From: a virus
DNA: 64,000 nucleotides
Strand: one strand, 5' to 3'
Virus record (IMG/VR): IMGVR_UViG_3300023179_000011
Location: 1-64,000 of that record
Positions within the stretch are counted from its first letter, which is position 1. The number at the start of each line of letters is the position of its first letter. Under the pieces are notes generated by a model. It saw nothing but the letters and a program-made list of their open reading frames with translations. It searched no databases and was not told where the DNA came from. A program made the position numbers and the translations under genes. Of this stretch, positions 1 to 64,000 are shown one piece after another.

Positions 1-208
1 GTATTTTACCGTAGTTGTTGAGCGTGGCAACGCCATTTGGAACATTTTTTTCTGCTTGCGTAATGGCATCGAGCGCAGTCAGAAACGACGCCACCGTAGC
101 CCGTTTTGTCTCAAACTTGTTCGGGTTGGCTGTGTCGACAATCGGGACAATGTCGGTACTGCCGGGAACGGGTTTGAGCGGCAGCGCAGAAATTTTTTTG
201 TTAGCCAT
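1..208 (-). CDS. Partial tail-fibre-type structural protein (N-terminus only)
   Basis: Only the first 69 codons are inside the window; the gene runs off the left edge. It opens at an ATG at 208 and reads MANKKISALPLKPVPG then a segment ending TKRATVASFLTAL. This 'KISALP...TDIVPIVD...TKR(A/T)TV' opening is the usual N-terminus of phage tail fibre, tail spike and related virion proteins, where it attaches the protein to the particle. The C-terminal receptor-binding part is not visible, so the exact role is open. It is the most downstream gene of the leftward gene string here. Confidence 0.7.
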   Translation of the reverse strand, partial: MANKKISALPLKPVPGSTDIVPIVDTANPNKFETKRATVASFLTALDAITQAEKNVPNGVATLNNYGKI

Positions 209-231
209 GTGAAAACCCCGCGAGTATGTAG

Positions 232-253
232 GCGTACTTATTTTAATGTACGC
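232..253 (-). other. Short intergenic hairpin
   Basis: A 6-bp perfect inverted repeat (GCGTAC / GTACGC) with a 10-base A/T-rich loop lies in the 66-base gap before the tail-type gene. No U-tract follows on either strand. It could be a processing site, a weak terminator or part of a promoter; the sequence does not decide. Confidence 0.3.
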
Positions 254-274
254 AACGGGCCGGGCAAAAACCCA

Positions 275-589
275 TTAATACCGAGACAAAAAATTGTTGC
301 TGTCGTCTTCGTCGAGGTTCTTGCCGCGTTTATTGTTACGGTGTTTGACGCCGTCCAAGTTGTCGGCGGCTTTTTCCAGCCAGCGGGCTAGTTTACGGGC
401 ATTTGTTGTCGTTAAAAGCGGCATCTGATCGCCAAAAACGTCGACTATAATTCCCGTTTCGGTTTTACCGTCGATCCCCCATTCGCCGGCCTGAAACAAT
501 ACTGTAGGATCGGTTTCTGTTTTTTTTCCGTTGTTCCCAATGTTTACAAATTGCAAAGTATCGTGTGAATTGATTGCCACGTTAGCCAC
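275..589 (-). CDS. Hypothetical protein, 104 aa
   Basis: Not recognised. The start is a GTG with GGAG nine bases upstream. The central part (about residues 30-75) looks folded, with alternating hydrophobic residues and an amphipathic segment at 'ARKLARWLEKAADNL'. The last 25 residues are basic then Asp/Asn-rich and probably disordered. It sits between the tail-type gene and a short gene that ends six bases upstream of its start, so it is likely co-transcribed with them. Confidence 0.65.
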   Translation of the reverse strand: MANVAINSHDTLQFVNIGNNGKKTETDPTVLFQAGEWGIDGKTETGIIVDVFGDQMPLLTTTNARKLARWLEKAADNLDGVKHRNNKRGKNLDEDDSNNFLSRY

Positions 590-595
590 AGAAAC

Positions 596-862
596 TTACT
601 CCTCCGTGAAATCACAGATAATAACTGGCGTATTAGTTCCAGATGCTACACTGATCAGTTTGCCGGCAAAATACTCTTTGGCGTCTTCTCGGGAAAACCC
701 GTCGAGCAGCAATTTGCGAAAAATGAGTTGCTGACTGTATACAGCCACTGGGTCTGCCGTGCCGATTCGGCCGATGCCGACCAGAGCCGTGTGCATATTA
801 TCAAATAAAACAGCCTCGGGATTCAAATCATTTAACTCGGCGAGTATTGTTTCAGAGGTCAT
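596..862 (-). CDS. Hypothetical protein, 88 aa
   Basis: Not recognised. I place the start at the ATG at 862, because GGGAG lies six bases before it; an ATG at 877 gives five more residues. The start overlaps the end of the upstream gene by 11 bases, so translation is probably coupled. The protein is mixed alpha/beta in appearance, with no Cys pairs, signal peptide or membrane segment. Confidence 0.6.
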   Translation of the reverse strand: MTSETILAELNDLNPEAVLFDNMHTALVGIGRIGTADPVAVYSQQLIFRKLLLDGFSREDAKEYFAGKLISVASGTNTPVIICDFTEE

Positions 863-1364
863 TTTCATCTCCCGCATTGAAATCGATTAAAAAGTTGGCG
901 GCGATATTGCTGGCCCGGCGATACCCTTCTCGCATACCGGCTTGATAGTCGGCGGAGCCGGTTGCTGTGGGTTTCTCTGTTAGATCAGCCACGGTGGCTA
1001 AACAAGCAATTACTTGATTGCGCAGAGCACGATACTCAAACGAGTTAAACACAAGTTTAGCGTCTACGGCGGTAACATGGGCTGTAGTCGCGCCGTCGAG
1101 GGGTGGGCGTAGCCCTATCTCCTGCAGCATCTTGGCGCACTGCAATAATTCTGAGTAATCGGTGAACGTCTTGGGGGAGTTAGGCACGTATTTTTGAGCG
1201 AGGCTGTAAAGCGCGTAACAAATGTTGCGAAGAGCGGCGACGACGGTTTTGTTTTTAGGGTCGATCAGCAGTTGCTTTTCGCGTCGACGGGCTTCTTGTT
1301 TGGCTGTCAAAAGTGCTTGTTCGCGTTCTTTCTTTTTCATCATTATTTCGGGCGTGGCCGGCAT
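852..1364 (-). CDS. Hypothetical protein with basic N-terminal helix, 170 aa
   Basis: Not recognised. The ATG at 1364 has GGAG eight bases upstream. Residues 8-35 are a highly charged Lys/Arg/Glu helix (KKKEREQAL...KQEARRREK), suggesting a coiled coil or nucleic-acid contact; the rest is helical and ends in an acidic tail. The first 110 bases overlap the 3' end of the thymidylate kinase gene in another frame, which is a long overlap for this genome; an in-frame ATG at 1343 or 1340 would shorten it only slightly. Confidence 0.6.
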   Translation of the reverse strand: MPATPEIMMKKKEREQALLTAKQEARRREKQLLIDPKNKTVVAALRNICYALYSLAQKYVPNSPKTFTDYSELLQCAKMLQEIGLRPPLDGATTAHVTAVDAKLVFNSFEYRALRNQVIACLATVADLTEKPTATGSADYQAGMREGYRRASNIAANFLIDFNAGDENDL

Positions 1365-1995
1365 CTTTAGACTCCGTGCTATGTGAGATAACCTTGTACA
1401 CTAAATTACAAATCCGCTCATGCGTGGCTAACGGGTCGAGCGCCGCTGACACAACATGAACGGTTTTAGCGTACGGCCGCTCTTGAGCATGCCGTAAATA
1501 GGCTGCCCGCATACGCTGCCGGTCTTCGATGCAGCGGCGTTCATACCTATCACTCGGTTTCTCGGAGCGGCGCTCCATGCGCACCACCGCTTCTTCGGGA
1601 TCGAGGTCGAGTAAAAAACAAATGTCGGGTTGGACAGCCGATGTTGCCTCAAAAATCTTGAGAATCAAATCGGTGTTGACGTTGTTAATTTCGCCTTGGT
1701 ACACCAACGTCGAGAGCAGCCAACGGTCGCAGATGACTATGTTATCAGCGGCGAGAAGCGCCGCTACGTGGGCCGCGAGTTCCGCGCGGGCAGCGGAGAA
1801 CAACAGCATCTGGGCCGCAGAAGAAATTGGAGCGTCGTTTTGCAACAATATCTGCCGAATGGCTGTGCCGATCTGCGTTGTGCCGGGATCTGCCACTAAA
1901 GTCGCGACAACGCCATCTTTTTGAAGTCGCTGTAGCAGCATGCGCGCCTGCGTCGTTTTACCGGCGCCGTCGATTCCTTCGAAACAAACGAACAC
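1255..1995 (-). CDS. tmk: Thymidylate kinase (dTMP kinase)
   Basis: Phosphorylates dTMP to dTDP with ATP, feeding dTTP synthesis for phage replication. The P-loop is at residues 7-14 (GIDGAGKT), preceded by the typical FVCFEG strand. The DR-W motif (CDRWLLSTLVYQG) is near residue 90, and an Arg-rich LID region (RMERRSEKPSDRYERR) near 140. The length, 246 aa, exceeds the usual 205-215; the surplus is a polar C-terminal tail of about 35 residues that overlaps the next gene and may be non-functional read-through. The start is GTG with AAGGA upstream. Confidence 0.92.
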   Translation of the reverse strand: MFVCFEGIDGAGKTTQARMLLQRLQKDGVVATLVADPGTTQIGTAIRQILLQNDAPISSAAQMLLFSAARAELAAHVAALLAADNIVICDRWLLSTLVYQGEINNVNTDLILKIFEATSAVQPDICFLLDLDPEEAVVRMERRSEKPSDRYERRCIEDRQRMRAAYLRHAQERPYAKTVHVVSAALDPLATHERICNLVYKVISHSTESKDAGHARNNDEKERTRTSTFDSQTRSPSTRKATADRP

Positions 1996-2009
1996 TGGAT
2001 TCCTTTCTT

Positions 2010-2324
2010 TTAACGACCTGTAATCTGAAAGCTAGGAGAATCGCCGCCGACTGGTTTTGCAATTTTGCTTTGATTGCCAGTAATACCTACATCGCCGGGC
2101 AGTTGGATTAGCACTTCTTCTGCTGGTTCAAATAAAACCAGTTCGCGCCCGTTTGAGAACCGAAGCGATAAACCACTTTGTGTATGCCCAACACCAACAA
2201 TGTTATTGGTAGCAAACCACGTAGCAGCGTATTCACAAAAAGCTTTTAATTCGGCACTAACAAGTTCGGGTTTTTTTGCTGTAAAATCATCGAGAATGTT
2301 ATTCAACACTTCGCTTGCGGGCAT
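2010..2324 (-). CDS. Hypothetical protein, 104 aa
   Basis: Not recognised. I use the ATG at 2324 because a full AGGAGG sits seven bases upstream; the open frame extends to 2420 but that would lie inside the HD-protein gene. The N-terminal half is helical and the C-terminal half beta-rich (GVGHTQSGLSLRF, ELVLFEPAEEVLIQL). The ribosome site lies within the last codons of the HD-domain gene, so the two are translationally coupled. Confidence 0.65.
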   Translation of the reverse strand: MPASEVLNNILDDFTAKKPELVSAELKAFCEYAATWFATNNIVGVGHTQSGLSLRFSNGRELVLFEPAEEVLIQLPGDVGITGNQSKIAKPVGGDSPSFQITGR

Positions 2325-3054
2325 ATCGAACCTCCTTTTTTTTCTTTGTCGGCGGCGGTGTTTCTGCTTCTGCTTGTTTGGCGCGTATCCCGGTTGTATG
2401 TTGTGCCACGAGTTTGTCAAGTTTAGCTTTTTGCCTGCACTCTTTTATTGTACGGCTGACATCGCCCAGCAGGTTTCGGGCGGCGTGCGAAAACAACCTA
2501 AGCACGTAAAAACGCTCTGCAGCGCGTAAAGCCAAAAGATCGCCGTCTAGTTGCGTAAGAATTTTTTTGGCCCTTGGTATGGCCGACGTACCGTTTGAGC
2601 CAACAAGAGTAAGTAGATCTTTAGCGGTACAAATAATGTCAGCGAGCACAATAATCTGCGCGCCAACAGGGCTGCTACTTACACGACCGCGAAACTCCAT
2701 GTCGCGTTTTGTTTCAACCATGCGAAAATCTCGACTGATATCGGCCACCATAGCGGCTACCTGTACTGTCGATATTTCGGCTATGTTTTCAAACGCACAG
2801 GCGCTGACATTTAAAACGTCATGTAACAAAGCGCCCTGAATAATCGCTGTAATGCTTTCTTTTGTATCGTCCGGTAAATAATCAGCGCGCACGTCTTGAT
2901 AAAGTTTGTGCGCAATTGTCTCCGCTTGCCGTGCGACCTGCTTGCTATGCTCGACAAGGTTGATGCCGGCGTTTGTGCGTAAATCTCTGTATTGTTGCGC
3001 GGCAAATAACAATATGTGCCGCAGGGGTACATTTGGCGTATCTGATTTTTTCAT
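2299..3054 (-). CDS. SpoT/MESH1-like HD-domain hydrolase
   Basis: Resembles the HD hydrolase half of RelA/SpoT and the small alarmone hydrolase MESH1, which remove pyrophosphate from (p)ppGpp (MESH1 also dephosphorylates NADPH). Visible signs in order, numbering from the ATG at 3054: FAAQQYRDLR near 17, the first metal-ligand His in 'EHSKQVA' at 36, the HD pair in 'GALLHDV' at 78-79, and 'GAQIIVLADIICTAKDLL' near 132, matching the family's 'KLAD.L.N...L' segment. The C-terminus is a Lys/Arg-rich tail with no synthetase or TGS domain. A GTG at 3075 is possible, but the ATG has GGAGA five bases upstream. It lies beside tmk, suggesting a nucleotide-pool role. The family is likely; the substrate is not shown. 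Confidence 0.7.
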   Translation of the reverse strand: MKKSDTPNVPLRHILLFAAQQYRDLRTNAGINLVEHSKQVARQAETIAHKLYQDVRADYLPDDTKESITAIIQGALLHDVLNVSACAFENIAEISTVQVAAMVADISRDFRMVETKRDMEFRGRVSSSPVGAQIIVLADIICTAKDLLTLVGSNGTSAIPRAKKILTQLDGDLLALRAAERFYVLRLFSHAARNLLGDVSRTIKECRQKAKLDKLVAQHTTGIRAKQAEAETPPPTKKKKEVRYARKRSVE

Positions 3055-3071
3055 GGCATCTCCATATGCCG

Positions 3072-4115
3072 TCACACAAGTTTGAGCAAAGTTTGCCAGC
3101 CCAGCTCAAACGATTTGCGGCGTGTTGCTAGGTTGTAATTCACCCGGCGGTTAAGGTTATCGATATGCGCCGGCTCTGCAATAAAAGTCTGTAGCGCGGT
3201 AATCAACCGTTCATAGTCTGGCGCAGCGTGAGGAACGCCATTTTCGTCGTAGTCTACACGTGTTTTAACAAGCACGCCATTTGCATCCTGATACACAAAG
3301 TCACTCTGCGGGGACAGCGCAAAAGACAGCACCGGCGTACCGCAATTAATCGACATCAAGGTGCAAAACCCGTAGTTGTCACACTCGGCAGGGAATATCG
3401 TAAGGTCGTGCGCGGTATACATGGCCGGGCGTTTTGCGAGCGGCGTGTTGCGGATAAGTTTTACTCGCCCGCCAGTCTTACGCCCTAACGTCTGAAAAAA
3501 CTTAGCCACGGACGGCGCAAACCGACAAGACGTGATTGCAACAGTAAGCTGCGCGTCGGGCATGCGCTCAAGCAAATAACCGAGTAAGCCTAAAAACTGG
3601 CTATTTGCGCACCGAGCGTTTCTGTCAAACCACGGTAAAAATATCTTTACCTGCCGACCGTTGACTGTTTTTGTTTTCTTCGTCGCCGGTAGTCCAACAT
3701 CAAACGGTATGTATGTAACGTTTTTAAACTTGTAGACCTTTGCGAATAACTCGCGCGCTTCCGAGTTCATAGCTATAACATGATCAGCGCGCTGCATGAC
3801 TTTGCGAAACGGCCGCATTAATTCTTGCCACATGGGCACAATGATTGTTCGTACATTAATGCGGCGCGTAAAATTTAGCGTGTCCAACTTCGGCGGCTGC
3901 GTGTAGATAATCGTGTGACACGTTTTTGCCCAGTGCGTGAACGGGCATTTCTTTTTGTGCGCCACAGCCCGATCGTGGTGTGTGAACAGCTTGGCCGGCG
4001 GCGTGTCAGAGTAGATCGTGTACTCGACGCCCTGCGTGCGCAAAAAGTCAGCAAGCCGCACAGCAAAGTACGCTTCATCGCAGTGGGCGTAGTGTGTGTA
4101 AATACCAATGCGCAT
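3072..4115 (-). CDS. Glycosyltransferase, GT4-like (GT-B fold)
   Basis: Transfers a sugar from a nucleotide-sugar donor; the acceptor is unknown and could be DNA bases, virion protein or host surface glycan. The N-terminal Rossmann half opens MRIGIYTHYAHCDEAYFAVRLADFL. 'IIVPMWQELMRPF' and 'RADHVIAMNSEA' match the mid-domain of GT4 enzymes. The C-terminal donor-binding half has 'TIFPAECDNYGFCTLMSINCGTPVL' near residue 240-265, equivalent to the E-x7-E/GxP signature though the first Glu context is loose. 347 aa fits the family. The start at ATG 4115 follows the portal stop by a few bases; a TTG at 4124 is less likely. Confidence 0.75.
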   Translation of the reverse strand: MRIGIYTHYAHCDEAYFAVRLADFLRTQGVEYTIYSDTPPAKLFTHHDRAVAHKKKCPFTHWAKTCHTIIYTQPPKLDTLNFTRRINVRTIIVPMWQELMRPFRKVMQRADHVIAMNSEARELFAKVYKFKNVTYIPFDVGLPATKKTKTVNGRQVKIFLPWFDRNARCANSQFLGLLGYLLERMPDAQLTVAITSCRFAPSVAKFFQTLGRKTGGRVKLIRNTPLAKRPAMYTAHDLTIFPAECDNYGFCTLMSINCGTPVLSFALSPQSDFVYQDANGVLVKTRVDYDENGVPHAAPDYERLITALQTFIAEPAHIDNLNRRVNYNLATRRKSFELGWQTLLKLV

Positions 4116-4120
4116 ATTTA

Positions 4121-7036
4121 TCAAGCAGGCGCGCCTTGGCCAAACTGCTGGGCCATAACCATTGCTCCACCCTGAGAACGCGCCTGCTGCCGAATATCGT
4201 CGATTATGCTGGTAACTAATGCGTGCATCGTCGAGTCGGATCGCTTGAGTTTGATCAGTTCCGAGTCTTTCACAGACTCAGGCATAGACAACAACTGGTT
4301 TGCGATAAGTTGAGCTTGTTGCTGCAACTCTTCTGGTGTTCGCGGCACGTTGGGCGAATTTTGCCGCTGCATAAGGAATTGATCGACGGGACTGGGAGCT
4401 TGACCCGGCATGCCGCCAGCCGGAGCTTGAGCCGGCGCGCCACCTCCTTGCGGCATACCCGTAGCGCCGGCACCGGTGTTGCCGACACCTGACATCATGT
4501 CGGGCGCCTGACTCATGTCCTTCATTTGCTGCGCTTGCTGCATCTCTGCCTGCATACGCTCCTGCTCTTCCGCGTAAATCTTTTCCTCTTCGAGCATTTG
4601 CTTGATCTCGTCGCGGTAATCCAAACCGACACTCGATAGCCCAGTGCTTTTGCTGATTTGCTGACCCTGCATGAGCTGCAGTTTGGCCATCTGGCGGTTG
4701 AGGTCGTCGGCGTGCGTGACGCGCATCAGTTTCGCGCTGACGGGCTCCCACGACATTACACGAGAAATAGACGACACCAATTCATTCAAAAACAAGTTCA
4801 TGTTGTGCGGAAGGTGACTCCAGTTTGCCTCAAAAAGGCGCAAGGCCGCCGGAGCAGCTTGGAGAGTCAGCGTGCCGTTAAATAACTCAACGGGCATGCC
4901 AATGCACTTTAACAATGTCTCTAACCCTTGATCGAGTAGGTCGCGCGGAGCGAGTTGCGACGCGTCACCGCCAAGTGCTTGATACTGCACAGGAAACGGA
5001 AGAATGTTCCAGCGCGCGGGGTCCGTTCGGCGGGCGCGGATCATCGCGTTTACGCGCGCCGTAAAACTAGATAAGTTAATTGTGTGAACAGGGTCAGATG
5101 ATTGCGCGTCGCCGCCGCGCGGCATCGGCGTGATAACTCGAAACGGAATAACATAATCAAGCGCTACAGCTTCGTTGTAGCGCTTGAGAATCTGGTAGTA
5201 CCACGCCTCACGAAAATTCGACAGTACGCGCGAAATTCCCCAGCCACGATTGCGCATACCGGACAGCGCATCTTCTTTGAGATGAAAAATAACGCCTTTG
5301 TCAAACATCAGATTCTGGCCGTTTTTAATCGCCTGAATAACTTCCCAGCTTGCACGCTCAAGATGATGAAGATGACCTTGCTTAATCAGCGTGCGATAAT
5401 CTTCGGGAATCTTCCACACATATGAACATTCGCCGGTGTACGGATCCCATAAGATATCAATTTCGTGCGGGCTCCAGCGTTTGACTGTAATATGGCTGGT
5501 ATCGCCGCTGCGCCGGTCTACGTGTTTCCACGGACCGACATATTTGCAATTCGGGCAGGTCGCGTGAAATTGGAAGTTTTGCCACGAAAACGCGCACTGG
5601 TCTGAGTTCACCACCCTGTCTAAGGGCATCTCTAATCCGCATTTAGGGCAGAATAAATATCGGCGGAAGGGCACCAGCAGGCTTGTAAAAGAGTTGCCGT
5701 AGCAATTACCTGTGATAATCCCGTTATCGATTACAAAAGAGTGCGTTTCGGGCTCAACGCAGCAGTACACATCCTCGAAACGACCCGTGGTCCGTACCGA
5801 TTTAACGCCGATAAAACGACCGTAATTTGTGCCACGATTTTTTGCGTTGAAATTTGCCCTATGCTTAGGAATTAAAAAATCCTCTTCACGCATAAACTGC
5901 TTCAACAACGTCATGTAGTGCATCGTCACAGTATGCGGGCGTTGTCGGCCTTTGTGCGGCGGCAGTAACGTATTTTGCGTCTGACTCCGAATAGGCCCTG
6001 CCACCATTCCGACGCGCGGCAGCTGTGCCTCGATCGCGGCCAAGGTTTCGCGCGACTTCTGCGTCAAAATCGCGCAACCGTGCGTGTCAACAGAACCGTC
6101 GGCCGCCAAGAAGCCACAAATGAATCCGTACCAGTAATTTGGCGACGCCTCATTTTCAGGTAAGGCTTTGTACCGCGCGGGCAGGCCATGCACTTTGCGC
6201 AACTCACAGGTAACCGCGGTACCGGCATTGGTTTTTGCCGTCACAGGGGCGCAACCGGCGCCGACAAAATACGGCAACAACGCCGCATCCTTTTGTCCAA
6301 AAAAGTTGGCGACAGCTTTTGTTTGCTTACGTGGATTGTTTTTGTTGTAAAGCGATCCGTCGCCAAATGTAAATCCGTGCCGAACACCTTCAAAAAACTC
6401 GGCGTTCTTTTCGGGGCGCGGGGCTACGGTGCGCTCAATTCGGCGACCCTGCAATTCAGTTGTCGGAACACGTGTCGTTCCGCCGTCTGATTTTTGTACA
6501 AGCCATGAATGTTCTGGCGTGGCGTAAACTACTCGCCCGTCGGCGAACGTTACTTCGAGCAGTTCCTGCTGCCCAAAACATTTGAACTGCGCCAAACGAT
6601 AGACGCCGTTTTCAGAAATGACTTCAACCTTTTGTCCCGCGAGCGCCTTGATCGGGTACACGCCATGTTTTGTCGGTACACGTGTCTCGCCGTGAAAACA
6701 CATGTAATCCATGCCTACGGTTTTCAGCACATTTTTAATGCTTAGCGTTTCAGACAAAAACGTTTCGTACTTTTCTTTTTCTTCACGCCCGGTTTTGTTT
6801 TCGCCAACATCGTGAATTTCAACGTCTGTAATAAAGTACGAGACGACGCGGTCGATGGCCTGCCTATAGGGGCCATTCGCGTTCATGATGTATTCGGTCC
6901 AGCGCAGGGCCGTCTGGATGCTCTCAGGCATCGACAGGCTGGCGACGTCGCAGAACGGGTCCGGGAAGCGCTCGTCGGCCTGCACGCCGCGGCCGAGCGA
7001 GTTATACCCCATAGAAGCGGATGGTAAGAGCGTCAC
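4121..7036 (-). CDS. Portal (head-tail connector) protein precursor containing an intein
   Basis: The portal forms the dodecameric DNA gate at a capsid vertex. I infer this from the overall plan of the spliced product (639 aa): an opening with 'WTEYIMNANGPYRQAIDRVVSYF', 'YGNSFTSLLVPFRRYL', 'HEIDILWDPYTG', 'MPVELFNGTLT' and a long helical, Gln/Met/Pro/Gly-rich tail, as in gp20-like portals of large phages. A 332-residue intein occupies residues 113-444. Just after the insertion point is a four-Cys zinc-ribbon-like segment (CPKCG...CPNCKYVG), unusual in portals. The chosen GTG start has GAGG six bases before it; an ATG at 7012 is the alternative. The upstream 49-aa gene ends 12 bases before. 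Confidence 0.75.
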   Translation of the reverse strand: MTLLPSASMGYNSLGRGVQADERFPDPFCDVASLSMPESIQTALRWTEYIMNANGPYRQAIDRVVSYFITDVEIHDVGENKTGREEKEKYETFLSETLSIKNVLKTVGMDYMCFHGETRVPTKHGVYPIKALAGQKVEVISENGVYRLAQFKCFGQQELLEVTFADGRVVYATPEHSWLVQKSDGGTTRVPTTELQGRRIERTVAPRPEKNAEFFEGVRHGFTFGDGSLYNKNNPRKQTKAVANFFGQKDAALLPYFVGAGCAPVTAKTNAGTAVTCELRKVHGLPARYKALPENEASPNYWYGFICGFLAADGSVDTHGCAILTQKSRETLAAIEAQLPRVGMVAGPIRSQTQNTLLPPHKGRQRPHTVTMHYMTLLKQFMREEDFLIPKHRANFNAKNRGTNYGRFIGVKSVRTTGRFEDVYCCVEPETHSFVIDNGIITGNCYGNSFTSLLVPFRRYLFCPKCGLEMPLDRVVNSDQCAFSWQNFQFHATCPNCKYVGPWKHVDRRSGDTSHITVKRWSPHEIDILWDPYTGECSYVWKIPEDYRTLIKQGHLHHLERASWEVIQAIKNGQNLMFDKGVIFHLKEDALSGMRNRGWGISRVLSNFREAWYYQILKRYNEAVALDYVIPFRVITPMPRGGDAQSSDPVHTINLSSFTARVNAMIRARRTDPARWNILPFPVQYQALGGDASQLAPRDLLDQGLETLLKCIGMPVELFNGTLTLQAAPAALRLFEANWSHLPHNMNLFLNELVSSISRVMSWEPVSAKLMRVTHADDLNRQMAKLQLMQGQQISKSTGLSSVGLDYRDEIKQMLEEEKIYAEEQERMQAEMQQAQQMKDMSQAPDMMSGVGNTGAGATGMPQGGGAPAQAPAGGMPGQAPSPVDQFLMQRQNSPNVPRTPEELQQQAQLIANQLLSMPESVKDSELIKLKRSDSTMHALVTSIIDDIRQQARSQGGAMVMAQQFGQGAPA
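5705..6700 (-). mobile_element. Class 1 intein with LAGLIDADG endonuclease, in the portal gene
   Basis: 332 residues. Block A starts at Cys1 (CFHGETRVPTKHG). Block B is TPEHSWLV. Two dodecapeptide motifs mark a LAGLIDADG homing endonuclease: 'GFTFGDGSLY' near intein residue 110 and 'YGFICGFLAADGSV' near 191. Block F/G is 'VYCCVEPETHSFVIDNGIITGN', ending in Asn with Cys as the +1 residue. The penultimate residue is Gly, not the usual His. Removing it joins VGMDYM to CYGNSF without frame change. The insertion is upstream of the portal zinc-ribbon segment. Confidence 0.93.
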
Positions 7037-7048
7037 GGGCGCCTCGCG

Positions 7049-7198
7049 CTATTTAGACGTGGTTTGCACGGCTTCCGCAGCTCGTTTGCGGAAATCACTA
7101 TCGAGCGCCTGAACTTGCGCTTTTTTTTCAGTAGGCTGCTCGGCGTCTTCGTGCTCTGGCGGCGTGACGCCGGCTTTTATAACTCCACACTTTTCCAT
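7049..7198 (-). CDS. Small hypothetical protein, 49 aa
   Basis: Reads MEKCGVIKAGVTPPEHEDAE then a Lys/Glu/Ala-rich segment ending AAEAVQTTSK. ATG with GAGG eight bases upstream (the site lies in the last codons of the upstream gene) and a TAG stop 12 bases before the portal start. Its fit between two neighbours and ribosome site support it; function is unknown. A small helical, charged protein next to a portal could be a virion or scaffold accessory, but nothing in the sequence proves this. Confidence 0.55.
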   Translation of the reverse strand: MEKCGVIKAGVTPPEHEDAEQPTEKKAQVQALDSDFRKRAAEAVQTTSK

Positions 7199-7201
7199 CG
7201 T

Positions 7202-8110
7202 TTAAACCTCGCCATAATTTGCCCGAAGGGCGCGCTCAACGAGTAAAATGCAGTACTCGCGGTTATCATAAACATACTGAAATCCCGTCGTATGGACAAG
7301 GTATAAACGGCGGTCGTCGCTAATTTGTACAGCCCAAGGACGCTGGTAAGGATCATTTGACGGCGGAAACCAGCGCGCGGCGTTTTGTTCAAAACGCAGA
7401 TCGTAAATTAGGACAATAAAACCGTTTTCTTCTACGCTGTCAGGGGAAACCTGCCCAACTGAAACAATCACGTCGTGAAAAAAGGCCGGGACAGTTCCAA
7501 TCCCTTCTTTTTCAAAATACAACAACTTCTGCGGCGGGCCAGCCTTGTGGGTTGTAGCCCCCGCGGCCGGTACCGGATTGTTTGATTGTTTTTTCAACCC
7601 AAACGCCGCCATCGGGCTGTAGTTTCGGTCTATTTTCTCGATCGGCGGCATAGACGTCGACGTCTCCGCTTCGGCCATTAACTCATTTACAAGCTGCTCC
7701 TCTTCTTCGTCAGCTGGGGGCGGCGTAGCTACGACCTTTTTCTGCCGCGTCACAGGCACCCGCTGTACGCCGCTGTTCATTTTTGATAACTCTTCAAATA
7801 CCATTGCGGCCCGCTCCCTGATAGAGTTGATGTCCTTGCCCGGTAACGCTGCCATAGCCGCGTCAATTGCCTGTTCAACCGCCGGGCCAGTCATTTGGTC
7901 CAGCGTCAGTCCGCCAACATTTGCGCCGTTTGGATCCACCACGTTTATTTTGATTTTTGTCCGGTCGTGCGGATCGAAGTTCACTGGAATACCGCCCGGC
8001 GTAGACGGCGCAACGATAACGCCTTTAAGCCCCTTACTACCGCGCATAACGTCAAGCATTGTGCGCCCACTCTCTAGCCGCTCGTTCGCAGGATCACGAT
8101 AATCCGCCAT
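7202..8110 (-). CDS. Hypothetical protein, possibly virion assembly, 302 aa
   Basis: Not recognised. ATG with GGAG six bases upstream. Three zones: an N-terminal zone of about 95 residues with Gly/Pro loops and an amphipathic helix (VEQAIDAAMAALPG); an acidic, low-complexity linker near 110-165 (PPPADEEEEQLVNEL); and a beta-rich C-terminal domain from about 195 (FFHDVIVSVGQVSP, GFIVLIYDLRFEQ, RRLYLVHTTGFQYV). It immediately precedes the 49-aa gene and portal in the same transcript, so a head-related role is plausible from position only. Confidence 0.7.
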   Translation of the reverse strand: MADYRDPANERLESGRTMLDVMRGSKGLKGVIVAPSTPGGIPVNFDPHDRTKIKINVVDPNGANVGGLTLDQMTGPAVEQAIDAAMAALPGKDINSIRERAAMVFEELSKMNSGVQRVPVTRQKKVVATPPPADEEEEQLVNELMAEAETSTSMPPIEKIDRNYSPMAAFGLKKQSNNPVPAAGATTHKAGPPQKLLYFEKEGIGTVPAFFHDVIVSVGQVSPDSVEENGFIVLIYDLRFEQNAARWFPPSNDPYQRPWAVQISDDRRLYLVHTTGFQYVYDNREYCILLVERALRANYGEV

Positions 8111-8126
8111 AAAAGCTCCAATAGCT

Positions 8127-8170
8127 AAAAAAAGGGGGCAACGAGTGGCCGAAGCCTAAACGTTGCCCCC
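8127..8170 (-). terminator. Rho-independent terminator
   Basis: A 10-bp perfect stem (GGGGGCAACG / CGTTGCCCCC) with a 17-base loop, followed on the minus strand by a run of seven U. The stem includes the stop codon of the 95-aa gene. It should end the transcript arriving from the right, so the portal-side genes probably have their own promoter or depend on read-through. Confidence 0.85.
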
Positions 8171-8443
8171 GAAAGATTCTGAACTCAACTTGGGGCACAC
8201 TGGATACAGCCGCGCTTTCGGAACGTGAAAATACAGCCGCCCCAGCGGCACCCCTCCACCACAAACTAATCTGACATGCTCTTCTGTCGGTAATACCTCT
8301 GCGAGAATCTTACCGGAGAGAAGCTGCGCTACCACTAAACCCACGCCGCTATCGTTTGGAAAGAACGGTAGCGTACTCGGCGCGGCGTCGATGTTTAACA
8401 ACCACGTTAGCGCCGGATCTGCAGGTTTAATGAAATAACGCAT
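8156..8443 (-). CDS. Hypothetical protein, 95 aa
   Basis: Not recognised. It starts seven bases after the upstream stop with no clear ribosome site of its own, so it is probably translated by re-initiation. The sequence is beta-rich (GVGLVVAQLLSGKILAEVLP, EEHVRLVCGGGVPLGRLYFHV). Its last codons form the terminator stem, so it is the final gene of its transcription unit. Confidence 0.65.
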   Translation of the reverse strand: MRYFIKPADPALTWLLNIDAAPSTLPFFPNDSGVGLVVAQLLSGKILAEVLPTEEHVRLVCGGGVPLGRLYFHVPKARLYPVCPKLSSESFGGNV

Positions 8444-8449
8444 ATCAGA

Positions 8450-9769
8450 TTAGAACTTATCTGCAATCCGCATACGCGCGCTTTCGGCGCATTCGACAAT
8501 TGCATTACTACCGGCATCTTCCGAAGAATGATAGTCGCCGGCAATACGCATACGAACGCTTTCTGCGCACTTAACAGTTGCTACAGAGTTATCAGCTTCG
8601 AACGGCTGATAACTCGACCGCTTCGGAACAAACTCTACCGGCGCTAACAGCTCGCCGCGATACGGAAACGGCGTATTCTGCCATTCCGCCGCCCAGTTCA
8701 CCTGAATAGCACTGAGGCGACTCAGTACTAAAGGTTTAGCCGGAAACATTGCGGCTGTAAATAGCTCCTCATCGGTCGCTTCTCGTTGCGCCCGTTTTGA
8801 CGCGTGAAACCGCAAATAGTTTGCAGCTGCAGACGGCATCTGCTCAATAGCCGTTTTGATATCAATCTTTACCTCCAGCGGCTGGTCGGGAGATATCAGC
8901 GCGTCACACATTTCGTCCTCGGCAGGCTTAAGCTCGCCAAGTTCGGCATACATTTCGCGCAGTAAATCATCGACAACAAACTGGGGCATCCCCTCAGCAC
9001 TATCCAGTCCGTTCCGCGCCAGAATCTTGCCGGCCGGATTTGGTAGCGACACCGTAATGTCGCGAACAGTGCCAAACGGATTACGATCCATATCGCCCAA
9101 CACAGGCGAGAAATCTTCAATCGCAGCGTCGTGCTTGATCGCCTTGGTGACGTCCTTAGCCGATTCCTCGGTGAGCGCGGCAACATTAATGTAAGTCTTG
9201 TTGCCAAACTCCCGCAGCATGCTGTCGCGCAGCTTGCGGCGGTAAGTCTCTACCAATTCAGGCGGAGCATTCTGCACGGCCAGCGCGGTCAACTTATCCT
9301 CGTCGATCCGCATGTGGTCACGCACAGGAATGTACACCGCCGGCCAGCGGCAGGGCTCGAACGTTACCGTCTCGCCCCGCTTATCGGCATATCCGTAGTT
9401 GCAGATGTTATGAAGCATGTCACAGCCACGCTTTGCGTTGAGCCTGTGCTTCTGCTTGTTCATATTCAACTGCGCGCCAAAACCCTTGGTCGAAATTGGG
9501 GCACGAAAGTCCCACTTGCCAAGCGTTTCTAGCCATACGTCGCCGGACCGATCTGCCAGCGCCATTGCTGGAGACAGAGTCAGACCGCCATGCCTAGTTA
9601 CTTCAAGCACCAACGCCGAAGGACGAACATTATCGCCAAATCGCCTAATCGGCGAGTCAAACTTTTTGCCTTCGCCGGCCAGCCAGCTTACTGCTACGAG
9701 GTCTTCGCAGCGCGCCGCTACCCGATCGAAAGCCGCGATAATCGTTGCCTGTGTCTTCGCGATATCCAC
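8450..9769 (-). CDS. Hypothetical protein with duplicated C-terminal motif, 439 aa
   Basis: Not recognised. GTG start with AAAGGAG six bases upstream. The body is mixed alpha/beta with no clear enzyme motif. The last 50 residues contain two near-copies of one 15-17 residue unit (ATVKCAESVRMRIAGDY and AIVECAESARMRIADKF) separated by a Ser/Asp/Gly linker; the DNA is also repeated, so this is a recent small tandem duplication. The unit could be a short peptide tag or assembly motif. No membrane segment or signal peptide. Confidence 0.7.
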   Translation of the reverse strand: MDIAKTQATIIAAFDRVAARCEDLVAVSWLAGEGKKFDSPIRRFGDNVRPSALVLEVTRHGGLTLSPAMALADRSGDVWLETLGKWDFRAPISTKGFGAQLNMNKQKHRLNAKRGCDMLHNICNYGYADKRGETVTFEPCRWPAVYIPVRDHMRIDEDKLTALAVQNAPPELVETYRRKLRDSMLREFGNKTYINVAALTEESAKDVTKAIKHDAAIEDFSPVLGDMDRNPFGTVRDITVSLPNPAGKILARNGLDSAEGMPQFVVDDLLREMYAELGELKPAEDEMCDALISPDQPLEVKIDIKTAIEQMPSAAANYLRFHASKRAQREATDEELFTAAMFPAKPLVLSRLSAIQVNWAAEWQNTPFPYRGELLAPVEFVPKRSSYQPFEADNSVATVKCAESVRMRIAGDYHSSEDAGSNAIVECAESARMRIADKF

Positions 9770-10052
9770 TACTAACTCCTTTTCTCAAGTTACCATCCCT
9801 GACGGATTTGGATTCAAAGTGTTTCGACGAATATAAGGCCCAGTCGTTCGGTGATACGACAATTTCCTCATAGTCTCCACTTGAAGTCTTGTCATAAAAC
9901 TGAACGATGGTCCGGGTTACATCGAGAACTTCCTGTCTGCGAACAGGCCGTCCTTTGAATCGCACAACGTTACGCAAACACGCGTTCCCCCTTACAGCTT
10001 TAAAGCTGCAGTTATTAGTGCTGCCCGCGCTCAACGATAAAACGCGGTACAA
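9657..10052 (-). CDS. Hypothetical protein, uncertain limits, 131 aa or less
   Basis: Not recognised. The frame is open from 10052 to 9657, but the only 5' starts are TTG or GTG: TTG at 10052, a TTG at about 9977 with AAGGGGG upstream, or a GTG nearby. The middle (VLDVTRTIVQFYDKTSSGDYEEIVVSP) reads like a real protein. The last 113 bases overlap the next gene in another frame and encode an Arg/Ser/Gly-rich tail unlike the rest, so the true 3' end may be shortened by a sequence error or the overlap may be genuine. Without it there would be an unexplained 315-base gap. Confidence 0.45.
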   Translation of the reverse strand: MYRVLSLSAGSTNNCSFKAVRGNACLRNVVRFKGRPVRRQEVLDVTRTIVQFYDKTSSGDYEEIVVSPNDWALYSSKHFESKSVRDGNLRKGVSSGYREDTGNDYRGFRSGSGALRRPRSSKLAGRRRQKV

Positions 10053-10084
10053 TAAATATGCCAGATTATGCTGAAAAATTTAGT

Positions 10085-10537
10085 TCAGCTATCTGGGTCA
10101 GGCAACACGCCGTCGAAGACGTTTAAAGAGCCGTCGTCTTCGTCAGAAAAGAAGTCGCCAGAGTTCACGGACAATTTTGGCGACGCTGGTGTTTTAATCT
10201 CGGGCGGGGTTTCCAAATGAACCGGATCAATACCTAGATAACCAGTGTCGTCAGGCTCTAGGCTGTCTGTGGATATGTCGAAGAGCGGCATATTGCCCCA
10301 CGGCGTCAACAAATGCCTGAACGGCGGTTTAGATATGTTTAACCGCACGCCGGCAAAGCTGAACACGCTCACGTCTTTGTTGATGAGTTCTTTTAATCGC
10401 GCGGTTAATTTTTCTAACTCGTCAAACTCCTCTACTTTGAAATCACCCTCGGGGCTAAGGATGACAGCATAGTAGTGCCCCGGAGACTCAGCGCCGTCTG
10501 GGGTAATTTTCGGTTCTGTTGCTGGCGCGTCGTCCAT
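10085..10537 (-). CDS. Hypothetical acidic protein, 150 aa
   Basis: Not recognised. ATG with GAGAG upstream, one base after the preceding gene's stop. A compact N-terminal part (about 20-90) has HYYAVILSPEGDF and a helix rich in Glu/Lys; the C-terminal 60 residues are Pro/Asp/Ser-rich (LEPDDTGYLGIDPVHLETP, SDEDDGSLNVF) and likely disordered. No known motif. Confidence 0.65.
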   Translation of the reverse strand: MDDAPATEPKITPDGAESPGHYYAVILSPEGDFKVEEFDELEKLTARLKELINKDVSVFSFAGVRLNISKPPFRHLLTPWGNMPLFDISTDSLEPDDTGYLGIDPVHLETPPEIKTPASPKLSVNSGDFFSDEDDGSLNVFDGVLPDPDS

Positions 10538-10538
10538 A

Positions 10539-11180
10539 TCAGTCTCTCATGTCTAGCGGATCTTTACCGTTAAACCCAGCCATCAGACCAGCCTTGTATA
10601 TGCTCGGCGGGATGAGGTGTGAGTGCGCTGTACTGACTCGGCGGGCAACAGCCGGCCCGTTGAACTGCGGTTCTACATAAACAACAAACTTGTTAGACAT
10701 AACACCCGCAACGTGCACTTCTAACGTCTGACCGGTTCGTGACGTCGGGTCAGGTATCAGAACGGTCTGCATAAACGAACTGGCAAAAACATGCGTGTGC
10801 TGATTCGAGTATGCGATACCGCCAAGAAACTCGAAGCACTCTTCTTTTCGGCGGTGGTCGATGCAGTATAGCCGCTTGTCCCAGTTAACCGCCTGCGGCC
10901 GATTGGGAGCGGGCATAACGCCGAACCCAAAAAAAAATCTTTCTTTGTCCCGCGCAAGATCGACAAAAAACGGCCGTAGATCTTTTGACTCGGCTGGAAA
11001 CCGCGCGTCGAACTCTATTACCGGGTCGCGGTCGAAGCCGCCGTGCGTAAACAACAACGCGCCGGTAAACAAAACAAGCGGGTGCTCGCGTCGGCTAAAG
11101 GCGTCTGCGCACGACAACGGCGCAATCGAGTCAGCGCCGATAACCTCGTCAATTTGAACAAACGTATCCGGCCGTTTCAT
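10539..11180 (-). CDS. Hypothetical protein, 213 aa
   Basis: Not recognised. ATG six bases after the stop of the RuvC-like gene, so probably coupled to it. Globular, aromatic-rich composition (ERFFFGFGVMPAPNRP, CIDHRRKEECFEFLGG) with several His that do not form a familiar metal motif. It lies between the resolvase and an acidic protein. Confidence 0.65.
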   Translation of the reverse strand: MKRPDTFVQIDEVIGADSIAPLSCADAFSRREHPLVLFTGALLFTHGGFDRDPVIEFDARFPAESKDLRPFFVDLARDKERFFFGFGVMPAPNRPQAVNWDKRLYCIDHRRKEECFEFLGGIAYSNQHTHVFASSFMQTVLIPDPTSRTGQTLEVHVAGVMSNKFVVYVEPQFNGPAVARRVSTAHSHLIPPSIYKAGLMAGFNGKDPLDMRD

Positions 11181-11186
11181 TCGGCA

Positions 11187-11828
11187 TCACTGTTTTTTTG
11201 CGTTCGTTAGGCCGGCATTTGTTGTCTGAATCAAAAGCAATAAAACAAACGCCGCGTCCACCACATTGTCGATACCAGTGGATTTATATTTCGCGGAGTC
11301 AAAAGCGGCGCCGAGCGATTTATTTGCAGCAGCAATCATATCTTCTTTGCTTGACTTGCCATTTCCTGTTGCAAATTTTTTGATTGTGCTGATAGCAAAA
11401 CCACTTGATATCAAATCCGCCTCTTCGGCCCACGTCGCTACCGTAACCTTCATGCCGCCCAGCACTTCAGATGCAGTGGCAACACGAGACAGAACCGCAG
11501 GTATACCAAACTTTTTGTTAACAAAGAACTCCCGCGGAGGCGTGTATTTTACGTCCTCGTAACCAATGACATCTGGAGCGACGGTGTTCAAAAACGCGCG
11601 CAACCGCACAAAACGAGCGGCGCCGGATTCGAGCCCTTGTACCGACAAGTCCCACTGAAACAGCTGCAACTTTTCCTGCAGCATCTTCTTGCCCGGAACG
11701 AAGTCATATATGGCGACTCCGCAATTGCTACCCAAGTCAAGACCAAGGAACCTAATCGCGTCGGCCGGCTTTTTATCCAGCTTTGCCCCAAACTGCTTGG
11801 GGTCCTTGTACATCCTGTACTTAGGCAC
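11187..11828 (-). CDS. RuvC-like Holliday junction resolvase (RNase H fold)
   Basis: Likely cuts branched DNA before packaging or during recombination. The RNase H fold is shown by the first strand 'IRFLGLDLGSNCGVAIYD' (Asp31), the second acidic site 'DVIGYEDVKY' (Glu91), and the C-terminal acidic pair 'GIDNVVDAAF' (Asp187, Asp191). 'GNGKSSKEDMIAAA' near 155-168 matches the 'G.G.A.K..V' helix segment of RuvC proteins. 213 aa is a little longer than E. coli RuvC. GTG start with AGGAGA upstream. RecA, Rad50/Mre11 and helicase genes lie further upstream on the same strand. Confidence 0.8.
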   Translation of the reverse strand: MPKYRMYKDPKQFGAKLDKKPADAIRFLGLDLGSNCGVAIYDFVPGKKMLQEKLQLFQWDLSVQGLESGAARFVRLRAFLNTVAPDVIGYEDVKYTPPREFFVNKKFGIPAVLSRVATASEVLGGMKVTVATWAEEADLISSGFAISTIKKFATGNGKSSKEDMIAAANKSLGAAFDSAKYKSTGIDNVVDAAFVLLLLIQTTNAGLTNAKKQ

Positions 11829-11837
11829 GCAGCTCTC

Positions 11838-12512
11838 CTATTTCGGGCCAGTGTAATCGGTTTGTGTATTCGACCAATTAACGAAGCGCCGCCATAACGA
11901 CGGGCGCTTTTTTTCACTCTCGGCGAGCGCTTGTTTACACTCGCTGAGTTTTTCGTTAGCGGTCTGCAACTCCTTATACACCACATTCAGCCGAGTCTGC
12001 AATACGTCGTTCATCATTTTCAGGTGCTCAGCCATGAAATTGACGTTATAGGTTGGCGTGCCGTTACGAGAAGCAAACTCAACGACAGTGGCAGCGAAGC
12101 GCGCCATACCAGCGGCGGCCGGAGATTCTTCACCAATCACGGATACTTCACGCACGCCTTTAAACCACGCCGCACAGAACACCTCACCAATAGACGCAAA
12201 CAGCGCTAGCCGCACTGGATATCTAAACGCAAAAAAATCACGACGATTCAGCGCTTGCTCAAACGTGCGCACCGGGTCGGCGCCGTTGACGAAATCGCGC
12301 TGCGCGGCGGCGAGCGCTTCTGCGATTTTGACAATCTCATCCTGCGAGATGTTGTTTTCTTCGTACCACTTTAGCGCGTCATCTGTGCGGGCGGCCGGAT
12401 CAAGATTTTCAATGGCGCGCACCATCAACGTGGGTGTTATGTACGCGTAGTCGCGCTCGGGGTTATACAGGGGCCCGCTGTCACCTTTTTGCCTGTAGCC
12501 AATGCTGCTCAT
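11838..12512 (-). CDS. Hypothetical protein with C-terminal coiled coil, 224 aa
   Basis: Not recognised. The ATG at 12512 has AAAGGA five bases upstream; a TTG at 12539 would lengthen it into the upstream gene. The N-terminal two thirds are helical (ALFASIGEVFCAAWFKGV, GMARFAATVVEFAS); residues about 170-205 form a predicted coiled coil (MMNDVLQTRLNVVYKELQ, ANEKLSECKQALAESE). A possible oligomeric structural or regulatory protein. Confidence 0.65.
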   Translation of the reverse strand: MSSIGYRQKGDSGPLYNPERDYAYITPTLMVRAIENLDPAARTDDALKWYEENNISQDEIVKIAEALAAAQRDFVNGADPVRTFEQALNRRDFFAFRYPVRLALFASIGEVFCAAWFKGVREVSVIGEESPAAAGMARFAATVVEFASRNGTPTYNVNFMAEHLKMMNDVLQTRLNVVYKELQTANEKLSECKQALAESEKKRPSLWRRFVNWSNTQTDYTGPK

Positions 12513-12522
12513 AAAATCCTTT

Positions 12523-13374
12523 CTATGACGCGGATTCAACTTGTCGCGAAGCGGTGTTCCGACAACGGACGCACATTACGCCGGAGTCTCTAGGATCAAA
12601 AAACGCGTCCGTTTGACAGGCCGGGCAGAACCTAGTGACATACGTACGCTGATGCGTAGCAAACATACACTGGTCTGCACCTAACCAGCAATGAACGCAA
12701 GAATGTTCGTACCCTTCTGGACACGGGCGTGCGCGGGTACGGACCTCGATAAGCCCGCGATTGTCACGAAGCATACTGCTACTGACGCTGACTTTGGAAA
12801 ACACGGGCTGCTCGCGACTTCGTTCAGCTTCGACATGCGCGAAAAACAACAAGTTTAAAAAGTGCATAGCCGTCGTGTACGGGTAAGCACCCCACGGGGC
12901 TGAAAAACCGAGTGTCTGCGAGATAGCCCGGCAACTGTTTTGAGAGAAGAACGGCGTAATTAACATAGCCGTAGGCGTACCGCCGACGGCGCGACATTCA
13001 AGAATATACCCCGACGTTGTTTTACGCTTGTAAGGCCGCACACCCTCAACACACACCGGAACGAGTTCGTCTTCGAGCTGGCGCGTCCACGGCAAAACAG
13101 GCAACCCGGCTTTAAGCGTCTCAATATTGCCGGCTAGCCGCCAAGCCAACCCGTAAGCGGCCTGCCGCGAGAGCCGCGTGCCGGCGAGCGCACGAATAGA
13201 ATCAAACACGGCTGGCTGAGATACCGATGCCGGTAGCTCCGCCAGAACGTCGCGACAAATGTCACGCAGCGTCTCTCCGGCCACATTAGCGTCTATGTAT
13301 GGCCGAAGAGCCCGCTCTGCAAGTTTATCGCGACACTGCCGTAATCGCGCATAACTAAACGGAGGGCGTTTCAT
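12523..13374 (-). CDS. Hypothetical protein with C-terminal zinc-ribbon, 283 aa
   Basis: Function not recognised. The N-terminal 100 residues are helical and Arg-rich. The C-terminus holds clustered Cys/His: 'HSCVHCWLGADQC', then 'CPACQTDAFFD' and 'VMCVRCRN', giving two or more CxxC pairs as in zinc ribbons of replication or transcription proteins. Start overlaps the upstream gene by 20 bases, with GGCGGAT before the ATG. It could bind nucleic acid, but no domain family is clear. Confidence 0.65.
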   Translation of the reverse strand: MKRPPFSYARLRQCRDKLAERALRPYIDANVAGETLRDICRDVLAELPASVSQPAVFDSIRALAGTRLSRQAAYGLAWRLAGNIETLKAGLPVLPWTRQLEDELVPVCVEGVRPYKRKTTSGYILECRAVGGTPTAMLITPFFSQNSCRAISQTLGFSAPWGAYPYTTAMHFLNLLFFAHVEAERSREQPVFSKVSVSSSMLRDNRGLIEVRTRARPCPEGYEHSCVHCWLGADQCMFATHQRTYVTRFCPACQTDAFFDPRDSGVMCVRCRNTASRQVESAS

Positions 13375-14002
13375 CAGATCCGCCCAGAGTTATAGGGCCG
13401 GCGGGAACAGTGGCAGCGGCGGTGTCAACCGTCGTGATATCACCTGTCCCGGCACGAACAACAACCTTCCGATCGGGGTTGTTGGCTTCCCACTGCTGGC
13501 GCGCTTTGGTGCAGGTTTCTTCTGCGCTAGTAGCTGTCTCTTTTACAGCCAACGCTTCCTGCTCTAGTGCCAAAATAATCGTACCCAGTTCGCTCGACAG
13601 CAAATTAGAAATGTCGCCGACGCAGACAACATTTTTAATGTGAGCTACGACCGGCTCTGCTTCTTTGCCATCTTTAACTGGGCGGAACGTGATCGCGATG
13701 TCCTCGATTTTGATTGTCTCGGGGATCGGGTCACTCAGCGTTTTGCCGTGTAGTTCAGCGCCAATCTGCCGCAGCGCATTGAACCGCGCATACATTTCTT
13801 CCATGCGTGCGGCAGCGTCCTTAATAAGCGCCGACGGATTTACACGTACTGTTTGCGGCTGTTGATTTGCCGCTGCCTGCAACGCTTTCGCAAGAGACGT
13901 TGCGTCCATCTTGATCGGCACGGTGACGTTTGTGGTACCACCCGTACCAGCCGCCGGCCTGTTGTCTGTCTTAACCGCATCGACAATCGTCGTCTTCGTC
14001 AT
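13355..14002 (-). CDS. Hypothetical protein, Thr/Ala-rich, 215 aa
   Basis: Not recognised. I choose the ATG at 14002 (MTKTTIVDAVK), with AAGGAC upstream; the open frame continues to 14038 inside the upstream gene. Gly/Thr-rich stretches flank a central charged region with a helix (DAAARMEEMYARFNALRQI) and beta segments (VVAHIKNVVCVGDIS). The last 40 residues are low-complexity Thr/Ala/Gly. The composition suits a virion or DNA-associated protein, without proof. Confidence 0.65.
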   Translation of the reverse strand: MTKTTIVDAVKTDNRPAAGTGGTTNVTVPIKMDATSLAKALQAAANQQPQTVRVNPSALIKDAAARMEEMYARFNALRQIGAELHGKTLSDPIPETIKIEDIAITFRPVKDGKEAEPVVAHIKNVVCVGDISNLLSSELGTIILALEQEALAVKETATSAEETCTKARQQWEANNPDRKVVVRAGTGDITTVDTAAATVPAGPITLGGSDETPSV

Positions 14003-14012
14003 TGTTTCGTCC

Positions 14013-14417
14013 TTAAAAAGTTTTGACCGCGAAACCAAACCAATAACGTAACCCGCTGTTCAAACCGGTATCGGGATCATACAGCAGCTCAACCGGATTA
14101 CCAGTCGCCACATAAAAATGATTGACCGGTTTGGGGAGATAAGCTGCGCAAGATAGCCCGAGTTGCAGCAGAAATGCCATCGCAAGATCTGCTGCCGGAT
14201 TCAAATCGTACGAAAAAAGCGGAATACGTAAATACTCGTCGTGCTCCGAAAACGCCCAAACGGGCTGCTCGCCGGGGTTATAGGCGGCGTACAAAATATG
14301 CCACTTTGAGCCGCCCACCTCGTCTATCGGCTTTATAAGCGCCGGCTCAAACGGAACGCCCTCGGGCCAGCGCTCTCTTGTTTTTTTCATATCTAAACGC
14401 GCGACTGAGACTTTCAT
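14013..14417 (-). CDS. Hypothetical protein, 134 aa
   Basis: Not recognised. ATGA overlap with the upstream glycosyltransferase gene (the A of the stop is shared), so translation is coupled. The protein is rich in aromatic residues and Pro (KWHILYAAYNPGEQPVWAF, NSGLRYWFGFAVKTF), consistent with a small beta-rich fold. No Cys clusters or membrane segment. Confidence 0.65.
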   Translation of the reverse strand: MKVSVARLDMKKTRERWPEGVPFEPALIKPIDEVGGSKWHILYAAYNPGEQPVWAFSEHDEYLRIPLFSYDLNPAADLAMAFLLQLGLSCAAYLPKPVNHFYVATGNPVELLYDPDTGLNSGLRYWFGFAVKTF

Positions 14418-15112
14418 GCTGTCATCGTCCTTGGGGCTGCTGTCTCGACGCCGGAGTCATTGACGTTAATTTTTACGCCCTCTCGAAAATGGCAGAACCT
14501 GATGTCTTGGTGTTTAAAGGCAGCACCAAGCACGCGTTCACCATATTTCTGCTGAAAGCCAGCCGGCGGAAAATTGAATTGATACAGCAGCTCTGTTTTG
14601 ATTGCCCACCAGCCGCCGATCACGTACGGCAAGTATGTTTTTTCATACTCCGGGTTAAACCACGGCTGCTGTTCAATCCACCGCAGCTGCTCATCTGGCA
14701 ACTTGGCGCGCTCTACTGACCCAACAAGATTGCACCCGTTTACATGCGTTATTACCCGATCAAGCCAGTTGTGCGCGCCGTCAGTCGGCTCAAGATACGA
14801 ATCGTGATCAAACCACATCGTAATTGGCTCACGAACAGCTGGCTCATACAACATGCGCCGCATCATCGGATACTTCATCAAGTTCTCGGCGCTGTGAAAA
14901 ATTGTGGCCGAGTGAAAATAGTCGGCAATCTGTTGAACTAGAAATTGAGTCGTGTCTGGCCCCACGGCGTTGCAACCAAAACGAAAAGAAACGTTTCGAG
15001 CGGCTAACTCGCGCATAGGTTCGTTAAGAACGCGCTGAGCGAGTTTAAAGTGTTTGTCTTCTGCGCCGTAAAACAAAACGCAGACACAAACAGATGCGGC
15101 TCCATCCGCCAT
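14414..15112 (-). CDS. Glycosyltransferase, GT-A fold (GT2-like)
   Basis: Probable sugar transferase acting on an unknown acceptor. The start 'SVCVCVLFYGAEDKHFKLAQRVL' is the nucleotide-sugar-binding strand of GT-A enzymes; 'ITMWFDHDSYLEP' near residue 97-109 carries the DxD-type metal motif (Asp-His-Asp). 'PYVIGGWWAIKTELLYQFNF' near 163-182 matches the acceptor-side 'GG...+R.....G' segment. At 232 aa it is a minimal catalytic domain. ATG with GGAG eight bases upstream. With the GT4-like gene near the portal it makes two sugar transferases in the window. Confidence 0.68.
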   Translation of the reverse strand: MADGAASVCVCVLFYGAEDKHFKLAQRVLNEPMRELAARNVSFRFGCNAVGPDTTQFLVQQIADYFHSATIFHSAENLMKYPMMRRMLYEPAVREPITMWFDHDSYLEPTDGAHNWLDRVITHVNGCNLVGSVERAKLPDEQLRWIEQQPWFNPEYEKTYLPYVIGGWWAIKTELLYQFNFPPAGFQQKYGERVLGAAFKHQDIRFCHFREGVKINVNDSGVETAAPRTMTA

Positions 15113-15136
15113 ACACGACTCCGTTCAACTAGTTAA

Positions 15137-15685
15137 CTACAACCTCACCGGCGTTAAAGCCGCTTTTGCCACGGCCACCGGCATGACAACCGGCGGTACG
15201 CGCGAACGACCAAGTAGCTTCAGCGCCCGCATCACATTGTGCTGCGAAGGCGGTAAATCCTTCTTGGCGTCTTTGACCATCTTATCGACCAGTTCAAGAA
15301 ACGTCGTGCGTTCTTTCACAGACGAAAAATTAAACCGGACAGAAAACTGAGTTACTGTCTTACCTGCATGCTCGTCAGCGACGTCGCAGCGATCCCACGC
15401 AGACTTATCATCGCCGCGGGTGTATACGCAGGCAATACGACCAAGAAAGTCATAGACTACGATAACAGCCGACTTGTCAACATCACCAACTAACGAAAAG
15501 GCGTGAGGAAACTGAGTCGCCGGGATAAACGGCAATTTCGCGACAACATTCTCGTCAAGTTCGAGACGCTGTAGCTGCAACGGAAATGTGCGATGTCCGT
15601 GCGCATCGTCTTTGATAAAGAATTCAGCCTCCAGCGCGCCAACGCCGGGCTCAATCACAACTGGAACATTACGTACAGAAAACAT
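15137..15685 (-). CDS. Hypothetical protein, 182 aa
   Basis: Not recognised. Strong AGGAGG four bases before the ATG, so likely well expressed. Beta-rich through about residue 125 (VVIEPGVGALEAEFFIKDD, SAVIVVYDFLGRIACVY), followed by a helical, Lys-rich segment and a hydrophobic C-terminus (VVMPVAVAKAALTPVRL). Nothing identifies its role. Confidence 0.7.
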   Translation of the reverse strand: MFSVRNVPVVIEPGVGALEAEFFIKDDAHGHRTFPLQLQRLELDENVVAKLPFIPATQFPHAFSLVGDVDKSAVIVVYDFLGRIACVYTRGDDKSAWDRCDVADEHAGKTVTQFSVRFNFSSVKERTTFLELVDKMVKDAKKDLPPSQHNVMRALKLLGRSRVPPVVMPVAVAKAALTPVRL

Positions 15686-15693
15686 AAAACCTC

Positions 15694-16581
15694 CTAACGC
15701 GTCATATCAGACCGGCGACGCGGCGAAGCTTCATGCTCTTCCGTATCGTCTTCACTCTCTTCCCGCTTGTTCAGCTCTTCCTGAACCTTTGCACACATCG
15801 CGCGGTGATCCGCAACAATGTCAGACATCTTCTCAAAGTTTTCGATGATCTCGGCAAAATAGCCTTGAACAGTTGCATCGAACTTTGACGGCGCAGCATT
15901 CACGATGTCGTCGTAAATGTTGTCGCGCTTTTCGCTAAGCCATAGCGAATCAGAACGAGAAATCCATCGGCGCTGGTGCTGCAGCAAATCATGTAGCTGC
16001 TGCTTGAGCCCCTTTGGCGACTGATGCATGCGGCCGCTGCTCTTCTGTTTGCCCCGCATTTCCTGAAGCTCAGTCGCCAGCGTACGTGCTGTGTAAGCCT
16101 CCTCCGCGCACTTCTCCTCGACCGCAGCGCGCTGCTGATCGTCGGGAATCTGCGTGAGCAGCTGTACGTGCGATGTCGTCAGCCGCCACCGCGGGCGATC
16201 AGGACAACGCAAGCTGAGCAGGCGGATAATTTCCGCCTCGCTCGGATACTTCTCAAAGAAGTTCACGGCACCACGCATCTGCTCGACGGTATAAACCGGC
16301 GCAAAAATCGACATGAGCAGTGACGCCCCGTCGATGTGCTGCGCCTGCTGTTCCGCCGTCAGATAACGCTCTGGATCTCCTTTTACCTCCGAAATAAGCT
16401 TGCCAATCCGCCAGTAAGCGCGCAGGCTAGCTTCCTGCGCGTCACTGAACAAACCGTCGATTTCGGACACGACGTCCTGCAACTCAGGCGTCAAATTCTC
16501 CGTAGCTACTAAGAGCGGCGAGTTACGTGACTCGACCATATCAGCCTGAATCATCGCTGCCGCCTTAGACTTCCTACCCAT
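15694..16581 (-). CDS. DUF1016-N-like DNA-binding protein, 295 aa
   Basis: Tentative. Residues 45-65 (EASLRAYWRIGKLISEV) and 130-170 (WRLTTSHVQLLTQIPDDQQR, EEAYTARTLATELQEMRGK) resemble the helical N-terminal domain of DUF1016/PDDEXK proteins, where 'YW.IG..I' and 'L.WSH...L....' segments precede a nuclease domain. No nuclease motif follows here; the rest is helical and charged, ending with an acidic then Arg-rich tail. GGGAG precedes the ATG. A DNA-binding regulator or partitioning-type role is possible. Confidence 0.55.
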   Translation of the reverse strand: MGRKSKAAAMIQADMVESRNSPLLVATENLTPELQDVVSEIDGLFSDAQEASLRAYWRIGKLISEVKGDPERYLTAEQQAQHIDGASLLMSIFAPVYTVEQMRGAVNFFEKYPSEAEIIRLLSLRCPDRPRWRLTTSHVQLLTQIPDDQQRAAVEEKCAEEAYTARTLATELQEMRGKQKSSGRMHQSPKGLKQQLHDLLQHQRRWISRSDSLWLSEKRDNIYDDIVNAAPSKFDATVQGYFAEIIENFEKMSDIVADHRAMCAKVQEELNKREESEDDTEEHEASPRRRSDMTR

Positions 16582-16608
16582 TGAATCTCTCCCTATAAGT
16601 GAGGTTAA

Positions 16609-17763
16609 CTATTTTCGCTTTCTGCCTTTTGGGGCAGGAAGCAGCAATTCAAGCGCGGTGGTTTGCAGTAAATCACGCAGGGTGTGGTAATGCCCGCGTG
16701 AACACCGCAACATAGCACAAAACAAGTCGTAGGCAGTGCGCTGCTTAAGCACTTCTTTTGTGTAAACGTCAATGGCATCACGCGGCTCGATGTCCGCGCC
16801 GACCATTGCCGTATTTCGAATAATTTGCTTGGCGTCTTCTCGTGTGATCTTGAACTTCATCAAGTACGAGACCCATTTGTCGTTCGCCGCGTCCGTCGTG
16901 TTTTTGTCCGGCGAAAATTCCATCGACAGCCGCATAAGCGCCGTTACGCGAGCAGCAACGGCGTTCATATCAATACTGCGCTCAGCGACGTTGCCGGCCA
17001 TGATCGCCGTGCGGCCGACCAGATCTGCACCTGTATGATTAAGCCGGCCGCCTTTGCCCGCAGGCGAAAGCGCGGCGCCAAACTTTGTATACAGGCACGT
17101 CGACGCGCGAATGGCGTTTCCGGTGTCTTCACGATTTGAGAAATACCAGCCCGCCGCGAACGTGTGGCGCGGATCAGTATAGATATCTGTACGCCGCGAT
17201 TTAGGGTCTATGAAATATAGCCGGAGTTCTCGCCCCAGCAGCTCGGCCCGAAAAAACTCAGCCTGCGGTTGTTTGTCGTACAGTTCGTTGCTGACGGTTT
17301 CCATAAAAACGCTGTTATCCAGCATGCGGTGATCGAGGCCAAGAAAGCCCTCGACTGACCGTTCTCGATGGTTTACAAGCAGAGTGCGTTCGCGCAGTGC
17401 ATCAAACCTAACACGAAGCGTCGTGTTGTAAATACTGACCGCCGCCGCGATATCTGTCCCGCGTGTGGTCGTCCGCACCTGCCTGACGTTTTCGCCGGAC
17501 AACTCGTTAAACAACTGCGCCAGACCCACAGACAGTACCGAAGCCAACGCCCGAAAACCGATGGCGTTAAACCGGTAACCGTTTTCTACGATGCTCCCGT
17601 CGGGCCCCATAATTAACTGGGACTCCTCGACAACAGGGACCGACTCCGTACTCGCGGAGCGCATCTCAAGAAACTTTCGGCACTCTTCTAGCTGGTTTGC
17701 CGCGAACGAGAACGCCGGCACGGGCGCAAATACACTGCGCACAGTTGTAGTTGCCGACGACAT
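16609..17763 (-). CDS. DUF932-like phage protein, 384 aa
   Basis: Tentative. The layout resembles DUF932 (phage/plasmid-like) proteins: a region around residue 140 ('FLGLDHRMLDNSVFMETV'), then 'FAAGWYFSNREDTGNAIRASTCLYTKF' around 205-232, and 'GRLNHTG' before a helical C-terminus, which parallel the 'RY...D', 'SNSE.G...' and 'HT' segments of that family. The C-terminal end is basic (APKGRKRK). ATG with GGAGG six bases upstream. DUF932 function is not established. Confidence 0.6.
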   Translation of the reverse strand: MSSATTTVRSVFAPVPAFSFAANQLEECRKFLEMRSASTESVPVVEESQLIMGPDGSIVENGYRFNAIGFRALASVLSVGLAQLFNELSGENVRQVRTTTRGTDIAAAVSIYNTTLRVRFDALRERTLLVNHRERSVEGFLGLDHRMLDNSVFMETVSNELYDKQPQAEFFRAELLGRELRLYFIDPKSRRTDIYTDPRHTFAAGWYFSNREDTGNAIRASTCLYTKFGAALSPAGKGGRLNHTGADLVGRTAIMAGNVAERSIDMNAVAARVTALMRLSMEFSPDKNTTDAANDKWVSYLMKFKITREDAKQIIRNTAMVGADIEPRDAIDVYTKEVLKQRTAYDLFCAMLRCSRGHYHTLRDLLQTTALELLLPAPKGRKRK

Positions 17764-17781
17764 CCGGGCCTCCGTGCCGAA

Positions 17782-18345
17782 CTAATCGTAATACCAGTCT
17801 GAGCCTATAGCATTAAAAAGCGTCGCGGTGTGTTCAACTGTAAACATATTCTTGACAGTTGGCGGAAAACTGCAGATCCACTGGACTCGGGGGATGCCGG
17901 TATCGTCCGTTATGTGGTTGTGGGCGCACAACATAGTCCGCACCACTGGAAAACACATGATGAACCGGCGCTCTGTGTTTACTTCCATTTTGTGCAGGTT
18001 TTTGGCCACCGCGGCGAGTAATCTGTTTTTACCGTCTTTCGGCAGTTTGAACAGATCGACCAGCGTCAGCTCGTGAAGCCGCGGTATACGTCGCCCGCAC
18101 AATACGCCGGGGAAGCGGTGAAACTCAGAGTTAAACCAGCTAAAGTTCAACTTGTTGTGTCCAGTCATATCGCGACACTCGTTTGCCATCTTACCCCAGC
18201 CAGATATCTTAATCCCGCACTCTTTGAACACTCGCTTGATAATGCGCTCTTCAAAAGCAAGTTGACGCTGAAACCGAATAGCCTCAGCGCCCTGACTGTC
18301 CTGATTGAACAGCTCGTTAAAAAAGTTGTCGCGCGGGTCAGACAT
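17782..18345 (-). CDS. Hypothetical protein, 187 aa
   Basis: Not recognised. ATG at 18345 (MSDPRDNFF); a TTG at 18378 is an alternative start with no better ribosome site. It overlaps the end of the DUF551-like gene by eight bases. Basic and aromatic-rich in the middle (GHNKLNFSWFNSEFHRFPG), with scattered Cys/His (CGIKISG, NECRDM, MLCAHNH) that do not form a standard zinc motif. Confidence 0.6.
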   Translation of the reverse strand: MSDPRDNFFNELFNQDSQGAEAIRFQRQLAFEERIIKRVFKECGIKISGWGKMANECRDMTGHNKLNFSWFNSEFHRFPGVLCGRRIPRLHELTLVDLFKLPKDGKNRLLAAVAKNLHKMEVNTERRFIMCFPVVRTMLCAHNHITDDTGIPRVQWICSFPPTVKNMFTVEHTATLFNAIGSDWYYD

Positions 18346-18565
18346 CGTCGGCAACTCGGCGATGCGCGATAGCGTCAATAGCCGCGTGCAAACTGGAGAG
18401 AGGCGCTAGCGGCATCCACAAATGTAGAGCCGTGTTAGTCGCCAACTCGCCGCCAGTCACAACAAATTGATCGCCGCTACTTGGATCGGCTGCGAGCACC
18501 CTTTCGTCGCGGCCGGGTAGCCTTTCGTTTACGTGCGTCCACCTTCCGAACTTTGGTTCCTTCAT
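18338..18565 (-). CDS. DUF551-like small phage protein, 75 aa
   Basis: DUF551 proteins are short phage proteins with a Trp near the start ('W..V.ERLP') and a 'HWMPLP' motif near the end. Here 'RWTHVNERLPGRDERVLAAD' (residues 8-27) and 'ALHLWMPLAPL' (46-56) match. Their function is unknown. AAGGTG precedes the ATG. The first 89 bases overlap the end of the upstream gene in another frame. Confidence 0.65.
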   Translation of the reverse strand: MKEPKFGRWTHVNERLPGRDERVLAADPSSGDQFVVTGGELATNTALHLWMPLAPLSSLHAAIDAIAHRRVADDV

Positions 18566-18770
18566 ATAGCACCTTATCTACGTTTTGAAGCAATTCTTCG
18601 GCGTCTATGATCTTATCGCACGCCGACTCACCCGCTGGTACGCACTGGTGTGTTTCCAGTACGTCCCGCACCACCCAAGCCAGCCAGTCAACTTCTTCTC
18701 GCGTAAACGAGATAGTGATGCTAGATGGCGCGAGGATGTGTTCAATTACTTTCTTCGTCTTCTTCTTCAT
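18477..18770 (-). CDS. Hypothetical protein, 97 aa
   Basis: Not recognised. Lys-rich start (MKKKTKKVIEHIL), a helical acidic middle (TREEVDWLAWVVRDVLETH), and a strongly basic C-terminal tail (VDARKRKATRPRRKGARSR) that overlaps the DUF551-like gene. The tail could contact nucleic acid or may merely reflect the overlap. Start overlaps the upstream gene by 29 bases. Confidence 0.5.
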   Translation of the reverse strand: MKKKTKKVIEHILAPSSITISFTREEVDWLAWVVRDVLETHQCVPAGESACDKIIDAEELLQNVDKVLYEGTKVRKVDARKRKATRPRRKGARSRSK

Positions 18771-19107
18771 ATTTGTCCGCGTTGTGTTCTTCGTCGTACT
18801 CGTCTACGGCTTCCATGAACTCGTCAAAGCTCATGCCGGGCGTGTTTACGCACTCCATAAACTGATAAACAAACTTGCGCTCACCCGTCTCGTCGTCAAC
18901 GCGCTCCACGAGCCGATAGTGCATCATGTCGCCGGTTTCGTGGTCGTAGCCGCTAATGATGGTGTCGGCTTCTGGAATAGGTACCGGCAACTTAGAGCCG
19001 TCTACGGGGCCGCCAAAACACTCGGCCAATTGAAACAGTCCTTTTTGCATGCCCGTCAGTTCATGCTCAAAGGGCGTATAATCATCGTCTTCGTTGTCAT
19101 CGTCCAT
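18742..19107 (-). CDS. Acidic hypothetical protein, 121 aa
   Basis: Not recognised. TAATG overlap with the RecA-like gene's stop, so translated by coupling right after it. Both ends are very acidic (MDDDNEDDDYTP and DEYDEEHNADKYEEEDEE); the middle is a folded beta-type segment (ADTIISGYDHETGDMMHYRL). Acidic proteins beside recombinases can be mediators or DNA mimics, but nothing specific supports that here. Confidence 0.65.
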   Translation of the reverse strand: MDDDNEDDDYTPFEHELTGMQKGLFQLAECFGGPVDGSKLPVPIPEADTIISGYDHETGDMMHYRLVERVDDETGERKFVYQFMECVNTPGMSFDEFMEAVDEYDEEHNADKYEEEDEESN

Positions 19108-20477
19108 TAGTCTACCTGACCTAAAGGATCCAGATCCGCTCCGACTACCTCTCCCACAGTGCTAGACGCGGCCATAAGCTCTGGCACGTCAGTCATCTGA
19201 TTCTTCTTCAATTCCTCCATCACCTGCTCACGGTACTTGCGCGCCGGGTCACAGACGGTGTAATCGTTTACGCCGAGTAAGCCGTGCAGCATACCGAGAA
19301 CCTTGGGATTGTCTTCGAGCATGATGGACGCCTCAACTTCCGACACGGCATCCTGCTTGGAAATACCGAGCGCCTTCGAAAAGACGAGCGGTGTTTCGGC
19401 GTTCTTGGTGCCGTGCTTGTACTCCAGATCACACACCTGCTTGAGCAGTCCGGGCAGCTTGGGATCCATGCCCGGAACCGGCTTACCGTCGCCAGCCTGA
19501 AGCTCCATGAGCAACCGGATAGACGCGGTGTGCCAGTCCCAGAAATGAAACTGCTGATTCTTGAACGTCTCGTTACCGTTCTTGTCAACAGCCGGCACGA
19601 TTTCGTTGTACCAGAGCAAATTAACAACGATCTTGCGCCCGGGAGCGCCGAGATTGTTCTTAGTCGCTGTGATACGAATCGAAGAGCCCTCATAGCGCGG
19701 CGGGATGTTCTTCTGCGACGCCTTCGACATGTCGAGGATCAACGTCGGGTAATAGTCGAGGCTTGCGCCGCCCGGGGCGTACTTTTTGGGCGGACCGAAC
19801 CCCATGGAGTTAATTTCCTCCTTGAGGTGGTTTGTCGCAATAAGCGCGATCGGGTAATGACGCAACGTGGGCACTAACGCCGTCCGCATAAAGTCCGAAA
19901 GGTTGCGGGCAAGATACGGATGACCAGCCGCGGCGTGACCCTCGTCGGCAACCTTCTCGACGCGCCGATCGACTTCGACAGCCGAGATAGAGTCGATGCC
20001 GATACAAATAGGAATAACCCTGTCTGGGGCGTTAGCCGCGTCAACCTGCTTGTGGATCGCCTGACAGAACTCCATGTAATGCTTCTGCCATTCTTCCACG
20101 CTCGCCGCCGTCTTGATACGGGTCCGCGAGATGTACTGCTGGTTGTGGCTGAACAAGCCCGACATCATCGTCGGCGAGCCCTTGTTCTCCGTATCGATCA
20201 TGATGGCGCCGCCGCCGTACATGTGGAACCAGCGCATAATCTCGATGAGAAGCGCCGACTTACCGGCGCTGAACTCGCCGCGAAGCTGCGTGAAGCGCGA
20301 CAGCGGGAAAATGTTAGCCTGCAGCAGATAGCGCGCTGCAAGCGTGGGAAGCGGCAAGCCGATCAGCGGATCTTGATCTTCCGCCGTCGCCTTGAGCACT
20401 TCCGTTATAACCGGATGCTCACCGTTGCGGGCGAACACATCAACTTCGTCGTGATCTTCTTTGCGTTTCCTGCCCAT
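19107..20477 (-). CDS. RecA/UvsX-like recombinase
   Basis: Binds single-stranded DNA and drives strand exchange in phage recombination and repair. The Walker A motif is at residues 67-74 (GEFSAGKS), in 'RFTQLRGEFSAGKSALLIE'. Walker B is 'VIPICIGIDSISAV' near 150-164, and 'IALIATNHLKEEINSMGFGPPKKYAPGGASLDYYP' covers the L1-L2 loop region with the conserved Asn-His-Leu. At 456 aa it is longer than E. coli RecA; the extra length is C-terminal and helical. It is downstream of a DUF262 gene and in the same direction as polymerase, primase and helicases. Confidence 0.9.
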   Translation of the reverse strand: MGRKRKEDHDEVDVFARNGEHPVITEVLKATAEDQDPLIGLPLPTLAARYLLQANIFPLSRFTQLRGEFSAGKSALLIEIMRWFHMYGGGAIMIDTENKGSPTMMSGLFSHNQQYISRTRIKTAASVEEWQKHYMEFCQAIHKQVDAANAPDRVIPICIGIDSISAVEVDRRVEKVADEGHAAAGHPYLARNLSDFMRTALVPTLRHYPIALIATNHLKEEINSMGFGPPKKYAPGGASLDYYPTLILDMSKASQKNIPPRYEGSSIRITATKNNLGAPGRKIVVNLLWYNEIVPAVDKNGNETFKNQQFHFWDWHTASIRLLMELQAGDGKPVPGMDPKLPGLLKQVCDLEYKHGTKNAETPLVFSKALGISKQDAVSEVEASIMLEDNPKVLGMLHGLLGVNDYTVCDPARKYREQVMEELKKNQMTDVPELMAASSTVGEVVGADLDPLGQVD

Positions 20478-21809
20478 TTAATTATCTACCTCTGTATTAA
20501 AGGAGAAAGTAGTCTGAATATTGTTTACCGTATTTTGCTGCGCTGACAATACGGCCGGCGGCGTCGTCAAACTTTGCAATTCTTCAGTCGTCATGGGTTG
20601 ACGCCCACGCGACATGTTGCTCAAAGCGTTTTCCGGTACAGTAGCGCCATCACCGATTCCAATCGGACTTTTATGGCTTTTATGAAAACCCGCTTTCGGT
20701 TCAACACCTGTGGCTTCTGTGCGGCGCTTTGCGATTAAATTAGGCCCGCCGTGTTCTGCCGCCGTTTGAAGCCACGACAAATTCAACTGCGACATACGTA
20801 CAAGTTTTTCAACCCCGGCGGAATCGGCAGAATAAAAACGAGAACACCATTTGTTTTTGTTTACGCATTTATCGAGATACCACGTGACGGCCGCTTCAAA
20901 ATCTTCTAGGTGCAAATCTTTGCGGTTTTTAACGTGAATACCTGCAGCAAAAATAGCGCGAACAGCCTGCTCATCCCATTTCTTTTTTGTCTGTACTATT
21001 CCGCGCTTATAAACAATTTCTTGCACGGTAGCTGACAGCTTTTCCAAATAGTCGCAAAAATTGCGTACTTTTTGTTCCAATTCTTTTCTGGTCATATCTT
21101 TAATGGCCAAAAACGTTTTAACTTCAATTGGTGTAATGTTTGGTCTGATCGCGGCGTTAAATATCTGTGTTTCTTTTTTTCCTGCAGTTTTTCCTGTTAA
21201 CCACATGTAAAACAAACCAAGTGCGCCGCGTGCTAGTTGCCCTGCGCGTTTTCGGTTTTTAGTGTTTGTCATGTCAACAACTTTTGATTTAGAAACAGGA
21301 ATACCAGATATCCGCGACGAAATTTCTGCAACAGCTTGCCGCACAGCCGGATATAAATATTTTCCGTTATCAGTTTTTTCAATTTCCCCACGATAAAGCT
21401 CGTATGGAATTAAACCAGTGCCTTGCGAATTAAGCGCCTGAAAATCGTGCATAGCTTCGTCGTGACTACCCCACACATATTTGTGTACCGATAATTCGCT
21501 TTCCATCAGCGCATCGACGTCTGCCGGCGTTAAATCAAAATCAGCCGGATTTTTTCTGGCTAAACTCAGCGTGGTAATACGTTGTTTACCGTCCTCAAGA
21601 AAAGTCGTTGGATGTTCGTCAATTGTGTAAATTGTTACGGCGGCGGGTACGAATTTATTGCGCAAAATTTTGGCAACAAGAGCTTTTTGCCGCAAAATAT
21701 CCCACACAAATTCGCGCTGATAGTGCGGCTCGGCCAGTGTGCCGCGTTCATAGTCTTCTACGACTTCGCGCACACGGTAATTAACACAACGAACATTGTG
21801 AGAAAACAT
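20478..21809 (-). CDS. DUF262-domain protein (ParB/Srx-like fold)
   Basis: The N-terminal 110 residues have the DUF262 signature: 'PHYQREFVWDILRQKALVAKI', 'NKFVPAAVTIYTI', then 'LEDGKQRITTLS' (the DGQQR motif with Lys in place of one Gln) and 'FQALNSQGTGLIPYEL'. DUF262 occurs in the GmrSD type IV restriction enzyme and in many anti-phage and phage proteins; its fold is related to ParB/Srx and binds nucleotides. No HNH (DUF1524) half is visible in the rest, which is helical and Lys-rich with a Gln/Thr/Asn-rich tail. Its stop directly abuts the recA-like start. Role in the phage unknown. Confidence 0.8.
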   Translation of the reverse strand: MFSHNVRCVNYRVREVVEDYERGTLAEPHYQREFVWDILRQKALVAKILRNKFVPAAVTIYTIDEHPTTFLEDGKQRITTLSLARKNPADFDLTPADVDALMESELSVHKYVWGSHDEAMHDFQALNSQGTGLIPYELYRGEIEKTDNGKYLYPAVRQAVAEISSRISGIPVSKSKVVDMTNTKNRKRAGQLARGALGLFYMWLTGKTAGKKETQIFNAAIRPNITPIEVKTFLAIKDMTRKELEQKVRNFCDYLEKLSATVQEIVYKRGIVQTKKKWDEQAVRAIFAAGIHVKNRKDLHLEDFEAAVTWYLDKCVNKNKWCSRFYSADSAGVEKLVRMSQLNLSWLQTAAEHGGPNLIAKRRTEATGVEPKAGFHKSHKSPIGIGDGATVPENALSNMSRGRQPMTTEELQSLTTPPAVLSAQQNTVNNIQTTFSFNTEVDN

Positions 21810-21857
21810 AAACTAATTTCCTTTCCATGAATTACGTTTAAAACGCAACAAAGTCCC

Positions 21858-21900
21858 GACCCCGGCACACACGAATTGAGTAAAACGCGGTGCCGGGGTC
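21858..21900 (-). terminator. Strong stem-loop, terminator-like without U-tract
   Basis: A perfect 10-bp GC-rich stem (GACCCCGGCA / TGCCGGGGTC) with a 23-base loop between the 455-aa gene and the DUF262 gene. No U run follows, so it is either a weak or factor-dependent terminator or an mRNA-stabilising 3' structure. Confidence 0.55.
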
Positions 21901-21912
21901 AGAGCGAAAAGA

Positions 21913-23280
21913 TTACTTCTGCGCTGCGCGAGCACGAGCCCGCGCCAGAATGTCAGCAGAATCGCGCTTTCCCGGACCAGCCGACGCCGTTGACGGCGGC
22001 GCTGCCGGCGGAGGAGGCGCCGAGGCAAAGATATCAGCAACGCTGGCATCTACCTCCGGCGAAACTTCAGCCTCCGGCTGCGGGTCCCACGGAGCCACAG
22101 GATCCGGCTGCGGAGCCGGCTTACGCGCGGCGGCTGCGCGGGGAGCCGGGGCTGGAGGGGCTTCCAGATCCTCTACAGCCGTCTCTACGCCCTGAAACGT
22201 CGCAGTACCCTTCGGCAGCGCCCGGAGGTACTGCGGGAAGTCACGCCAAGCGAAATCAAGCGCTTCACGTGGAAACACAGGAGCCAGCATTTCAGCCTGC
22301 TCCTCGTAGGACGGCAGGCGCAGGAAGTCTTCCCACGTGCCCGCCTCCGCGACGATGCGATCAGCGTACGGCTCCAGCGAAATCTCCTGACCGTTAAACG
22401 TGTCATGAAGAATACCGAAGTGCGTGTAGTCACTTCGCGAGTGCGGGTATCCGACAATGTACTTTGCATTTGCCGAACCACGCGCAAACTTCGGGCACTG
22501 GAACGTCGTCGGACCCTCTAGACCTGTCGCGATCAAATTAGCGCCGCCGCTCTTGAACGCTTCGGGTAAAATTGTAAACAACTTTGCCGGGCCCAAAGAC
22601 AGCATGTCGCCGCTCAGGTACTCGCCGGTACTTTCGTCGCGGACGTTGAGCGCCGCGTGCAGAGCTTCAGCCGCGCTGGTCTTCAGGCCGATGATACGAG
22701 CGTTGCGCTTGTTATCATCAGAGAAAGCGCCCAACACAATCTTGCCGTGCTCGTCGACAAACACGGACGTCGCCGAAATAAACAACGTCTTTTCAGGTTT
22801 CTTGAGCGATCCGATGTGGGAGTTGCGAACAAACTCCTTCGACAGCAGCTCGGCAAACAAGCGCCCCAGCGTCGGGTGCGGGTTGTCCTTCGAGCTGTCG
22901 TACGCGACTTTGCGCAGAACGTGTAGCGGGCTCTCGTACAGATTCACGTCGGGATTACCGTCGTGAACGATGAAACAGATACCCGGGTTGCCAACCCAGT
23001 GCGCGCAGGTCAGCAACCGGCTCCAGTCGCCCATAGCAACGTTGTCATGCCCCTCGCGGAAGCTGGCAAACGTTTCACCGTTTTTGCCCTCCTCGTAAAT
23101 GGGGAGCAGCCGAAGGCACAGGCCGTTTCCGAGGAGTTCACCGCCTGCCGCAATCAGAATGTTGTTCTGCTTGCCGTAGGCATAACGACTCTTGCTGTTA
23201 GAGCCGCCAGTACCGATGTTGTTGGCTTTACGGTACTCGGGATCAATCGCCGCAAAATTAGCCGCGTTATAGCGTGGCAT
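21913..23280 (-). CDS. Hypothetical replication-block protein, 455 aa
   Basis: Not recognised by motif. A folded part of about 355 residues contains 'GKQNNILIAAGGELLG', 'TLFISATSVFVDEHGKIVLG' and 'YLRALPKGTATFQGVE'. It is followed by a Pro/Ala-rich linker of about 70 residues and a short charged C-terminal helix (SADILARARARAAQK). Such a flexible linker and tail between a polymerase and a RecA gene is compatible with a single-strand DNA-binding protein or a clamp-like factor, but this is based only on position. AGAAAGG precedes the ATG. The gene is followed by a strong hairpin, suggesting high transcript abundance. Confidence 0.7.
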   Translation of the reverse strand: MPRYNAANFAAIDPEYRKANNIGTGGSNSKSRYAYGKQNNILIAAGGELLGNGLCLRLLPIYEEGKNGETFASFREGHDNVAMGDWSRLLTCAHWVGNPGICFIVHDGNPDVNLYESPLHVLRKVAYDSSKDNPHPTLGRLFAELLSKEFVRNSHIGSLKKPEKTLFISATSVFVDEHGKIVLGAFSDDNKRNARIIGLKTSAAEALHAALNVRDESTGEYLSGDMLSLGPAKLFTILPEAFKSGGANLIATGLEGPTTFQCPKFARGSANAKYIVGYPHSRSDYTHFGILHDTFNGQEISLEPYADRIVAEAGTWEDFLRLPSYEEQAEMLAPVFPREALDFAWRDFPQYLRALPKGTATFQGVETAVEDLEAPPAPAPRAAAARKPAPQPDPVAPWDPQPEAEVSPEVDASVADIFASAPPPPAAPPSTASAGPGKRDSADILARARARAAQK

Positions 23281-23363
23281 AAAAACCTTTCTATGTAATT
23301 GAGGGCCCTATTGCCCTTTGTGGATGTCTGCAACTATAGCAGACAAAACCATTCTGTCTAGAC

Positions 23364-26300
23364 CTACTCGTCACAAAACCAATCGACACCCAAACCCCTA
23401 GCTTTCTCGGGTTTTAGGTTTTCTCCCCAGTGGAAAAATACGTCACGACTCATGCCGAAGTGGTACGGCTCAGCTACTTCGATTTTGGTGCCGTCTAACC
23501 TGTGCGGCCAAAACGGAACACCGTCAATCATGCACGCCGGAATAACTTCTTTATACAGACGTTCAGCGTGCTCTAGCGGAGCGATTAACACAATTGCATC
23601 ATGGATCTGCAGCGCAATTTTGTAATCAATATCCGCATGCTCTTCGCGATACTTGTAGAAGTTATAAAGCGCGATTGACACGGCATCAGCAACTCCGCCC
23701 TGAATCGGAAAGTTCTGGGCTTGCCGTTCTTGCTCGCCGCGTACAGCCCTGTCTTTCGTTGGCATAAACCGACGAAAGCGGCCATACGGCCCGACCAGCC
23801 AACCCGGATCCTGCGAACGCGACCGGCACTCCGCAAGAAACGTTTTAGTTCCGGGGTACGACTGGAAGTACGCGTCGATCATCGCTTGGCACTGATCGGC
23901 TGTGACGTCGTGGCCTTCCTCTTTGCACTGTCTCGCGAGGGCTTCTGAGCCGCGGCCGTACGGAATACCGAAATTCACGTTTTTGGCTGCGACACGCAAA
24001 CCTTTTACACCAGCGTCTGCCATACCTTGTTTTGTAGGCGTGACGCCGCTGAGTCGAAATGTCTTGACCGCCTGCTGGCTGTGAATGTCGTAGTGGTCCG
24101 GGTGATCCTCTGGAAGAAGATTACGCCGGACGTGCTCGATCATATTTTTATCTTGACTCAGCCACGCGAGGACCGCCAGTTCCGCACCAGTGAGGTCCGT
24201 TTCGATCCCGACGCAACCCTTGGGTACACGCAAGATTGAACGGACGGGATGCTGGTACTTGTCTTTTCCGAGGATGCGCTTGTAGTCGTCTTCCCGGCGC
24301 GAACTGAGGTTTTGGAGCGGAGGACGAGACGAAGATGCCCGGCCGGTTTCCTTCGTTTGAAACATGTGCGTACGAACTTTACCGTCGGAGTGAACACAGC
24401 CGACAAGACCTTTTTCGTACGTGTAATTACCGTTTTCATCGAGTTCGTATTCTCCGTCTTCTGTTTCCGAGGGTTTACGCAATACAGACTGCAGCACCTG
24501 ACTAATAAACTTATAGTCACGAATTTTAGCCGCGGTCGAATTGATGTGCCCTAGGATACCCAGACTTTCTTTATCGGTACTGGGTGTCGCAGTGTCGGCA
24601 TTAACGCCACGATACGATAACTCGTTCCACAGTACAGGGCGCTTACCAGTAGTTTTGACCGGACGCAAATCAAGCGTTTGCGCGTCGTCTGGAATGGGCG
24701 GCGCGTTTGTATAGCGATCAGCAAAGTCACGACCAAACAATGCGACGGCCAACTGGGGCTGCGATTTTGGATTGAACGCCGGCCAGTTAAGTTCCGCGCG
24801 AATTTCTGCTAACAGTTGTTCTTGAGTATTCATGAACAGCGTCGTCAGTTCGTCGGCGCGGTTGCGGTCTATTTCGAGCCCTGTCATCTCCATTTCAAGA
24901 AACGCCAGAGATGCGTTATGCGCGGTCCAGTACGGCAACCAGCAGTCGTGCCCTGTGCTTGAGCGTGCAATGATGCCGTCTTTACCGTTCGTGCCGTAAA
25001 ACCGCATCATGATGCGTCGAGTGACGTCAACGTCGTATGACGCGTACGGGTGCAGAATGTGCGCAGGGCATTCGCCGTACCCGCCGACTTCGCTCGCTTT
25101 CAATTTGTTATCAGTACGGTATTTTTTCTTCCAGTGATCAAGCGGCTCCCAGTACGTCGGGGCCGCAGTAAATCGCATGGAACACTCGTCAAGGCCGTAG
25201 CGCGCGCACTCGTTGACGGCGTGATACATGAGACTCGTGTCCCATCCGCCGCGTGTTCGATCGTCGGGATCTTCGGCGGGAGCGTATTCCGCCCGCACAT
25301 CCACGCCAAAATCAAAAAGCCACGGCAAGTCAGCGCGGAAAAAGTGGCCGCCCACGCGAACGTGCCGATCCGGCGTGCTTTTAAGCAGCCGCGTTAGCAA
25401 ACGACGCGCCGCGTCCAAATTCGGTTGAAACGCTTCTGCGCCGCCCTGATGCCGCAGAACGATAGTGCGAGCCCACTTGTCTTTATTTGATATCTGAACA
25501 GTGCGCAGATACGCGCCCTCTTCTGTCGGATAGTCGCCGTGCCATTCACAGTCGATAGCGATGATATTGGAGTTAGGGTCGGGATCAGCGATCATGGCAT
25601 CAACAATCTCAGCCAACGCTTCTTCGGTGTAAACGTCGGCATGATCGACGGCTTCCTCGTCTAAAATCTCGTCGTGAATTAGCGCCTTGAATCGCCTAAT
25701 TTGTCCAACGAAATCTTCTGTCGCCTCTGGCTTGCGCACAACGAAAGCCGGGTGCATAACCGACATGGCTTTCATTGTGCGTGACGCGCCGGCAGAGTCG
25801 GGCGCCGATACATCCAAGATACGCCCGGCTAAACCTGTGACAGCGCCTGTTGTGCGCATCACCGCTTTTGTCGCCTCGTTGCCGAGACACAAAATAAACT
25901 CTGGCTGCACGATACGCAGTTCCTGTTCGAGAAGAATTGCGCAGTTCTTGATCCACGCCGCCGGCACAGCTGTGATCTCCATCGGCGGAGCAAACTTGCA
26001 GGCAAACGTGACGTACCAGTCTTCGTACATCTCGGGACTGATGCCGCAATCCTCAAAGATATCGGCCAGCGCGAGCATCGCCGGCCCGGCGGTCGCGTTG
26101 AGGCTTTCCATTTCGTAGTAGCCGGGGAGCTTGCCAACTACCATCACCTTCGCTTTGCGCCAAGGACCGTAAGTCTCTACTGCGGCGCCGCGTTTCCCCC
26201 AACGATGCCCGGGAAGAAACGGTACCGGAATAAGTTCTTTAGACGACTTGTGCGAAATCGGTAGATGAAAGTCTGGACGATAAAGCGCGTTCCGATACAG

Positions 26301-26525
26301 GTTGGTCAGATGCGTACCAACCGGAACGTTTTTCTTTTTCTTTGCGGCCGTCTCGTCAATTTCGTCGCCGAGCGCTACGGCATGCGCAATAAAATCTGGC
26401 CCTGCGGGCGGCATACCCGGTTCCGTAAGCGGAATGAACGGGTATGCCGCTGCAGTAAAATCTTCCGTATTCGGGTCATACAGCGTCTGCGTGAGACGAT
26501 GCGTGAGCGAAATACCCTGTGTCAT
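23364..26525 (-). CDS. Family A DNA polymerase with N-terminal uracil-DNA-glycosylase-like domain
   Basis: Replicative polymerase, 1053 aa. Residues 120-285 resemble family 4/5 UDG: 'KVMVVGKLPGYYE' (126-138), 'GPAMLALADIFEDCGI', 'ILCLGNEATKAVM' and 'VMHPAFVVRKP' (257-266). The usual motif 1 Glu is Lys, so glycosylase activity is doubtful. Residues 318-500 are a 3'-5' exonuclease domain starting 'NIIAIDCEWHGDY' with catalytic Asp325/Glu327. The palm/fingers have motif A 'IETDLTGAELAVLAW', motif B 'AAKNVNFGIPYGRG' and motif C 'ALQIHDAIVL', where the common HDE is HDA. GAGG precedes the ATG. It lies directly after the primase gene. Confidence 0.93.
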   Translation of the reverse strand: MTQGISLTHRLTQTLYDPNTEDFTAAAYPFIPLTEPGMPPAGPDFIAHAVALGDEIDETAAKKKKNVPVGTHLTNLYRNALYRPDFHLPISHKSSKELIPVPFLPGHRWGKRGAAVETYGPWRKAKVMVVGKLPGYYEMESLNATAGPAMLALADIFEDCGISPEMYEDWYVTFACKFAPPMEITAVPAAWIKNCAILLEQELRIVQPEFILCLGNEATKAVMRTTGAVTGLAGRILDVSAPDSAGASRTMKAMSVMHPAFVVRKPEATEDFVGQIRRFKALIHDEILDEEAVDHADVYTEEALAEIVDAMIADPDPNSNIIAIDCEWHGDYPTEEGAYLRTVQISNKDKWARTIVLRHQGGAEAFQPNLDAARRLLTRLLKSTPDRHVRVGGHFFRADLPWLFDFGVDVRAEYAPAEDPDDRTRGGWDTSLMYHAVNECARYGLDECSMRFTAAPTYWEPLDHWKKKYRTDNKLKASEVGGYGECPAHILHPYASYDVDVTRRIMMRFYGTNGKDGIIARSSTGHDCWLPYWTAHNASLAFLEMEMTGLEIDRNRADELTTLFMNTQEQLLAEIRAELNWPAFNPKSQPQLAVALFGRDFADRYTNAPPIPDDAQTLDLRPVKTTGKRPVLWNELSYRGVNADTATPSTDKESLGILGHINSTAAKIRDYKFISQVLQSVLRKPSETEDGEYELDENGNYTYEKGLVGCVHSDGKVRTHMFQTKETGRASSSRPPLQNLSSRREDDYKRILGKDKYQHPVRSILRVPKGCVGIETDLTGAELAVLAWLSQDKNMIEHVRRNLLPEDHPDHYDIHSQQAVKTFRLSGVTPTKQGMADAGVKGLRVAAKNVNFGIPYGRGSEALARQCKEEGHDVTADQCQAMIDAYFQSYPGTKTFLAECRSRSQDPGWLVGPYGRFRRFMPTKDRAVRGEQERQAQNFPIQGGVADAVSIALYNFYKYREEHADIDYKIALQIHDAIVLIAPLEHAERLYKEVIPACMIDGVPFWPHRLDGTKIEVAEPYHFGMSRDVFFHWGENLKPEKARGLGVDWFCDE

Positions 26526-26531
26526 AACGCC

Positions 26532-27602
26532 TCATAACAAAAATGAAAGATCTGCCGTAACATCAACAGCGTCAGCGGCAGATGACAACATCTCAAACAA
26601 TTCCGCGCGCGAATAGTCAGCCGGATCACGATCGTCCGGGAGAATAACCGGAACGACGTTAACGTTTCTTTGGCAAAGCGCCGCCACAACATGCTCAAGC
26701 TCGGTCTGCGCGTCGTGATCAAGAACGACAAACACAGGCTTGTTTGCCCATGTCGTCGCGATCGTGTTGCACTGCCACGCAGATAACGTCTTACCAAAAA
26801 TGCAGACGCCTGCAACTCCCAAGCGCCACACGCTCGGTACGCCCTCGACAACAACGGCAACAGGTTGTTCGGCCGCATTATCGTAGTTGTAAAGGACCTG
26901 ACTCTTGCGCATGCCGTTGTAGTATTTGACGGTGTTTTTGCCCTCTCCAACTACACGACCCTGCCAGCCAACCAGCTGGCCGTGAAAATGCACAGGAATG
27001 TAAATTCGCCCGTGCATGATCCGGTGCTTATCTAGCCGCGGCTTTACACACACGCCGATTTTGAACATGTCGGCAAGTTCACGAATATTTGTAAATCCGC
27101 GAGACGCCAAATATTCGACAGCCGGATGATACTCAGGCAGCGAATCAATCGGTAGAATCTCGCCGGGTGGTTCAATCGTTTCGTGTGCGGTGTCGAGCGG
27201 CACTGACCGAATCGGCGTCCGCATAAGGATCCGCCGGCCTGCGCCAAAAACCATATCTTCAAACTGCTCTAGCCGGCCGGGCTTATCAAGACAGTTTTCG
27301 TTGTAGCACACGACGAGATGCGTGTTTGCCCGACGACCGTTGCGAATGTCTGCTCCGTACCGGTGATTTACCCACAGACGATTTCGCTGATCACGACAAA
27401 ACGGACAACACACGCAGTAATACTCACCCCAACTGCCACGATAAGTAGACTTGCCGCGGCGAAGGGGATCATCAAATTGTTCGACCTGCGCGGGCACACC
27501 TTCGTTTGCGATATTCACTTCGCCGAATTTGTGCGCGAGCAGGCCATACAGTACGGGATTCAGGGGATTTGAACTTGGCGCTTTTGAAACCGCCATTTTC
27601 AT
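26532..27602 (-). CDS. DnaG-like primase (zinc finger + TOPRIM)
   Basis: Synthesises RNA primers for the replication fork. The N-terminal zinc-binding part has 'YYCVCCPFCRDQRNRLWV' and 'HLVVCYNENCLDKPG' near residues 60-105. The catalytic core has 'HGRIYIPVHFHGQLVGWQGR' near 200, then a TOPRIM domain with 'VAVVVEGVPSVWRLG' (Glu) and 'KPVFVVLDHDAQ' (Asp-x-Asp). 356 aa is short for DnaG; the C-terminal helicase-binding domain is not evident. I choose the ATG at 27602 because GAGGAG is five bases upstream; GTG at 27617 is the alternative. It follows the DnaB-like helicase gene. Confidence 0.85.
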   Translation of the reverse strand: MKMAVSKAPSSNPLNPVLYGLLAHKFGEVNIANEGVPAQVEQFDDPLRRGKSTYRGSWGEYYCVCCPFCRDQRNRLWVNHRYGADIRNGRRANTHLVVCYNENCLDKPGRLEQFEDMVFGAGRRILMRTPIRSVPLDTAHETIEPPGEILPIDSLPEYHPAVEYLASRGFTNIRELADMFKIGVCVKPRLDKHRIMHGRIYIPVHFHGQLVGWQGRVVGEGKNTVKYYNGMRKSQVLYNYDNAAEQPVAVVVEGVPSVWRLGVAGVCIFGKTLSAWQCNTIATTWANKPVFVVLDHDAQTELEHVVAALCQRNVNVVPVILPDDRDPADYSRAELFEMLSSAADAVDVTADLSFLL

Positions 27603-27613
27603 ACTGACTCCTC

Positions 27614-29290
27614 TCACGACATCATGTCTTCAGCAAATGTGTCTACCGGCATAATCCGCCGGGGTGTGGAGCGCGGACGCGTGAGCGCCTGCGCTTCTTC
27701 TGGCGTAACGGGAGCAATGTCACCACGCTGGATGATTCGCTTAGCGGCTTCAGATGCAGTGTACTCGTCATTCACAAGACGAATCTCCGCGACTCTGTCG
27801 TCGATTTTAATTAGCCCCTTGAGATTATCCGCCCGAAGATACCGCAACTTAGACCAATAAATCGTCGATACATGGCACGACTCGTCTCGCGCGTTGACGC
27901 AGAGACACGCGTGAAGGTTCTCCGCGAATGACTTTGAACCGGATGCGTCGGCGTGCGAAACGTACCGATATGACGGAATGTTCTTGACCTCACCTTGCGC
28001 AAGCTGATGCGCCAGCATGATCACCGCACCTGTAGGCACAGCAATCCGTGCACGCAACTGATCAACAGCGTTTTTGATCGGCCGCGCCAACGACTCTGCG
28101 TACTTTGTCTTGGCGTTTGCGTTCATTTCACGCTCCACCATGACACCGCAGTAATCAATGGCAACAAAACCAATTTCCATTCCACGCTCGCGCGCTAACT
28201 GCTCAAGCGCGATAACAATCTCCGCTACGCCGCCCGCGCCGCGGTTGCCGGTCTTTTCGTTTTGCGAAAAGTCCAGATACATAAAGTTATTATTGAACCA
28301 CGAACTGGCCGCGACCCAGCGTTCACGCTCGCCAAACATTACTTCGCCGTTTCTGTTTACAGGCAACTCTCGATCGTAGTCTTTGAGGTTTTCAGCTGTA
28401 GACAGTTCCGACCAGAAGTCGCGACCGACGGCGAATAACGAACGGTCAATCTGCGCCGCGGCAGACCAAAACGTCGGATTCATTTTTTCGGCCGGATCTT
28501 CGTAGCCGATAAACACGGACAGCTTGTTGGGCGAGTGTGCGGCGTACTGTTGCGCCATACGCACAGCCGTAACTGCCAGAAGTGTTGTCTTACCGCCGCC
28601 ATACGGCCCTAAGACGCCAATAATGTCACCTTGCCGAAAGCCCTGCAGATACTCATCAATAAACGGAAGCGTCGTGGGCACAGCAACTGGCGGGAGCGCA
28701 ATGGGCTGCCCGATTTCAGGCATCATGGCCGCATTCTCGAAGCTCTTGCCAAGAGCGTCGACCGATTGCGCTTTCCTTGTCCACTGCGCTAACTGCGCCT
28801 CTAAATTATCTGGCGCGCCGCCAAACGTATTCAATACCGCTTGCGCCTCGCCTTTGATCATCCGCTCCCGAATAAATCGCCGAACAATATCCTCGATGTA
28901 TGACTTTTCAGCGCGGGCTTCGACTTCCGCGAGCGGCGCAACACTGAAGCACTCGTCGACAAATCGCACCAGCGCGTCAACGGCATCGTTGCTTAGTGCG
29001 ATCGCCGCTGTCCCTGCAACAGCGTTATCACGCCACGCGAGCAGTCGGGTGGTGAGCATGTCGGCAGTAAGTGCACCAAACTGCTCACTAAGTTCTTTCA
29101 TTGCCGCGAACAGGTAATAAAACGGCAGCTCGTCGATCGATTGTCCAAAATGACCGTGTGAAAGCCCGACACGCAACGAGTCACGCAGCAGCGCCGGATA
29201 CCGCAAAAGACCAGAAATCATTGTGCCGATCTCTGGCGCGGTTACCGCGTCAACTGTTTTTGGCTTTTCATCCATGAATTCACTCGGCAT
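27614..29290 (-). CDS. DnaB-like replicative helicase
   Basis: Hexameric helicase that unwinds the fork. An N-terminal helical domain (about 20-130) is followed by a RecA-type core: 'GFRQGDIIGVLGPYGGGKTTLL' with Walker A at about 228-235, Walker B 'MEIGFVAIDYCGVMV', and 'GAVIMLAHQLAQGEV' with the conserved sensor Gln/His region. 'SGSKSFAENLHACLCVNARD' matches motif H4-type sequence. 558 aa is in the family range with a C-terminal Pro/Arg extension. I use ATG 29290 with GGAG upstream; it overlaps the upstream stop by 11 bases. Confidence 0.85.
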   Translation of the reverse strand: MPSEFMDEKPKTVDAVTAPEIGTMISGLLRYPALLRDSLRVGLSHGHFGQSIDELPFYYLFAAMKELSEQFGALTADMLTTRLLAWRDNAVAGTAAIALSNDAVDALVRFVDECFSVAPLAEVEARAEKSYIEDIVRRFIRERMIKGEAQAVLNTFGGAPDNLEAQLAQWTRKAQSVDALGKSFENAAMMPEIGQPIALPPVAVPTTLPFIDEYLQGFRQGDIIGVLGPYGGGKTTLLAVTAVRMAQQYAAHSPNKLSVFIGYEDPAEKMNPTFWSAAAQIDRSLFAVGRDFWSELSTAENLKDYDRELPVNRNGEVMFGERERWVAASSWFNNNFMYLDFSQNEKTGNRGAGGVAEIVIALEQLARERGMEIGFVAIDYCGVMVEREMNANAKTKYAESLARPIKNAVDQLRARIAVPTGAVIMLAHQLAQGEVKNIPSYRYVSHADASGSKSFAENLHACLCVNARDESCHVSTIYWSKLRYLRADNLKGLIKIDDRVAEIRLVNDEYTASEAAKRIIQRGDIAPVTPEEAQALTRPRSTPRRIMPVDTFAEDMMS

Positions 29291-30050
29291 CGTAATTTCT
29301 CCAATGCTGCCGTATCGCGACAACGCCTGATTTAATTTCGTTCTCTATCCACCATTTGTATTCTGGATGCGCTGCTATTACAGCATCATACGACCGTTGC
29401 TGCGCTTCATAATCGAGCGCAGCTTTCCACAAATAGCGTTCTACCGCTTTTTCACAGTTACGGCTGGCCGCAAACGCGTTTCGAAAAAACGGCGTTGCTG
29501 TAACGTAACTTTCGTCGCAGAGTACGTACAGCTCCTGCGCGACCGTAGGCATTTTGTATATCGCAGTTGTCGCTATTCGTAGCTGCAGGGTCTCTGCCGC
29601 CACGTGAAAACGATTTTTGATTATCCGCGGCATATGCGTCACATAATCGCGGTAAATCTCGGCAGATTTGGCGCTGTATAAAACAGACGGCCGCATCTCC
29701 GTTAAACGCTGCTGCCCCGTCGAAATACGCTCTGTAGCGAGCGCAGAGAAGTGCGCATAAACCCAACCACCAAGATCAGCGCCTGCGCGCTCAGCGGCGC
29801 GTAGAATTTTGCCCCAAACTGGCGTGTGTTTTACGCCAAAGTTATCTTTACCGCCGTCCCACATCGGGCGTCTTTTAATATGCGCCCGAGCTTCCCAATC
29901 GTGAACACGTTCGTTCAGATGGATGTACTGGTATCGGATGTAGGCAGCTTTTTGCGCCGGCGTAAGAAATCGATACCAGTCGACTGACAAAAGATCTGAA
30001 TCATTCCCCGCTGTCAGTTCCGCGGGATCGCCAAGAGCGCTGCGCGTCAT
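29280..30050 (-). CDS. Hypothetical protein between helicase genes, 256 aa
   Basis: Not recognised. The start is uncertain: ATG at 30050 (MTRSALGDPAEL), still overlapping the SF2 helicase by 50 bases, or a TTG at about 30002 after its stop. Rich in Trp/Tyr/His and basic residues (WYRFLTPAQKAAYIRYQYIHLNERVHDW) and mostly helical, with no Cys pairs. Its place between two helicases suggests a replication accessory such as a loader, but no motif proves that. Confidence 0.65.
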   Translation of the reverse strand: MTRSALGDPAELTAGNDSDLLSVDWYRFLTPAQKAAYIRYQYIHLNERVHDWEARAHIKRRPMWDGGKDNFGVKHTPVWGKILRAAERAGADLGGWVYAHFSALATERISTGQQRLTEMRPSVLYSAKSAEIYRDYVTHMPRIIKNRFHVAAETLQLRIATTAIYKMPTVAQELYVLCDESYVTATPFFRNAFAASRNCEKAVERYLWKAALDYEAQQRSYDAVIAAHPEYKWWIENEIKSGVVAIRQHWRNYDAE

Positions 30051-32556
30051 GCCAATTCTGCTCCCATCCGAGGAGTTTATAGCTGTTTCGTCGACCAAGA
30101 CTCTTCCTGTAGAAGATCGGGTCAAACGTGTCCATGCAATCCAGTACTTCACCAAATTCTTTTCGTGTGCCGTCTGGAGCCGTGTAAATTCGGCTTACAC
30201 GCCCCGGGCCTTGCACATCGACAATATCGCTATCCCGGTCATCGGCGCGGACAAGAACGTTTAACTGTTCAAAGTCAACGCCGGTGGCCCATACATCCGT
30301 GGCGATTACGCGCTTGAGTTGTCCAGACTCGAACTGTGAACGCATGTCGTATTTCTGTATGTCCGTGAGCGGTTTGTAGTCGGCGGGCAATAAGCCCTTT
30401 TTCCGATACCCCGCGCAGTCATACGGCGACATGTTTCCATAGACGAGACTGAAATCAGGCAATTGCGCGCCGAGATGAACAGCGTGTTCAATCGTCTCTA
30501 CGAGGATCAGAATCTGATGCGATTCTGGATATCCCCGCACGGCTTCGGCGATGATACGATTCCGCTCGTGGTTTGTCCAGATGCCGTATCGCTTGCGCGC
30601 CACGCGGTTGCTGTAGCGTTCTGCGGGATTCGACCGCAAGCGCATTGGCAGCCAATTGACCCGAACCGGCACGACAAGCCCAAGCTCGACGGCCTGCTGA
30701 TAAGTCAACTCAAACACCATAGGACCGAACATAGGCTCAAGCACAGCATGAGCGTTGTCCATCCGCGCATATGGCGTTGCGCTCAGACCGAAGTTGCGGC
30801 TCGTCCGATAACGCGCCGCCAACGCCGTAGAAAAGTTCAGCGTGGCAAGCTGGTGAACTTCGTCGGCAAACAAGAAATCAGCGTCACCGTCGGAGTGCGC
30901 CAAACTGCCGGCGGTGATTACGGTCACGCGTTCCCACTGTTTCCATCCGTCGCCTACGCGGCCCACTTTCGGCAAAAGCCGTTTCAGGCTGCGCACGATT
31001 CGGTCGGCCACGTCTACTGATTTGGTGACTACGTGTATTTTGGCTGTCGGAAATAGCAGGGCGGCGGCGCCAATCAGGGTTGTGTTGTGCGTGACGGTGT
31101 AATCGCGCGTCAAATACAGCCCGTCATCGGCACTAACGGAAATACAGGCACACGGCGTCACTCCGGCAGGCCGAATATCGACAATCGCTTTGGTTTTGCC
31201 CTGCTTCGTGTGCCTGCGCCACAACCGCGCTTTCCGCGGCAGGCGAAACGGATTGACCGACAAATTGACCGCCACACGCCAATAAGTCTTTCCGGGTTGC
31301 GCAGCGTACTCTTGGGCTTTTACGCGCGTAACGCCGCCGAGTGAACGCACTAGGTCGCACACATCTTCAGCCAGTTGCTTTGACGCCACAGCGCCAAACT
31401 CTACATGGTAGGCGTTTTTGCGCACAGTGCCGTCCGTGTCCATCAAACCACGCAACAACGCCAACCGCTGCTCAAAACTACCGTACTTGTACATGTGCGG
31501 AATGTGCTTGTCTTGAGCCAGCACGCACACGCCAAGTTTTTCAAGCTCTGTTTTTAGCGGGTTTTCTCGTTTTTTGACGCCGTGCGTGATTCTCCAGTCG
31601 TAGGCTGCGGCATAAACAGGATAAAGTCCGAGCGGCGCCACAGCTTGTTCAACAAAAGCAACCATTTCCAAATCACTCGTGCTAAACATGACGCTGTTTT
31701 GCGTCAAACCACCGTCACCGAGAAGCACGCCCAACAAATAAGGATCAACTGGCAAGTCGCGCTGTTCAAAATGCACCGGTTCAGTCACGGGAACAAACCA
31801 TTTACGCTCGCCGCGGTTGTTGACCAGATCGCCGATCAGCGACCCGATAGCGACCGTGCGGTATCCCGTTTCGCGGTACTTGTGAGCTTTAGTCTGAACG
31901 TTCCAAAGATGTTCTTTGCAGCACTGCACTACAGAACCGTCCGAAAATTCAACCTCGACAATCTCTTTCACGCCCTGCAGATAAACGCCTGTCACTTCCG
32001 TGGGGTAACCGTTTGCTCCGATGACGTAATCGCCGGGTTGCAACGCGCCGAGCGGTACGGGACCAATCGGCGTGTAAACGGTTTCAGTTAAAGGTTGCGC
32101 TTTCCCGAACCCCGTGACTGCTTTAATAATGCCGCACGGAACACGCGAAATTGTGCGCAAACATTCTTCCTGTCGAGCACGAAACGTAATACGCCCGGCT
32201 AGATTTTCCCACTGTGGCGTGTAACATTCTGGACGTTTACGCAAACCAGACCGATCAATAAGCACTGTCGGGCACCCGAGCTTTTTGAGGCGGTTCACCA
32301 TGCGGGCTAAATACCCGCTAAGAACAATCACATGTCCGTTCTCGACGCGGTGCAACTTGTATTCTTTCGTTTGAAAGAACATTCGCTGCCCTGTAATTGG
32401 GTCTCGGCGCGCCTGCCCGTGAACCTGCTCAATATGTGAGTACCGTAAATCGTGCGTCAGGCGCTTGATCAGCGCATCATTTAAAGGCGCGTTATCCGCG
32501 CCAGTAATCGTTAAAACGTTTCCAACGCGTGTAATGGTTACGGGTTGGGCAATCAT
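30001..32556 (-). CDS. UvsW-like SF2 helicase precursor containing an intein
   Basis: ATP-dependent DNA helicase, likely involved in branch migration and recombination-dependent replication. The precursor has 851 residues, the spliced product 512. The N-terminal about 115 residues resemble the UvsW substrate-binding region. Walker A is 'AVTGFGKTTLIG', split by the intein between Lys152 and Thr. Walker B is 'DADFLFADEVHQLA' (DEVH near 226-229 of the spliced form), motif III 'NFGLSATPYAR', motif V 'RVIATDVWATGVDFEQLNVLV', and motif VI 'VQGPGRVSRIY'. I start at ATG 32556, right after the upstream stop; the frame is open further upstream. It overlaps no other helicase motif loss. Confidence 0.9.
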   Translation of the reverse strand: MIAQPVTITRVGNVLTITGADNAPLNDALIKRLTHDLRYSHIEQVHGQARRDPITGQRMFFQTKEYKLHRVENGHVIVLSGYLARMVNRLKKLGCPTVLIDRSGLRKRPECYTPQWENLAGRITFRARQEECLRTISRVPCGIIKAVTGFGKAQPLTETVYTPIGPVPLGALQPGDYVIGANGYPTEVTGVYLQGVKEIVEVEFSDGSVVQCCKEHLWNVQTKAHKYRETGYRTVAIGSLIGDLVNNRGERKWFVPVTEPVHFEQRDLPVDPYLLGVLLGDGGLTQNSVMFSTSDLEMVAFVEQAVAPLGLYPVYAAAYDWRITHGVKKRENPLKTELEKLGVCVLAQDKHIPHMYKYGSFEQRLALLRGLMDTDGTVRKNAYHVEFGAVASKQLAEDVCDLVRSLGGVTRVKAQEYAAQPGKTYWRVAVNLSVNPFRLPRKARLWRRHTKQGKTKAIVDIRPAGVTPCACISVSADDGLYLTRDYTVTHNTTLIGAAALLFPTAKIHVVTKSVDVADRIVRSLKRLLPKVGRVGDGWKQWERVTVITAGSLAHSDGDADFLFADEVHQLATLNFSTALAARYRTSRNFGLSATPYARMDNAHAVLEPMFGPMVFELTYQQAVELGLVVPVRVNWLPMRLRSNPAERYSNRVARKRYGIWTNHERNRIIAEAVRGYPESHQILILVETIEHAVHLGAQLPDFSLVYGNMSPYDCAGYRKKGLLPADYKPLTDIQKYDMRSQFESGQLKRVIATDVWATGVDFEQLNVLVRADDRDSDIVDVQGPGRVSRIYTAPDGTRKEFGEVLDCMDTFDPIFYRKSLGRRNSYKLLGWEQNWHDAQRSWRSRGTDSGE
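31084..32100 (-). mobile_element. Class 3 intein with LAGLIDADG endonuclease, in the helicase P-loop
   Basis: 339 residues. It starts with Ala ('AQPLTETVYTPIGPV') where class 1 inteins have Cys/Ser, and ends 'YLTRDYTVTHN' with Thr as +1 residue. It shows the class 3 'WCT' set: Trp66 in 'KEHLWNVQ' (block B), Cys319 in 'CACISVS' (block F) and Thr337 next to His-Asn (block G). In class 3 inteins the block F Cys makes the first branched intermediate. Two endonuclease motifs are 'LLGVLLGDGGL' near 122 and 'LLRGLMDTDGTV' near 215. Excision restores GFGKTTL. Confidence 0.95.
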
Positions 32557-32557
32557 A

Positions 32558-33055
32558 CTAGCCGTCGCTTCCCGGTCCTGAGACGGGCTCGACGGAAAGG
32601 ACTTCAAATGTCCCATATTTTTCCTGCGCGTTGTTGAACGGAGAGAAACCCCGATATTTTCCAACTAAAGTAAGTAAGTGCACAAAATCGCCCAACGGAA
32701 TCTCCTCTGGAAGCACCGCCGACACTATCACAATGTCGCCGGGTCGAAAAGCCTCGTGCAGCGCATAGTGGCTACGAATCTGAGTGTCCGGCTGCTGTGT
32801 CAAAATTGTGCGGCGCCAGTCGTTTCGCGGCTCGCCCATAACAATAGGGCACCAGTCGATTTTTTTAACGTCACTGTGATGACGATTAGCGATCTTGGCC
32901 GCATATCGCATACATGACAACCACGCCGACGGTAGAAACATGACGCGCTGACTTGGATCACGGTCGAAGCAAAAAATGACTTGGCCGTGACGTCGCTTTT
33001 TTGCAGCACCAAGGCACACACGGTTGAACCGGATTTTGATAGTTATTTCTTGCAT
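32558..33055 (-). CDS. Hypothetical protein, 165 aa
   Basis: Not recognised. Starts at an ATG one base after the upstream stop (TGA C ATG), so coupled. The C-terminal half 'RPGDIVIVSAVLPEEIPLGDF' and 'TLVGKYRGFSPFNNAQEKYGTFEVLSVEP' looks like a compact beta barrel, possibly nucleic-acid binding. The N-terminal half is basic with several Cys. It is followed within one base by the SF2 helicase. Confidence 0.65.
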   Translation of the reverse strand: MQEITIKIRFNRVCLGAAKKRRHGQVIFCFDRDPSQRVMFLPSAWLSCMRYAAKIANRHHSDVKKIDWCPIVMGEPRNDWRRTILTQQPDTQIRSHYALHEAFRPGDIVIVSAVLPEEIPLGDFVHLLTLVGKYRGFSPFNNAQEKYGTFEVLSVEPVSGPGSDG

Positions 33056-33056
33056 G

Positions 33057-33998
33057 TCACTGCTGCTTCTTGCTCATATGCTCTGCATACGCTGCGCGTT
33101 CCGCCGGTGTTTTAAAAAACAAGTTTGGCGCAAACAAACCGTCTTTTGCGCCCCGCCGGTTTTCTAACCCGTCGAGCCAGTTGTAGCGTAAATAACGTAC
33201 AAACGCTTGCGACGCCCGCAGATCACCTTTCACGCCGCCACGAACGGCTTTGTGAATACGGTACAAAAAGTTAGCAGGATTTTGTAGATCAATTTCTGCC
33301 AGATCGACTGTTTTCCAAGCACGTAAAACATTTGCACAACGCAGTTCTCGACTCTTGTGCAATAAACTTGTCGGCGTTGATACGTTTTCTTGCACTTGCG
33401 GCGTCAAACCTAAAAACAATTCAAGTTTTGCCGCGCGGTCTGGCGACTTGCGGTCAACATACCAGCGCGGGTCAACAATTGTAGCGAGTAGTTGCGCGGC
33501 TACTTCTTCTGACAACGTTGGTATAAATGTCAACGCTTTGTGCGCCGGGTGCATCCGAAAGTAAGCTTTTGCTGCGTCATCAAAAACAAAGTTAGTTCGC
33601 TGCATACGGCCAAGAATGGCATACGTTGGGTAATCATGCGCTGAGAGCTTGTGCCAACCTCCGGCGGCAGGAGATACATCAACACCGCGCATATGACGTA
33701 AAACAATTTGAGGATCGCTGATATCTTCTGCGGCGTGTAGTACATTTGGCCCGGCTATTTCGACGCGATTAATCTCGTTTTTGTAGTGTCGCAAATATAG
33801 TGCTGAAATAAGCTCAGCGTTCTGCGGCAAGCCTAGAACACGAACCTGAACGCCCATACCGTGCAGCACTGGAGAAAGTAAAAACGAATCTAACACCTGA
33901 TCTGAATTTGTAGCCGGTCCGATGCCGACAGAAAACCAGATCCGACCGTCAGTGTGGGTGTGGAGTTTGATTACGTTTTCATCAGCTACGTTGTACAT
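33057..33998 (-). CDS. Hypothetical protein, 313 aa
   Basis: Not recognised. ATG with GGAG eight bases upstream; its start overlaps the Rad50-like gene end by 17 bases. Mixed alpha/beta with a basic, helical C-terminal third (NFLYRIHKAVRGGVKGDLRASQAFVRYLRYNW). The repair-operon position suggests a DNA-related role. I see no nuclease, ATPase or zinc motif. Confidence 0.68.
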   Translation of the reverse strand: MYNVADENVIKLHTHTDGRIWFSVGIGPATNSDQVLDSFLLSPVLHGMGVQVRVLGLPQNAELISALYLRHYKNEINRVEIAGPNVLHAAEDISDPQIVLRHMRGVDVSPAAGGWHKLSAHDYPTYAILGRMQRTNFVFDDAAKAYFRMHPAHKALTFIPTLSEEVAAQLLATIVDPRWYVDRKSPDRAAKLELFLGLTPQVQENVSTPTSLLHKSRELRCANVLRAWKTVDLAEIDLQNPANFLYRIHKAVRGGVKGDLRASQAFVRYLRYNWLDGLENRRGAKDGLFAPNLFFKTPAERAAYAEHMSKKQQ

Positions 33999-36135
33999 GC
34001 CGCAACTCCGGGGCCTCTAGTTCGATTGCAGATTCAAACAAATGCGAAAGATTGATTGCATGCGTGACAAGCAAGCATTGCAACCCTTTCGCGGTAGACA
34101 GCTCGCGTAATTTTTCAAGAACAGGCGCTAAAGCCTGAATACGCGGCTGATCCAAAGACGCAGTCGGCTCATCCAATGCAAGGAGGCCGATTTCTTCGGC
34201 AAACATGGCGTTGACGGCGACTCGAAACGCAAGAGCCAAGACTGTTTTTTGTCCAATTGACAGTCGTTGTGCGACCTGTCTTCGTCCGTCAAAGAACTCT
34301 GCGATAAATGTAGGTGTTCCATCCGTAGCAACCTTAATAACAAAGTTTACACGAAACACCTGCAACAATTCGTTGATCGCTGATTCGAGCCGCTGCAAAT
34401 TACGTTGCGCAACGAGTCGTGGAGCGTTTTTCAACGCTTCGCGCGTTGTTTCCGCCAAACCAACCCAGCGCCGCAACTTACCGGCAAGCACCTCTTGCGC
34501 CCGCACTTCTGCGCACTGCTCATCAAACCGCTTCTTTTCGAACAGGATCTGCGCCCGCTGGTCTGTCAAGCCGGCGCGCGTTTTTAATTGTTCCTGTAAC
34601 TGCTGCAGCCTCGTTTGCGCAAGATGCGCGTCAGCGTGCGTTATTGAAATCTCGGCTAATTCTTCTTCGAGCTGCTTCTTGCGAGTTTTAAGCGCTTCGA
34701 TTGCGCCGGTAACCTGCGCTCGTTCTTCACGGGCTTTTTGCGCTAACGGTTCAATCTCTTTTTTGACTCGTTGAAATTCTTCGTAGTCCACAACCGCTTG
34801 CTGTAGCTCGTCTTCGCTCAGATCCGGCGGTTTGACAGCCAGTAAATCTTTTTCAGCCGCGTCAAGCTGCTGTTCTTTTGCGTCGCGCGATTTCTGCCGC
34901 TTTTCCCAGTCGGCCCACACACCCTCTTTAAACGTCTGCTGATTAGCGGCTTTTTTCCATTCCACCAAATCTTCTTCCATTGTCACGAGGTCCAGCTTGT
35001 ATTGCTCGACCTGCGCGGCCAACCGCGAAGACGGCGTATGGCACGTGGGGCACTCAGCGCAACCGTCGGCCGAAAACATATCAATAAATCGTTTGATTTC
35101 TTTGATACGCTGTTCACGCGAATGCTGGTCACGGCGCATTTCTTCGGCAGTAGGCAATCCCGGTTTTTCGGGCTGCGGGTCTTTTTCCCGCTCTGTCGCC
35201 AGCTGTGCTCGTGTCGTTTGAAAGTTCTCTTTTGCCTTCGCTACGCTCTTGTAACTCGCCCAGTGGCCCAGCGCGACACGCGCGGCCGCATGCGACTCTT
35301 CTTGCCCGTCAGCAGCTTTCGTCAACGCTAGCAGATCCTCGTCGTACTGCGCGGAGGAGTTTACAAGCGTTTCCAATTTCTGCTGCTGTTGCTCAAGCTG
35401 TTTCTCCAGTTTTGACAACTCGCCAGCGCCGCGTTCTCTAGCGTCCCACTGCTGAATTGTTGTCTGCGCGGCGCGCATGAGCGTCAGAATGTTATCTGGA
35501 TTTGGCAACTGCGCGATCTGTTCTTCCAGTGCGTGAGCGAGCTTTGCGGCGTCATTAGACTGCGCCTCCAGCTCGTCGGCTGTGTGAACAATTTCTGGAA
35601 TGCTAAGTTTTGATAGCGCTTTGCCAATAACGTCCTGACACTTGTCAGCACGCGCCGTGTTAAACAGCCGCTGAAAAAACTTATCAGTATCGGTTTGATT
35701 GTCGTCGATAAACGAAAAAATCTCGGTCTGCGCGACGATAATAAACCGACTGATAAACTTAGCGTCAACGCCTAGCAGTTTTTCAATGCCGGCCGTCACG
35801 CTTTTATCGCCACGCCCTATTTCCTTGCCGTCCACAAGCAGTGTGGACTGCTCTTTCTCCGGTAATAAGTGGCGCGTCACAACGGCAATATGCCCGTTAT
35901 GCTCAAACTCTAGCGTAGCGTACGCAGGTTCACCTTCGCGAGCGTATTGCGAAATGTTGTCAGATTTCACACCAAAATTTGGGTTCTCGCCGGTAAGCAA
36001 CCATCGAATCGCGCCAAACAAACTGCTCTTACCAGAACCGTTTTCACCGAGAATTGCCACCAGCCCGCGCGTGAACTCACACACTCGATAGCGGTGATGT
36101 ACCCAATTCTTTACTTTCAATTTCAAGAGCTGCAT
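33982..36135 (-). CDS. Rad50/SbcC-like (T4 gp46-type) SMC ATPase
   Basis: ATPase partner of the Mre11-like nuclease for processing DNA ends. Walker A is at residues 30-37 (GENGSGKS) in 'GLVAILGENGSGKSSLFGAIRWLLTGE'. Long coiled-coil arms occupy about 180-340 and 375-560. Between them is the zinc hook CPTC (362-365). The C-terminal ATPase half has the signature 'QRLSIGQKTVLALAFRVAV' and Walker B/D-loop 'IGLLALDEPTASLDQPRI'. 717 aa is near the phage gp46 range. GGAG precedes the ATG, and the gene overlaps the nuclease gene by 59 bases, as in many sbcDC pairs. Confidence 0.92.
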   Translation of the reverse strand: MQLLKLKVKNWVHHRYRVCEFTRGLVAILGENGSGKSSLFGAIRWLLTGENPNFGVKSDNISQYAREGEPAYATLEFEHNGHIAVVTRHLLPEKEQSTLLVDGKEIGRGDKSVTAGIEKLLGVDAKFISRFIIVAQTEIFSFIDDNQTDTDKFFQRLFNTARADKCQDVIGKALSKLSIPEIVHTADELEAQSNDAAKLAHALEEQIAQLPNPDNILTLMRAAQTTIQQWDARERGAGELSKLEKQLEQQQQKLETLVNSSAQYDEDLLALTKAADGQEESHAAARVALGHWASYKSVAKAKENFQTTRAQLATEREKDPQPEKPGLPTAEEMRRDQHSREQRIKEIKRFIDMFSADGCAECPTCHTPSSRLAAQVEQYKLDLVTMEEDLVEWKKAANQQTFKEGVWADWEKRQKSRDAKEQQLDAAEKDLLAVKPPDLSEDELQQAVVDYEEFQRVKKEIEPLAQKAREERAQVTGAIEALKTRKKQLEEELAEISITHADAHLAQTRLQQLQEQLKTRAGLTDQRAQILFEKKRFDEQCAEVRAQEVLAGKLRRWVGLAETTREALKNAPRLVAQRNLQRLESAINELLQVFRVNFVIKVATDGTPTFIAEFFDGRRQVAQRLSIGQKTVLALAFRVAVNAMFAEEIGLLALDEPTASLDQPRIQALAPVLEKLRELSTAKGLQCLLVTHAINLSHLFESAIELEAPELRHVQRS

Positions 36136-37255
36136 CGTTCGATTCTCCGGTCATGTATTTTGAAAACTGTACATCAAGCTCTTTGTTTGCATCATCCGCC
36201 GCAAGCAATGCCGCGGCCAACTTATACGCATCTGTACCTTCACCCATCAAATCGCCCAGCGCTGACAGCAAATCGTTCTTGGCGGCATCACGTGTGCCGG
36301 CGCGCCTGTCACTGTCATCTTTACTTGTCAGAGCTTCACAAAACACGTGCGCTGACTCGCCAAGCGCTGTGACAAGGCGGATATATGCGTCGGGTAGTTG
36401 CTTGTTAAACTTGATCCTCACAATTGGTTTAGAAATTTCAGCCGGTAGGTCGGCAAATTCGCACACATCTTTGATATCGCGTTCAAACTGACCGGCGCAG
36501 AGGCTATCCAACAGATCCTGCTCGCGCACGGTGTAGTTAATAAACCGGCGTGTTTTAAGCGGAACAGGAGCAAACTCAAAGCCCAAAACACCGTCAGTCC
36601 GTTGCCCGATAACAAAGAAAAATTTTGACGGGTCTTCGCCGCAGTCCTGCATGCAGATAGAGCCGGGCGACAACATCCGAATTGGTTGTCCGTGCGCGTT
36701 GACACTTTCTACGGTCTTAGTGACGTGAAAGTCGCCGGCCAGCACAGTTTGAACATAGTGCACGTCGGTTAGCTCACACTCGGTGCGACCGACGTTGCCC
36801 ATAAAGTCTTTCCAGACCTGATGCGCGATTAAGATATCTGTGTCAACCGGAACTTCTTTAAACGCGGCTTGAATCTCGCCGCGCGGAAGCCAGTCAAGTC
36901 CGTATACGCGCGCACCGTTAATATTTACGGTTTGCTTGTGAATATGATTGGACCATTTGTGCACGCTTAACCACGGCGCGTTTCGGTCGTACTCGTGATT
37001 GCCCTGAATGTAGTGCACAGCTAAATTTGCCGCCTGCATACGGCTCAGCCCGTTACACAGCTGAGCGATTGGGCGCGCAGAATTGCTTTTCTTTTCCAAC
37101 ACGTCGCCGCCAAGTATCAGCGGCAGATGATGCTCAATGCAGTAATCGATGATTTGATTGAAACTGTAATACGCGTCGCCATAAATACCGGGACGCGTCG
37201 ACCACGCACCATCTTCAAGGTGCAAGTCAGCAGTAAAAACAAAAAGCGGCCTCAC
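36077..37255 (-). CDS. Mre11/SbcD-like (T4 gp47-type) nuclease
   Basis: Metal-dependent nuclease that works with the Rad50-like product. The phosphodiesterase motifs appear in order: 'FTADLHLED' (I), 'LILGGDVLEKK' (II), 'YIQGNHEYDRN' (III), 'DILIAHQVWKD' (IV), and 'VLAGDFHVTK' (V). The C-terminal part, about residues 260-390, is the capping/partner-binding region, ending in a Ser/Glu-rich tail. 392 aa is normal. GTG start with AGGAG upstream. Confidence 0.9.
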   Translation of the reverse strand: MRPLFVFTADLHLEDGAWSTRPGIYGDAYYSFNQIIDYCIEHHLPLILGGDVLEKKSNSARPIAQLCNGLSRMQAANLAVHYIQGNHEYDRNAPWLSVHKWSNHIHKQTVNINGARVYGLDWLPRGEIQAAFKEVPVDTDILIAHQVWKDFMGNVGRTECELTDVHYVQTVLAGDFHVTKTVESVNAHGQPIRMLSPGSICMQDCGEDPSKFFFVIGQRTDGVLGFEFAPVPLKTRRFINYTVREQDLLDSLCAGQFERDIKDVCEFADLPAEISKPIVRIKFNKQLPDAYIRLVTALGESAHVFCEALTSKDDSDRRAGTRDAAKNDLLSALGDLMGEGTDAYKLAAALLAADDANKELDVQFSKYMTGESNDAALEIESKELGTSPLSSV

Positions 37256-37264
37256 GCACTGCTC

Positions 37265-37882
37265 CTAGTCTTCGTCGTCGTTTTCATAATCAGCGTCTTC
37301 ATCGTCTTCAAAATACTCTTCCTCGTCGTATTGTTTGCTGTTGTTTTTCGTGTTGTGCGGCAACTGCCAATACGGATTAACAGGCACGTCGGCCATGCCG
37401 GCGCCGTAATCAAACGGTTTGAACAGTTTCATTAAAGTTGCAACATAGGCGCCGATTATTTTTGGCAACTTGTTTACGTCAATAGATTGAATAGTGTGCG
37501 CCATTTCTTTCCACGACGCCGGTTCACCGCTAAAAAACCCGTCGTCTTTCTTTTTACCCTTTGGCGTTTTTGTTACAACTTTAAAAAACGACAGCGTAAA
37601 CAACTCGGCTAGGTCGTCGGTAGTCGGCACTGGGGCGCTGAACGACTTGTGCTTCAGTCTGTGCTTTTTTTGCAGCGCCATCAACTCGCTATCAAAATCG
37701 GCCTGCATCTGCTGCAAAGCCTTGGCCAACCGAGAGGCAGCCACGACCTCTTTCACGCCAAGATTAGCCGGGTTCATCAGATCGAGAACCGACCACAGTA
37801 GATGGTAGTCGCGCCGCATTGCCGCAACGTAAGTCTGAATAAACTGGCGCTCTGTTTTAGATATGTTATTCAGATCAAACAT
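37265..37882 (-). CDS. Hypothetical protein with acidic tail, 205 aa
   Basis: Not recognised. ATG with AAAGG upstream, ten bases from the nuclease gene. The N-terminal 90 residues are helical (VKEVVAASRLAKALQQMQADFDSELMAL), the middle has a Lys/Gly loop, and the last 28 residues are almost pure Asp/Glu/Tyr/Asn (DEEEYFEDDEDADYENDDE). Acidic tails of this kind occur in single-strand binding and other replication proteins that recruit partners, so that is possible here but unproven. Confidence 0.68.
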   Translation of the reverse strand: MFDLNNISKTERQFIQTYVAAMRRDYHLLWSVLDLMNPANLGVKEVVAASRLAKALQQMQADFDSELMALQKKHRLKHKSFSAPVPTTDDLAELFTLSFFKVVTKTPKGKKKDDGFFSGEPASWKEMAHTIQSIDVNKLPKIIGAYVATLMKLFKPFDYGAGMADVPVNPYWQLPHNTKNNSKQYDEEEYFEDDEDADYENDDED

Positions 37883-37913
37883 GCGGCAGCCTTTATTACA
37901 CGCACGTAACTAA

Positions 37914-38150
37914 TCAGTCGCTTTCGGGCGGCGGCTCGTCAGCGACCTTTGCAATAATACCATCTCGCTCAAGATCTTGCAGCAGCGGTTCAAGCCGGCG
38001 CAGGTATCCGCACAACATGCTCATCCAGTTAACAAGTTCTTCCGGCGTCCGCTGCAAAAACTTTTCTTTAAGCTCTTCCTCAGTGAGATGTTCGACCTCG
38101 ATGTTCTCAAATTTGTCGCCGCGCTTTGCACGTAAATAAGCACCGGTCAT
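37914..38150 (-). CDS. Hypothetical acidic small protein, 78 aa
   Basis: Not recognised. ATGA overlap with the upstream gene's stop. Mostly helical and acidic: 'VEHLTEEELKEKFLQRTPEEL' then 'SMLCGYLRRLEPLLQDLERDG'. It may be a helical-bundle adaptor. A GTG two codons upstream is a less likely start. Confidence 0.6.
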   Translation of the reverse strand: MTGAYLRAKRGDKFENIEVEHLTEEELKEKFLQRTPEELVNWMSMLCGYLRRLEPLLQDLERDGIIAKVADEPPPESD

Positions 38151-38380
38151 TCGCACGACTCCGTAGAAACACAGCCATCAAGATGAAATACCGCCTTGAA
38201 CGTATCAAACGCTTTTTCAACACGCATGCGAGTCATTACAGAAACGCCAATCAGCGCGTTTGCAATTTCGTCGATGTTAACGTCGTCTTTTTCCAGTATG
38301 CGCTCTACCAGCAGGTCGAGATCGTCTGCCGTGTTGTAAATGTTTGTGATATCCGTCTCAAGTTGAAAGCGATCAGCCAT
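38147..38380 (-). CDS. Hypothetical small protein, 77 aa
   Basis: Not recognised. AGGAG six to seven bases before the ATG. Helical and acidic (DDLDLLVERILEKDDVNIDEIANALIG). It is the first gene after the tRNA on this strand and is coupled to the next by an ATGA overlap, so the two small proteins may act together. Confidence 0.62.
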   Translation of the reverse strand: MADRFQLETDITNIYNTADDLDLLVERILEKDDVNIDEIANALIGVSVMTRMRVEKAFDTFKAVFHLDGCVSTESCE

Positions 38381-38431
38381 TTTTAGCTCCTAGTAAACAA
38401 AACAATAAGTAGCCCAACCGTCAGCCGCCGA

Positions 38432-38502
38432 ATGCCCGACTAGGATTCGAACCTAGACAAAGAGAATCAAAATCTCTTGTGCTACCGTTACACCATCGGG
38501 CA
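38432..38502 (-). tRNA. tRNA-Gln (anticodon UUG)
   Basis: A complete cloverleaf: 7-bp acceptor TGCCCGA / TCGGGCA, D arm GTG...CAC with TAACGGTAG loop, anticodon stem AGAGA / TCTCT with loop TTTTGAT giving anticodon TTG, and T arm CTAGG / CCTAG with the TTCGAAT loop. 71 bases, no variable extra arm, and the 3' CCA is not encoded (discriminator T). Reads CAA (and by wobble CAG) codons. No other tRNA is visible in the window. Confidence 0.95.
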
Positions 38503-38675
38503 ACCGCGCATTGAATCCTTTCATTTACGATCTTCTGGCGCCCACCTCGGATACCGTCATGACAAGCGTCGCCAGCTCGTGGTTATGACCCACTCACGGT
38601 TTGGGTGCCGGACCGTCAACATGCGTAACGGCTTCAGGCGCGATAACCGGGGCACCGGCATGCCCGCCGGGATAC
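38503..38675 (-). other. 173-base gap next to the tRNA
   Basis: No secure gene. On the minus strand a 34-codon frame opens at ATG 38661 and stops at 38557 (MPVPRLSRLKPLRMLTVRHP...), basic and without a good ribosome site. Several short GC inverted repeats surround it (GGCACCGGCATGCCCGCC). It may be the tRNA leader. Confidence 0.3.
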
Positions 38676-38954
38676 CTAGTCTTCTTTGATTATTGCGTTG
38701 TCCGTGAAACTGACAAACTCGCCGCCGTCATCATCAAAAATTAAACCGGGTTCGCCGCCGTCTAATCCTTGTGCCGCACGCGTTGCATATTTTTTCAGCA
38801 AGCGATAAATCCTAGCTCCTCGTCGATCGCCAAACTTGATGCAAAGCAACGCTTCTACTGTCAAGTACTCTTCGTATCCCTCCTCGACGTCATCCTCTTC
38901 GTACGGGTTCTCGTCGTCGATAAACCCGCCGAAATCAAAATTTTCGTTTTGCAT
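38676..38954 (-). CDS. Hypothetical acidic protein, 92 aa
   Basis: Not recognised. ATG with GAGG eight bases upstream. Acidic first third (DDENPYEEDDVEEGYEEY), then a helical basic segment (FGDRRGARIYRLLKKYATRAAQG) and an acidic, beta-type end. It resembles small regulatory or adaptor proteins but has no family motif I can name. Confidence 0.62.
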   Translation of the reverse strand: MQNENFDFGGFIDDENPYEEDDVEEGYEEYLTVEALLCIKFGDRRGARIYRLLKKYATRAAQGLDGGEPGLIFDDDGGEFVSFTDNAIIKED

Positions 38955-38963
38955 GGTATCGCC

Positions 38964-40121
38964 TCAATAAATAACGGTCAATGAAACAACGCAATCAGTT
39001 AGCGGAAACAAATACACGCCACGAGCTGAAAACTGGCGTGGCCGCTCCAATCGCATTACGACGCGGTCGGCATGCAGCAACGTCGCCACAACATATGGGC
39101 CGGTTGACGAAACCGCCGCGGTAATTGAAATAACATAATCGGTAGCTGGAACAGGAACCTGAATAGCTGCGCCGTGCGCGCCAGTAGCGCCTGTAATTCC
39201 GAGCGTAGCAGCTTCTTTTGCGCCGGCAATAACGCGCTCTAGCGACGCCACGTCATCCCGGAGCACGACGGCAAAGTGCGCTGGTTTTGTAAACTCGCCA
39301 AGATATCCCGGACGTTCAATTTGTTTGCGTTGCTCTTCGCTGATCACAGCGGCAATCTCTAGATGCCGCGCGGCGATACTGACATACGCCAATAACGCCG
39401 GGCAGATCGACGCGTAATCTTCTGCGGTGTTGGTTCCGGTGACCGCCGGCGAAGACCGCGGTGAAACAGGAAAAAACTCACCTGTCTCAAGCAACAAAAA
39501 ATGCGTGTTTGTGCCGTTGTCAAACGACAGGCCGCGATATGCCGGACCAATTTCGCCGCTCGGTAACTTGTCGCGAAAACTGACAAGACTTGCCGATAGT
39601 GCTGCCGCCATTGTGTCTGTGAACTGCGCCGGATTGAAAACGCGCGCTAACATACGCTCGTTGTAAATCTCTGGCGCAACCGGGTTCACCGTCAGCGGAT
39701 TTTTTGGAGATTCAACTACCTCCGCAATAACGGCGTCAAAGATATCTTGAGCAGATACGTCAGAGTCAGCCAATCCATTCTCGATCAGATCAGCAAACAG
39801 AATAAGCGCGGCGCTGACCATTGGCGCGGCGGTCTTGTCGGTGGCGCCGTATTCTTTTGCAACGTTTAGCCCGCGGCTGAGCGCCGCTTGCGTAATTGAA
39901 AACGGCACGGCGCCCCAATTGATGTCGCCGGCTTTTTGCGTTAGCTGCGCAAGCGCGCGGAAAAACGCCGGATCTTTCTTCGGCGTAGACGCCTGTCGAA
40001 ACAGCTCCAGCGTACAAGCAAGGAGACGTAGCTGGCCGGCGTCGTCTGACGTACGAAACTTTCCTAAAAACTCTCTAAGCAGAACAGACGGTTTTTGTGA
40101 TTTGTCCACTGAATACTCCAT
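38964..40121 (-). CDS. Hypothetical protein, 385 aa
   Basis: Not recognised. The first 47 bases overlap the end of the HTH/DHS-like gene in another frame. N-terminal half helical (DDAGQLRLLACTLELFRQAS, MVSAALILFADLIENGL). C-terminal half is beta-rich with a Gly/Ala/Thr loop ('GITGATGAHGAAIQVPVPATDYVISITAAVS') and ends in beta segments (RGVYLFPLTDCVVSLTVIY). 'GATGAHG...' is a collagen-like short run. This could be a virion or receptor-type protein. Confidence 0.62.
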   Translation of the reverse strand: MEYSVDKSQKPSVLLREFLGKFRTSDDAGQLRLLACTLELFRQASTPKKDPAFFRALAQLTQKAGDINWGAVPFSITQAALSRGLNVAKEYGATDKTAAPMVSAALILFADLIENGLADSDVSAQDIFDAVIAEVVESPKNPLTVNPVAPEIYNERMLARVFNPAQFTDTMAAALSASLVSFRDKLPSGEIGPAYRGLSFDNGTNTHFLLLETGEFFPVSPRSSPAVTGTNTAEDYASICPALLAYVSIAARHLEIAAVISEEQRKQIERPGYLGEFTKPAHFAVVLRDDVASLERVIAGAKEAATLGITGATGAHGAAIQVPVPATDYVISITAAVSSTGPYVVATLLHADRVVMRLERPRQFSARGVYLFPLTDCVVSLTVIY

Positions 40122-41277
40122 CACAAGCGTTTAAAAGTGTCATCACGTTCGATTTGAAGGTGCCTGAAATTGTGTGAGCTGTGCCGCTGTGGCTATTCAC
40201 ATATGGCGCAAAAGAAGGTTGAACGTGATTGTCGATAAGGACAGCGTGAAAATTCGACGCGCACTCGCTGGCCTGAAGTGCGCACCGTGACTGAAGAAAC
40301 AAATGTAGGCCGCGCATAACGTCGCCTATAAGCAACACTACACCGTTTTGTGTTGCACATACCTGACGTACTTGCTCGGTAAAAACCAGCAAATCGACAT
40401 ACGTGGCGGCGCCAAAAGCAGCGCCGATCTCTGCGCCCGGCCCGTCCGGGTAGACGTGCCCGGCCATCTCGCCCAACTCTACGTGCACTGTAGCGGGTAC
40501 GCCAAGCGTGTATGCCGAATGCAGCAAGCTACGGTCTTTTTCTGCTCGCGGTGAGTACGCCCAGCGGCCGACAGCCTCGCCGTAACCGAGTCCCTGATTC
40601 GCGGCCAAGCGCGCCACATAATTCAGGTCGTGCGTCAGGCCCCGTTCAGAGACGCGAATGTCCGCTACAAGTCCGGCGCCTGTTGTGGCAATCGCTGTCA
40701 CATACTTCTTTCGCAGCAACTCTATGGCCGTAATACCCGCGCCCGCATGAATCGCCGGCGCTGATATAAACAACAAAACAGGCGTGTCGCCGCTGCGCGC
40801 GGTGTGAATAAGACTTGCGACGTCAGTGTGTGCGGCGGCGATCAAACCGGGTTTATCTTCTACAAGAGGCGGCATTGCGTCACATGGCGGCGTCACCGCC
40901 CTCAGCGTGTCGAAAACAGGAAACGAGCTGCGCAGCTGCGCCGGGAGCGTTAAAGGACCAGCGTGTTCCACAGCGGAGCCGCGCAACATCGGACCGCTGC
41001 CCCAGAGCAACCAATCAGCGCTGACGTGCGTATGGCTAAGCACCTGCGCCAACAACTGCGCCGAGACGGAGTACTGGCGCTTGAATACTTTGCCAAGATG
41101 CGTCGAATCTAGCTCGATGGCTCTGGCAAACGCTGGGATATTGTTATCAAAGAGCGTTGCGCATATGTACTCAAGTCTCTGCACCCACGGCTGGTCCGAG
41201 TGCACAATTTTCCGCCTGTTCTCGTCGCGCTTCTGCCGCTGCAATTCGCTGAGGTGACTGCTTTTTCTTCTTGGCAT
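40075..41277 (-). CDS. XRE/CI-like HTH fused to a deoxyhypusine-synthase-like domain
   Basis: Residues 30-98 look like a phage repressor HTH: 'PWVQRLEYICATLFDNNIPAFARAIELD', 'HLGKVFKRQ', then 'THVSADWLLWGSGPML', the typical end of CI/XRE domains. Residues about 160-395 resemble the deoxyhypusine synthase (DHS)-like Rossmann family: 'VLLFISAPAIHAGAGITAIELLRKKYVTAIATTGAGLVADI', 'HDLNYVARLAANQGLGYGEAVG', 'GVPATVHVELGEMAGHVYPDGPGAEIGAA' and 'NGVVLLIGDVMRGLHLFLQSR'. The DHS catalytic Lys region is not obvious. DHS uses NAD and spermidine; an NAD or polyamine sensing role is an inference. ATG with AAAGG upstream; its start overlaps the upstream gene by 107 bases. Confidence 0.62.
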   Translation of the reverse strand: MPRRKSSHLSELQRQKRDENRRKIVHSDQPWVQRLEYICATLFDNNIPAFARAIELDSTHLGKVFKRQYSVSAQLLAQVLSHTHVSADWLLWGSGPMLRGSAVEHAGPLTLPAQLRSSFPVFDTLRAVTPPCDAMPPLVEDKPGLIAAAHTDVASLIHTARSGDTPVLLFISAPAIHAGAGITAIELLRKKYVTAIATTGAGLVADIRVSERGLTHDLNYVARLAANQGLGYGEAVGRWAYSPRAEKDRSLLHSAYTLGVPATVHVELGEMAGHVYPDGPGAEIGAAFGAATYVDLLVFTEQVRQVCATQNGVVLLIGDVMRGLHLFLQSRCALQASECASNFHAVLIDNHVQPSFAPYVNSHSGTAHTISGTFKSNVMTLLNACDGVFSGQITKTVCSA

Positions 41278-42268
41278 TTTCTGCCTTTCGTTTCTGCTGC
41301 GTAACTAACCGGCGCCCGGCTTTTCTTAAAATACCGGTGCCAGCAAGCAAGCGCATCCCGTGTACAGCGCGCAACACAGCGGCCACAAGCTCATCATATC
41401 CATCCAGCAATTGCATCGGGTAGCGATTGAACTCGCCAAACAGATAGAAGAACTCCGTGTCAGGCTGCTCGTGACAATCGGAAACTTTGACAGACTTCAG
41501 ATACGTTACCCGACTACCGCGCACACGGACCGCCGGTAGTTTTGTCTTAGGCGCGTGCAAGAAAAACTGCCGAGCCTCAATAAACCATCCGTTGTCGTGC
41601 GGAACTACGGCAAGCCGCCAAAGAGAGCCGAGTGTATTACGATTTAATTGTTTAGTGAGTTTGCTGTAAGCGTCGCGCTCTTTTTGTATTTCACCCCACA
41701 GTAGCCGCTCATATGTGCGCACTACGTCCAGCCCGCAACCAATTCGCGGATCCCAATCTGGCGCAGCAATAAATCGAGACGTCACACGACACGTCGCGAT
41801 AAGTTTTGTGTCCTTATTGTGCCGGCCGATTGCCCGCAGTTTGTTTTTTACGCTGCGATACTGCGCAGCCGTGATCCGGGCGTAGCAAAACGGACACACA
41901 TGCGATCGGTTGCACGGGCGAAAAACCGCTGCGTTTTTCCAGCGAAAAAACATATAGGTCGGTCGGCAAAACAGACAACGCTGAAAAGACAGCCGAAAGT
42001 TTTTGAAATCAAAATCAGGCGCGTATGGATCTGTACCGCGACCGACGGGAAACCACAGCGCACGGATCGCCAACTCTTTTAGCTTGAGCACCCACCGCTG
42101 CCGCACCGTGTTTGTGCGGCCGACTACAGCGTCGTGAGTCTTTGCGCCTGCAAGCCCCAGCACAAACTGCTGCGCGAACACGTGCGCCATTCGCACGCTG
42201 ACGCGATGCACACGCCATTTTTTTATCTGATATCGCCGGATGAATTCGGCAAAATCTATCAGCGCCAT
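41171..42268 (-). CDS. Zinc-finger protein, possibly Rep-like, 365 aa
   Basis: Tentative. 'RCLFCRPTYMFFRW...RPCNRSHVCPFCYARITAAQYRSVKNKL' (residues about 95-145) is a four-Cys cluster as in plasmid and phage replication initiator proteins. 'KLIATCRVTSRFIAAPDWDPR' and 'GLDVVRTYERLLWGEIQKER' follow. The C-terminus is a Lys/Ala/Glu-rich helix that overlaps the next gene. I cannot identify the catalytic Tyr or HUH motif of rolling-circle Rep proteins. The ATG at 42268 is one base after the stop of the small zinc-ribbon gene. Confidence 0.6.
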   Translation of the reverse strand: MALIDFAEFIRRYQIKKWRVHRVSVRMAHVFAQQFVLGLAGAKTHDAVVGRTNTVRQRWVLKLKELAIRALWFPVGRGTDPYAPDFDFKNFRLSFQRCLFCRPTYMFFRWKNAAVFRPCNRSHVCPFCYARITAAQYRSVKNKLRAIGRHNKDTKLIATCRVTSRFIAAPDWDPRIGCGLDVVRTYERLLWGEIQKERDAYSKLTKQLNRNTLGSLWRLAVVPHDNGWFIEARQFFLHAPKTKLPAVRVRGSRVTYLKSVKVSDCHEQPDTEFFYLFGEFNRYPMQLLDGYDELVAAVLRAVHGMRLLAGTGILRKAGRRLVTQQKRKAENAKKKKQSPQRIAAAEARREQAENCALGPAVGAET

Positions 42269-42269
42269 T

Positions 42270-42422
42270 TTACTTCTTTTTCTTTGGACATTCCTTGTAG
42301 CCGCACACAGAGCATTTGCCCCACTGCCCGACACGGTTCTGATCGCAACTGCTGCACCAAAACGTGCCGCGCTTAGGTCGCTGCGCCTTCTGCCGGTTGT
42401 TCAGGGTCTTGTCGTTTCGCAT
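42270..42422 (-). CDS. Small zinc-ribbon protein, 50 aa
   Basis: Reads MRNDKTLNNRQKAQRPKRG then FWCSSCDQNRVGQWGKCSVCGYKE and a Lys tail. Two CxxC knuckles (CSSC and CSVC, 12 residues apart) make a rubredoxin/zinc-ribbon-type site, with basic flanks suited to nucleic acid. ATG 42422 lies inside the previous gene's end and the stop is one base before the Rep-like ATG, so the three are coupled. Too short for ordinary ORF calling. Confidence 0.65.
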   Translation of the reverse strand: MRNDKTLNNRQKAQRPKRGTFWCSSCDQNRVGQWGKCSVCGYKECPKKKK

Positions 42423-42864
42423 GCTCTGGCTCTGCCGCGTCTAACAAATCACGAAGTACTGTACGCATCGCGGGAGTTATTGCCACGGTTTTTGACATAT
42501 CTGAGAACTCACCCGGCGTTTCAGCGGCTTCCTTAATCGTCGCCCGCTCCGAGTCGGTGAGCGTGGGCGGCAAATAACAAGCCTGTACGTGCTCCAAAAA
42601 GTGCTGCCACGCGTTATCTGTACCGGGCGGCATTGTGGTGTTTTTGCACAGAACAGGTTCGTGTTGCGCAATATACGGGCGCATGCCGTCAATAATCGCA
42701 ATAGCCGCTTTAATTGTCGTGCTTATTTCGTAACTATCCGCTTCGGGCGGCGGGCCGGGGTGCCGCATAGTGTCCATAAAGCCTTTGTGTGCCCGCCACA
42801 ACAGATTGCGAGCGACTGAAATTAAATGCCGAGCGTCGGGGTGTGCGTGATTGTTTTCACTCAT
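42373..42864 (-). CDS. Hypothetical protein, 163 aa
   Basis: Not recognised. Helical with His-rich start (MSENNHAHPDARHLISVARN) and a helix 'STTIKAAIAIIDGMRPYIAQH'. Its stop is within the zinc-ribbon gene (50-base overlap), and its start shares an ATGA with the upstream 84-aa gene. No motif. Confidence 0.6.
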   Translation of the reverse strand: MSENNHAHPDARHLISVARNLLWRAHKGFMDTMRHPGPPPEADSYEISTTIKAAIAIIDGMRPYIAQHEPVLCKNTTMPPGTDNAWQHFLEHVQACYLPPTLTDSERATIKEAAETPGEFSDMSKTVAITPAMRTVLRDLLDAAEPEHAKRQDPEQPAEGAAT

Positions 42865-43115
42865 TTTGTTGTCACTATTTCGCCGCTAGAGTAATCGCCG
42901 CCTGTCGTCACGGTTTTTGTTAACACCTGCACCTTTGGCTTCGGCGGAATACGACCGAACCAAATGCCGCAGCCGAACAGGCAAAGCCGCATAGCCGGGG
43001 CAGACGATACGCCAATGTGCAGTACATAACCCAGCCCCATCCATTCAAATCTAGCGCCCCAACGCCGCGTCGTATCAAAGTGCGTTGTTGTAACAGTCCA
43101 TGCGTTTGCAGTCAT
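42861..43115 (-). CDS. Hypothetical protein, 84 aa
   Basis: Not recognised. Aromatic and beta-rich (RWGARFEWMGLGYVLHIGVSS), with one short Cys/Gly segment (LCLFGCGIWFG). No clear ribosome site; probably re-initiation three bases after the preceding stop. Confidence 0.55.
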   Translation of the reverse strand: MTANAWTVTTTHFDTTRRWGARFEWMGLGYVLHIGVSSAPAMRLCLFGCGIWFGRIPPKPKVQVLTKTVTTGGDYSSGEIVTTK

Positions 43116-43118
43116 TGC

Positions 43119-43289
43119 TTATACCTTTTTACGTTTTCGTGGGGGTTTGACGGCTGCGTACATTTGATCGATCAGGTCGTGCACCATCGGGTCGCAGTCG
43201 ACGTAGCGATACGGTACGCAGCGTGTGTTTTTCAGAAACTTGCGGACGAGCGTTTTCAGTTGACGCAGCTCTTCTTTTGCGCTGTGCAT
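43119..43289 (-). CDS. Hypothetical small protein, 56 aa
   Basis: Not recognised. I use ATG 43289 (MHSAKEELRQL), with GGAG nine bases upstream; a TTG at 43307 is the alternative. Helical, with a basic C-terminal end (KPPRKRKKV) typical of nucleic-acid or regulatory partners. Confidence 0.55.
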   Translation of the reverse strand: MHSAKEELRQLKTLVRKFLKNTRCVPYRYVDCDPMVHDLIDQMYAAVKPPRKRKKV

Positions 43290-43290
43290 G

Positions 43291-43593
43291 TCACGCGTCT
43301 CCAACAATTTCTACGGATATTTGCTTTCTTCTTGTTTCCCGCTCTAGCCACGCGCGCTCTTTCTCAAGATGGCGCTTGGCCGCGTCAATCGAATCAAACG
43401 TCATGGGGCTTCCCGTGACCGAGCCGCTATAGTGCTCGCACAGCCGTTTTAAATAACAAGTCCACCAGCCCCAGCGATACGCAATCTTCCACCACTCTTC
43501 GCCGTTGCCGTCCGTGAACTTGACGAAAAAGTATTTTCTTGTCGGGCAGTAGTCGGTCCACAGGTAAGACTTTTCACCCGTCACGACGTACAT
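43291..43593 (-). CDS. Hypothetical protein, 100 aa
   Basis: Not recognised. GGAG eight bases before the ATG. Beta-rich, Trp/Tyr-rich first half (EKSYLWTDYCPTRKYFFVKF, EEWWKIAYRWGWWTCYLKR) and a helical second half (AAKRHLEKERAWLERETRRK). Its start overlaps the previous gene by 13 bases. Confidence 0.6.
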   Translation of the reverse strand: MYVVTGEKSYLWTDYCPTRKYFFVKFTDGNGEEWWKIAYRWGWWTCYLKRLCEHYSGSVTGSPMTFDSIDAAKRHLEKERAWLERETRRKQISVEIVGDA

Positions 43594-43910
43594 TGATTGT
43601 CTCCAAGTTTTTTCAGCAGGCCGCGAAGCGTAGCGGCATGAGACTCAAAAAAGGCTTTTCGCGCCACCGAAACAACCTCTAACGCCCAGTCTGCCAGCGC
43701 GTCTTCTCCGGCAATAATAGCTTCACGCTCTTTGTCAGTAATTGGCGCGTCTATCTGAACAATCACTTTACCGCAACACGCCGACAACGTGGCGTCCTGC
43801 GCCGCAAGGCGGCGGATGGCTTCCGTAAGTCTGGCGATCTCGGCCCGCTGATCTTGAATAATCTGGTCGGCCTGCTCCCAAGACATAATCGCAGCATTCG
43901 GGTCAAGCAT
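43581..43910 (-). CDS. Hypothetical protein, coiled-coil start, 109 aa
   Basis: Not recognised. AGGTGA upstream of the ATG. The first 40 residues are a likely coiled coil (WEQADQIIQDQRAEIARLTEAIRRL), followed by a helical segment containing two adjacent Cys (CCGK). Next to the small membrane peptide gene and MazG gene. Confidence 0.58.
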   Translation of the reverse strand: MLDPNAAIMSWEQADQIIQDQRAEIARLTEAIRRLAAQDATLSACCGKVIVQIDAPITDKEREAIIAGEDALADWALEVVSVARKAFFESHAATLRGLLKKLGDNQCTS

Positions 43911-43913
43911 TGT

Positions 43914-43997
43914 TCACCTGTCGTATCCGCGAAAGTAAAAATAGATAAACGCAATCGCGATAGCCGCACCGCAAATCTCAGATAGCCAGCTATACAT
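43914..43997 (-). CDS. Small membrane peptide, 27 aa
   Basis: MYSWLSEICGAAIAIAFIYF ending RGYDR: a single transmembrane helix with a basic end. GGAGG lies ten bases before the ATG (a GTG two codons upstream is closer to it). Its stop is three bases before the next gene. Tiny phage membrane peptides often affect host lysis or membrane traits, but none can be assigned. Confidence 0.5.
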   Translation of the reverse strand: MYSWLSEICGAAIAIAFIYFYFRGYDR

Positions 43998-43999
43998 AA

Positions 44000-44341
44000 T
44001 CACGACGCCTCCTTCACAAAAATCCCTTCGGGTGTCAACGTGCCTTTGCGGTCTTTGATCTGCTCGTACGCCATCGCGAGGCAGTAGTCCATCGTGATGC
44101 CGTGCAGCTCGCAATACAGAATGAGCGTCACGAGCACGTCGCCCACGCCGTCGACGATCGCGGTGTCGTCGCGCTTGAGCGTGGCGTCAGCTAGCTCCCC
44201 TAGCTCCGACATTGTTTTCATTAGCTGCGCTGTCGGATTGCTGTTCGGGATAATTCGGCGCTCCCGGGCCCACTGCACCACGCGCTCCTGCAGTGTCGAA
44301 AACGTCGGAGCCTCTTGCGCCAATTCTTGTGTTTGCGTCAT
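44000..44341 (-). CDS. MazG-like nucleotide pyrophosphohydrolase
   Basis: Hydrolyses NTPs or dNTPs (or alarmone-related nucleotides) to monophosphate and pyrophosphate. The all-alpha MazG signature is 'MKTMSELGELADATLK' (ExxE metal site, residues 41-56) and 'AIVDGVGDVLVTLILYCEL' (ExxD-type site, 61-79), then 'AMAYEQIKDRKGTLTPEGIFVKEA'. 113 aa fits single-domain phage MazG. The 5' end is overlapped by 155 bases by the upstream frame. Confidence 0.8.
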   Translation of the reverse strand: MTQTQELAQEAPTFSTLQERVVQWARERRIIPNSNPTAQLMKTMSELGELADATLKRDDTAIVDGVGDVLVTLILYCELHGITMDYCLAMAYEQIKDRKGTLTPEGIFVKEAS

Positions 44342-44636
44342 TGCCTTTTAACTCCATGATTTCTTTCGTTAAGGTTTCGACCTGCGCCTCAAGCTGTTTG
44401 ATGCGCTTTCTAAATTGAACTTCAGATGGGTCGTCGTGCAGGCCCCAATCCTGTTCGTGAACTGATAACAAATCGAGCGCGTACAGCCGCAGCTGCTTGC
44501 GCGTGTCTTCACGCTCTTGGCGCAACAAATTAAGCAGCGCGAGCACAGTCCGCATTTCTTGCGGAGTCAGCTCGCCCATCGCCAACCGTATCGCCTGCCT
44601 GTCGCCGGCCCAGATAGCGCTTAAATCAGTCGGCAC
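44187..44636 (-). CDS. Hypothetical coiled-coil protein, 149 aa
   Basis: Not recognised. GTG start overlapping the upstream stop. Residues 25-95 look real: 'EMRTVLALLNLLRQEREDTRKQL' and 'FRKRIKQLEAQVETLTKEIMELKG', a coiled coil. The last 52 residues overlap the MazG gene in another frame and are Gly/Ala/Asn-rich, so this end is less certain. Confidence 0.5.
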   Translation of the reverse strand: MPTDLSAIWAGDRQAIRLAMGELTPQEMRTVLALLNLLRQEREDTRKQLRLYALDLLSVHEQDWGLHDDPSEVQFRKRIKQLEAQVETLTKEIMELKGNDANTRIGARGSDVFDTAGARGAVGPGAPNYPEQQSDSAANENNVGARGAS

Positions 44637-44862
44637 GAAAATACTCCAAAGCCGTTTCCAGTTCGTCGTTTTTTGTACCTTCGGGCGCTAGGTACTGACG
44701 CCCCACGCTACGCACAGCAGAATCAATCAAACCAGCTCGCCGTTTAATAGAGGCAAGCTTGTCACGAACCGCTGATAACTCAGCTCTCAGTTTCTTCAAT
44801 TTGCGCAGTTTCTTTTTCTGCGCTAGCTCCCTAGCTTTCTTTTTCTTGACTTTCTTGGCCAC
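44626..44862 (-). CDS. Basic coiled-coil small protein, 78 aa
   Basis: Not recognised. I choose GTG 44862 with GGAG eight bases upstream; the open frame goes further but would run inside the SEC-C gene. Lys/Arg/Leu-rich helix (VAKKVKKKKARELAQKKKLR) then 'SAVRDKLASIKRRAGLIDSA', likely coiled coil with nucleic-acid affinity. Confidence 0.58.
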   Translation of the reverse strand: MAKKVKKKKARELAQKKKLRKLKKLRAELSAVRDKLASIKRRAGLIDSAVRSVGRQYLAPEGTKNDELETALEYFRAD

Positions 44863-45298
44863 TGATCTGCTCCTGCAATTTTGCAATTCGAGCACGCACG
44901 AACTCCATAGCCTGCTCGACGCTTTCAACTTCAATAAAGGGAAGCTTGGACTGTAGGTGCTCCCACTTGGTTGCACCCACGCCGGCGACATTAATCTCGC
45001 CCGGCTCTTGGTTGGCGAACTCTTCCATCAGCGCCACAGCTGTTGCGGCGTCACGAGACGGAAACACCAGAATTTTGTTATCGACGTCTGAAAAAAACTT
45101 AACGCCGGTACGGTCGCAAATGACGTACCGAACGGCCGACTCGCCGGTGTCGATATAACTCATGGCTCGCTGCGGCGCGACATAGTTTTCGCGGTTCTGT
45201 GGTGCGTCAGGGCTGTGACACGTTTTAAACTTTTTGCCGCTGCCGCACGGGCACCTGTCATTACGGCGGATAATGCTATTATTGTGAATCGTGCTCAC
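44831..45298 (-). CDS. SEC-C-motif protein, 155 aa
   Basis: The N-terminal motif 'NDRCPCGSGKKFKTCH' (residues 13-28) is the SEC-C zinc-binding motif found at the end of SecA and in many short proteins, where it mediates protein or ribosome contacts. The rest is a mixed fold (SAVRYVICDRTGVKFFSD, LPFIEVESVEQAMEFVRARI). GTG start with a strong GGAGG. Unlike SecA, the motif is N-terminal and there is no translocase domain. Precise role unknown. Confidence 0.72.
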   Translation of the reverse strand: MSTIHNNSIIRRNDRCPCGSGKKFKTCHSPDAPQNRENYVAPQRAMSYIDTGESAVRYVICDRTGVKFFSDVDNKILVFPSRDAATAVALMEEFANQEPGEINVAGVGATKWEHLQSKLPFIEVESVEQAMEFVRARIAKLQEQISGQESQEKES

Positions 45299-45584
45299 GA
45301 AAAACCTCCGTGTCGCCGTTGAGCTGAATTAAACGCCGGCCAGCTATACCGGGTTGGGCCATTGTCTCTTTTTCTTTAGACGGTGCAAGACGCAGCCAGT
45401 TCAACCGAAACTCTTCAATCGTGACCTCTTCTCGCGGCAGCAACAGGTCGAGCGACATGCGCGTTTGTCGAGCGCTGACGTCGTAGTTCATTGCCACGCC
45501 AATAACGTGAGCATTGAACAATAGCGCTATACCTTCCTGAAGCTGCGCTAGCGGGTCCGGGTTTGACTCGAACGGCGTCCTCAC
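45279..45584 (-). CDS. Hypothetical protein, 101 aa
   Basis: Not recognised. GTGA overlap with the upstream gene's stop. Beta-rich with Pro/Leu content (ARQTRMSLDLLLPREEVTIEEFRLNWLRL). No motif, no Cys. Its end overlaps the SEC-C gene by 20 bases. Confidence 0.58.
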   Translation of the reverse strand: MRTPFESNPDPLAQLQEGIALLFNAHVIGVAMNYDVSARQTRMSLDLLLPREEVTIEEFRLNWLRLAPSKEKETMAQPGIAGRRLIQLNGDTEVFREHDSQ

Positions 45585-45817
45585 GGCTCTACCGTTACCT
45601 GCGCGTTGGTCATGATCAGCCCGGCGCGCATGGTTGATAGTCCGTGGATCGTCACGCGCTCGCCGATCACGAGAGTCGTCCCCTGCTTGACTGCCAGCCG
45701 CTCAGGATTCGCCTCGTCCGGCTGTATCATTTTGGGAAGCCCCGCCGCAAAAACGGTCGGCGTGCTTGTCGGCGCTGGTTTCTCGATTGGAATCGTCACT
45801 ACGCCGGGCGTTGTCAT
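45581..45817 (-). CDS. Hypothetical small beta protein, 78 aa
   Basis: Not recognised. I use ATG 45817 (MTTPGVVTIPI), with GAGG eight bases before it; the frame is open to 45871, giving MALPAGYAFTSFSTEV in front. Small, Val/Thr/Pro-rich (QGTTLVIGERVTIHGLSTM), probably a compact beta domain. First gene after the control region at 45969-46316. Confidence 0.58.
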   Translation of the reverse strand: MTTPGVVTIPIEKPAPTSTPTVFAAGLPKMIQPDEANPERLAVKQGTTLVIGERVTIHGLSTMRAGLIMTNAQVTVEP

Positions 45818-45986
45818 TGTTGAGACCTCGGTTGAAAAAGACGTGAAAGCATAACCGGCCGGGAGGGCCATACAACGTATCGTTAGAAGGAAACGGGCTG
45901 TCGGGGTGGTCTGAATTTTTAGCGGAAAACTGATGAACCGTGTGAAACGTGTTTTGGTTGTCAGACATGCTGCACTCGTGTGGCGC

Positions 45987-46006
45987 GGATTATGTTGTCA
46001 TAATCC
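45987..46006. promoter_or_regulatory. Palindrome, possible operator
   Basis: Perfect 8-bp inverted repeat GGATTATG / CATAATCC with a 4-base spacer. Its left arm (plus coordinates) overlaps the -10-like hexamer of the candidate promoter, the arrangement expected for a repressor site. The HTH/DHS-like protein encoded downstream is one possible ligand, by inference only. Confidence 0.5.
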
Positions 46007-46018
46007 ACGATTTGCCAA
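45989..46018 (-). promoter_or_regulatory. Candidate promoter
   Basis: Minus strand TTGGCA (five of six to TTGACA) at 46018-46013, 18-base spacer, CATAAT (five of six to TATAAT) at 45994-45989. It would start the leftward transcript about 160 bases before the gene at 45817. Fits a sigma-70-type promoter. Confidence 0.5.
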
Positions 46019-46070
46019 ATGTAGGGGGGTAAATTGGGTCAAAAATTGCGCGTATCTCCTTGAAATTACG

Positions 46071-46158
46071 GGACTTACGCGCAGCGCTGTGATCAATTGT
46101 TGTCCGAATTGTGTGGACCTAGAGTAAGTCCTTCGGACTTACAAGGACGCTTTTTTTT
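46071..46158 (+). other. Three-copy 8-mer with alternative pairing and terminator-like hairpin
   Basis: On the + strand GGACTTAC (46071-46078), GTAAGTCC (46124-46131) and GGACTTAC (46135-46142). The middle copy can pair with the left or the right copy. The right pairing gives a tight 8-bp hairpin followed by a T8 run (46151-46158), a terminator shape on the + strand. No + strand gene is visible, so this may be a small RNA end or an attenuator acting on the opposite strand. Confidence 0.45.
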
Positions 46159-46254
46159 GATTATGTAGGCATCATTTTGGATGGCTACTGCATGATCGGG
46201 GGGTTGTTCAATTTACGTTGGGCAAAATAGGTAATTTGCCCTAACGTTTGGATA

Positions 46255-46312
46255 GCAAAAAAAGAGATTGCGTAGGGGCGGGTTTTTGCCCGCCCCTACG
46301 CGTAATCTCTGT
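46255..46312 (-). terminator. Strong rho-independent terminator
   Basis: Near-perfect stem of about 20 bp (AGAGATTACGCGTAGGGGCG pairing with GCCCCTACGCAATCTCT) and a short loop, followed by a run of U on the minus strand. It lies just after the stop of the ParB-like gene, so that transcript ends here. Confidence 0.9.
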
Positions 46313-46316
46313 CGTT

Positions 46317-47483
46317 TTACTTATTGCCGCGGTCGCGCTTCAGAATGCTGTTGCGCTGAGATTGTCGCCCGGTACGCCTGACGTTGTTTTCGGTCAGATA
46401 CACGTCCAGATCTACGCCAATGACGTTTTCAATGGCAATAGCGGGCTGGTACGTGCTCTTTCCCTTTTCGTCACGGGGAAACGCAGTCGGATTTCCACGC
46501 ATGTAGATTTCAATCGCACCAAGAAGCTTGACCACGCATTCAAAGTGCTCCTTACGTGCGCCGCCTTCGCGCTCGTTAAGAACCCACTCTGCGTACCCAA
46601 TCGGGTCGCGCTTCTTGCCGTTTTTCATTCCGCAGTTGCCGTCCTGCATCTTTTCAAAGAAAGACGACACAGCGTCGGCGCCGTACTTCTTTGCAGACAG
46701 CAAGTAAGCCGTCAGCAGCGGAGACCTGAAGAGCATTGTGGTGCCCCGCTTGGCGCCGGGGTTCAGCCCGTCAAGCGCGGTCAGTTCGTCCTTGAACGCC
46801 GCGACGTAATCGATCGCGGTGGCACGGCTGACAGGCGCAAGCTCAGTAGCCAGCGCCTGCAACCGCCGCTGCGAACTCTGCCGGTAGCACGACAGCATGA
46901 TTTCGTAGGCGTAGGAAAGCGGCGTCGGAAGTCCGACTGAGCGCTGCAGCAGGGGCGACGTCATCGGGATTTTGTGATAGGTCAGCGCGCCGTGAATCAG
47001 GTCTGCAGACGTATTCACAGCCTCGCGGCTGTCGTGCATCAGGCAGAGCTGACCCGCGTGCTCAGCATCACGCACCGGGATAACCGTAACGCATACGCGC
47101 TCCGGGATTACGTCCGAAAATCCGCCCAGCCACACTTCGGGGCGTGTGTGTCCGGTAATCTTCCACTGATTACCGTGCTGGTCTTCACCCATGCGAACCT
47201 CTTCGTGGAGGTTTGGCACAAACTTGTGCAGATGCTTCGCCTTGGATGCGCGAAGAACCTGATCACGCGGCTGCCGCGGATTAGCCGGTACGGCGTGCCA
47301 CTGCGCTACCGACATGTAGCGCACTTCCTTCTTGCGGGTGCCGATCTTAGGCGGCTTCGGCCGCAGCTGCTGCTGCATCTTGATCTTGCGCGCCGCACGC
47401 CGGCTACGCTCTTCGTCGCCCGGATTGTCCGGGTTGTCCGGGTTGTCCGGGTTGTCCGGGTTGGCAATCGTTGTCTTTGACAT
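46317..47483 (-). CDS. ParB-like-domain protein, 388 aa
   Basis: Tentative. Residues 80-160 look like a ParB/Srx N-terminal domain: 'QWKITGHTRPEVWLGGF' (cf. the 'DGHHR' motif; here GHTR), 'ERVCVTVIPVRDAEHAGQL', 'DSREAVNTSADLIHGAL'. Such domains bind nucleotides and are used in DNA segregation, regulation or nucleases. N-terminal residues 8-22 are a PDN repeat. The C-terminal two thirds are helical and mixed, with 'PLLTAYLLSAKKYGADAVSSFFEKM'. AAAGGA precedes the ATG; a strong terminator follows, so it forms its own unit. Confidence 0.65.
   Translation of the reverse strand: MSKTTIANPDNPDNPDNPDNPGDEERSRRAARKIKMQQQLRPKPPKIGTRKKEVRYMSVAQWHAVPANPRQPRDQVLRASKAKHLHKFVPNLHEEVRMGEDQHGNQWKITGHTRPEVWLGGFSDVIPERVCVTVIPVRDAEHAGQLCLMHDSREAVNTSADLIHGALTYHKIPMTSPLLQRSVGLPTPLSYAYEIMLSCYRQSSQRRLQALATELAPVSRATAIDYVAAFKDELTALDGLNPGAKRGTTMLFRSPLLTAYLLSAKKYGADAVSSFFEKMQDGNCGMKNGKKRDPIGYAEWVLNEREGGARKEHFECVVKLLGAIEIYMRGNPTAFPRDEKGKSTYQPAIAIENVIGVDLDVYLTENNVRRTGRQSQRNSILKRDRGNK
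47424..47462 (-). repeat. 9-bp tandem repeat in coding sequence
   Basis: About four copies of a nine-base unit (AACCCGGAC on the minus strand; one unit differs at one base) encode Asn-Pro-Asp repeats at the start of the ParB-like protein. Frame is kept, so it is slippage-prone but not disruptive. Confidence 0.85.
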
Positions 47484-47497
47484 ATCAGTCCTTTAAG

Positions 47498-47842
47498 TCA
47501 GTTACCTACAGCTACTTCCGGTTCGCTGTTGTCGGGTTCTGGCGTTGCCGGTATTTCTATTTCCGGCAGCATTTCGTACAGATCCATTGCCATATCAAGA
47601 ATCATGCGTTCTGGTACGTCGGGGCCGCCATAAATAATGCAGCGCACATGCGGTTCTGCCGGCTTGCCCGCGATGTGTTCGTGCAGCATCGCAAACGTAA
47701 CGCCAAAATGCGTGTCTTCTGGCAAACTGTCAATAAGCTCTTGCGGCAGCGAGCGATTGTATTTCATTACCTCGCGAGAGATGTAATTGATCTTATCGAG
47801 CATGTCCTTGTTCAGGTACTTGTATTTTTTGGTTTCAGCCAT
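47498..47842 (-). CDS. Hypothetical protein, 114 aa
   Basis: Not recognised. ATG with a weak ribosome site. Helical first half (YLNKDMLDKINYISREVMKYN), acidic Pro-rich end (EIEIPATPEPDNSEPEV). The middle 'FGVTFAMLHEHIAG' and 'MILDMAMDLYEMLPE' look globular. No known motif. Confidence 0.6.
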   Translation of the reverse strand: MAETKKYKYLNKDMLDKINYISREVMKYNRSLPQELIDSLPEDTHFGVTFAMLHEHIAGKPAEPHVRCIIYGGPDVPERMILDMAMDLYEMLPEIEIPATPEPDNSEPEVAVGN

Positions 47843-47847
47843 TGCTG

Positions 47848-48105
47848 TTAGCGTTTACGCGCCTGTTGTGCGTTGTGAAATTTGAGGATTGCGTCAGCGG
47901 CTTGCTTAGATTCTGCGTCGCTATAGCCTTCGAGCTTAAACCGCTCCTTGACGTACCGGTGTTCAACGGACGACCTATCCGGCTCAAACGTCGCGGATTG
48001 GTGCGGCATGTTTGCCGAACCTATAAATGCGGCAATGATTCCGATAATTAACATTACGATAAATACGGGGCCAAAACCGCCGCCGGAACTGTTGTTTTGC
48101 TTCAT
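47848..48105 (-). CDS. Single-pass membrane protein, 85 aa
   Basis: Function unknown. A Ser/Gly-rich 11-residue start, a transmembrane helix at about 12-32 (GPVFIVMLIIGIIAAFIGSA), then a charged cytoplasmic or external part (EHRYVKERFKLEGYSDAESK). AAAGG precedes the ATG. Small phage membrane proteins may act in superinfection exclusion or lysis, but no evidence is specific here. Confidence 0.65.
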   Translation of the reverse strand: MKQNNSSGGGFGPVFIVMLIIGIIAAFIGSANMPHQSATFEPDRSSVEHRYVKERFKLEGYSDAESKQAADAILKFHNAQQARKR

Positions 48106-48404
48106 GCTTGTGCCTTTCTATGCGCTTTGTCCAGCGCGTCAATAGCTTTTGTTAGCTCTGGCATGCGCTCGTCGTCGTCGAACATGCCGTCGCCTTTTGT
48201 GTCGGACTCGTAGACCGTTCCGTCGCCGCAATCTGGATAGTCAGCGCGAAAATGGCCGTGACGTAACCGCAAATACCCCGCCTGTTCGCCGTTCTGATCA
48301 AACACGTCATATTGCTCTGGGCAGGCGCTGCACGTCATTCGCAGCGTGTAGCCTTTGATTTGCAGGTCGCAACGCTCGTCAAAGTTCGGGTCGTGCGTCG
48401 TCAT
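48102..48404 (-). CDS. Hypothetical protein, 100 aa
   Basis: Not recognised. AGGA precedes the ATG. One CxxC ('MTCSACPEQYDVFDQNGEQAGYLR') and a later Cys-Gly could make a small zinc or disulphide site. C-terminus helical. Coupled to the membrane protein gene by a 4-base overlap. Confidence 0.6.
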   Translation of the reverse strand: MTTHDPNFDERCDLQIKGYTLRMTCSACPEQYDVFDQNGEQAGYLRLRHGHFRADYPDCGDGTVYESDTKGDGMFDDDERMPELTKAIDALDKAHRKAQA

Positions 48405-48654
48405 TCGTTGGTCCTATGTCGCCGATGATGATGTTTGGAAACTGCTCTTGAAATTGCCGCTTCGTCCAGAAGATATCTTTATGCCCTTCGGCTGCCAGCT
48501 CCATGTCACTTTCCATCGGATAATGGCGCAAAACACGAAGCGCACGCTGTCTGATTTCTTTGGGCACTTTTGGCGTTTTCTTTGGGTCCAGCAGGTCGTA
48601 TAAGAATTCGCGCGCGTATTTAACAGCGCGGAATCTTTCGTCGGGCATAGTCAT
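48379..48654 (-). CDS. BPSL0761-family-like protein, 91 aa
   Basis: Matches a small conserved family of unknown function seen in bacteria and phages: 'MTMPDERFRAVKYAREFLYDLLD' at the start, then 'KVPKEIRQRALRVLRHYPMESDMELAA'. Helical. I take ATG 48654, three bases after the upstream stop; the open frame extends further upstream inside that gene. Confidence 0.7.
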   Translation of the reverse strand: MTMPDERFRAVKYAREFLYDLLDPKKTPKVPKEIRQRALRVLRHYPMESDMELAAEGHKDIFWTKRQFQEQFPNIIIGDIGPTNDDARPEL

Positions 48655-48656
48655 TT

Positions 48657-48848
48657 TTAATCTTCTTCCTCGTCTTCGTCGTTGCGGTAATAACCTTCGC
48701 TGGCGTCTACAAGTTCCATAACGCACGCCGAGTGTTCTACGATATTTTGCTCTTCAATCCAGTCAAGTGCTTGCGGTTGATGCGCAAACGGTCCGTGAAC
48801 TGAATAACCCATTTCAGGGTTGCCAACAACTGCTACCCATCTAGGCAT
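48657..48848 (-). CDS. Hypothetical small protein, 63 aa
   Basis: Not recognised. AGAGG before the ATG. 'PRWVAVVGNPEMGYSVHGPF' and 'ALDWIEEQNIVEHSACV' suggest a small alpha/beta fold; the last 15 residues are acidic. It shares one base with the upstream stop (TAATG). Confidence 0.62.
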   Translation of the reverse strand: MPRWVAVVGNPEMGYSVHGPFAHQPQALDWIEEQNIVEHSACVMELVDASEGYYRNDEDEEED

Positions 48849-49297
48849 TATGTTTCCTCTTTTGTTTCGTTTTCTAGTTCATCGCCTTTGCGGTTTTTCA
48901 CCGGTGTGAAGCCGTTTTTTTCGGCTTGCGCTGGCGACAAAGTGCGCAGCCAGTACCCGGTTGAGCACAGCTGCCCGCGCTCACCCGTGACTTCACAAAT
49001 CTTGTACGACATCGCCTCGGCCATGTTGCACACGCCAAACGTGAAATCGTCTCCGCCGTAACTGTACAGACGCAGCCCGCCAAACTTTTCTTTGATTTGG
49101 CTGAAACGAAACGGTGGGCATTCCGGTCTGTATTTGATGTGATTCTGAATTACGCTGCACGCGGTGTAAATCAAATCAAACCAGCCGTCGGAGCACTCGC
49201 AGCCAAAGCAAATTAGGGTTTCTGTTGGCGGCTTGTCATGATCTTTGAACAGCTCTGGGAATTTTGTAACAAGCCGATGTTCAAGTTCGTCTCTCAT
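48848..49297 (-). CDS. Conserved phage protein, 149 aa
   Basis: Resembles a widespread phage family of unknown function with the pattern 'GF.C..GW...I..LC..I', 'Q.KEKFG.LR.Y..GGDD' and 'AE..S...CE.CG..G'. Here: 'CFGCECSDGWFDLIYTACSVIQ', 'FSQIKEKFGGLRLYSYGGDDF', 'MAEAMSYKICEVTGERGQLC'. Several Cys may bind zinc. GGA-rich site before the ATG. Confidence 0.68.
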   Translation of the reverse strand: MRDELEHRLVTKFPELFKDHDKPPTETLICFGCECSDGWFDLIYTACSVIQNHIKYRPECPPFRFSQIKEKFGGLRLYSYGGDDFTFGVCNMAEAMSYKICEVTGERGQLCSTGYWLRTLSPAQAEKNGFTPVKNRKGDELENETKEET

Positions 49298-49565
49298 TTT
49301 TTCCGTCCTTGGGTTTACGTTTTTTAGCTGGTTTTTCTACCGCACGTTCAAATTTTAGCAGCAGGTCCACAATAGCGTCCTGCACGTCAAATGTCTTACC
49401 TAGCTCGTCAAACGCAGATGGTTCGCGTAAATATGGATCTTCTTTGCAGCCTTTAAACGCCGCGTTGTACTCGCGAATCAGCTCAACTTTACGCGCGCCA
49501 AGTGCCGTATTAACAACTCTGAGTGCTTCGTAAGCTAACTGCGCTTCTTGCGCTGTGAGTTTCAT
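49281..49565 (-). CDS. Hypothetical protein, 94 aa
   Basis: Not recognised. ATG 49565 one base after the upstream stop. Helical (LTAQEAQLAYEALRVVNTALGARKVELIREYNAAF would be long helices) with a basic C-terminal tail (EKPAKKRKPKDGKNERR). The end overlaps the next gene by 17 bases. Confidence 0.6.
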   Translation of the reverse strand: MKLTAQEAQLAYEALRVVNTALGARKVELIREYNAAFKGCKEDPYLREPSAFDELGKTFDVQDAIVDLLLKFERAVEKPAKKRKPKDGKNERRT

Positions 49566-49566
49566 G

Positions 49567-50091
49567 TTATTCAGCCATCGCGACAACGCGCCGACTGTTT
49601 TTCTTTTCTGTTAAGATGGCTGGAGCAACGTGTTGGAGTTGCGAACCGGGGATCAGTGCTGCCATGTGCCTCAAGAACGTTTGCTCAAATTCGGCTTTGG
49701 TCAAATCTGAGTAGGTGCCCATGCTGCCTTTGTGATAAACCATTTCGCCGCGATAAAGCAGCTTTCCTTCTTTGGTCACTCTGCATTTCCACGAGCACAA
49801 ACAACCAGATCGCCGGTTCCACACTTCAAGACCAACTACGACGTCTTCTTTTCTGACGTATTTACCGCACTTGCTGACCGGTATTTCTAGCTCTTCGAGA
49901 TCCTGATCGTAGTGCGGGACAATGATATCTTTGGCGCTTTCCCATACATCAGGAATGCACGTGGCCATAAAAGCTGCGTGCTGCCGGGCAAGCTGGTCGT
50001 CTTTCTTTTTTTCTTTAGCTATCAGCTCATCGCAAATTTTTCTTTGCGCAGCAACAATTAAACCTAAAAGCTCATGGTTCTGTTGTTCCAC
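49567..50091 (-). CDS. Hypothetical protein, 174 aa
   Basis: Not recognised. I use GTG 50091 with GAGG six bases upstream; TTG at 50103 is possible. A helical Lys-rich first third (CDELIAKEKKKDDQLARQHAAF), then a beta-rich part (GKYVRKEDVVVGLEVWNRRSGCLCSW) and a helical end. 'SGCLCSWKC' has clustered Cys but no full zinc motif. Confidence 0.6.
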   Translation of the reverse strand: MEQQNHELLGLIVAAQRKICDELIAKEKKKDDQLARQHAAFMATCIPDVWESAKDIIVPHYDQDLEELEIPVSKCGKYVRKEDVVVGLEVWNRRSGCLCSWKCRVTKEGKLLYRGEMVYHKGSMGTYSDLTKAEFEQTFLRHMAALIPGSQLQHVAPAILTEKKNSRRVVAMAE

Positions 50092-50341
50092 TTTTGTCCT
50101 CAATGACGTCCCAGCCGATATGCCGAAAAACTCGCTGCGTCGCGCGAAAATCGTCGCCGTCGTCGAGTCCGGGTACTATCAGCACGAGAGTTTTGTTTTT
50201 CTTATCAATACGGAACGTGGTGCCAGATCTAGGAATTCCCCACACCGCGTCTTGCGCGGCAGCCGCTACGAGACCGCGGCACCACATCAGCACTGACTCA
50301 GACGGGTTATCAAGCTCAAAATTGTTATTGAGCGCTACCAT
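50072..50341 (-). CDS. Hypothetical protein, 89 aa
   Basis: Not recognised. Start inside the end of the upstream gene by 17 bases. The second half (TTFRIDKKNKTLVLIVPGLDDGDDFRATQRVFRHIGWDVI) looks like a small alpha/beta unit. No motif. Confidence 0.58.
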   Translation of the reverse strand: MVALNNNFELDNPSESVLMWCRGLVAAAAQDAVWGIPRSGTTFRIDKKNKTLVLIVPGLDDGDDFRATQRVFRHIGWDVIEDKSGTTEP

Positions 50342-50843
50342 CGGATTTCGTTTCTCCGGCGGTCAAGGGTTCAGTTTTAAAGTAGTTGTTAGCGACCGCG
50401 GACCTTAAATAGTCTCCTACCAAAAGGTCGTGACCAACTTCGATTTTTGCGAACTTGCGCAGCGTGTCTTCCGTGTATTCAGCGTCCATAACGAGCACGT
50501 CCGGCCACGAAGCTGCCTCTTCTGCGTACAGCTGGTCAGCGCCGTTAGCTTTGTATAGTTTTATTGCTTCGTTGCGGTAAAACTCTTCGGCTGCTGGTCC
50601 GCGTAAAATCTTGGACTCAACAGCGGTTTCGGCGCTGTCGTCATCGTCGTCGTGTGCCGCGGCTATATCGAGCGTACAAAGGCAGCCCGACAGCTGCGCG
50701 ATGATCGTCGATATAGTTTCATCGTCTTGATTCTCGCAAAAGCTGTTTGCAAATGCGCGCAGCAGCAGCTCCTCAATAAGCTCCGCAGTTACGGGTTCTT
50801 TGTTTGCAACCAGATACTGCAGCCGTAAATCTTCTCTGCTCAT
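50325..50843 (-). CDS. Hypothetical protein, 172 aa
   Basis: Not recognised. ATGA coupling with the upstream gene. Helical with an Asp-rich loop (AAAHDDDDDSAETAVES) and a helical C-terminal half (AAEEFYRNEAIKLYKANGAD). Repeated Ala/Glu helices suggest a soluble bundle. Confidence 0.6.
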   Translation of the reverse strand: MSREDLRLQYLVANKEPVTAELIEELLLRAFANSFCENQDDETISTIIAQLSGCLCTLDIAAAHDDDDDSAETAVESKILRGPAAEEFYRNEAIKLYKANGADQLYAEEAASWPDVLVMDAEYTEDTLRKFAKIEVGHDLLVGDYLRSAVANNYFKTEPLTAGETKSDGSAQ

Positions 50844-51214
50844 ACAGAACTCGCTTCTGGTTTAGGATCGAGGCGTTTGTGAAGCTCGTCGCGCCATACA
50901 TATGCCTGCGACCCGCGGCCAAACTTGGTCGGGCAGTTGATATCAAAATCTCGGATCATGCTGGACAGCGCGTCGAGTCCGTAGATTCCGCGCATCTGGT
51001 TGACCGGTTTGCCGTCAGGCCCGGAGATGGTGTACTTCGGATTGCTGAAATCGCTCTCATAAATCGTGGTGCAGCGATCGACCATTTCTTGCGGTACGCC
51101 AACGTCCAAAAACGCCTGCGGCTCGAATATTGTGTGGCCGTCGCACATGTCTGCCGCGGCGAGAACGATGTGCGCGGGAATGTCGGTCCATTTGATTGTG
51201 TGGCCTTTAGTCAT
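50840..51214 (-). CDS. Hypothetical protein, 124 aa
   Basis: Not recognised. ATG 51214 (MTKGHTIKWTDIPAHIV) has GAGGAG about eight bases upstream; the frame is open further into the upstream zinc gene. Mixed fold with several aromatic and charged residues ('GPDGKPVNQMRGIYGLDALSSMI'). Confidence 0.6.
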   Translation of the reverse strand: MTKGHTIKWTDIPAHIVLAAADMCDGHTIFEPQAFLDVGVPQEMVDRCTTIYESDFSNPKYTISGPDGKPVNQMRGIYGLDALSSMIRDFDINCPTKFGRGSQAYVWRDELHKRLDPKPEASSV

Positions 51215-51446
51215 CTGTTTGCTCCTCGCATACGCTGTCATAGTTTTGCTCGTCGTCGCTGCTGAGCCCTTCGTATTCGGCAATGCAGCAGCCACACACA
51301 AGCCGATTGATCCATCGATGTGCGGCGTCTACCTCGATTTCTTCGCCGCATGCGGCGCACGGAATGATCGTGTCTTCTAGGTAGGCTAGCAGGTTTTCTT
51401 CATCCTGCAACGCCACGTCTTCGATCGTGTCGTGAATGGAATTCAT
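51207..51446 (-). CDS. Small zinc-ribbon-like protein, 79 aa
   Basis: Function unknown. Two CxxC pairs, 'PCAACGEEIEVD' and 'VCGCCIAEYEG' about 20 residues apart, form a probable zinc ribbon; flanks are acidic (EDVALQDEENLLAYLED, SSDDEQNYDSVCEE). GGAG precedes ATG 51446, immediately after a strong hairpin. Confidence 0.62.
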   Translation of the reverse strand: MNSIHDTIEDVALQDEENLLAYLEDTIIPCAACGEEIEVDAAHRWINRLVCGCCIAEYEGLSSDDEQNYDSVCEEQTDD

Positions 51447-51459
51447 GGTTTTCTCCAGC

Positions 51460-51492
51460 GCCCGGGCGGTAGCCAAAAACTACCGCCCGGGC
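51460..51492 (-). other. 13-bp GC hairpin next to a ribosome site
   Basis: GCCCGGGCGGTAG / CTACCGCCCGGGC, 13-bp perfect stem with a 7-base loop, between the 207-aa gene and the zinc-ribbon gene. No U-tract follows. Its foot abuts the GGAG of the next gene, so it may protect the upstream mRNA 3' end, slow ribosome entry, or be a factor-dependent terminator. Confidence 0.65.
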
Positions 51493-51511
51493 AGAGACTT
51501 CGGTTTAGATA

Positions 51512-52135
51512 TCAGTCCCAGACGCGGATGACGGTGTTGTCCCGCGCAACCGTACGCTGGTACGTAATCCGATATGTGCCCGGCGGCAGCAGCCAGTCGC
51601 CGTGCTCCGGGTGCGTGATCGTATTGGCCTTGGTCAGCCGAAGAATTGGACCCGCAAACGTGAGCATTGCGATCGCGTCTTGCGCCGTTACCCTGTTCGA
51701 CGATGCGTTTGGGTTGGCCCGTTGTTCGGCCCGCTCCGATTCCTGCAGGCGCGGCCGCCAGTTCGGCTCCGCTGTGGAGATACCGCGCATCTCGGCCAGC
51801 TGCGCAAACATCTCGCGAGAGCCAGATTCCACTGGGCTGTAAACAGTTACGCCGTCGCCGTGCGCAAGGCAGTGCCGGCTGCCCTTGGTGTTGCCCTCAG
51901 CAAGCTGGAGCGGGAAGACCGGCTGCAGCGTGCGCGTGTAAAGCAACGGCGTTTCCGAAACGTCATCAATCTTCTGAATATAAATATCGCCCTGCCGGAC
52001 GGCGTCGCCTACGCTCGCCGCCTCGGGAAACTGCTGCTGGGCGTCGTTCTTAATCTTCTCAACAGCCGCGGCGGCGGCGCGAAGCCGAGCCACCGTGGCG
52101 TGCGAAACCGGGGCGTCAATAACAGCTGTACTCAT
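51512..52135 (-). CDS. Hypothetical protein, 207 aa
   Basis: Not identified. The ATG at 52135 (MSTAVIDAPVSHATV) is preferred over upstream starts in the DUF6745 gene. Resembles a conserved phage/plasmid family by 'RQGDIYIQKIDDVSETP', 'GSRHCLAHGDGVTVY', and 'LTHPEHG'-like 'TITHPEHGDWLLPPGTYRITYQR' near the end. Likely a beta-barrel-type fold. It is followed by a strong hairpin. Confidence 0.65.
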   Translation of the reverse strand: MSTAVIDAPVSHATVARLRAAAAAVEKIKNDAQQQFPEAASVGDAVRQGDIYIQKIDDVSETPLLYTRTLQPVFPLQLAEGNTKGSRHCLAHGDGVTVYSPVESGSREMFAQLAEMRGISTAEPNWRPRLQESERAEQRANPNASSNRVTAQDAIAMLTFAGPILRLTKANTITHPEHGDWLLPPGTYRITYQRTVARDNTVIRVWD

Positions 52136-52155
52136 GAAAAACTTCTTTGTGTGAT

Positions 52156-53586
52156 TTAAGATGCACCAATAACTCGAACCTGATGGGCGGCGTACGGAAC
52201 ACGCGAAGTAGTTCCGGCGTCGGCCATCCACCGCTGCGCTTCTACGCAGGTGTTAACATCACGCGGCACGCTGATGAAGTAACGCCGCCCGGTGGAGCGG
52301 CAGAACAACACCATTCGATTTTGACCGGCGTTGTTTTCATGCCCCCGCGGCGGACCAACCAGCATCTCGGTCGTGTTATCAATATCGTTAACACGACTAT
52401 CGAGAACCGGGCAGTCTGCCTCGGCAATAAATCGATCCCAGCCAAACTTTTCGATAGCAAGCCGGCGTGTTTCTTCGTTACGAATGCGCATGATGTGCGC
52501 TGTCGACAGCCGCTCAGGCTTTTCGACAATCGTACGGCCACCTTCGTTCATAAAGTGCCCGTCGTTGAACCACAGCTTTACGCCGTCAGCCCACTGTACG
52601 GCCGGCCCAGTCGTGCTGTGCAGGTTGTCAGACTCGTTCAACTCGATACGCGGACGATCGGCAAGAATAATGCACGACGTCTGAAACGCGGCAAACGCCG
52701 TGCAATGATGGAACACTTCGTGCTCCCATGTCGTTGCCGGGTCGTCGATCTTCAACATCTTGCACAGAATTTCGGCGTCGAGGGCCTGCGGTACGCTGCC
52801 AAGAAACACGTTGTCGTTAGAAATTGAATTAGCCGGATTGATTAATTCATTCAGTGACATAGCGCGATTCAGCTCGCCAATTGACCCCGCAGTCGAACTG
52901 CTGTCAAAAATAATTTTGTTGCTAATTTCAGCTATTTTCTTTGTACTTTTTAACACTTCATTGTTGCGGATTGTTCCGTCCCAGCTACGAAAACTTTCTG
53001 TGATCGATTCGAGGCCGACGGTGTCGTTAAGCACGGATCGGAAAATTTCGACTGTGGCGGTCAAGTGGTTTGTCTTGTACATGACAACATCTTCTAAGCC
53101 CTCGCCGCGGTTTCTCCACCATCGCCGCGATAACCCAAAAGAATTAGCTACAAGCTTTTCGTTGGACATATACTCTTCGCGAATTGCTCGCAACCACGTT
53201 CGGGTAAACTCGTTGTTCTGCATGTTGCTCCACCAGCGCCGGCGATCGCTATTCCAGCCGAGCAACGAGTCTTTACGCAGCGGGCGAAGAAACGCGCTAT
53301 CGATTTCAAGCTGCTGGCACAGCTCTTTTGCGTATGTCTTTGTCATCCGGCCGCGTACTACAGCCATTGAAATCATGAACGTGACTGGAGACGCAGCTAC
53401 GTGAAAAGTTACTTGGCTTTTCTTATAGCGGTCTGAACGAAACGAACCTAAACCGCCTTCGTAACCAGCGCGAAGTATTTCTGCGGCTTTATTGTGATTT
53501 GGCTGGCCTGTGTGAATAGTCTCAAGCCAGCGATTGATCGTGTTTTCAACAATGGTTCGAGTTGCTTTGGAGATTTTGGACTTCAT
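52156..53586 (-). CDS. DUF6745-like protein, 476 aa
   Basis: Unknown function. C-terminal half fits DUF6745: 'NLHSTTGPAVQWADGVKLWFNDGHFM' near 335, 'NEETRRLAIEKFGWDRFIAEADCPVLD' near 385-410, and 'RRYFISVPRDVNTCVEAQRWM' near the end. These proteins appear in plants-to-bacteria accessory loci and some phages; none is well characterised. The N-terminal 300 residues are helical with basic clusters. ATG 53586 follows the upstream stop by one base. Confidence 0.7.
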   Translation of the reverse strand: MKSKISKATRTIVENTINRWLETIHTGQPNHNKAAEILRAGYEGGLGSFRSDRYKKSQVTFHVAASPVTFMISMAVVRGRMTKTYAKELCQQLEIDSAFLRPLRKDSLLGWNSDRRRWWSNMQNNEFTRTWLRAIREEYMSNEKLVANSFGLSRRWWRNRGEGLEDVVMYKTNHLTATVEIFRSVLNDTVGLESITESFRSWDGTIRNNEVLKSTKKIAEISNKIIFDSSSTAGSIGELNRAMSLNELINPANSISNDNVFLGSVPQALDAEILCKMLKIDDPATTWEHEVFHHCTAFAAFQTSCIILADRPRIELNESDNLHSTTGPAVQWADGVKLWFNDGHFMNEGGRTIVEKPERLSTAHIMRIRNEETRRLAIEKFGWDRFIAEADCPVLDSRVNDIDNTTEMLVGPPRGHENNAGQNRMVLFCRSTGRRYFISVPRDVNTCVEAQRWMADAGTTSRVPYAAHQVRVIGAS

Positions 53587-53587
53587 G

Positions 53588-54043
53588 TTAGGTAGTGGTT
53601 GCCATGACGGGGTCAATAAACCCACAGTTCAGCGTGCTGTCGGTCAGCACAATTTCAAAGGTTTCAAAGTGGTCGCAGTTGTGTACCCAGCTGCGTGGAA
53701 TATTAATTACTTCAGCAAAGTCGTCGCCGCCAACTAGTTCGCGGCTATTTTCGTAGTATTTGTCATCTGTATTTGGGTTGCAGTGTTCAGCGTACACAAC
53801 GTGTGCGCCGCTAGCGACACTCTCAACGTCTCGCGGAATACCGTTGCTCATGAGATATACGCCGCGGTCGTGCACAAACACTAATCCGGGGCCGACGGGC
53901 GTGCGCGTTTCCGGCGGCTCTAATCCAAGCTCGCGAAACTGCTCGTCCGTCATGTTCTCGTGGCCCATATCAAACTCTGTCGCGGCGTATGCGTGCTCAA
54001 GGCAGCGCTTTACTTCCGCGGCTTTAAACCGTAACACTGGCAT
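53588..54043 (-). CDS. Hypothetical protein, 151 aa
   Basis: Not recognised. AGGAG before the ATG. Helical N-terminus (AEVKRCLEHAYAATEFDMG), Pro/Gly loop (ETRTPVGPGLVFVHDRGVY), and a beta-rich end. No motif. Placed between DUF6915 and DUF6745 genes. Confidence 0.62.
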   Translation of the reverse strand: MPVLRFKAAEVKRCLEHAYAATEFDMGHENMTDEQFRELGLEPPETRTPVGPGLVFVHDRGVYLMSNGIPRDVESVASGAHVVYAEHCNPNTDDKYYENSRELVGGDDFAEVINIPRSWVHNCDHFETFEIVLTDSTLNCGFIDPVMATTT

Positions 54044-54398
54044 CGTCTAGCTCCTTCTCTAGGTTTTTACCTCTACCAAACATCCACGAGTCGCCGTCTT
54101 CTGGTTGAATGCGGCGCAGCCAGTCTGCCACGCTTGGGATGCGGCCAAGGTCTTCGTTGACGTGCTGTTCGCCGATATACCGTACCGGCACGACGCGCCC
54201 GTCAGAATTAGTGATTACTTTTCCGAAGATCTGTTCTGATAAGAAAATACCTTCGGAGTGATGCCGCAGCGCTCGGTGACGAAAGTCCGCCATGTGCGCC
54301 TTGGATCCATCAAACCATTCGTGGATTGCGAGATAATCGTCTACCTCGCCGCCCCACTTGCGCACTGACGACAGCGCGTGATGGTACGGATGTGCCAC
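54024..54398 (-). CDS. DUF6915-like protein, 124 aa
   Basis: Matches the DUF6915 pattern well: 'VAHPYHHALSSVRKWGGEVDDYL', 'HEWFDGSKAHMADFRHRALRHHSEGIF', 'GKVITNSDGR.VPVRYIGEQHVNEDLGRIPSVADWLR'. Function not known; the His/Asp/Arg pattern (HH, HxxxDxRHRALRHH) suggests a metal site. GTG start with GGAG upstream; it begins three bases after the preceding stop. Confidence 0.8.
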   Translation of the reverse strand: MAHPYHHALSSVRKWGGEVDDYLAIHEWFDGSKAHMADFRHRALRHHSEGIFLSEQIFGKVITNSDGRVVPVRYIGEQHVNEDLGRIPSVADWLRRIQPEDGDSWMFGRGKNLEKELDDASVTV

Positions 54399-54400
54399 AG

Positions 54401-54634
54401 TTACTCCACTACAGTTGCTGACGACCATACGAAACGCTCAAACAACCAATCTGGTCCGTCGTACTCGTCGAAGACAACAAACGGCGCCTCGTAACCCTCA
54501 GCGGTGGCGGCGTTAATTGCATCTTCATAGTGACCGCCGTCGTTGTAGTCCGGGTCGGTGCACCTGACTTTACAGAAGTAAAAATCCGGTTCGCCGGCCG
54601 CGTTGTGCGCGGCTACGACGCATTTGATGTCCAT
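54401..54634 (-). CDS. Hypothetical protein, paralogue A, 77 aa
   Basis: Not recognised. Starts MDIKCVVAAHNAAGEPDFYF and contains 'VVFDEYDGPDWLFERFVW', closely similar to the protein at 54979-55236. GGAG precedes the ATG. The two paralogues are separated by one different gene. Confidence 0.68.
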   Translation of the reverse strand: MDIKCVVAAHNAAGEPDFYFCKVRCTDPDYNDGGHYEDAINAATAEGYEAPFVVFDEYDGPDWLFERFVWSSATVVE

Positions 54635-54976
54635 CTAGCTCCTCGTTGCTTTTTCGATGGTAGCAATCGCGTGGTCGATAACGAGTGTCGTATCGTTTTC
54701 TGCCTCGTCGTCTGGATACAGTCGCTCGTATAGCGCAATTAGTTCGTCTTTGGTGTTACGCAACGCTTCCAGTAGTTCTGGCGCCGCGGCTATTAAACGC
54801 CCGTTAGCGCGGTCTTCGTCTGTGATGACTTCAGCGCCGTATCCGTCGTCTGCAGTATCGTCAAACGTATTGCACGTCCACGCAATAACGCGTCTGCCGC
54901 CAGACGCGACAATTTCTTCAGCTTCGGCTTCGTTACCAGAGTCGCCGCCGACTTCCCACGGTCCGGGTGTGTGCAT
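54635..54976 (-). CDS. Ea22-like accessory protein, 113 aa
   Basis: Resembles the C-terminal pattern of phage Ea22/accessory proteins: start 'MHTPGPWEVGGDSG', then 'NGRLIAAAPELLEALRNTKDELI' and a helical end. Such proteins are common in phages but functions vary and are unknown. I use ATG 54976, two bases after the upstream stop. Confidence 0.72.
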   Translation of the reverse strand: MHTPGPWEVGGDSGNEAEAEEIVASGGRRVIAWTCNTFDDTADDGYGAEVITDEDRANGRLIAAAPELLEALRNTKDELIALYERLYPDDEAENDTTLVIDHAIATIEKATRS

Positions 54977-54978
54977 TG

Positions 54979-55236
54979 CTAGTCGTCGTCTCCGGCGGCC
55001 CGAACAGTTGTAGCCGTGTGCCACGCAAAATACTTAAACAACCAATCTGGGCCGTCAAACTCGTCAAACACAACCATATTGTCTGGTTCAAAGCCGCTGT
55101 TCGCCTCGGCTTCTGCCTCTGCGGTGGCGCAATGGTCGCGGCTATCAAACTCTTCTTTTGTGCATTCGACGTTACAGAAATAAAAATCGGGTTCGCCGGC
55201 AAGTGTGTAACCAGCGACAACACATTTAACAATCAT
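54979..55236 (-). CDS. Hypothetical protein, paralogue B, 85 aa
   Basis: Not recognised. MIVKCVVAGYTLAGEPDFYF and 'VVFDEFDGPDWLFKYFAWH' match paralogue A (54401-54634), with a different acidic middle and extra C-terminal tail. Likely a local gene duplication followed by divergence. Confidence 0.68.
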   Translation of the reverse strand: MIVKCVVAGYTLAGEPDFYFCNVECTKEEFDSRDHCATAEAEAEANSGFEPDNMVVFDEFDGPDWLFKYFAWHTATTVRAAGDDD

Positions 55237-55238
55237 TT

Positions 55239-55448
55239 TTACTCGCTTGTGTACAAGTCAAGCACAGAGGTTAGATCGCTGTGCGTAGCGGACCAGTCCA
55301 TTTTTTCTTCGGCTATTTCGGCCGAGCGTTCCCAGTCAGCGTCGTCGGATCTGTCGAACATATCGGCGCTCCACCAAGCCAGAATGACGCTTTTGACGCC
55401 TTTTTTCTTTGCGCGTTCTAAATTGTCAATAGCTTCGTCGATGGTCAT
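55239..55448 (-). CDS. Hypothetical acidic small protein, 69 aa
   Basis: Not recognised. ATG 55448 one base after the DUF6878 stop. Helical with Trp/Asp-rich middle (SVILAWWSADMFDRSDDADWERSAEIAEEK). A longer frame to 55493 is possible but starts within the upstream gene. Confidence 0.58.
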   Translation of the reverse strand: MTIDEAIDNLERAKKKGVKSVILAWWSADMFDRSDDADWERSAEIAEEKMDWSATHSDLTSVLDLYTSE

Positions 55449-55449
55449 G

Positions 55450-55893
55450 TCACCACTCATTTTCCGTGGTGTTTGTTTCCATGATGCGCTCATTGTGCTG
55501 CTGCTTGATCTTGCATTTGAGCGTGTCGATCTCTATCTCGCCGAAGCTGCCTTCGTTGATCTCCCAGCCGCCCGGCAGCAAATGCCAAAGTGTTTCTGTG
55601 AACTCTTCGAGTTTTTCTGGCGAAATAATCGGCGTTGGGTTAGGTCCGCTCGGCTCTACATGCAGCCGTTTAAAGTCACTGAGATACATTCGCCGGCCGT
55701 TCGTCGCTGTATCCATGGCGTCTTGATCGTTTTCTGCCACTGGGTCACAAAACCAGAAGCAAATTTCTTGAAAGTCGCCGGAGTCGCCGCTGCCGTCATA
55801 TGACGCAACCACCCGTGTCACGCCAACGGCAGTAAATAGCGGACAGATTTCTTTGAGCGTTTCAATCGGCGTTTTGACTTTGGTTTTTGCCAT
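55450..55893 (-). CDS. DUF6878-like protein, 147 aa
   Basis: Fits the DUF6878 layout: 'FTAVGVTRVVASYDGSGDSGDFQEI', then 'LEEFTETLWHLLPGGWEINEGSFGEIEIDTLKCKI' and 'HNERI'. Function unknown. ATG 55893 (MAKTKVKTPIE) is two bases after the upstream stop; the frame is open further upstream. Confidence 0.75.
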   Translation of the reverse strand: MAKTKVKTPIETLKEICPLFTAVGVTRVVASYDGSGDSGDFQEICFWFCDPVAENDQDAMDTATNGRRMYLSDFKRLHVEPSGPNPTPIISPEKLEEFTETLWHLLPGGWEINEGSFGEIEIDTLKCKIKQQHNERIMETNTTENEW

Positions 55894-55894
55894 G

Positions 55895-56398
55895 TTAGTA
55901 GGACGCGTACACCGTACAGGGTTTACCGGTTTTCTTTTCCTTTTCTTCAGCAAGCGCGACAAAATTTTGAAACGACTCGACCACTCGGTCCGCAAGATCT
56001 GACTGGTCGCCGTATAGCCGCGCTTGCCTCTCACGCACGGCCTCTTCGACAGTCATTGGTCTAGTTGTGTCGCTTCTGATGTTTCCGCCCTCCACAACTT
56101 CGGCGCCGGTTGACTGCACCATATTCAAAAACATTTTAGCCAGCTGATGGCCTGCAGCTGTCATCGCGGGCTCTGTAACACGCGTCAGCCGCTCTCGCAT
56201 GATTGCGGCTGGAATTTCCGCGCGGCAGTCGTCGGCCTCGAACGCTTCACGAACAAGAATTCGTGTGGCATATGGGCCTCCGTGATACGCCTCGCGGAGA
56301 TAGCCGACGTGGCCCGACGTGGTAGAGAAGCCGGTGGCTTGCGCTTCCTTTTCTTCTTCTTTCATTCCGTCCCACTCCAGATAGATATCAATACCCAT
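55895..56398 (-). CDS. Conserved hypothetical protein, 167 aa
   Basis: Resembles a conserved accessory family with 'MGIDIYLEWDGMKEEEKEAQATGF' and 'GHVGYLREAYHGGPYATRILVREAF'. The C-terminal half is helical. GAGGAG precedes the ATG, which overlaps the preceding stop (TAATG). Function unknown. Confidence 0.7.
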   Translation of the reverse strand: MGIDIYLEWDGMKEEEKEAQATGFSTTSGHVGYLREAYHGGPYATRILVREAFEADDCRAEIPAAIMRERLTRVTEPAMTAAGHQLAKMFLNMVQSTGAEVVEGGNIRSDTTRPMTVEEAVRERQARLYGDQSDLADRVVESFQNFVALAEEKEKKTGKPCTVYASY

Positions 56399-56625
56399 TA
56401 CTTGTCTCTCCTCTTCTTGCAGTTGAGGGCGGCGGTCATGTCAGACTTTTTGGCGTCACTCATGTCAATTGAGCAACTGGCGTTTTTGTGCACAAGTACG
56501 ACTTTTTTATCCGGCTTTTTGATGTCGGCTAGTACGGCCGCGGTCTCGGCGGCACCCTCGTCAGAGGCTTCGATTACGTACGTTTCTGCGTGAGTTCGAG
56601 AAATGCGAACATGGAAATAAGGCAT
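56398..56625 (-). CDS. Hypothetical small protein, 75 aa
   Basis: Not recognised. GAGG before the ATG. Beta-rich start (FHVRISRTHAETYVIEASD) then a helix and a basic end (ALNCKKRRDK). Small ferredoxin-like fold possible. Confidence 0.6.
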   Translation of the reverse strand: MPYFHVRISRTHAETYVIEASDEGAAETAAVLADIKKPDKKVVLVHKNASCSIDMSDAKKSDMTAALNCKKRRDK

Positions 56626-56645
56626 TGTGTCCTCGTTAAATAAAG

Positions 56646-56681
56646 AGAGGGCGCCGGGAGAACTAACCCCCGGCGCCCTCT
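56646..56681 (-). terminator. GC hairpin after the secreted-peptide gene
   Basis: 13-bp perfect stem (AGAGGGCGCCGGG / CCCGGCGCCCTCT) with a 10-base loop, on the minus strand followed by TCTTTATTT, a weak U-tract. It lies between the secreted-peptide gene (upstream) and the 75-aa gene; likely terminator for the former. Confidence 0.7.
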
Positions 56682-56713
56682 ACAACTAGCTGTTGTTAAT
56701 TACTGCCGGCAGT

Positions 56714-57025
56714 TCACTGGCAGCAGCAGCCGCGGCAGCCGCGAGCGCGAACCACACGGGCCGGCGCCGTCACAACGCGTACCGGAACCTCAACGACCGC
56801 GCTAGTGACCGTACGCGTCCGTTCGATCGTCCGACCGAACAGGCCAGCGCGGCACGCGCCGCGGCACGAGCTTTCCGTGCAACAGGTGCCATTGGCGCAC
56901 GCGGGCTCAGCCGCAATCGCCGGGGCGGCGGGCTGCACCAGCACGCTCTTCGGCTCACCGGCGTCGCCGGCAAACGCAACGGACGAAACGAACGCAAGGA
57001 CCACAGCCGCAAAACAAGACTTCAT
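56714..57025 (-). CDS. Small secreted Cys-rich peptide, 103 aa
   Basis: Signal peptide at the start (MKSCFAAVVLAFVSSVAFAG with cleavage after AFA). Mature part: Pro/Ala-rich, then 'CANGTCCTESSCRGACRAG', an Arg/Val/Thr-rich stretch with alternating Arg (RTIERTRTVTSAVVEVPV) and a Cys-rich C-terminal end (RGCRGCCCQ). Short exported Cys-rich proteins of this style are common in Planctomycetes. It is an unusual passenger for a phage and has its own candidate promoter, AAGGAG site and terminator, so it may be a separately regulated 'moron' altering the host envelope. Function is unknown. Confidence 0.8.
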   Translation of the reverse strand: MKSCFAAVVLAFVSSVAFAGDAGEPKSVLVQPAAPAIAAEPACANGTCCTESSCRGACRAGLFGRTIERTRTVTSAVVEVPVRVVTAPARVVRARGCRGCCCQ

Positions 57026-57094
57026 GTCAATCTCCTTGAACTACCGAACACATATCACCGCACGCGCGGCGATAACCTGCTCAGCGATACTCTC

Positions 57095-57122
57095 TGTATA
57101 GCTGAACAGGATTTTGTTGCAA
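57095..57122 (-). promoter_or_regulatory. Candidate promoter for the secreted peptide
   Basis: Minus strand TTGCAA (57122-57117), 16-base spacer, TATACA (57100-57095). It is about 70 bases upstream of the ATG at 57025, in a 144-base gap. Sigma-70-type in form. Confidence 0.55.
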
Positions 57123-57169
57123 CCCCAAAACCCAAAAGGGAATCTGGGGAGTTTTGTAAAAATGCGTAA

Positions 57170-57439
57170 TTATTCACGCACTACATGCACGTTGTACCAG
57201 AACATTTTGTCGTTGAGCCATTTGGCCTCGGCGGCGAGCGCGTCTGCGCGCGATTCAAAATTGCGCAAAAACGGCCCGCCGACTGGCGATAAGTCTGCAA
57301 TCCACTGTCCCGGAATTGTCGGGTCAGGCTCAACATGACTGGCACGTTTGATATCAAGCTCACCCAGCGCTTTTAAATTGATCTCTTCGCCATAGAGACA
57401 CTGCGCTGAGCCGTTTGGGCGAATGTATAGTTGCAGCAT
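57170..57439 (-). CDS. Conserved hypothetical protein, 89 aa
   Basis: Carries the pattern 'IKRASHVEPDPTIPGQWIADLSPVGGPFLRNFESRADALAAEAKWL', seen in small proteins of unknown function from several bacteria. Small alpha/beta fold. Two bases after the preceding stop, no clear ribosome site. Confidence 0.65.
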   Translation of the reverse strand: MLQLYIRPNGSAQCLYGEEINLKALGELDIKRASHVEPDPTIPGQWIADLSPVGGPFLRNFESRADALAAEAKWLNDKMFWYNVHVVRE

Positions 57440-57440
57440 G

Positions 57441-58439
57441 CTACATCGACAACAAACGGCGGGACGGTACCAACTCGTTCATATTGACCGGTCGCGGCAT
57501 TTGCGCCGCAGTAGTTGGCGTGTAAAGATTTTGTCGCCGCCGTTCTGAACGCGACACGTTGTACGCAGCAAATTGCGTAATGTTTTCAATTATGGCGCCA
57601 GCAAACAACGAGTCTTCGTGTGTTTCCGCGCGCTCGTATCGTTGACTGTTTTGTTCGTATGCCGGCCTGAACATAATCCGACCGCCGGCTGCAACCGCGT
57701 GTCCCGTGAAAGAAATCAACGCGTTTAGCTGCTCGACATTAACAATAATCGCGTAATCAAGCACCTTCAAACGCGACAACTCAAATGTCGGATCATCCGG
57801 CTCGCGCGAGTAAATAGACACCTGCACAAGTTTGCTGCCGACTACTTGTGCTTTACCGGCAACAGTAACCCAACCAGTAATTGCTGAGTTGCTAACCTGC
57901 GCTTCGCCGCCTATGTAGGCTTGCCCGTCCAGTGATGTTTGAATTGCAATAGCGCGTCCCGAAATTCCGCTGTTTCCGCGTAAAGTGCAATTGATGACGC
58001 GGGCGTTATCGCGTACAAAAGCGTGCCCGTAAGCAGTCGTCGAGCCAGAAACGATGCCGCCGTAAATTTTTGCGTCGTTGCAGATCTGACAATTATCGCC
58101 AACACTGGCGCGACCGCTGATCCACGCATTTTGGTTCAACTGCACGTTGCCGCTTACATGCGCGTAACCACAAACATGTGCGCGGTGGTTTACTCGCACC
58201 CGACCGTCTATTTGCGCGCTGTGATAAACCTGCGCAAATTTGTTTACAAACACAGAGTCAGCCACTTTCGCCGTGTCGGCAACCCAGCCGTTTCCGTTAA
58301 CGTGGCGATGCGCGAATACGCGACCGTTGCCGTCTTTAAAATCATGCTTTGACGCCCGCTTCTTTTTTGGTTTAACCTCGGGCATCACAGCTATTGGCGC
58401 GTCCAGTACGCCGATAGCACCGTCTTTCTGTTCCTCCAT
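57441..58439 (-). CDS. Left-handed beta-helix protein, 332 aa
   Basis: Residues about 45-215 repeat short hexapeptide-like coils with V/I/A every six residues ('VFVNKFAQVYHSAQIDGRV', 'HAHVSGNVQLNQNAWISGRASVGDNCQICNDAKIYGG', 'AYGHAFVRDNARVINCTLRGNSGISGRAI', 'AYIGGEAQVSNSAITGWVTVAGKAQV'), as in left-handed parallel beta-helix proteins. No acetyltransferase active-site context is evident; it could be structural, as in tail spikes, or regulatory. ATG 58439 overlaps the upstream stop (TGATG). Confidence 0.72.
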   Translation of the reverse strand: MEEQKDGAIGVLDAPIAVMPEVKPKKKRASKHDFKDGNGRVFAHRHVNGNGWVADTAKVADSVFVNKFAQVYHSAQIDGRVRVNHRAHVCGYAHVSGNVQLNQNAWISGRASVGDNCQICNDAKIYGGIVSGSTTAYGHAFVRDNARVINCTLRGNSGISGRAIAIQTSLDGQAYIGGEAQVSNSAITGWVTVAGKAQVVGSKLVQVSIYSREPDDPTFELSRLKVLDYAIIVNVEQLNALISFTGHAVAAGGRIMFRPAYEQNSQRYERAETHEDSLFAGAIIENITQFAAYNVSRSERRRQNLYTPTTAAQMPRPVNMNELVPSRRLLSM

Positions 58440-59386
58440 CACGACTCCATCGGAAGGACACGCCGTCTGGGCGCGTTTGTAATCATGTTGTCGAGCGCCG
58501 TCTTTACCTCACCCATTTGCTGCGTCAGGCTTTGACGCAAGTTGGTGTTCTTGCGCAGATCCGCAACGTCCACGCCGGAAACAATGTTGGTTGCCTGCTC
58601 AATGAGCCTGTCGAGCTGTGCGTTAGACCGCACGTTCATACGCCGAAAGTTTTCAGAGAACTCTTTGAAGTTCTCGATTGCCGACGCCTTGAACGTTTTC
58701 TTTGTGCCGTCGGGTTCGTCGGTCAGCCGTTCGATAAGGTGCGCGATCATGTCCTGCAGCTGCTCCGCAAACGCGTTTTCAGCCATGACTACCGCCGTTT
58801 CAAACCGATGCTGCACGCGCTGCTGCTCCTGCTGATACAGCTCAGGATTGAAAGTCATGAGATAGTTTGGCGGATCAACTGGCGGATACTCCCACCTGAT
58901 ATCAAAGACGCCTTCTAACGACGGCGGATAATCTGCCGCGTTATACAGATCGCCAAGCTTTTCGCGCGCGGCGGTTTTGATAGTTTCATACTCCAGCTGC
59001 AGATTTGCGGCAGCGGCGACCAGCTGCTCTTTATACTCGCGCATCCTATCCTCGAACGCGCCAATGTCAGACTGCTTGATTAGCCGAACACCGTCTTGCG
59101 GATACGGTAACGTCATTGAACGCCAATACGCTGACGCCTGACTCTTGAGCGTCGTAAGCACACGATACGTCGTGTTCTTAGTATCAATCAGGCGCTTCGA
59201 CGCTGTGACCAGATCAGTAGCCGCGTGAAACGTGTCAGCAGCCTGCTTGGTTTGCGCGTCCGAAAGTTTGCGCTGCGTTCCCAGCCATGAAAACGACAGC
59301 TTTACGGCGCCCATAGTCTGGCGTAATTCGCTTGCTGTTTGTTCAACCGCTGTATTTTCTGCGGACACTGTGTCTGTTGTATTCAT
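58439..59386 (-). CDS. Helical DUF3150-like protein, 315 aa
   Basis: Tentative. Almost entirely helical: 'LSFSWLGTQRKLSDAQTKQAADTF', 'TLKSQASAYWRSMTLPYPQDGVRLIKQSDIGAFEDRMREYKEQL', long coiled coils near 185-215, and 'MIAHLIERLTDEPDGTKKTFKASAIENFKEFSENF'. Resembles DUF3150 proteins (phage accessory proteins often next to AAA ATPases). AGGAA upstream of the ATG. Confidence 0.55.
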   Translation of the reverse strand: MNTTDTVSAENTAVEQTASELRQTMGAVKLSFSWLGTQRKLSDAQTKQAADTFHAATDLVTASKRLIDTKNTTYRVLTTLKSQASAYWRSMTLPYPQDGVRLIKQSDIGAFEDRMREYKEQLVAAAANLQLEYETIKTAAREKLGDLYNAADYPPSLEGVFDIRWEYPPVDPPNYLMTFNPELYQQEQQRVQHRFETAVVMAENAFAEQLQDMIAHLIERLTDEPDGTKKTFKASAIENFKEFSENFRRMNVRSNAQLDRLIEQATNIVSGVDVADLRKNTNLRQSLTQQMGEVKTALDNMITNAPRRRVLPMES

Positions 59387-59971
59387 TCAGTCTTCCTCTT
59401 CGTCTTGTTCAACGTTGGCAACCCACTCGTCGAGCGCAAACGCGTGTACAAGTCTTTTTGGTAGTTTTTCTAATTCAGCCAGATTGGTTGGCACGCTAAA
59501 CTCTTGAATGTCACCGTTGCTATAAATTCCGCAAAAACCTACGCCCGGCTCAAAGCAGTAGGCGGTGATATCAAAACTCTCAACAATACGCAGGTGGTCG
59601 AAAAATTGAATCGGGGGCGACCAAGCCGTATCGAAAACGAGTGTAATGTGCTTGGCTTTTGATGGCACGCGTTTTGGCGTTTGATCCGTCTCGCGCCCGA
59701 CATCCCATTTCGTACCCCAATGACCGACTTGCCAGTCGTACCAATTTTTGGCCCCGTACAACGCAATGTTTTGCTGCTCTTGTGCTTCTAGCGCGAGTTG
59801 CGCAGCAGACCCGGCAGGTCCGACGCAACCAGCGACTGTAGCTTTTAATTCAGCTGGGCACGGTAAAAACGTACCCATAAGACAACCACTGTTCCATGCG
59901 CGCACCAACTTGTGCAACTGCTCCGGGTCGTTGTGTTTAAACGTAACTTTGTTGGCGCACCAGTTAGGCAT
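59387..59971 (-). CDS. DUF1281-like (YubB ferredoxin-like) protein, 194 aa
   Basis: The start 'MPNWCANKVTFKHNDPEQLHKLV' and 'MGTFLPCPAEL', 'NIALYGAKNWYDWQVGHWGTKWDVG', 'FDTAWSPPIQFFDHL' match DUF1281/api92 proteins found on plasmids and phages. Function unknown. ATG 59971 is chosen over upstream starts, because the family begins 'MPNWC.N'. It lies after the AAA ATPase gene and a hairpin. Confidence 0.78.
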   Translation of the reverse strand: MPNWCANKVTFKHNDPEQLHKLVRAWNSGCLMGTFLPCPAELKATVAGCVGPAGSAAQLALEAQEQQNIALYGAKNWYDWQVGHWGTKWDVGRETDQTPKRVPSKAKHITLVFDTAWSPPIQFFDHLRIVESFDITAYCFEPGVGFCGIYSNGDIQEFSVPTNLAELEKLPKRLVHAFALDEWVANVEQDEEED

Positions 59972-59991
59972 GATTTGGCGTGCAATCCGCA

Positions 59992-60017
59992 GCTGCGGGG
60001 CGCTTCCGCCCCGCAGC
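59992..60017 (-). other. Intergenic GC hairpin
   Basis: 11-bp perfect stem (GCTGCGGGGCG / CGCCCCGCAGC) with a 4-base loop between the AAA ATPase 3' exon and the DUF1281 gene. No U-tract follows. May mark the mRNA 3' end or slow the ribosome before MPNWC. Confidence 0.6.
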
Positions 60018-60034
60018 CGCAGTATTGCTAGCAC

Positions 60035-60571
60035 TTAGCCCTTTGCAGGAGCCGCGACGCGACGCGGACGTGACGACGTGACAGCCGGCTTACCAACACG
60101 CGTGTAAATACCGCGGTTGTCAGCCGACAGGCAGCGACCCTCAGCCCAGTTCCGCAGCCGCTCGATCTGCTCAGCCGACGTCACCGAAATCGGTACGACG
60201 TTCTGGGCAGCTTCGACGAGCGGGATATCAAGCAGCGCAGCGAGCCTGCAGCACGACTTGATCTCGGCGCCGGTCCAGTTGGCGTCGTCCGGCTTTTCCT
60301 GCGACGCATCGACACCGAAGTGCTTGAGGTAAATATCCCAGATCGCTGCGCGCTGGTCGGCGCCGGGCAGATCCACGAAGAAGATACCGTCGAAGCGCTC
60401 GGCGCGGGCAAACGGCGCCGGCAGCTGACTGGCGTCGTTACAGGTACCGATAAAAAACACATCCGACGTATGATCGTTGAGCCATGTCAGCAGCGTGCCG
60501 AACAGCCGGGCGGAGACACCCGAATCGGTCTGCCCGGAGCTTCCAACGCCAGCAAGACCCTTCTCGATTTC
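60035..60571 (-). CDS. Ycf46-like AAA+ ATPase, 3' exon
   Basis: Encodes residues 317-494 of the spliced protein. It begins Glu-Ile-Glu-Lys (EIEKGLAGVGSSGQTDSGVSA), completing Walker B, then 'LTWLNDHTSDVFFIGTCNDASQLP' (sensor 1 Asn), 'FARAERFDGIFFVDLPGADQRAAIWDIYL' (Arg finger region) and 'NWTGAEIKSCCRLAALL' (sensor 2-type). The Gly-rich 'EIEK..AG..SSG.TD' run is characteristic of Ycf46-type ATPases. The C-terminal tail is basic. Frame is kept only if the intron 60572-61380 is removed. Confidence 0.82.
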   Translation of the reverse strand, partial: EIEKGLAGVGSSGQTDSGVSARLFGTLLTWLNDHTSDVFFIGTCNDASQLPAPFARAERFDGIFFVDLPGADQRAAIWDIYLKHFGVDASQEKPDDANWTGAEIKSCCRLAALLDIPLVEAAQNVVPISVTSAEQIERLRNWAEGRCLSADNRGIYTRVGKPAVTSSRPRRVAAPAKG

Positions 60572-61380
60572 CGTTGATGTTACGAATTAGCCGTTTCCGC
60601 TAATTCTCCTGTATTTTCATACAGGACCAGACTATGTCATCTTGTAGCGTCGCACGTTGCATCTGTTGCACAAACCTTTTGATGCGTGCGGCGAAGTGGT
60701 TAGCCCGCAGGAAACGCACGCGTCGTATTGCGTGCTCCAGCGGCCGGACTTTAATAATTTTGGCGTGGCGTATTTTGCTGTGCGTGCCGCCTGTAGTTCT
60801 GTTTTGTGTTCTAACAAATGACAGCGTCTACAAACAGTTTCAAGATTGTTTAATGCGTTGTTTGGATTTTTATTTCCACGCCCTAAACGATCTTTGTGGT
60901 GTACGACAAGTTTTTTCTTTTTGCCGCAACGAAAACATTGTTGTTCGTCGCGTTCAATTACGGCTGTTCTTTTGCCGTTAAAATGTCGTTGTTCGCGGTA
61001 ATTTTTTCGATACTGCAAACAATCGGCATGGTTGTCGTAATACCATTGTTTTTTGGTTTCGGCTATGCGTTGATGATTCTTGTCGTCATTGCGATAGCGT
61101 TCCAAATAACAAATTTTGCACAGTTCTTTTGCCATATGCGGACGCTCAGTCAGGCCGCACGATTGGCAACAGGAACATTTTTTTGACCACATCTCAAAAC
61201 TCTACTACAAGGCCCCCATTTCGAACCCACTTGGGTCCTACGATCTTTCGATCTAGTCGTTGAACCTTCCAAGTATATGAGTACTTGGCTTGGCTGCAAG
61301 TTGCCCGGCTTACGCTGAGGGGTTTCTTGCAATTAAAGGGCTTTTCACTGATTTGTCGCCAAATCAGGGGACTGAATTCA
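60572..61380 (-). mobile_element. Group I intron with HNH endonuclease gene
   Basis: Minus strand, 809 bases. The upstream exon ends GTGGAT (U before the splice) and the intron ends in G. Core elements are visible: P-like 'AATTGCAAGAAACC', Q-like 'GCAACTTGCAGCCAAGCC', R-like 'GTTCAACGACTAGATCGAAAG' and S-like 'AAGATGACATAGTC'. This is the layout of T4-type (group IA2) introns. An HNH endonuclease gene sits in a peripheral loop; its stop codon falls inside the S-like element. Splicing joins VLFVD to EIEKG precisely. Confidence 0.9.
60632..61192 (-). CDS. Intron-encoded HNH homing endonuclease
   Basis: 186 aa. Two zinc motif groups: N-terminal 'CCQSCGLTERPHMAKELCKICY' and C-terminal 'CVSCGLTTSPHASKGLCNRCNV' are similar, suggesting a duplicated zinc ribbon. 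The HNH core is 'QCFRCGKKKKLVVHHKDRLGRG', 'NALNNLETVCRRCHLLEH', a ββα-metal fold with Zn-Cys ligands. It probably cuts intron-less alleles to spread the intron. Starts near the intron 5' core and ends inside the 3' core. Confidence 0.85.
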   Translation of the reverse strand: MWSKKCSCCQSCGLTERPHMAKELCKICYLERYRNDDKNHQRIAETKKQWYYDNHADCLQYRKNYREQRHFNGKRTAVIERDEQQCFRCGKKKKLVVHHKDRLGRGNKNPNNALNNLETVCRRCHLLEHKTELQAARTAKYATPKLLKSGRWSTQYDACVSCGLTTSPHASKGLCNRCNVRRYKMT

Positions 61381-62328
61381 ATCCACGAACAGGACGCACG
61401 GAGCCATCGCGTCAACCTGCTTGAGCGCGCGGCGCATGTTACCCTCGGACTCACCCACGAACTTACCCATGAGCGAACCGAAATCCAGCATTACGGTCGG
61501 ACGACCGACCTCATTGCCAAGTGCTTTGGCAAACTGCGACTTGCCGCAGCCCGGAGGCGACAGCAGGAGAACGCCCTTGGGGCGCTTGTCTACGTTGGTT
61601 TCTCCCTGCCGCCGCATAGCGCGCAGGCAGAAACTCTTCAAGTTTTCTAGGCCGCCAAGATTCTCGAAATTGGCGTCGCCACGATAGAGCGTCATCGTAC
61701 CGCTCTTTTCAAGCGTCTGCGCCTTGATACCCCAGATCGTATCGGGCGACAGCTTGTTGTTGCGTACCAGCGACAGCGCGAACGCATTCTCGGCTTCCTG
61801 CCGAGTCAGGCCGCGGGAGGCGTCAACCACCGCCGCAACTTCATGCTCGGTCGGCTTGGCGAACGGGGAGCCGTCAGGAAACAGCTCGTTGCAGACGGTC
61901 TTGAGTTGTTCCAGATCTGGCAGCTCGTGATGAACTACCGTAAACAGCTTCTCGACCTCGGGCTGCAGCTGCAGCACCGGCGCGACGATAATGATATGTT
62001 TACCTTCGCCCTTACCCTGCACGACGCGGTTTGCAAGTGCCTGCAGCACTTCCGGGTTGCCGAGAAACCGGTGAAAGTTCTTTAGCACAATAAGCATGGG
62101 CTGCTTGGGTTGCGGCTGATCAAGAAACCGCAACGCCTGCAGCGGACCGGGAGCCTGTGCGTTCCCCGAATAAAGCTGGCGGTCGATGTCCCAGACATCG
62201 AATCCCCATTCCTTCTCTTCCGTTACACGACGAATCGACGCAATCGCGTCGTCGCACTCCTGCGATTCAACCCAGATGCCGGAGAAGCCGGCGCATACCA
62301 GCTCCTTGATTTCTTTTTCGAGCGACAC
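61381..62328 (-). CDS. Ycf46-like AAA+ ATPase, 5' exon
   Basis: Residues 1-316 of the spliced protein. N-terminal domain about 1-210 ('GFSGIWVESQECDDAIASI', 'ANRVVQGKGEGKHIIIVAPVLQLQPEVEKL'); AAA domain with Walker A PPGCGKS (258-264), 'FGSLMGKFVGESEGNMRRAL', and Walker B 'CVLFVD' which ends at the exon border. Ycf46 proteins are AAA ATPases of cyanobacteria, plastids and some bacteria, of poorly known role (linked to stress and inorganic carbon use in Synechocystis). GTG start with AAAGG upstream. Neighbours DUF2997 and DUF1257 precede it. The unspliced frame stops right after VLFVD. Confidence 0.85.
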
Positions 62329-62367
62329 TTGTGACCTTTGATGTTGTGTTGTGGGTACTAGTTACTG

Positions 62368-62559
62368 TCAGTTGCTTTCGGCGATCTGCTCGTCGTTACT
62401 GGTTGTGTAAAACTCGCCGGTTAGCTGCTCGTCTACCTTTGCGCCCAGCGCCTGCTCCAGCGCGCGGGTTGCGTCCTGACAAGAGCTGCCCGTAAAGCCG
62501 CTCGTTTCAATCTTGGTGCCGCCCTTCGGGTCAACAATGATTTCGATAGTCTTCGACAT
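62368..62559 (-). CDS. DUF2997-family protein, 63 aa
   Basis: Small protein of the DUF2997 type: 'KTIEIIVDPKGGTKIETSGFTGSSCQDATRALEQALG', with the 'G.SC..A...LE..LG' pattern, followed by 'GEFY'. In cyanobacteria and other bacteria DUF2997 genes lie next to ycf46 and DUF1257 genes. GGAGG upstream of the ATG. Function unknown. Confidence 0.85.
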   Translation of the reverse strand: MSKTIEIIVDPKGGTKIETSGFTGSSCQDATRALEQALGAKVDEQLTGEFYTTSNDEQIAESN

Positions 62560-62561
62560 GT

Positions 62562-62927
62562 TTAGAAACCTCCCGTCAGGCTGAGTTTGACCGAACCGTC
62601 CGGCAGCATTTCCTCAAACACCGAGTAGCCGCCCTTCTGCGCCTCATAAATCGCTTTCTCGACCGCATACGCCTGCAGGAACCTGTCCAGCTCTTCCTGC
62701 TTGCCCCACGCGCCGTTGTAGTTGTCATAGTTCGCGGCGCCGGTTTCCGTATTGAACACAGCCGGGAACTGCCAGCCGGGAAGCTTTACAGCGAGACCGT
62801 CCGCCGACTGCCCGGCGAAAAGAACGTGATGACCGGCCTTCGGCGCCTCAAGGCCGAGACGCTTGCAGGCCGCTTCGACGGCAGCCGCGTCTTTTACTTC
62901 CGTCTTGATTTGAACGATATGAGACAT
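62562..62927 (-). CDS. DUF1257 (Ycf35-like) protein, 121 aa
   Basis: Matches the DUF1257/Ycf35 family: 'MSHIVQIKTEVKDAAAVEAACKRLGLEAP', 'AVKLPGWQFPAVFNTETGAANYDNYNGAWGKQEELDRFLQAYAVEKAIYEAQKGGYSV', with the 'YDN..G.WG....L....Q.Y....' core. Ycf35 is conserved in cyanobacteria and plastids, function unknown. GAGG before the ATG. Three bases upstream of the DUF2997 gene. Confidence 0.88.
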   Translation of the reverse strand: MSHIVQIKTEVKDAAAVEAACKRLGLEAPKAGHHVLFAGQSADGLAVKLPGWQFPAVFNTETGAANYDNYNGAWGKQEELDRFLQAYAVEKAIYEAQKGGYSVFEEMLPDGSVKLSLTGGF

Positions 62928-62928
62928 G

Positions 62929-63249
62929 TTAGCCTCGATGATCCTTTTCTTTTAGGTAGTGTTGAAGTGCGCACACAATTGTGCTTTCAAATATCTCGGG
63001 CGTTATGTAGTCAGTGCCCGCAAAATACGCTAATACTGCGACCGCAGCGTCGCGGTCATATATCGATTTAAAAACGCGCGGACCGTGCGGCGTGTCCAGC
63101 CGATACTCTGCGATGTCGTGTAGCGTAACGACTTCGGGTACGGCTATTATTTCGCCGTGTTTACGCCGCAACTCGTTTAATTCATCGAGTGCCGACAAGA
63201 TCCGTTCGCGATCGTCGTCGAAACTGCTCTCGTCGGTATATGGCGTCAT
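62929..63249 (-). CDS. Hypothetical protein, 106 aa
   Basis: Not recognised. ATG 63249 shares ATGA with the upstream stop; the frame is open further. Helical start (DDRERILSALDELNELRRKHGEII), then a mixed part (YRLDTPHGPRVFKSIYDRDAAVAVLAYFAG). Directly upstream of the DUF1257 gene. Confidence 0.6.
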   Translation of the reverse strand: MTPYTDESSFDDDRERILSALDELNELRRKHGEIIAVPEVVTLHDIAEYRLDTPHGPRVFKSIYDRDAAVAVLAYFAGTDYITPEIFESTIVCALQHYLKEKDHRG

Positions 63250-63554
63250 CGATACGCCACAACCTCTGCGCGCGTTTCCACCCAGACATGCGCGCCACAA
63301 GCAAGCGGAGCGTCAGGAGAGTAGACCACGCAAGACTTGCCGCGCACGTCTACGTTTTTTGCCGCGTACGTTTTGTTTCGCCATTTTATTGTTAGCGGCG
63401 GAACACGTATGTTTTGCTTTTTATTGTCGCGAATAATGTGCTGGTTAACGTGAATACGTTTGATCGTACCAGCCGGCATTGTCATTTCATCAGCGTCGCC
63501 CGGGAAACGCAGCGGAATACGGGGCTCAAGTAGGCAGACGTCTTCTGTCGCCAT
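63246..63554 (-). CDS. Hypothetical protein, 102 aa
   Basis: Not recognised. Beta-rich, basic (IRVPPLTIKWRNKTYAAKNVDVRG), no Cys pairs. Weak ribosome site. A short GC-rich inverted repeat lies upstream, just after the edge gene. Confidence 0.6.
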   Translation of the reverse strand: MATEDVCLLEPRIPLRFPGDADEMTMPAGTIKRIHVNQHIIRDNKKQNIRVPPLTIKWRNKTYAAKNVDVRGKSCVVYSPDAPLACGAHVWVETRAEVVAYR

Positions 63555-63569
63555 TGGTAAAGATATTTA

Positions 63570-63610
63570 TCCGCGTCGGTGCGGTCGTCCGTGACCGCCA
63601 CCGCCCGCGG
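63570..63610 (-). other. Imperfect hairpin before the 102-aa gene
   Basis: GGTGGCGGTC pairs with GACCGCACC (one bulge) around a 6-base loop, in the 65-base gap. No U-tract. May be a processing site or terminator. Confidence 0.35.
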
Positions 63611-63619
63611 AAAACTTTA

Positions 63620-64000
63620 CTAAGACATCATGGAGCGCAGCTGCTTGTGCTCCGCCAAGATTTCTCCGGCGGTGTCGTAGCAACCGTCGCACGCCGCCAG
63701 AAACGCCGTGGCAGCCTTCAGCTGGTCCATCGGCAGCGTTGTCGAGCCGGTCGGGCCCTTCGCTACCGGGCGCTTCGGCGCAACCTTGGCGGGTTCCGCC
63801 TTGGCGTGCTTCCTACGCGCCGCGTCGCGGCTACGTTCTTCTCCGGCCGCAACAGCAGTCGCCGGGCCGCGCTTTCCAGAAGCGACGCCCGCCTTTTTCA
63901 ACAGCTGGCTCACCTGAGCCGGGCTGACCGTTACACGCTTCTTGGCGAGCGCTGCCACGATATCAACACCGCGGAGCGAATCGCCAGACTCCTGCCGACG
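63620..64000 (-). CDS. Partial Lys/Ala-rich protein, C-terminal 126 aa
   Basis: The frame is open to the right edge, so the N-terminus is missing; a GTG at 63958 alone would give 112 aa. Sequence near the edge: 'SGDSLRGVDIVAALAKKRVTVSPAQVSQLLKKAGV', followed by a basic Ala/Lys/Pro linker and a helical end (LPMDQLKAATAFLAACDGCYD). 'VSPAQVSQL' is a pattern in small DNA-binding-type proteins of Planctomycetes. Function unknown. Confidence 0.6.
   Translation of the reverse strand, partial: RRQESGDSLRGVDIVAALAKKRVTVSPAQVSQLLKKAGVASGKRGPATAVAAGEERSRDAARRKHAKAEPAKVAPKRPVAKGPTGSTTLPMDQLKAATAFLAACDGCYDTAGEILAEHKQLRSMMS

Follow-up and report, generated by a model that had tools for sequence, protein, structure and literature searches.

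A group I intron that splits the Walker B Asp-Glu codon pair in a phage AAA+ ATPase gene, and signs of its movement between phages

In a large uncultured phage, an AAA+ ATPase gene is interrupted within its Walker B codons by what is almost certainly a mobile self-splicing group I intron, with splicing and DNA cleavage predicted from sequence. We observed the structure and site of the element, empty alleles in other phages, patchy presence, silent marks in the flanking exons, a co-conversion-like tract, and selection on both encoded proteins. The kind of element is ordinary and well known; the new part is its apparently unreported site and a clear natural record of mobility. The window that we analyzed (64,000 nucleotides) comes from the 199,845-bp IMG/VR virus record IMGVR_UViG_3300023179_000011, which also holds DNA polymerase, DnaB-like helicase, primase, RecA, and SbcCD-like genes. 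A search of the full record found no second group I intron. The window has a single tRNA gene, a tRNA-Gln with anticodon TTG (positions 38432 to 38502, minus strand). All sequence details given in a preliminary description of the locus hold, and every point in it that could be checked was right.

The interrupted ATPase gene

Exon 1 (61381 to 62328, minus strand) encodes residues 1 to 316, including Walker A (GCGKS) and Walker B up to VLFVD, directly after which the frame reaches an in-frame TGA (61380 to 61378) that is the first intron codon. The 809-nt gap (61380 to 60572, minus strand) sits between the Walker B residues Asp316 and Glu317, and exon 2 (60035 to 60571, minus strand, stop included) resumes from the catalytic Glu317 with EIEKG. 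Joining the flanks yields an intact ATPase of 494 amino acids, and the coordinates and the joined protein agree with the halt after VLFVD and the resumption 809 bases on that had been described. The insertion point between Asp and Glu, likewise proposed earlier, is proved to the base by intronless alleles.

The two exons divide the known profiles between them. Pfam PF00004 matches exon 1 over profile positions 1 to 64 of 131 (E = 6e-14) and exon 2 over positions 72 to 130, and in phrog_8638 (568 positions) exon 1 covers 152 to 371 and exon 2 continues directly with 372 to 539. Among solved structures, the joined protein is nearest to Cdc48/p97 (phmmer, Cdc48 chains, E = 6e-44); in the alignment, the Walker B Asp-Glu of these chains falls on D316-E317, and the protein has both the Walker A and the hhhhDE Walker B motifs by which AAA+ ATPases are recognized. 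As it scores only 49.7 bits against the full CDC48 subfamily model TIGR01243 (cut-off, 802.65), its sequence marks it as a relative of Cdc48 rather than a Cdc48, best filed under phrog_8638. The first half of the ATPase scores 34.9 bits against the model of the anti-phage ATPase IteA, under the cut-off of 510. A search of the genome collection with an exact back-translated pattern for CVLFVDEIEK found no cellular homologue, which is weak evidence given the strictness of the pattern.

An unspliced product would end right after Asp316, without the catalytic Glu, sensor 1, and the lid, so the ATPase should be unable to hydrolyze ATP unless its RNA is spliced. Despite its position behind a stop codon, exon 2 has a dN/dS of 0.05 between two intron-bearing alleles, a constraint that would be hard to explain without splicing.

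Borders, fold, and endonuclease gene of the intron

The preliminary description had proposed a group I core, with the Rfam covariance model Intron_gpI (RF00028) set beforehand as the refutation test. The full model (1 to 253) matches 61390 to 60608 on the minus strand with 68.6 bits (E = 2.8e-15), above its gathering score of 50 bits, and four other copies of the intron score 67 to 73 bits. With the exact borders taken from intronless alleles, the intron spans 60572 to 61380 (minus strand); the base before it is U (61381) and its last base is G (60572), as had been noted. An intein is ruled out by the in-frame stop at the start of the insert and by its ribozyme core. For a group II intron, a gathering-level Rfam scan of the window returned only RF00028 and one tRNA. 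Assembly error is ruled out by the presence of the same insert, at the identical base, in six other contigs.

We drew P1, P2, P3 to P8, P7.1, P7.2, P9, P9.1, and P10 by hand (all coordinates that follow are on the minus strand). The internal guide sequence GUCC (61369 to 61372) pairs in P1 with exon GGAU (61384 to 61381), placing guide G 61372 opposite the exon U at position −1 in a U-G wobble at the splice site, and UUC in the P1 loop (61374 to 61376) is proposed to form P10 with GAA of exon 2 (60571 to 60569). P1 is short (4 bp) and P10 comprises 3 bp; the guide and the UUC/GAA pairing are invariant in five copies, and P1 is recovered by minimum free energy (MFE) folding. The P2 hairpin, with a GCGA/GCAA tetraloop (61348 to 61367), appears both in the drawn and in the MFE fold. 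The core, from the 5′ to the 3′ strand of P3 (61212 to 61341), consists of P3 (61341 to 61336 with 61217 to 61212), P4 (61331 to 61326 with 61300 to 61295), P5 (61321 to 61319 with 61306 to 61304), P6 (61293 to 61265), the P7 5′ strand GACUA (61258 to 61254), P7.1 (61253 to 61242; GAUC-GAAA-GAUC), and P7.2 (61238 to 61223; GGACCC-AAGU-GGGUUC). P8 (61204 to 61211 with 60648 to 60641) is likewise found by hand and by MFE. GACUA pairs invariantly with the P7 3′ strand UAGUC (60630 to 60634), after which come the P9 (60625 to 60608) and P9.1 (60606 to 60584) hairpins. By the P7.1 and P7.2 hairpins between P7 and P3, the intron is of the subgroup IA type (IA1, IA2, or IA3).

Across the five distinct natural copies, 99.5% of cells pair in the drawn fold, and sliding the partners by 1 to 3 bases lowers pairing to 30 to 45%. 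Double compensatory changes occur at three pairs, in P5 (C-G/U-A) and P7.2 (A-U/G-C) within the core and in P9 (U-A to C-G in the copy from contig L042). For P5 we moved Rfam's own register by one base, because only in the shifted register do the C-to-U and G-to-A changes found in nature form a pair. P3, P4, and P7 are invariant among the copies, so their support comes from conservation and the Rfam model. The MFE lies at z = −4.8 relative to dinucleotide shuffles, none of 200 being as good, and the unconstrained fold recovers every helix except the pseudoknotted P7 and P10.

The P8 loop holds an open reading frame of 186 amino acids (60632 to 61192, minus strand) for a predicted HNH homing endonuclease, with a modest family match to PF01844 (26 bits; cut-off, 21.4; E = 1e-5) and a match to phrog_119 HNH (E = 2e-11). 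It is under purifying selection (dN/dS, 0.12 to 0.31). The 3′ strands of P8 and P7 are encoded by its final codons, and its TAG stop (60634 to 60632) supplies the opening three bases of the 3′ strand of P7, which confirms for the window that the stop lies within the S-like element. In two of the four other copies (L041 and L043), the stop is a TGA and, owing to a 5-bp insertion, comes a few bases earlier, so its place inside P7 is not a fixed feature. Near-copies of a zinc-finger-like motif, WSxxxxxCxSCGLTxxPHxxKxLCxxCxxxRY, stand at both ends of the protein and flank the HNH core (local score of the terminal repeat, 96; shuffle maximum, 51). Two such putative DNA-binding ends would suit a long homing site. 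The HNH core is weakly similar to that of IscB. No relatives of the protein were found at E = 1e-5 in annotated phage records.

Distribution among phages and marks in the exons

Used as a query against viral contigs, the joined protein found 64 loci, mostly uninterrupted. Five contigs (L039, L041, L042, L043, and L052) carry the intron at the identical base, and L077 is a cut copy; as L043 and L052 are 99.97% identical, there are, with the window, five distinct intron copies. The uninterrupted motif, or empty site, is present in 35 intronless IMG/VR contigs. On a host tree of the phage ATPases, built leaving out the columns around the insertion site, the intron occupies four separate positions, with at least four gains or losses, all forced by well-supported branches; the window and L039 share one acquisition. 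Between L041 and L043, the introns are 91.4% identical and the exons 78 to 81%, and dS is 0.285 for the endonuclease gene versus 0.648 for the host gene. Seven intronless relatives of about 200 kb and the L022 contig yielded no other group I intron, and pattern scans of viral contigs for the intron 5′ end, core, and P9.1 found no home beyond this ATPase site. Together, these observations point to an intron that moves between phages at one site.

Silent bases in the exons accompany the intron. Of the 1,572 columns in the alignment, just three (−4, −1, and +3) distinguish all intron-bearing alleles from the close intronless ones, turning GTC GAC|GAG into GTG GAT|GAA with the protein unchanged; at least three diagnostic columns arose in 0.5% of 2,000 null draws with comparable row sets. 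Every intron-bearing allele reads GTG GAT|GAA, and 34 of the 35 intronless alleles read GTY GAC|GAG, with GTG in none of them; the one exception, L022/L083, is intronless with all three marks. A sign test of intron against codon marks gave P = 0.25, significance being out of reach with four independent contrasts, one of them uninformative. The contrast holds within this phage clade only, as the same codons vary freely in far relatives (30 to 47% identity). In intronless alleles, synonymous sites around the target are slightly more conserved than usual. The three marks are the silent positions within the stretch contacted by P1 (GGAU/GUCC) and P10 (GAA/UUC), so a role for the guide is well motivated; close linkage alone would also carry the marks.

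Two alleles suggest past events at the site. In L039, the exon 2 stretch between 0 and +135 has its closest matches in L012, L031, and L042 and groups with the L042/L012/L015 clade, with two serine codons switched between AGC and TCN; the L039 regions from −300 to −60 and from +135 to +500 are nearest to the window and group with its clade. This looks like a natural co-conversion tract, such as repair from an intron-bearing donor would leave. The intronless L022 is a sister of the intron-bearing L043, and the 66 nt upstream of the site are identical; precise intron loss would be the simplest reading, although L022 may instead descend from an original compatible host. The preliminary description had called the site one that homing favors, and presence and absence at four tree positions together with the co-conversion marks bear this out.

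These observations also bear on other accounts of the locus. The in-frame TGA as first intron codon is what a decayed, non-splicing intron might display, with the ATPase either dead or a split gene making two fragments; we give this almost no credence, given the constraint on exon 2 behind that stop, core helices fully kept in five copies, and the fact that in a split gene the catalytic Asp and Glu would fall on different chains. Descent of all intron-bearing alleles from one ancestor, with losses elsewhere and little horizontal movement, is very unlikely as well. Loss seems possible at least once (L022), and the window and L039 do share an acquisition, but a single-clade host tree is rejected (p-AU = 9.5e-9), the L041 and L043 introns are more alike than their exons, and each loss would also have to restore the GTY GAC|GAG of nearly all intronless alleles.

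A less improbable alternative, though still an unlikely one, is that the flanking silent codons differ through later selection for guide pairing and not through homing co-conversion. The marks that all copies share coincide exactly with the bases contacted by P1 and P10, and in the window the block has been cut back to these three bases, with the silent sites that follow on either side (−7, +6, and +9) matching the intronless sister group, as would fit selection that keeps guide pairing. Three other copies, however, share marks beyond the contacts (TTT at −7, ATT at +6, and GAA at +9), and L039 has its tract of about 135 nt from another clade. Co-conversion and selection for guide pairing may both be at work.

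For the mobile self-splicing intron that we favor, the mechanism would run as follows. The intron RNA would fold with its guide GUCC paired to exon GGAU, and excision with a guanosine cofactor would join GAU to GAA, restoring VLFVD-EIEKG. The HNH protein would cut or nick intronless alleles of coinfecting phages at the codon-conserved site, and repair off the intron-bearing copy would install the intron along with the flanking silent codons GTG GAT|GAA that its guide needs. As a tentative extension, which we think possible rather than probable, the intron would impose synonymous codons of its own on the catalytic motif of its host gene, and homing would work only through co-conversion of the guide-matched bases at −4, −1, and +3; L022 would then be a fossil of precise removal, perhaps from spliced RNA, and the endonuclease may be a weapon against intronless coinfecting relatives, like gp210 of phage PhiPA3.

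Significance and known systems

The AAA+ Walker B Asp/Glu site adds a seemingly unreported host gene and target site to those of phage group I introns. Phages sharing this ATPase gene carry alleles with the intron, alleles without it, and possibly alleles that have lost it, and across this natural series the silent bases touched by the ribozyme guide track intron presence. How homing and co-conversion relate to what splicing requires of the exons thus becomes directly testable. Automatic annotation would fail to recognize the two ATPase gene fragments as parts of a single enzyme.

Group I introns and inteins favor conserved sites of conserved proteins (PMC2814812), and the usual phage hosts of group I introns are polymerase, terminase, and reductase genes (PMC11878797, PMC3984707). 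A full-text literature search, with most subscription journals outside its coverage, returned no report of a group I intron at this ATPase site, and the site is likely, though not proved, to be novel. The introns of Bastillevirinae and Jug huge phages are similar in being phage group I introns, frequently of IA type and in many cases with an HNH gene (PMC11878797, PMC12363816), and those of Bastillevirinae average 802 nt (PMC11878797) against 809 nt here. They differ in their hosts, mainly DNA polymerase, terminase, ribonucleotide reductase, and thymidylate synthase genes, and the portions of these reports available contain no AAA+ Walker B insertion site (PMC11878797, PMC12363816).

Among phage records, the best DNA match to the intron (83.8% over 66 nt, at its 3′ end) is to the terminase introns of Vibrio phages 1.187.O and 1.193.O, which also interrupt a P-loop ATPase gene but a different one, near Walker A, the first intron being too short for an endonuclease gene. 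In these phages (L071 and L070, respectively; 2727 to 4300 in L070), the terminase large subunit gene is in four pieces separated by three group I introns (75 to 90 bits), the first near Walker A (GGAK ... AGSGKS), and the deposited annotation gives the fragments as separate genes.

The plant mitochondrial cox1 group I intron resembles the ATPase intron in its patchy presence, in introns more alike than their hosts, in a co-conversion tract marked by silent third positions, and in a case of intron loss retaining the tract (PMC3192709). It is mitochondrial, and its tract is recognized on the 3′ side only (PMC3192709), whereas the ATPase intron has marks on both sides, at guide-contact bases.

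The closest mechanistic precedent is gp210 of PhiPA3, an HNH endonuclease whose own gene lies in a group I intron that interrupts an RNA polymerase gene (PMC11620839). There, too, a jumbo phage has an HNH gene inside a group I intron, the insertion lies right after conserved Asp residues of an essential enzyme, and a related phage has an intronless homologue (PMC11620839). The host gene of that intron, however, encodes an RNA polymerase subunit, and the nicking and competition that we infer for the HNH protein of the ATPase intron have been demonstrated experimentally for gp210 (PMC11620839).
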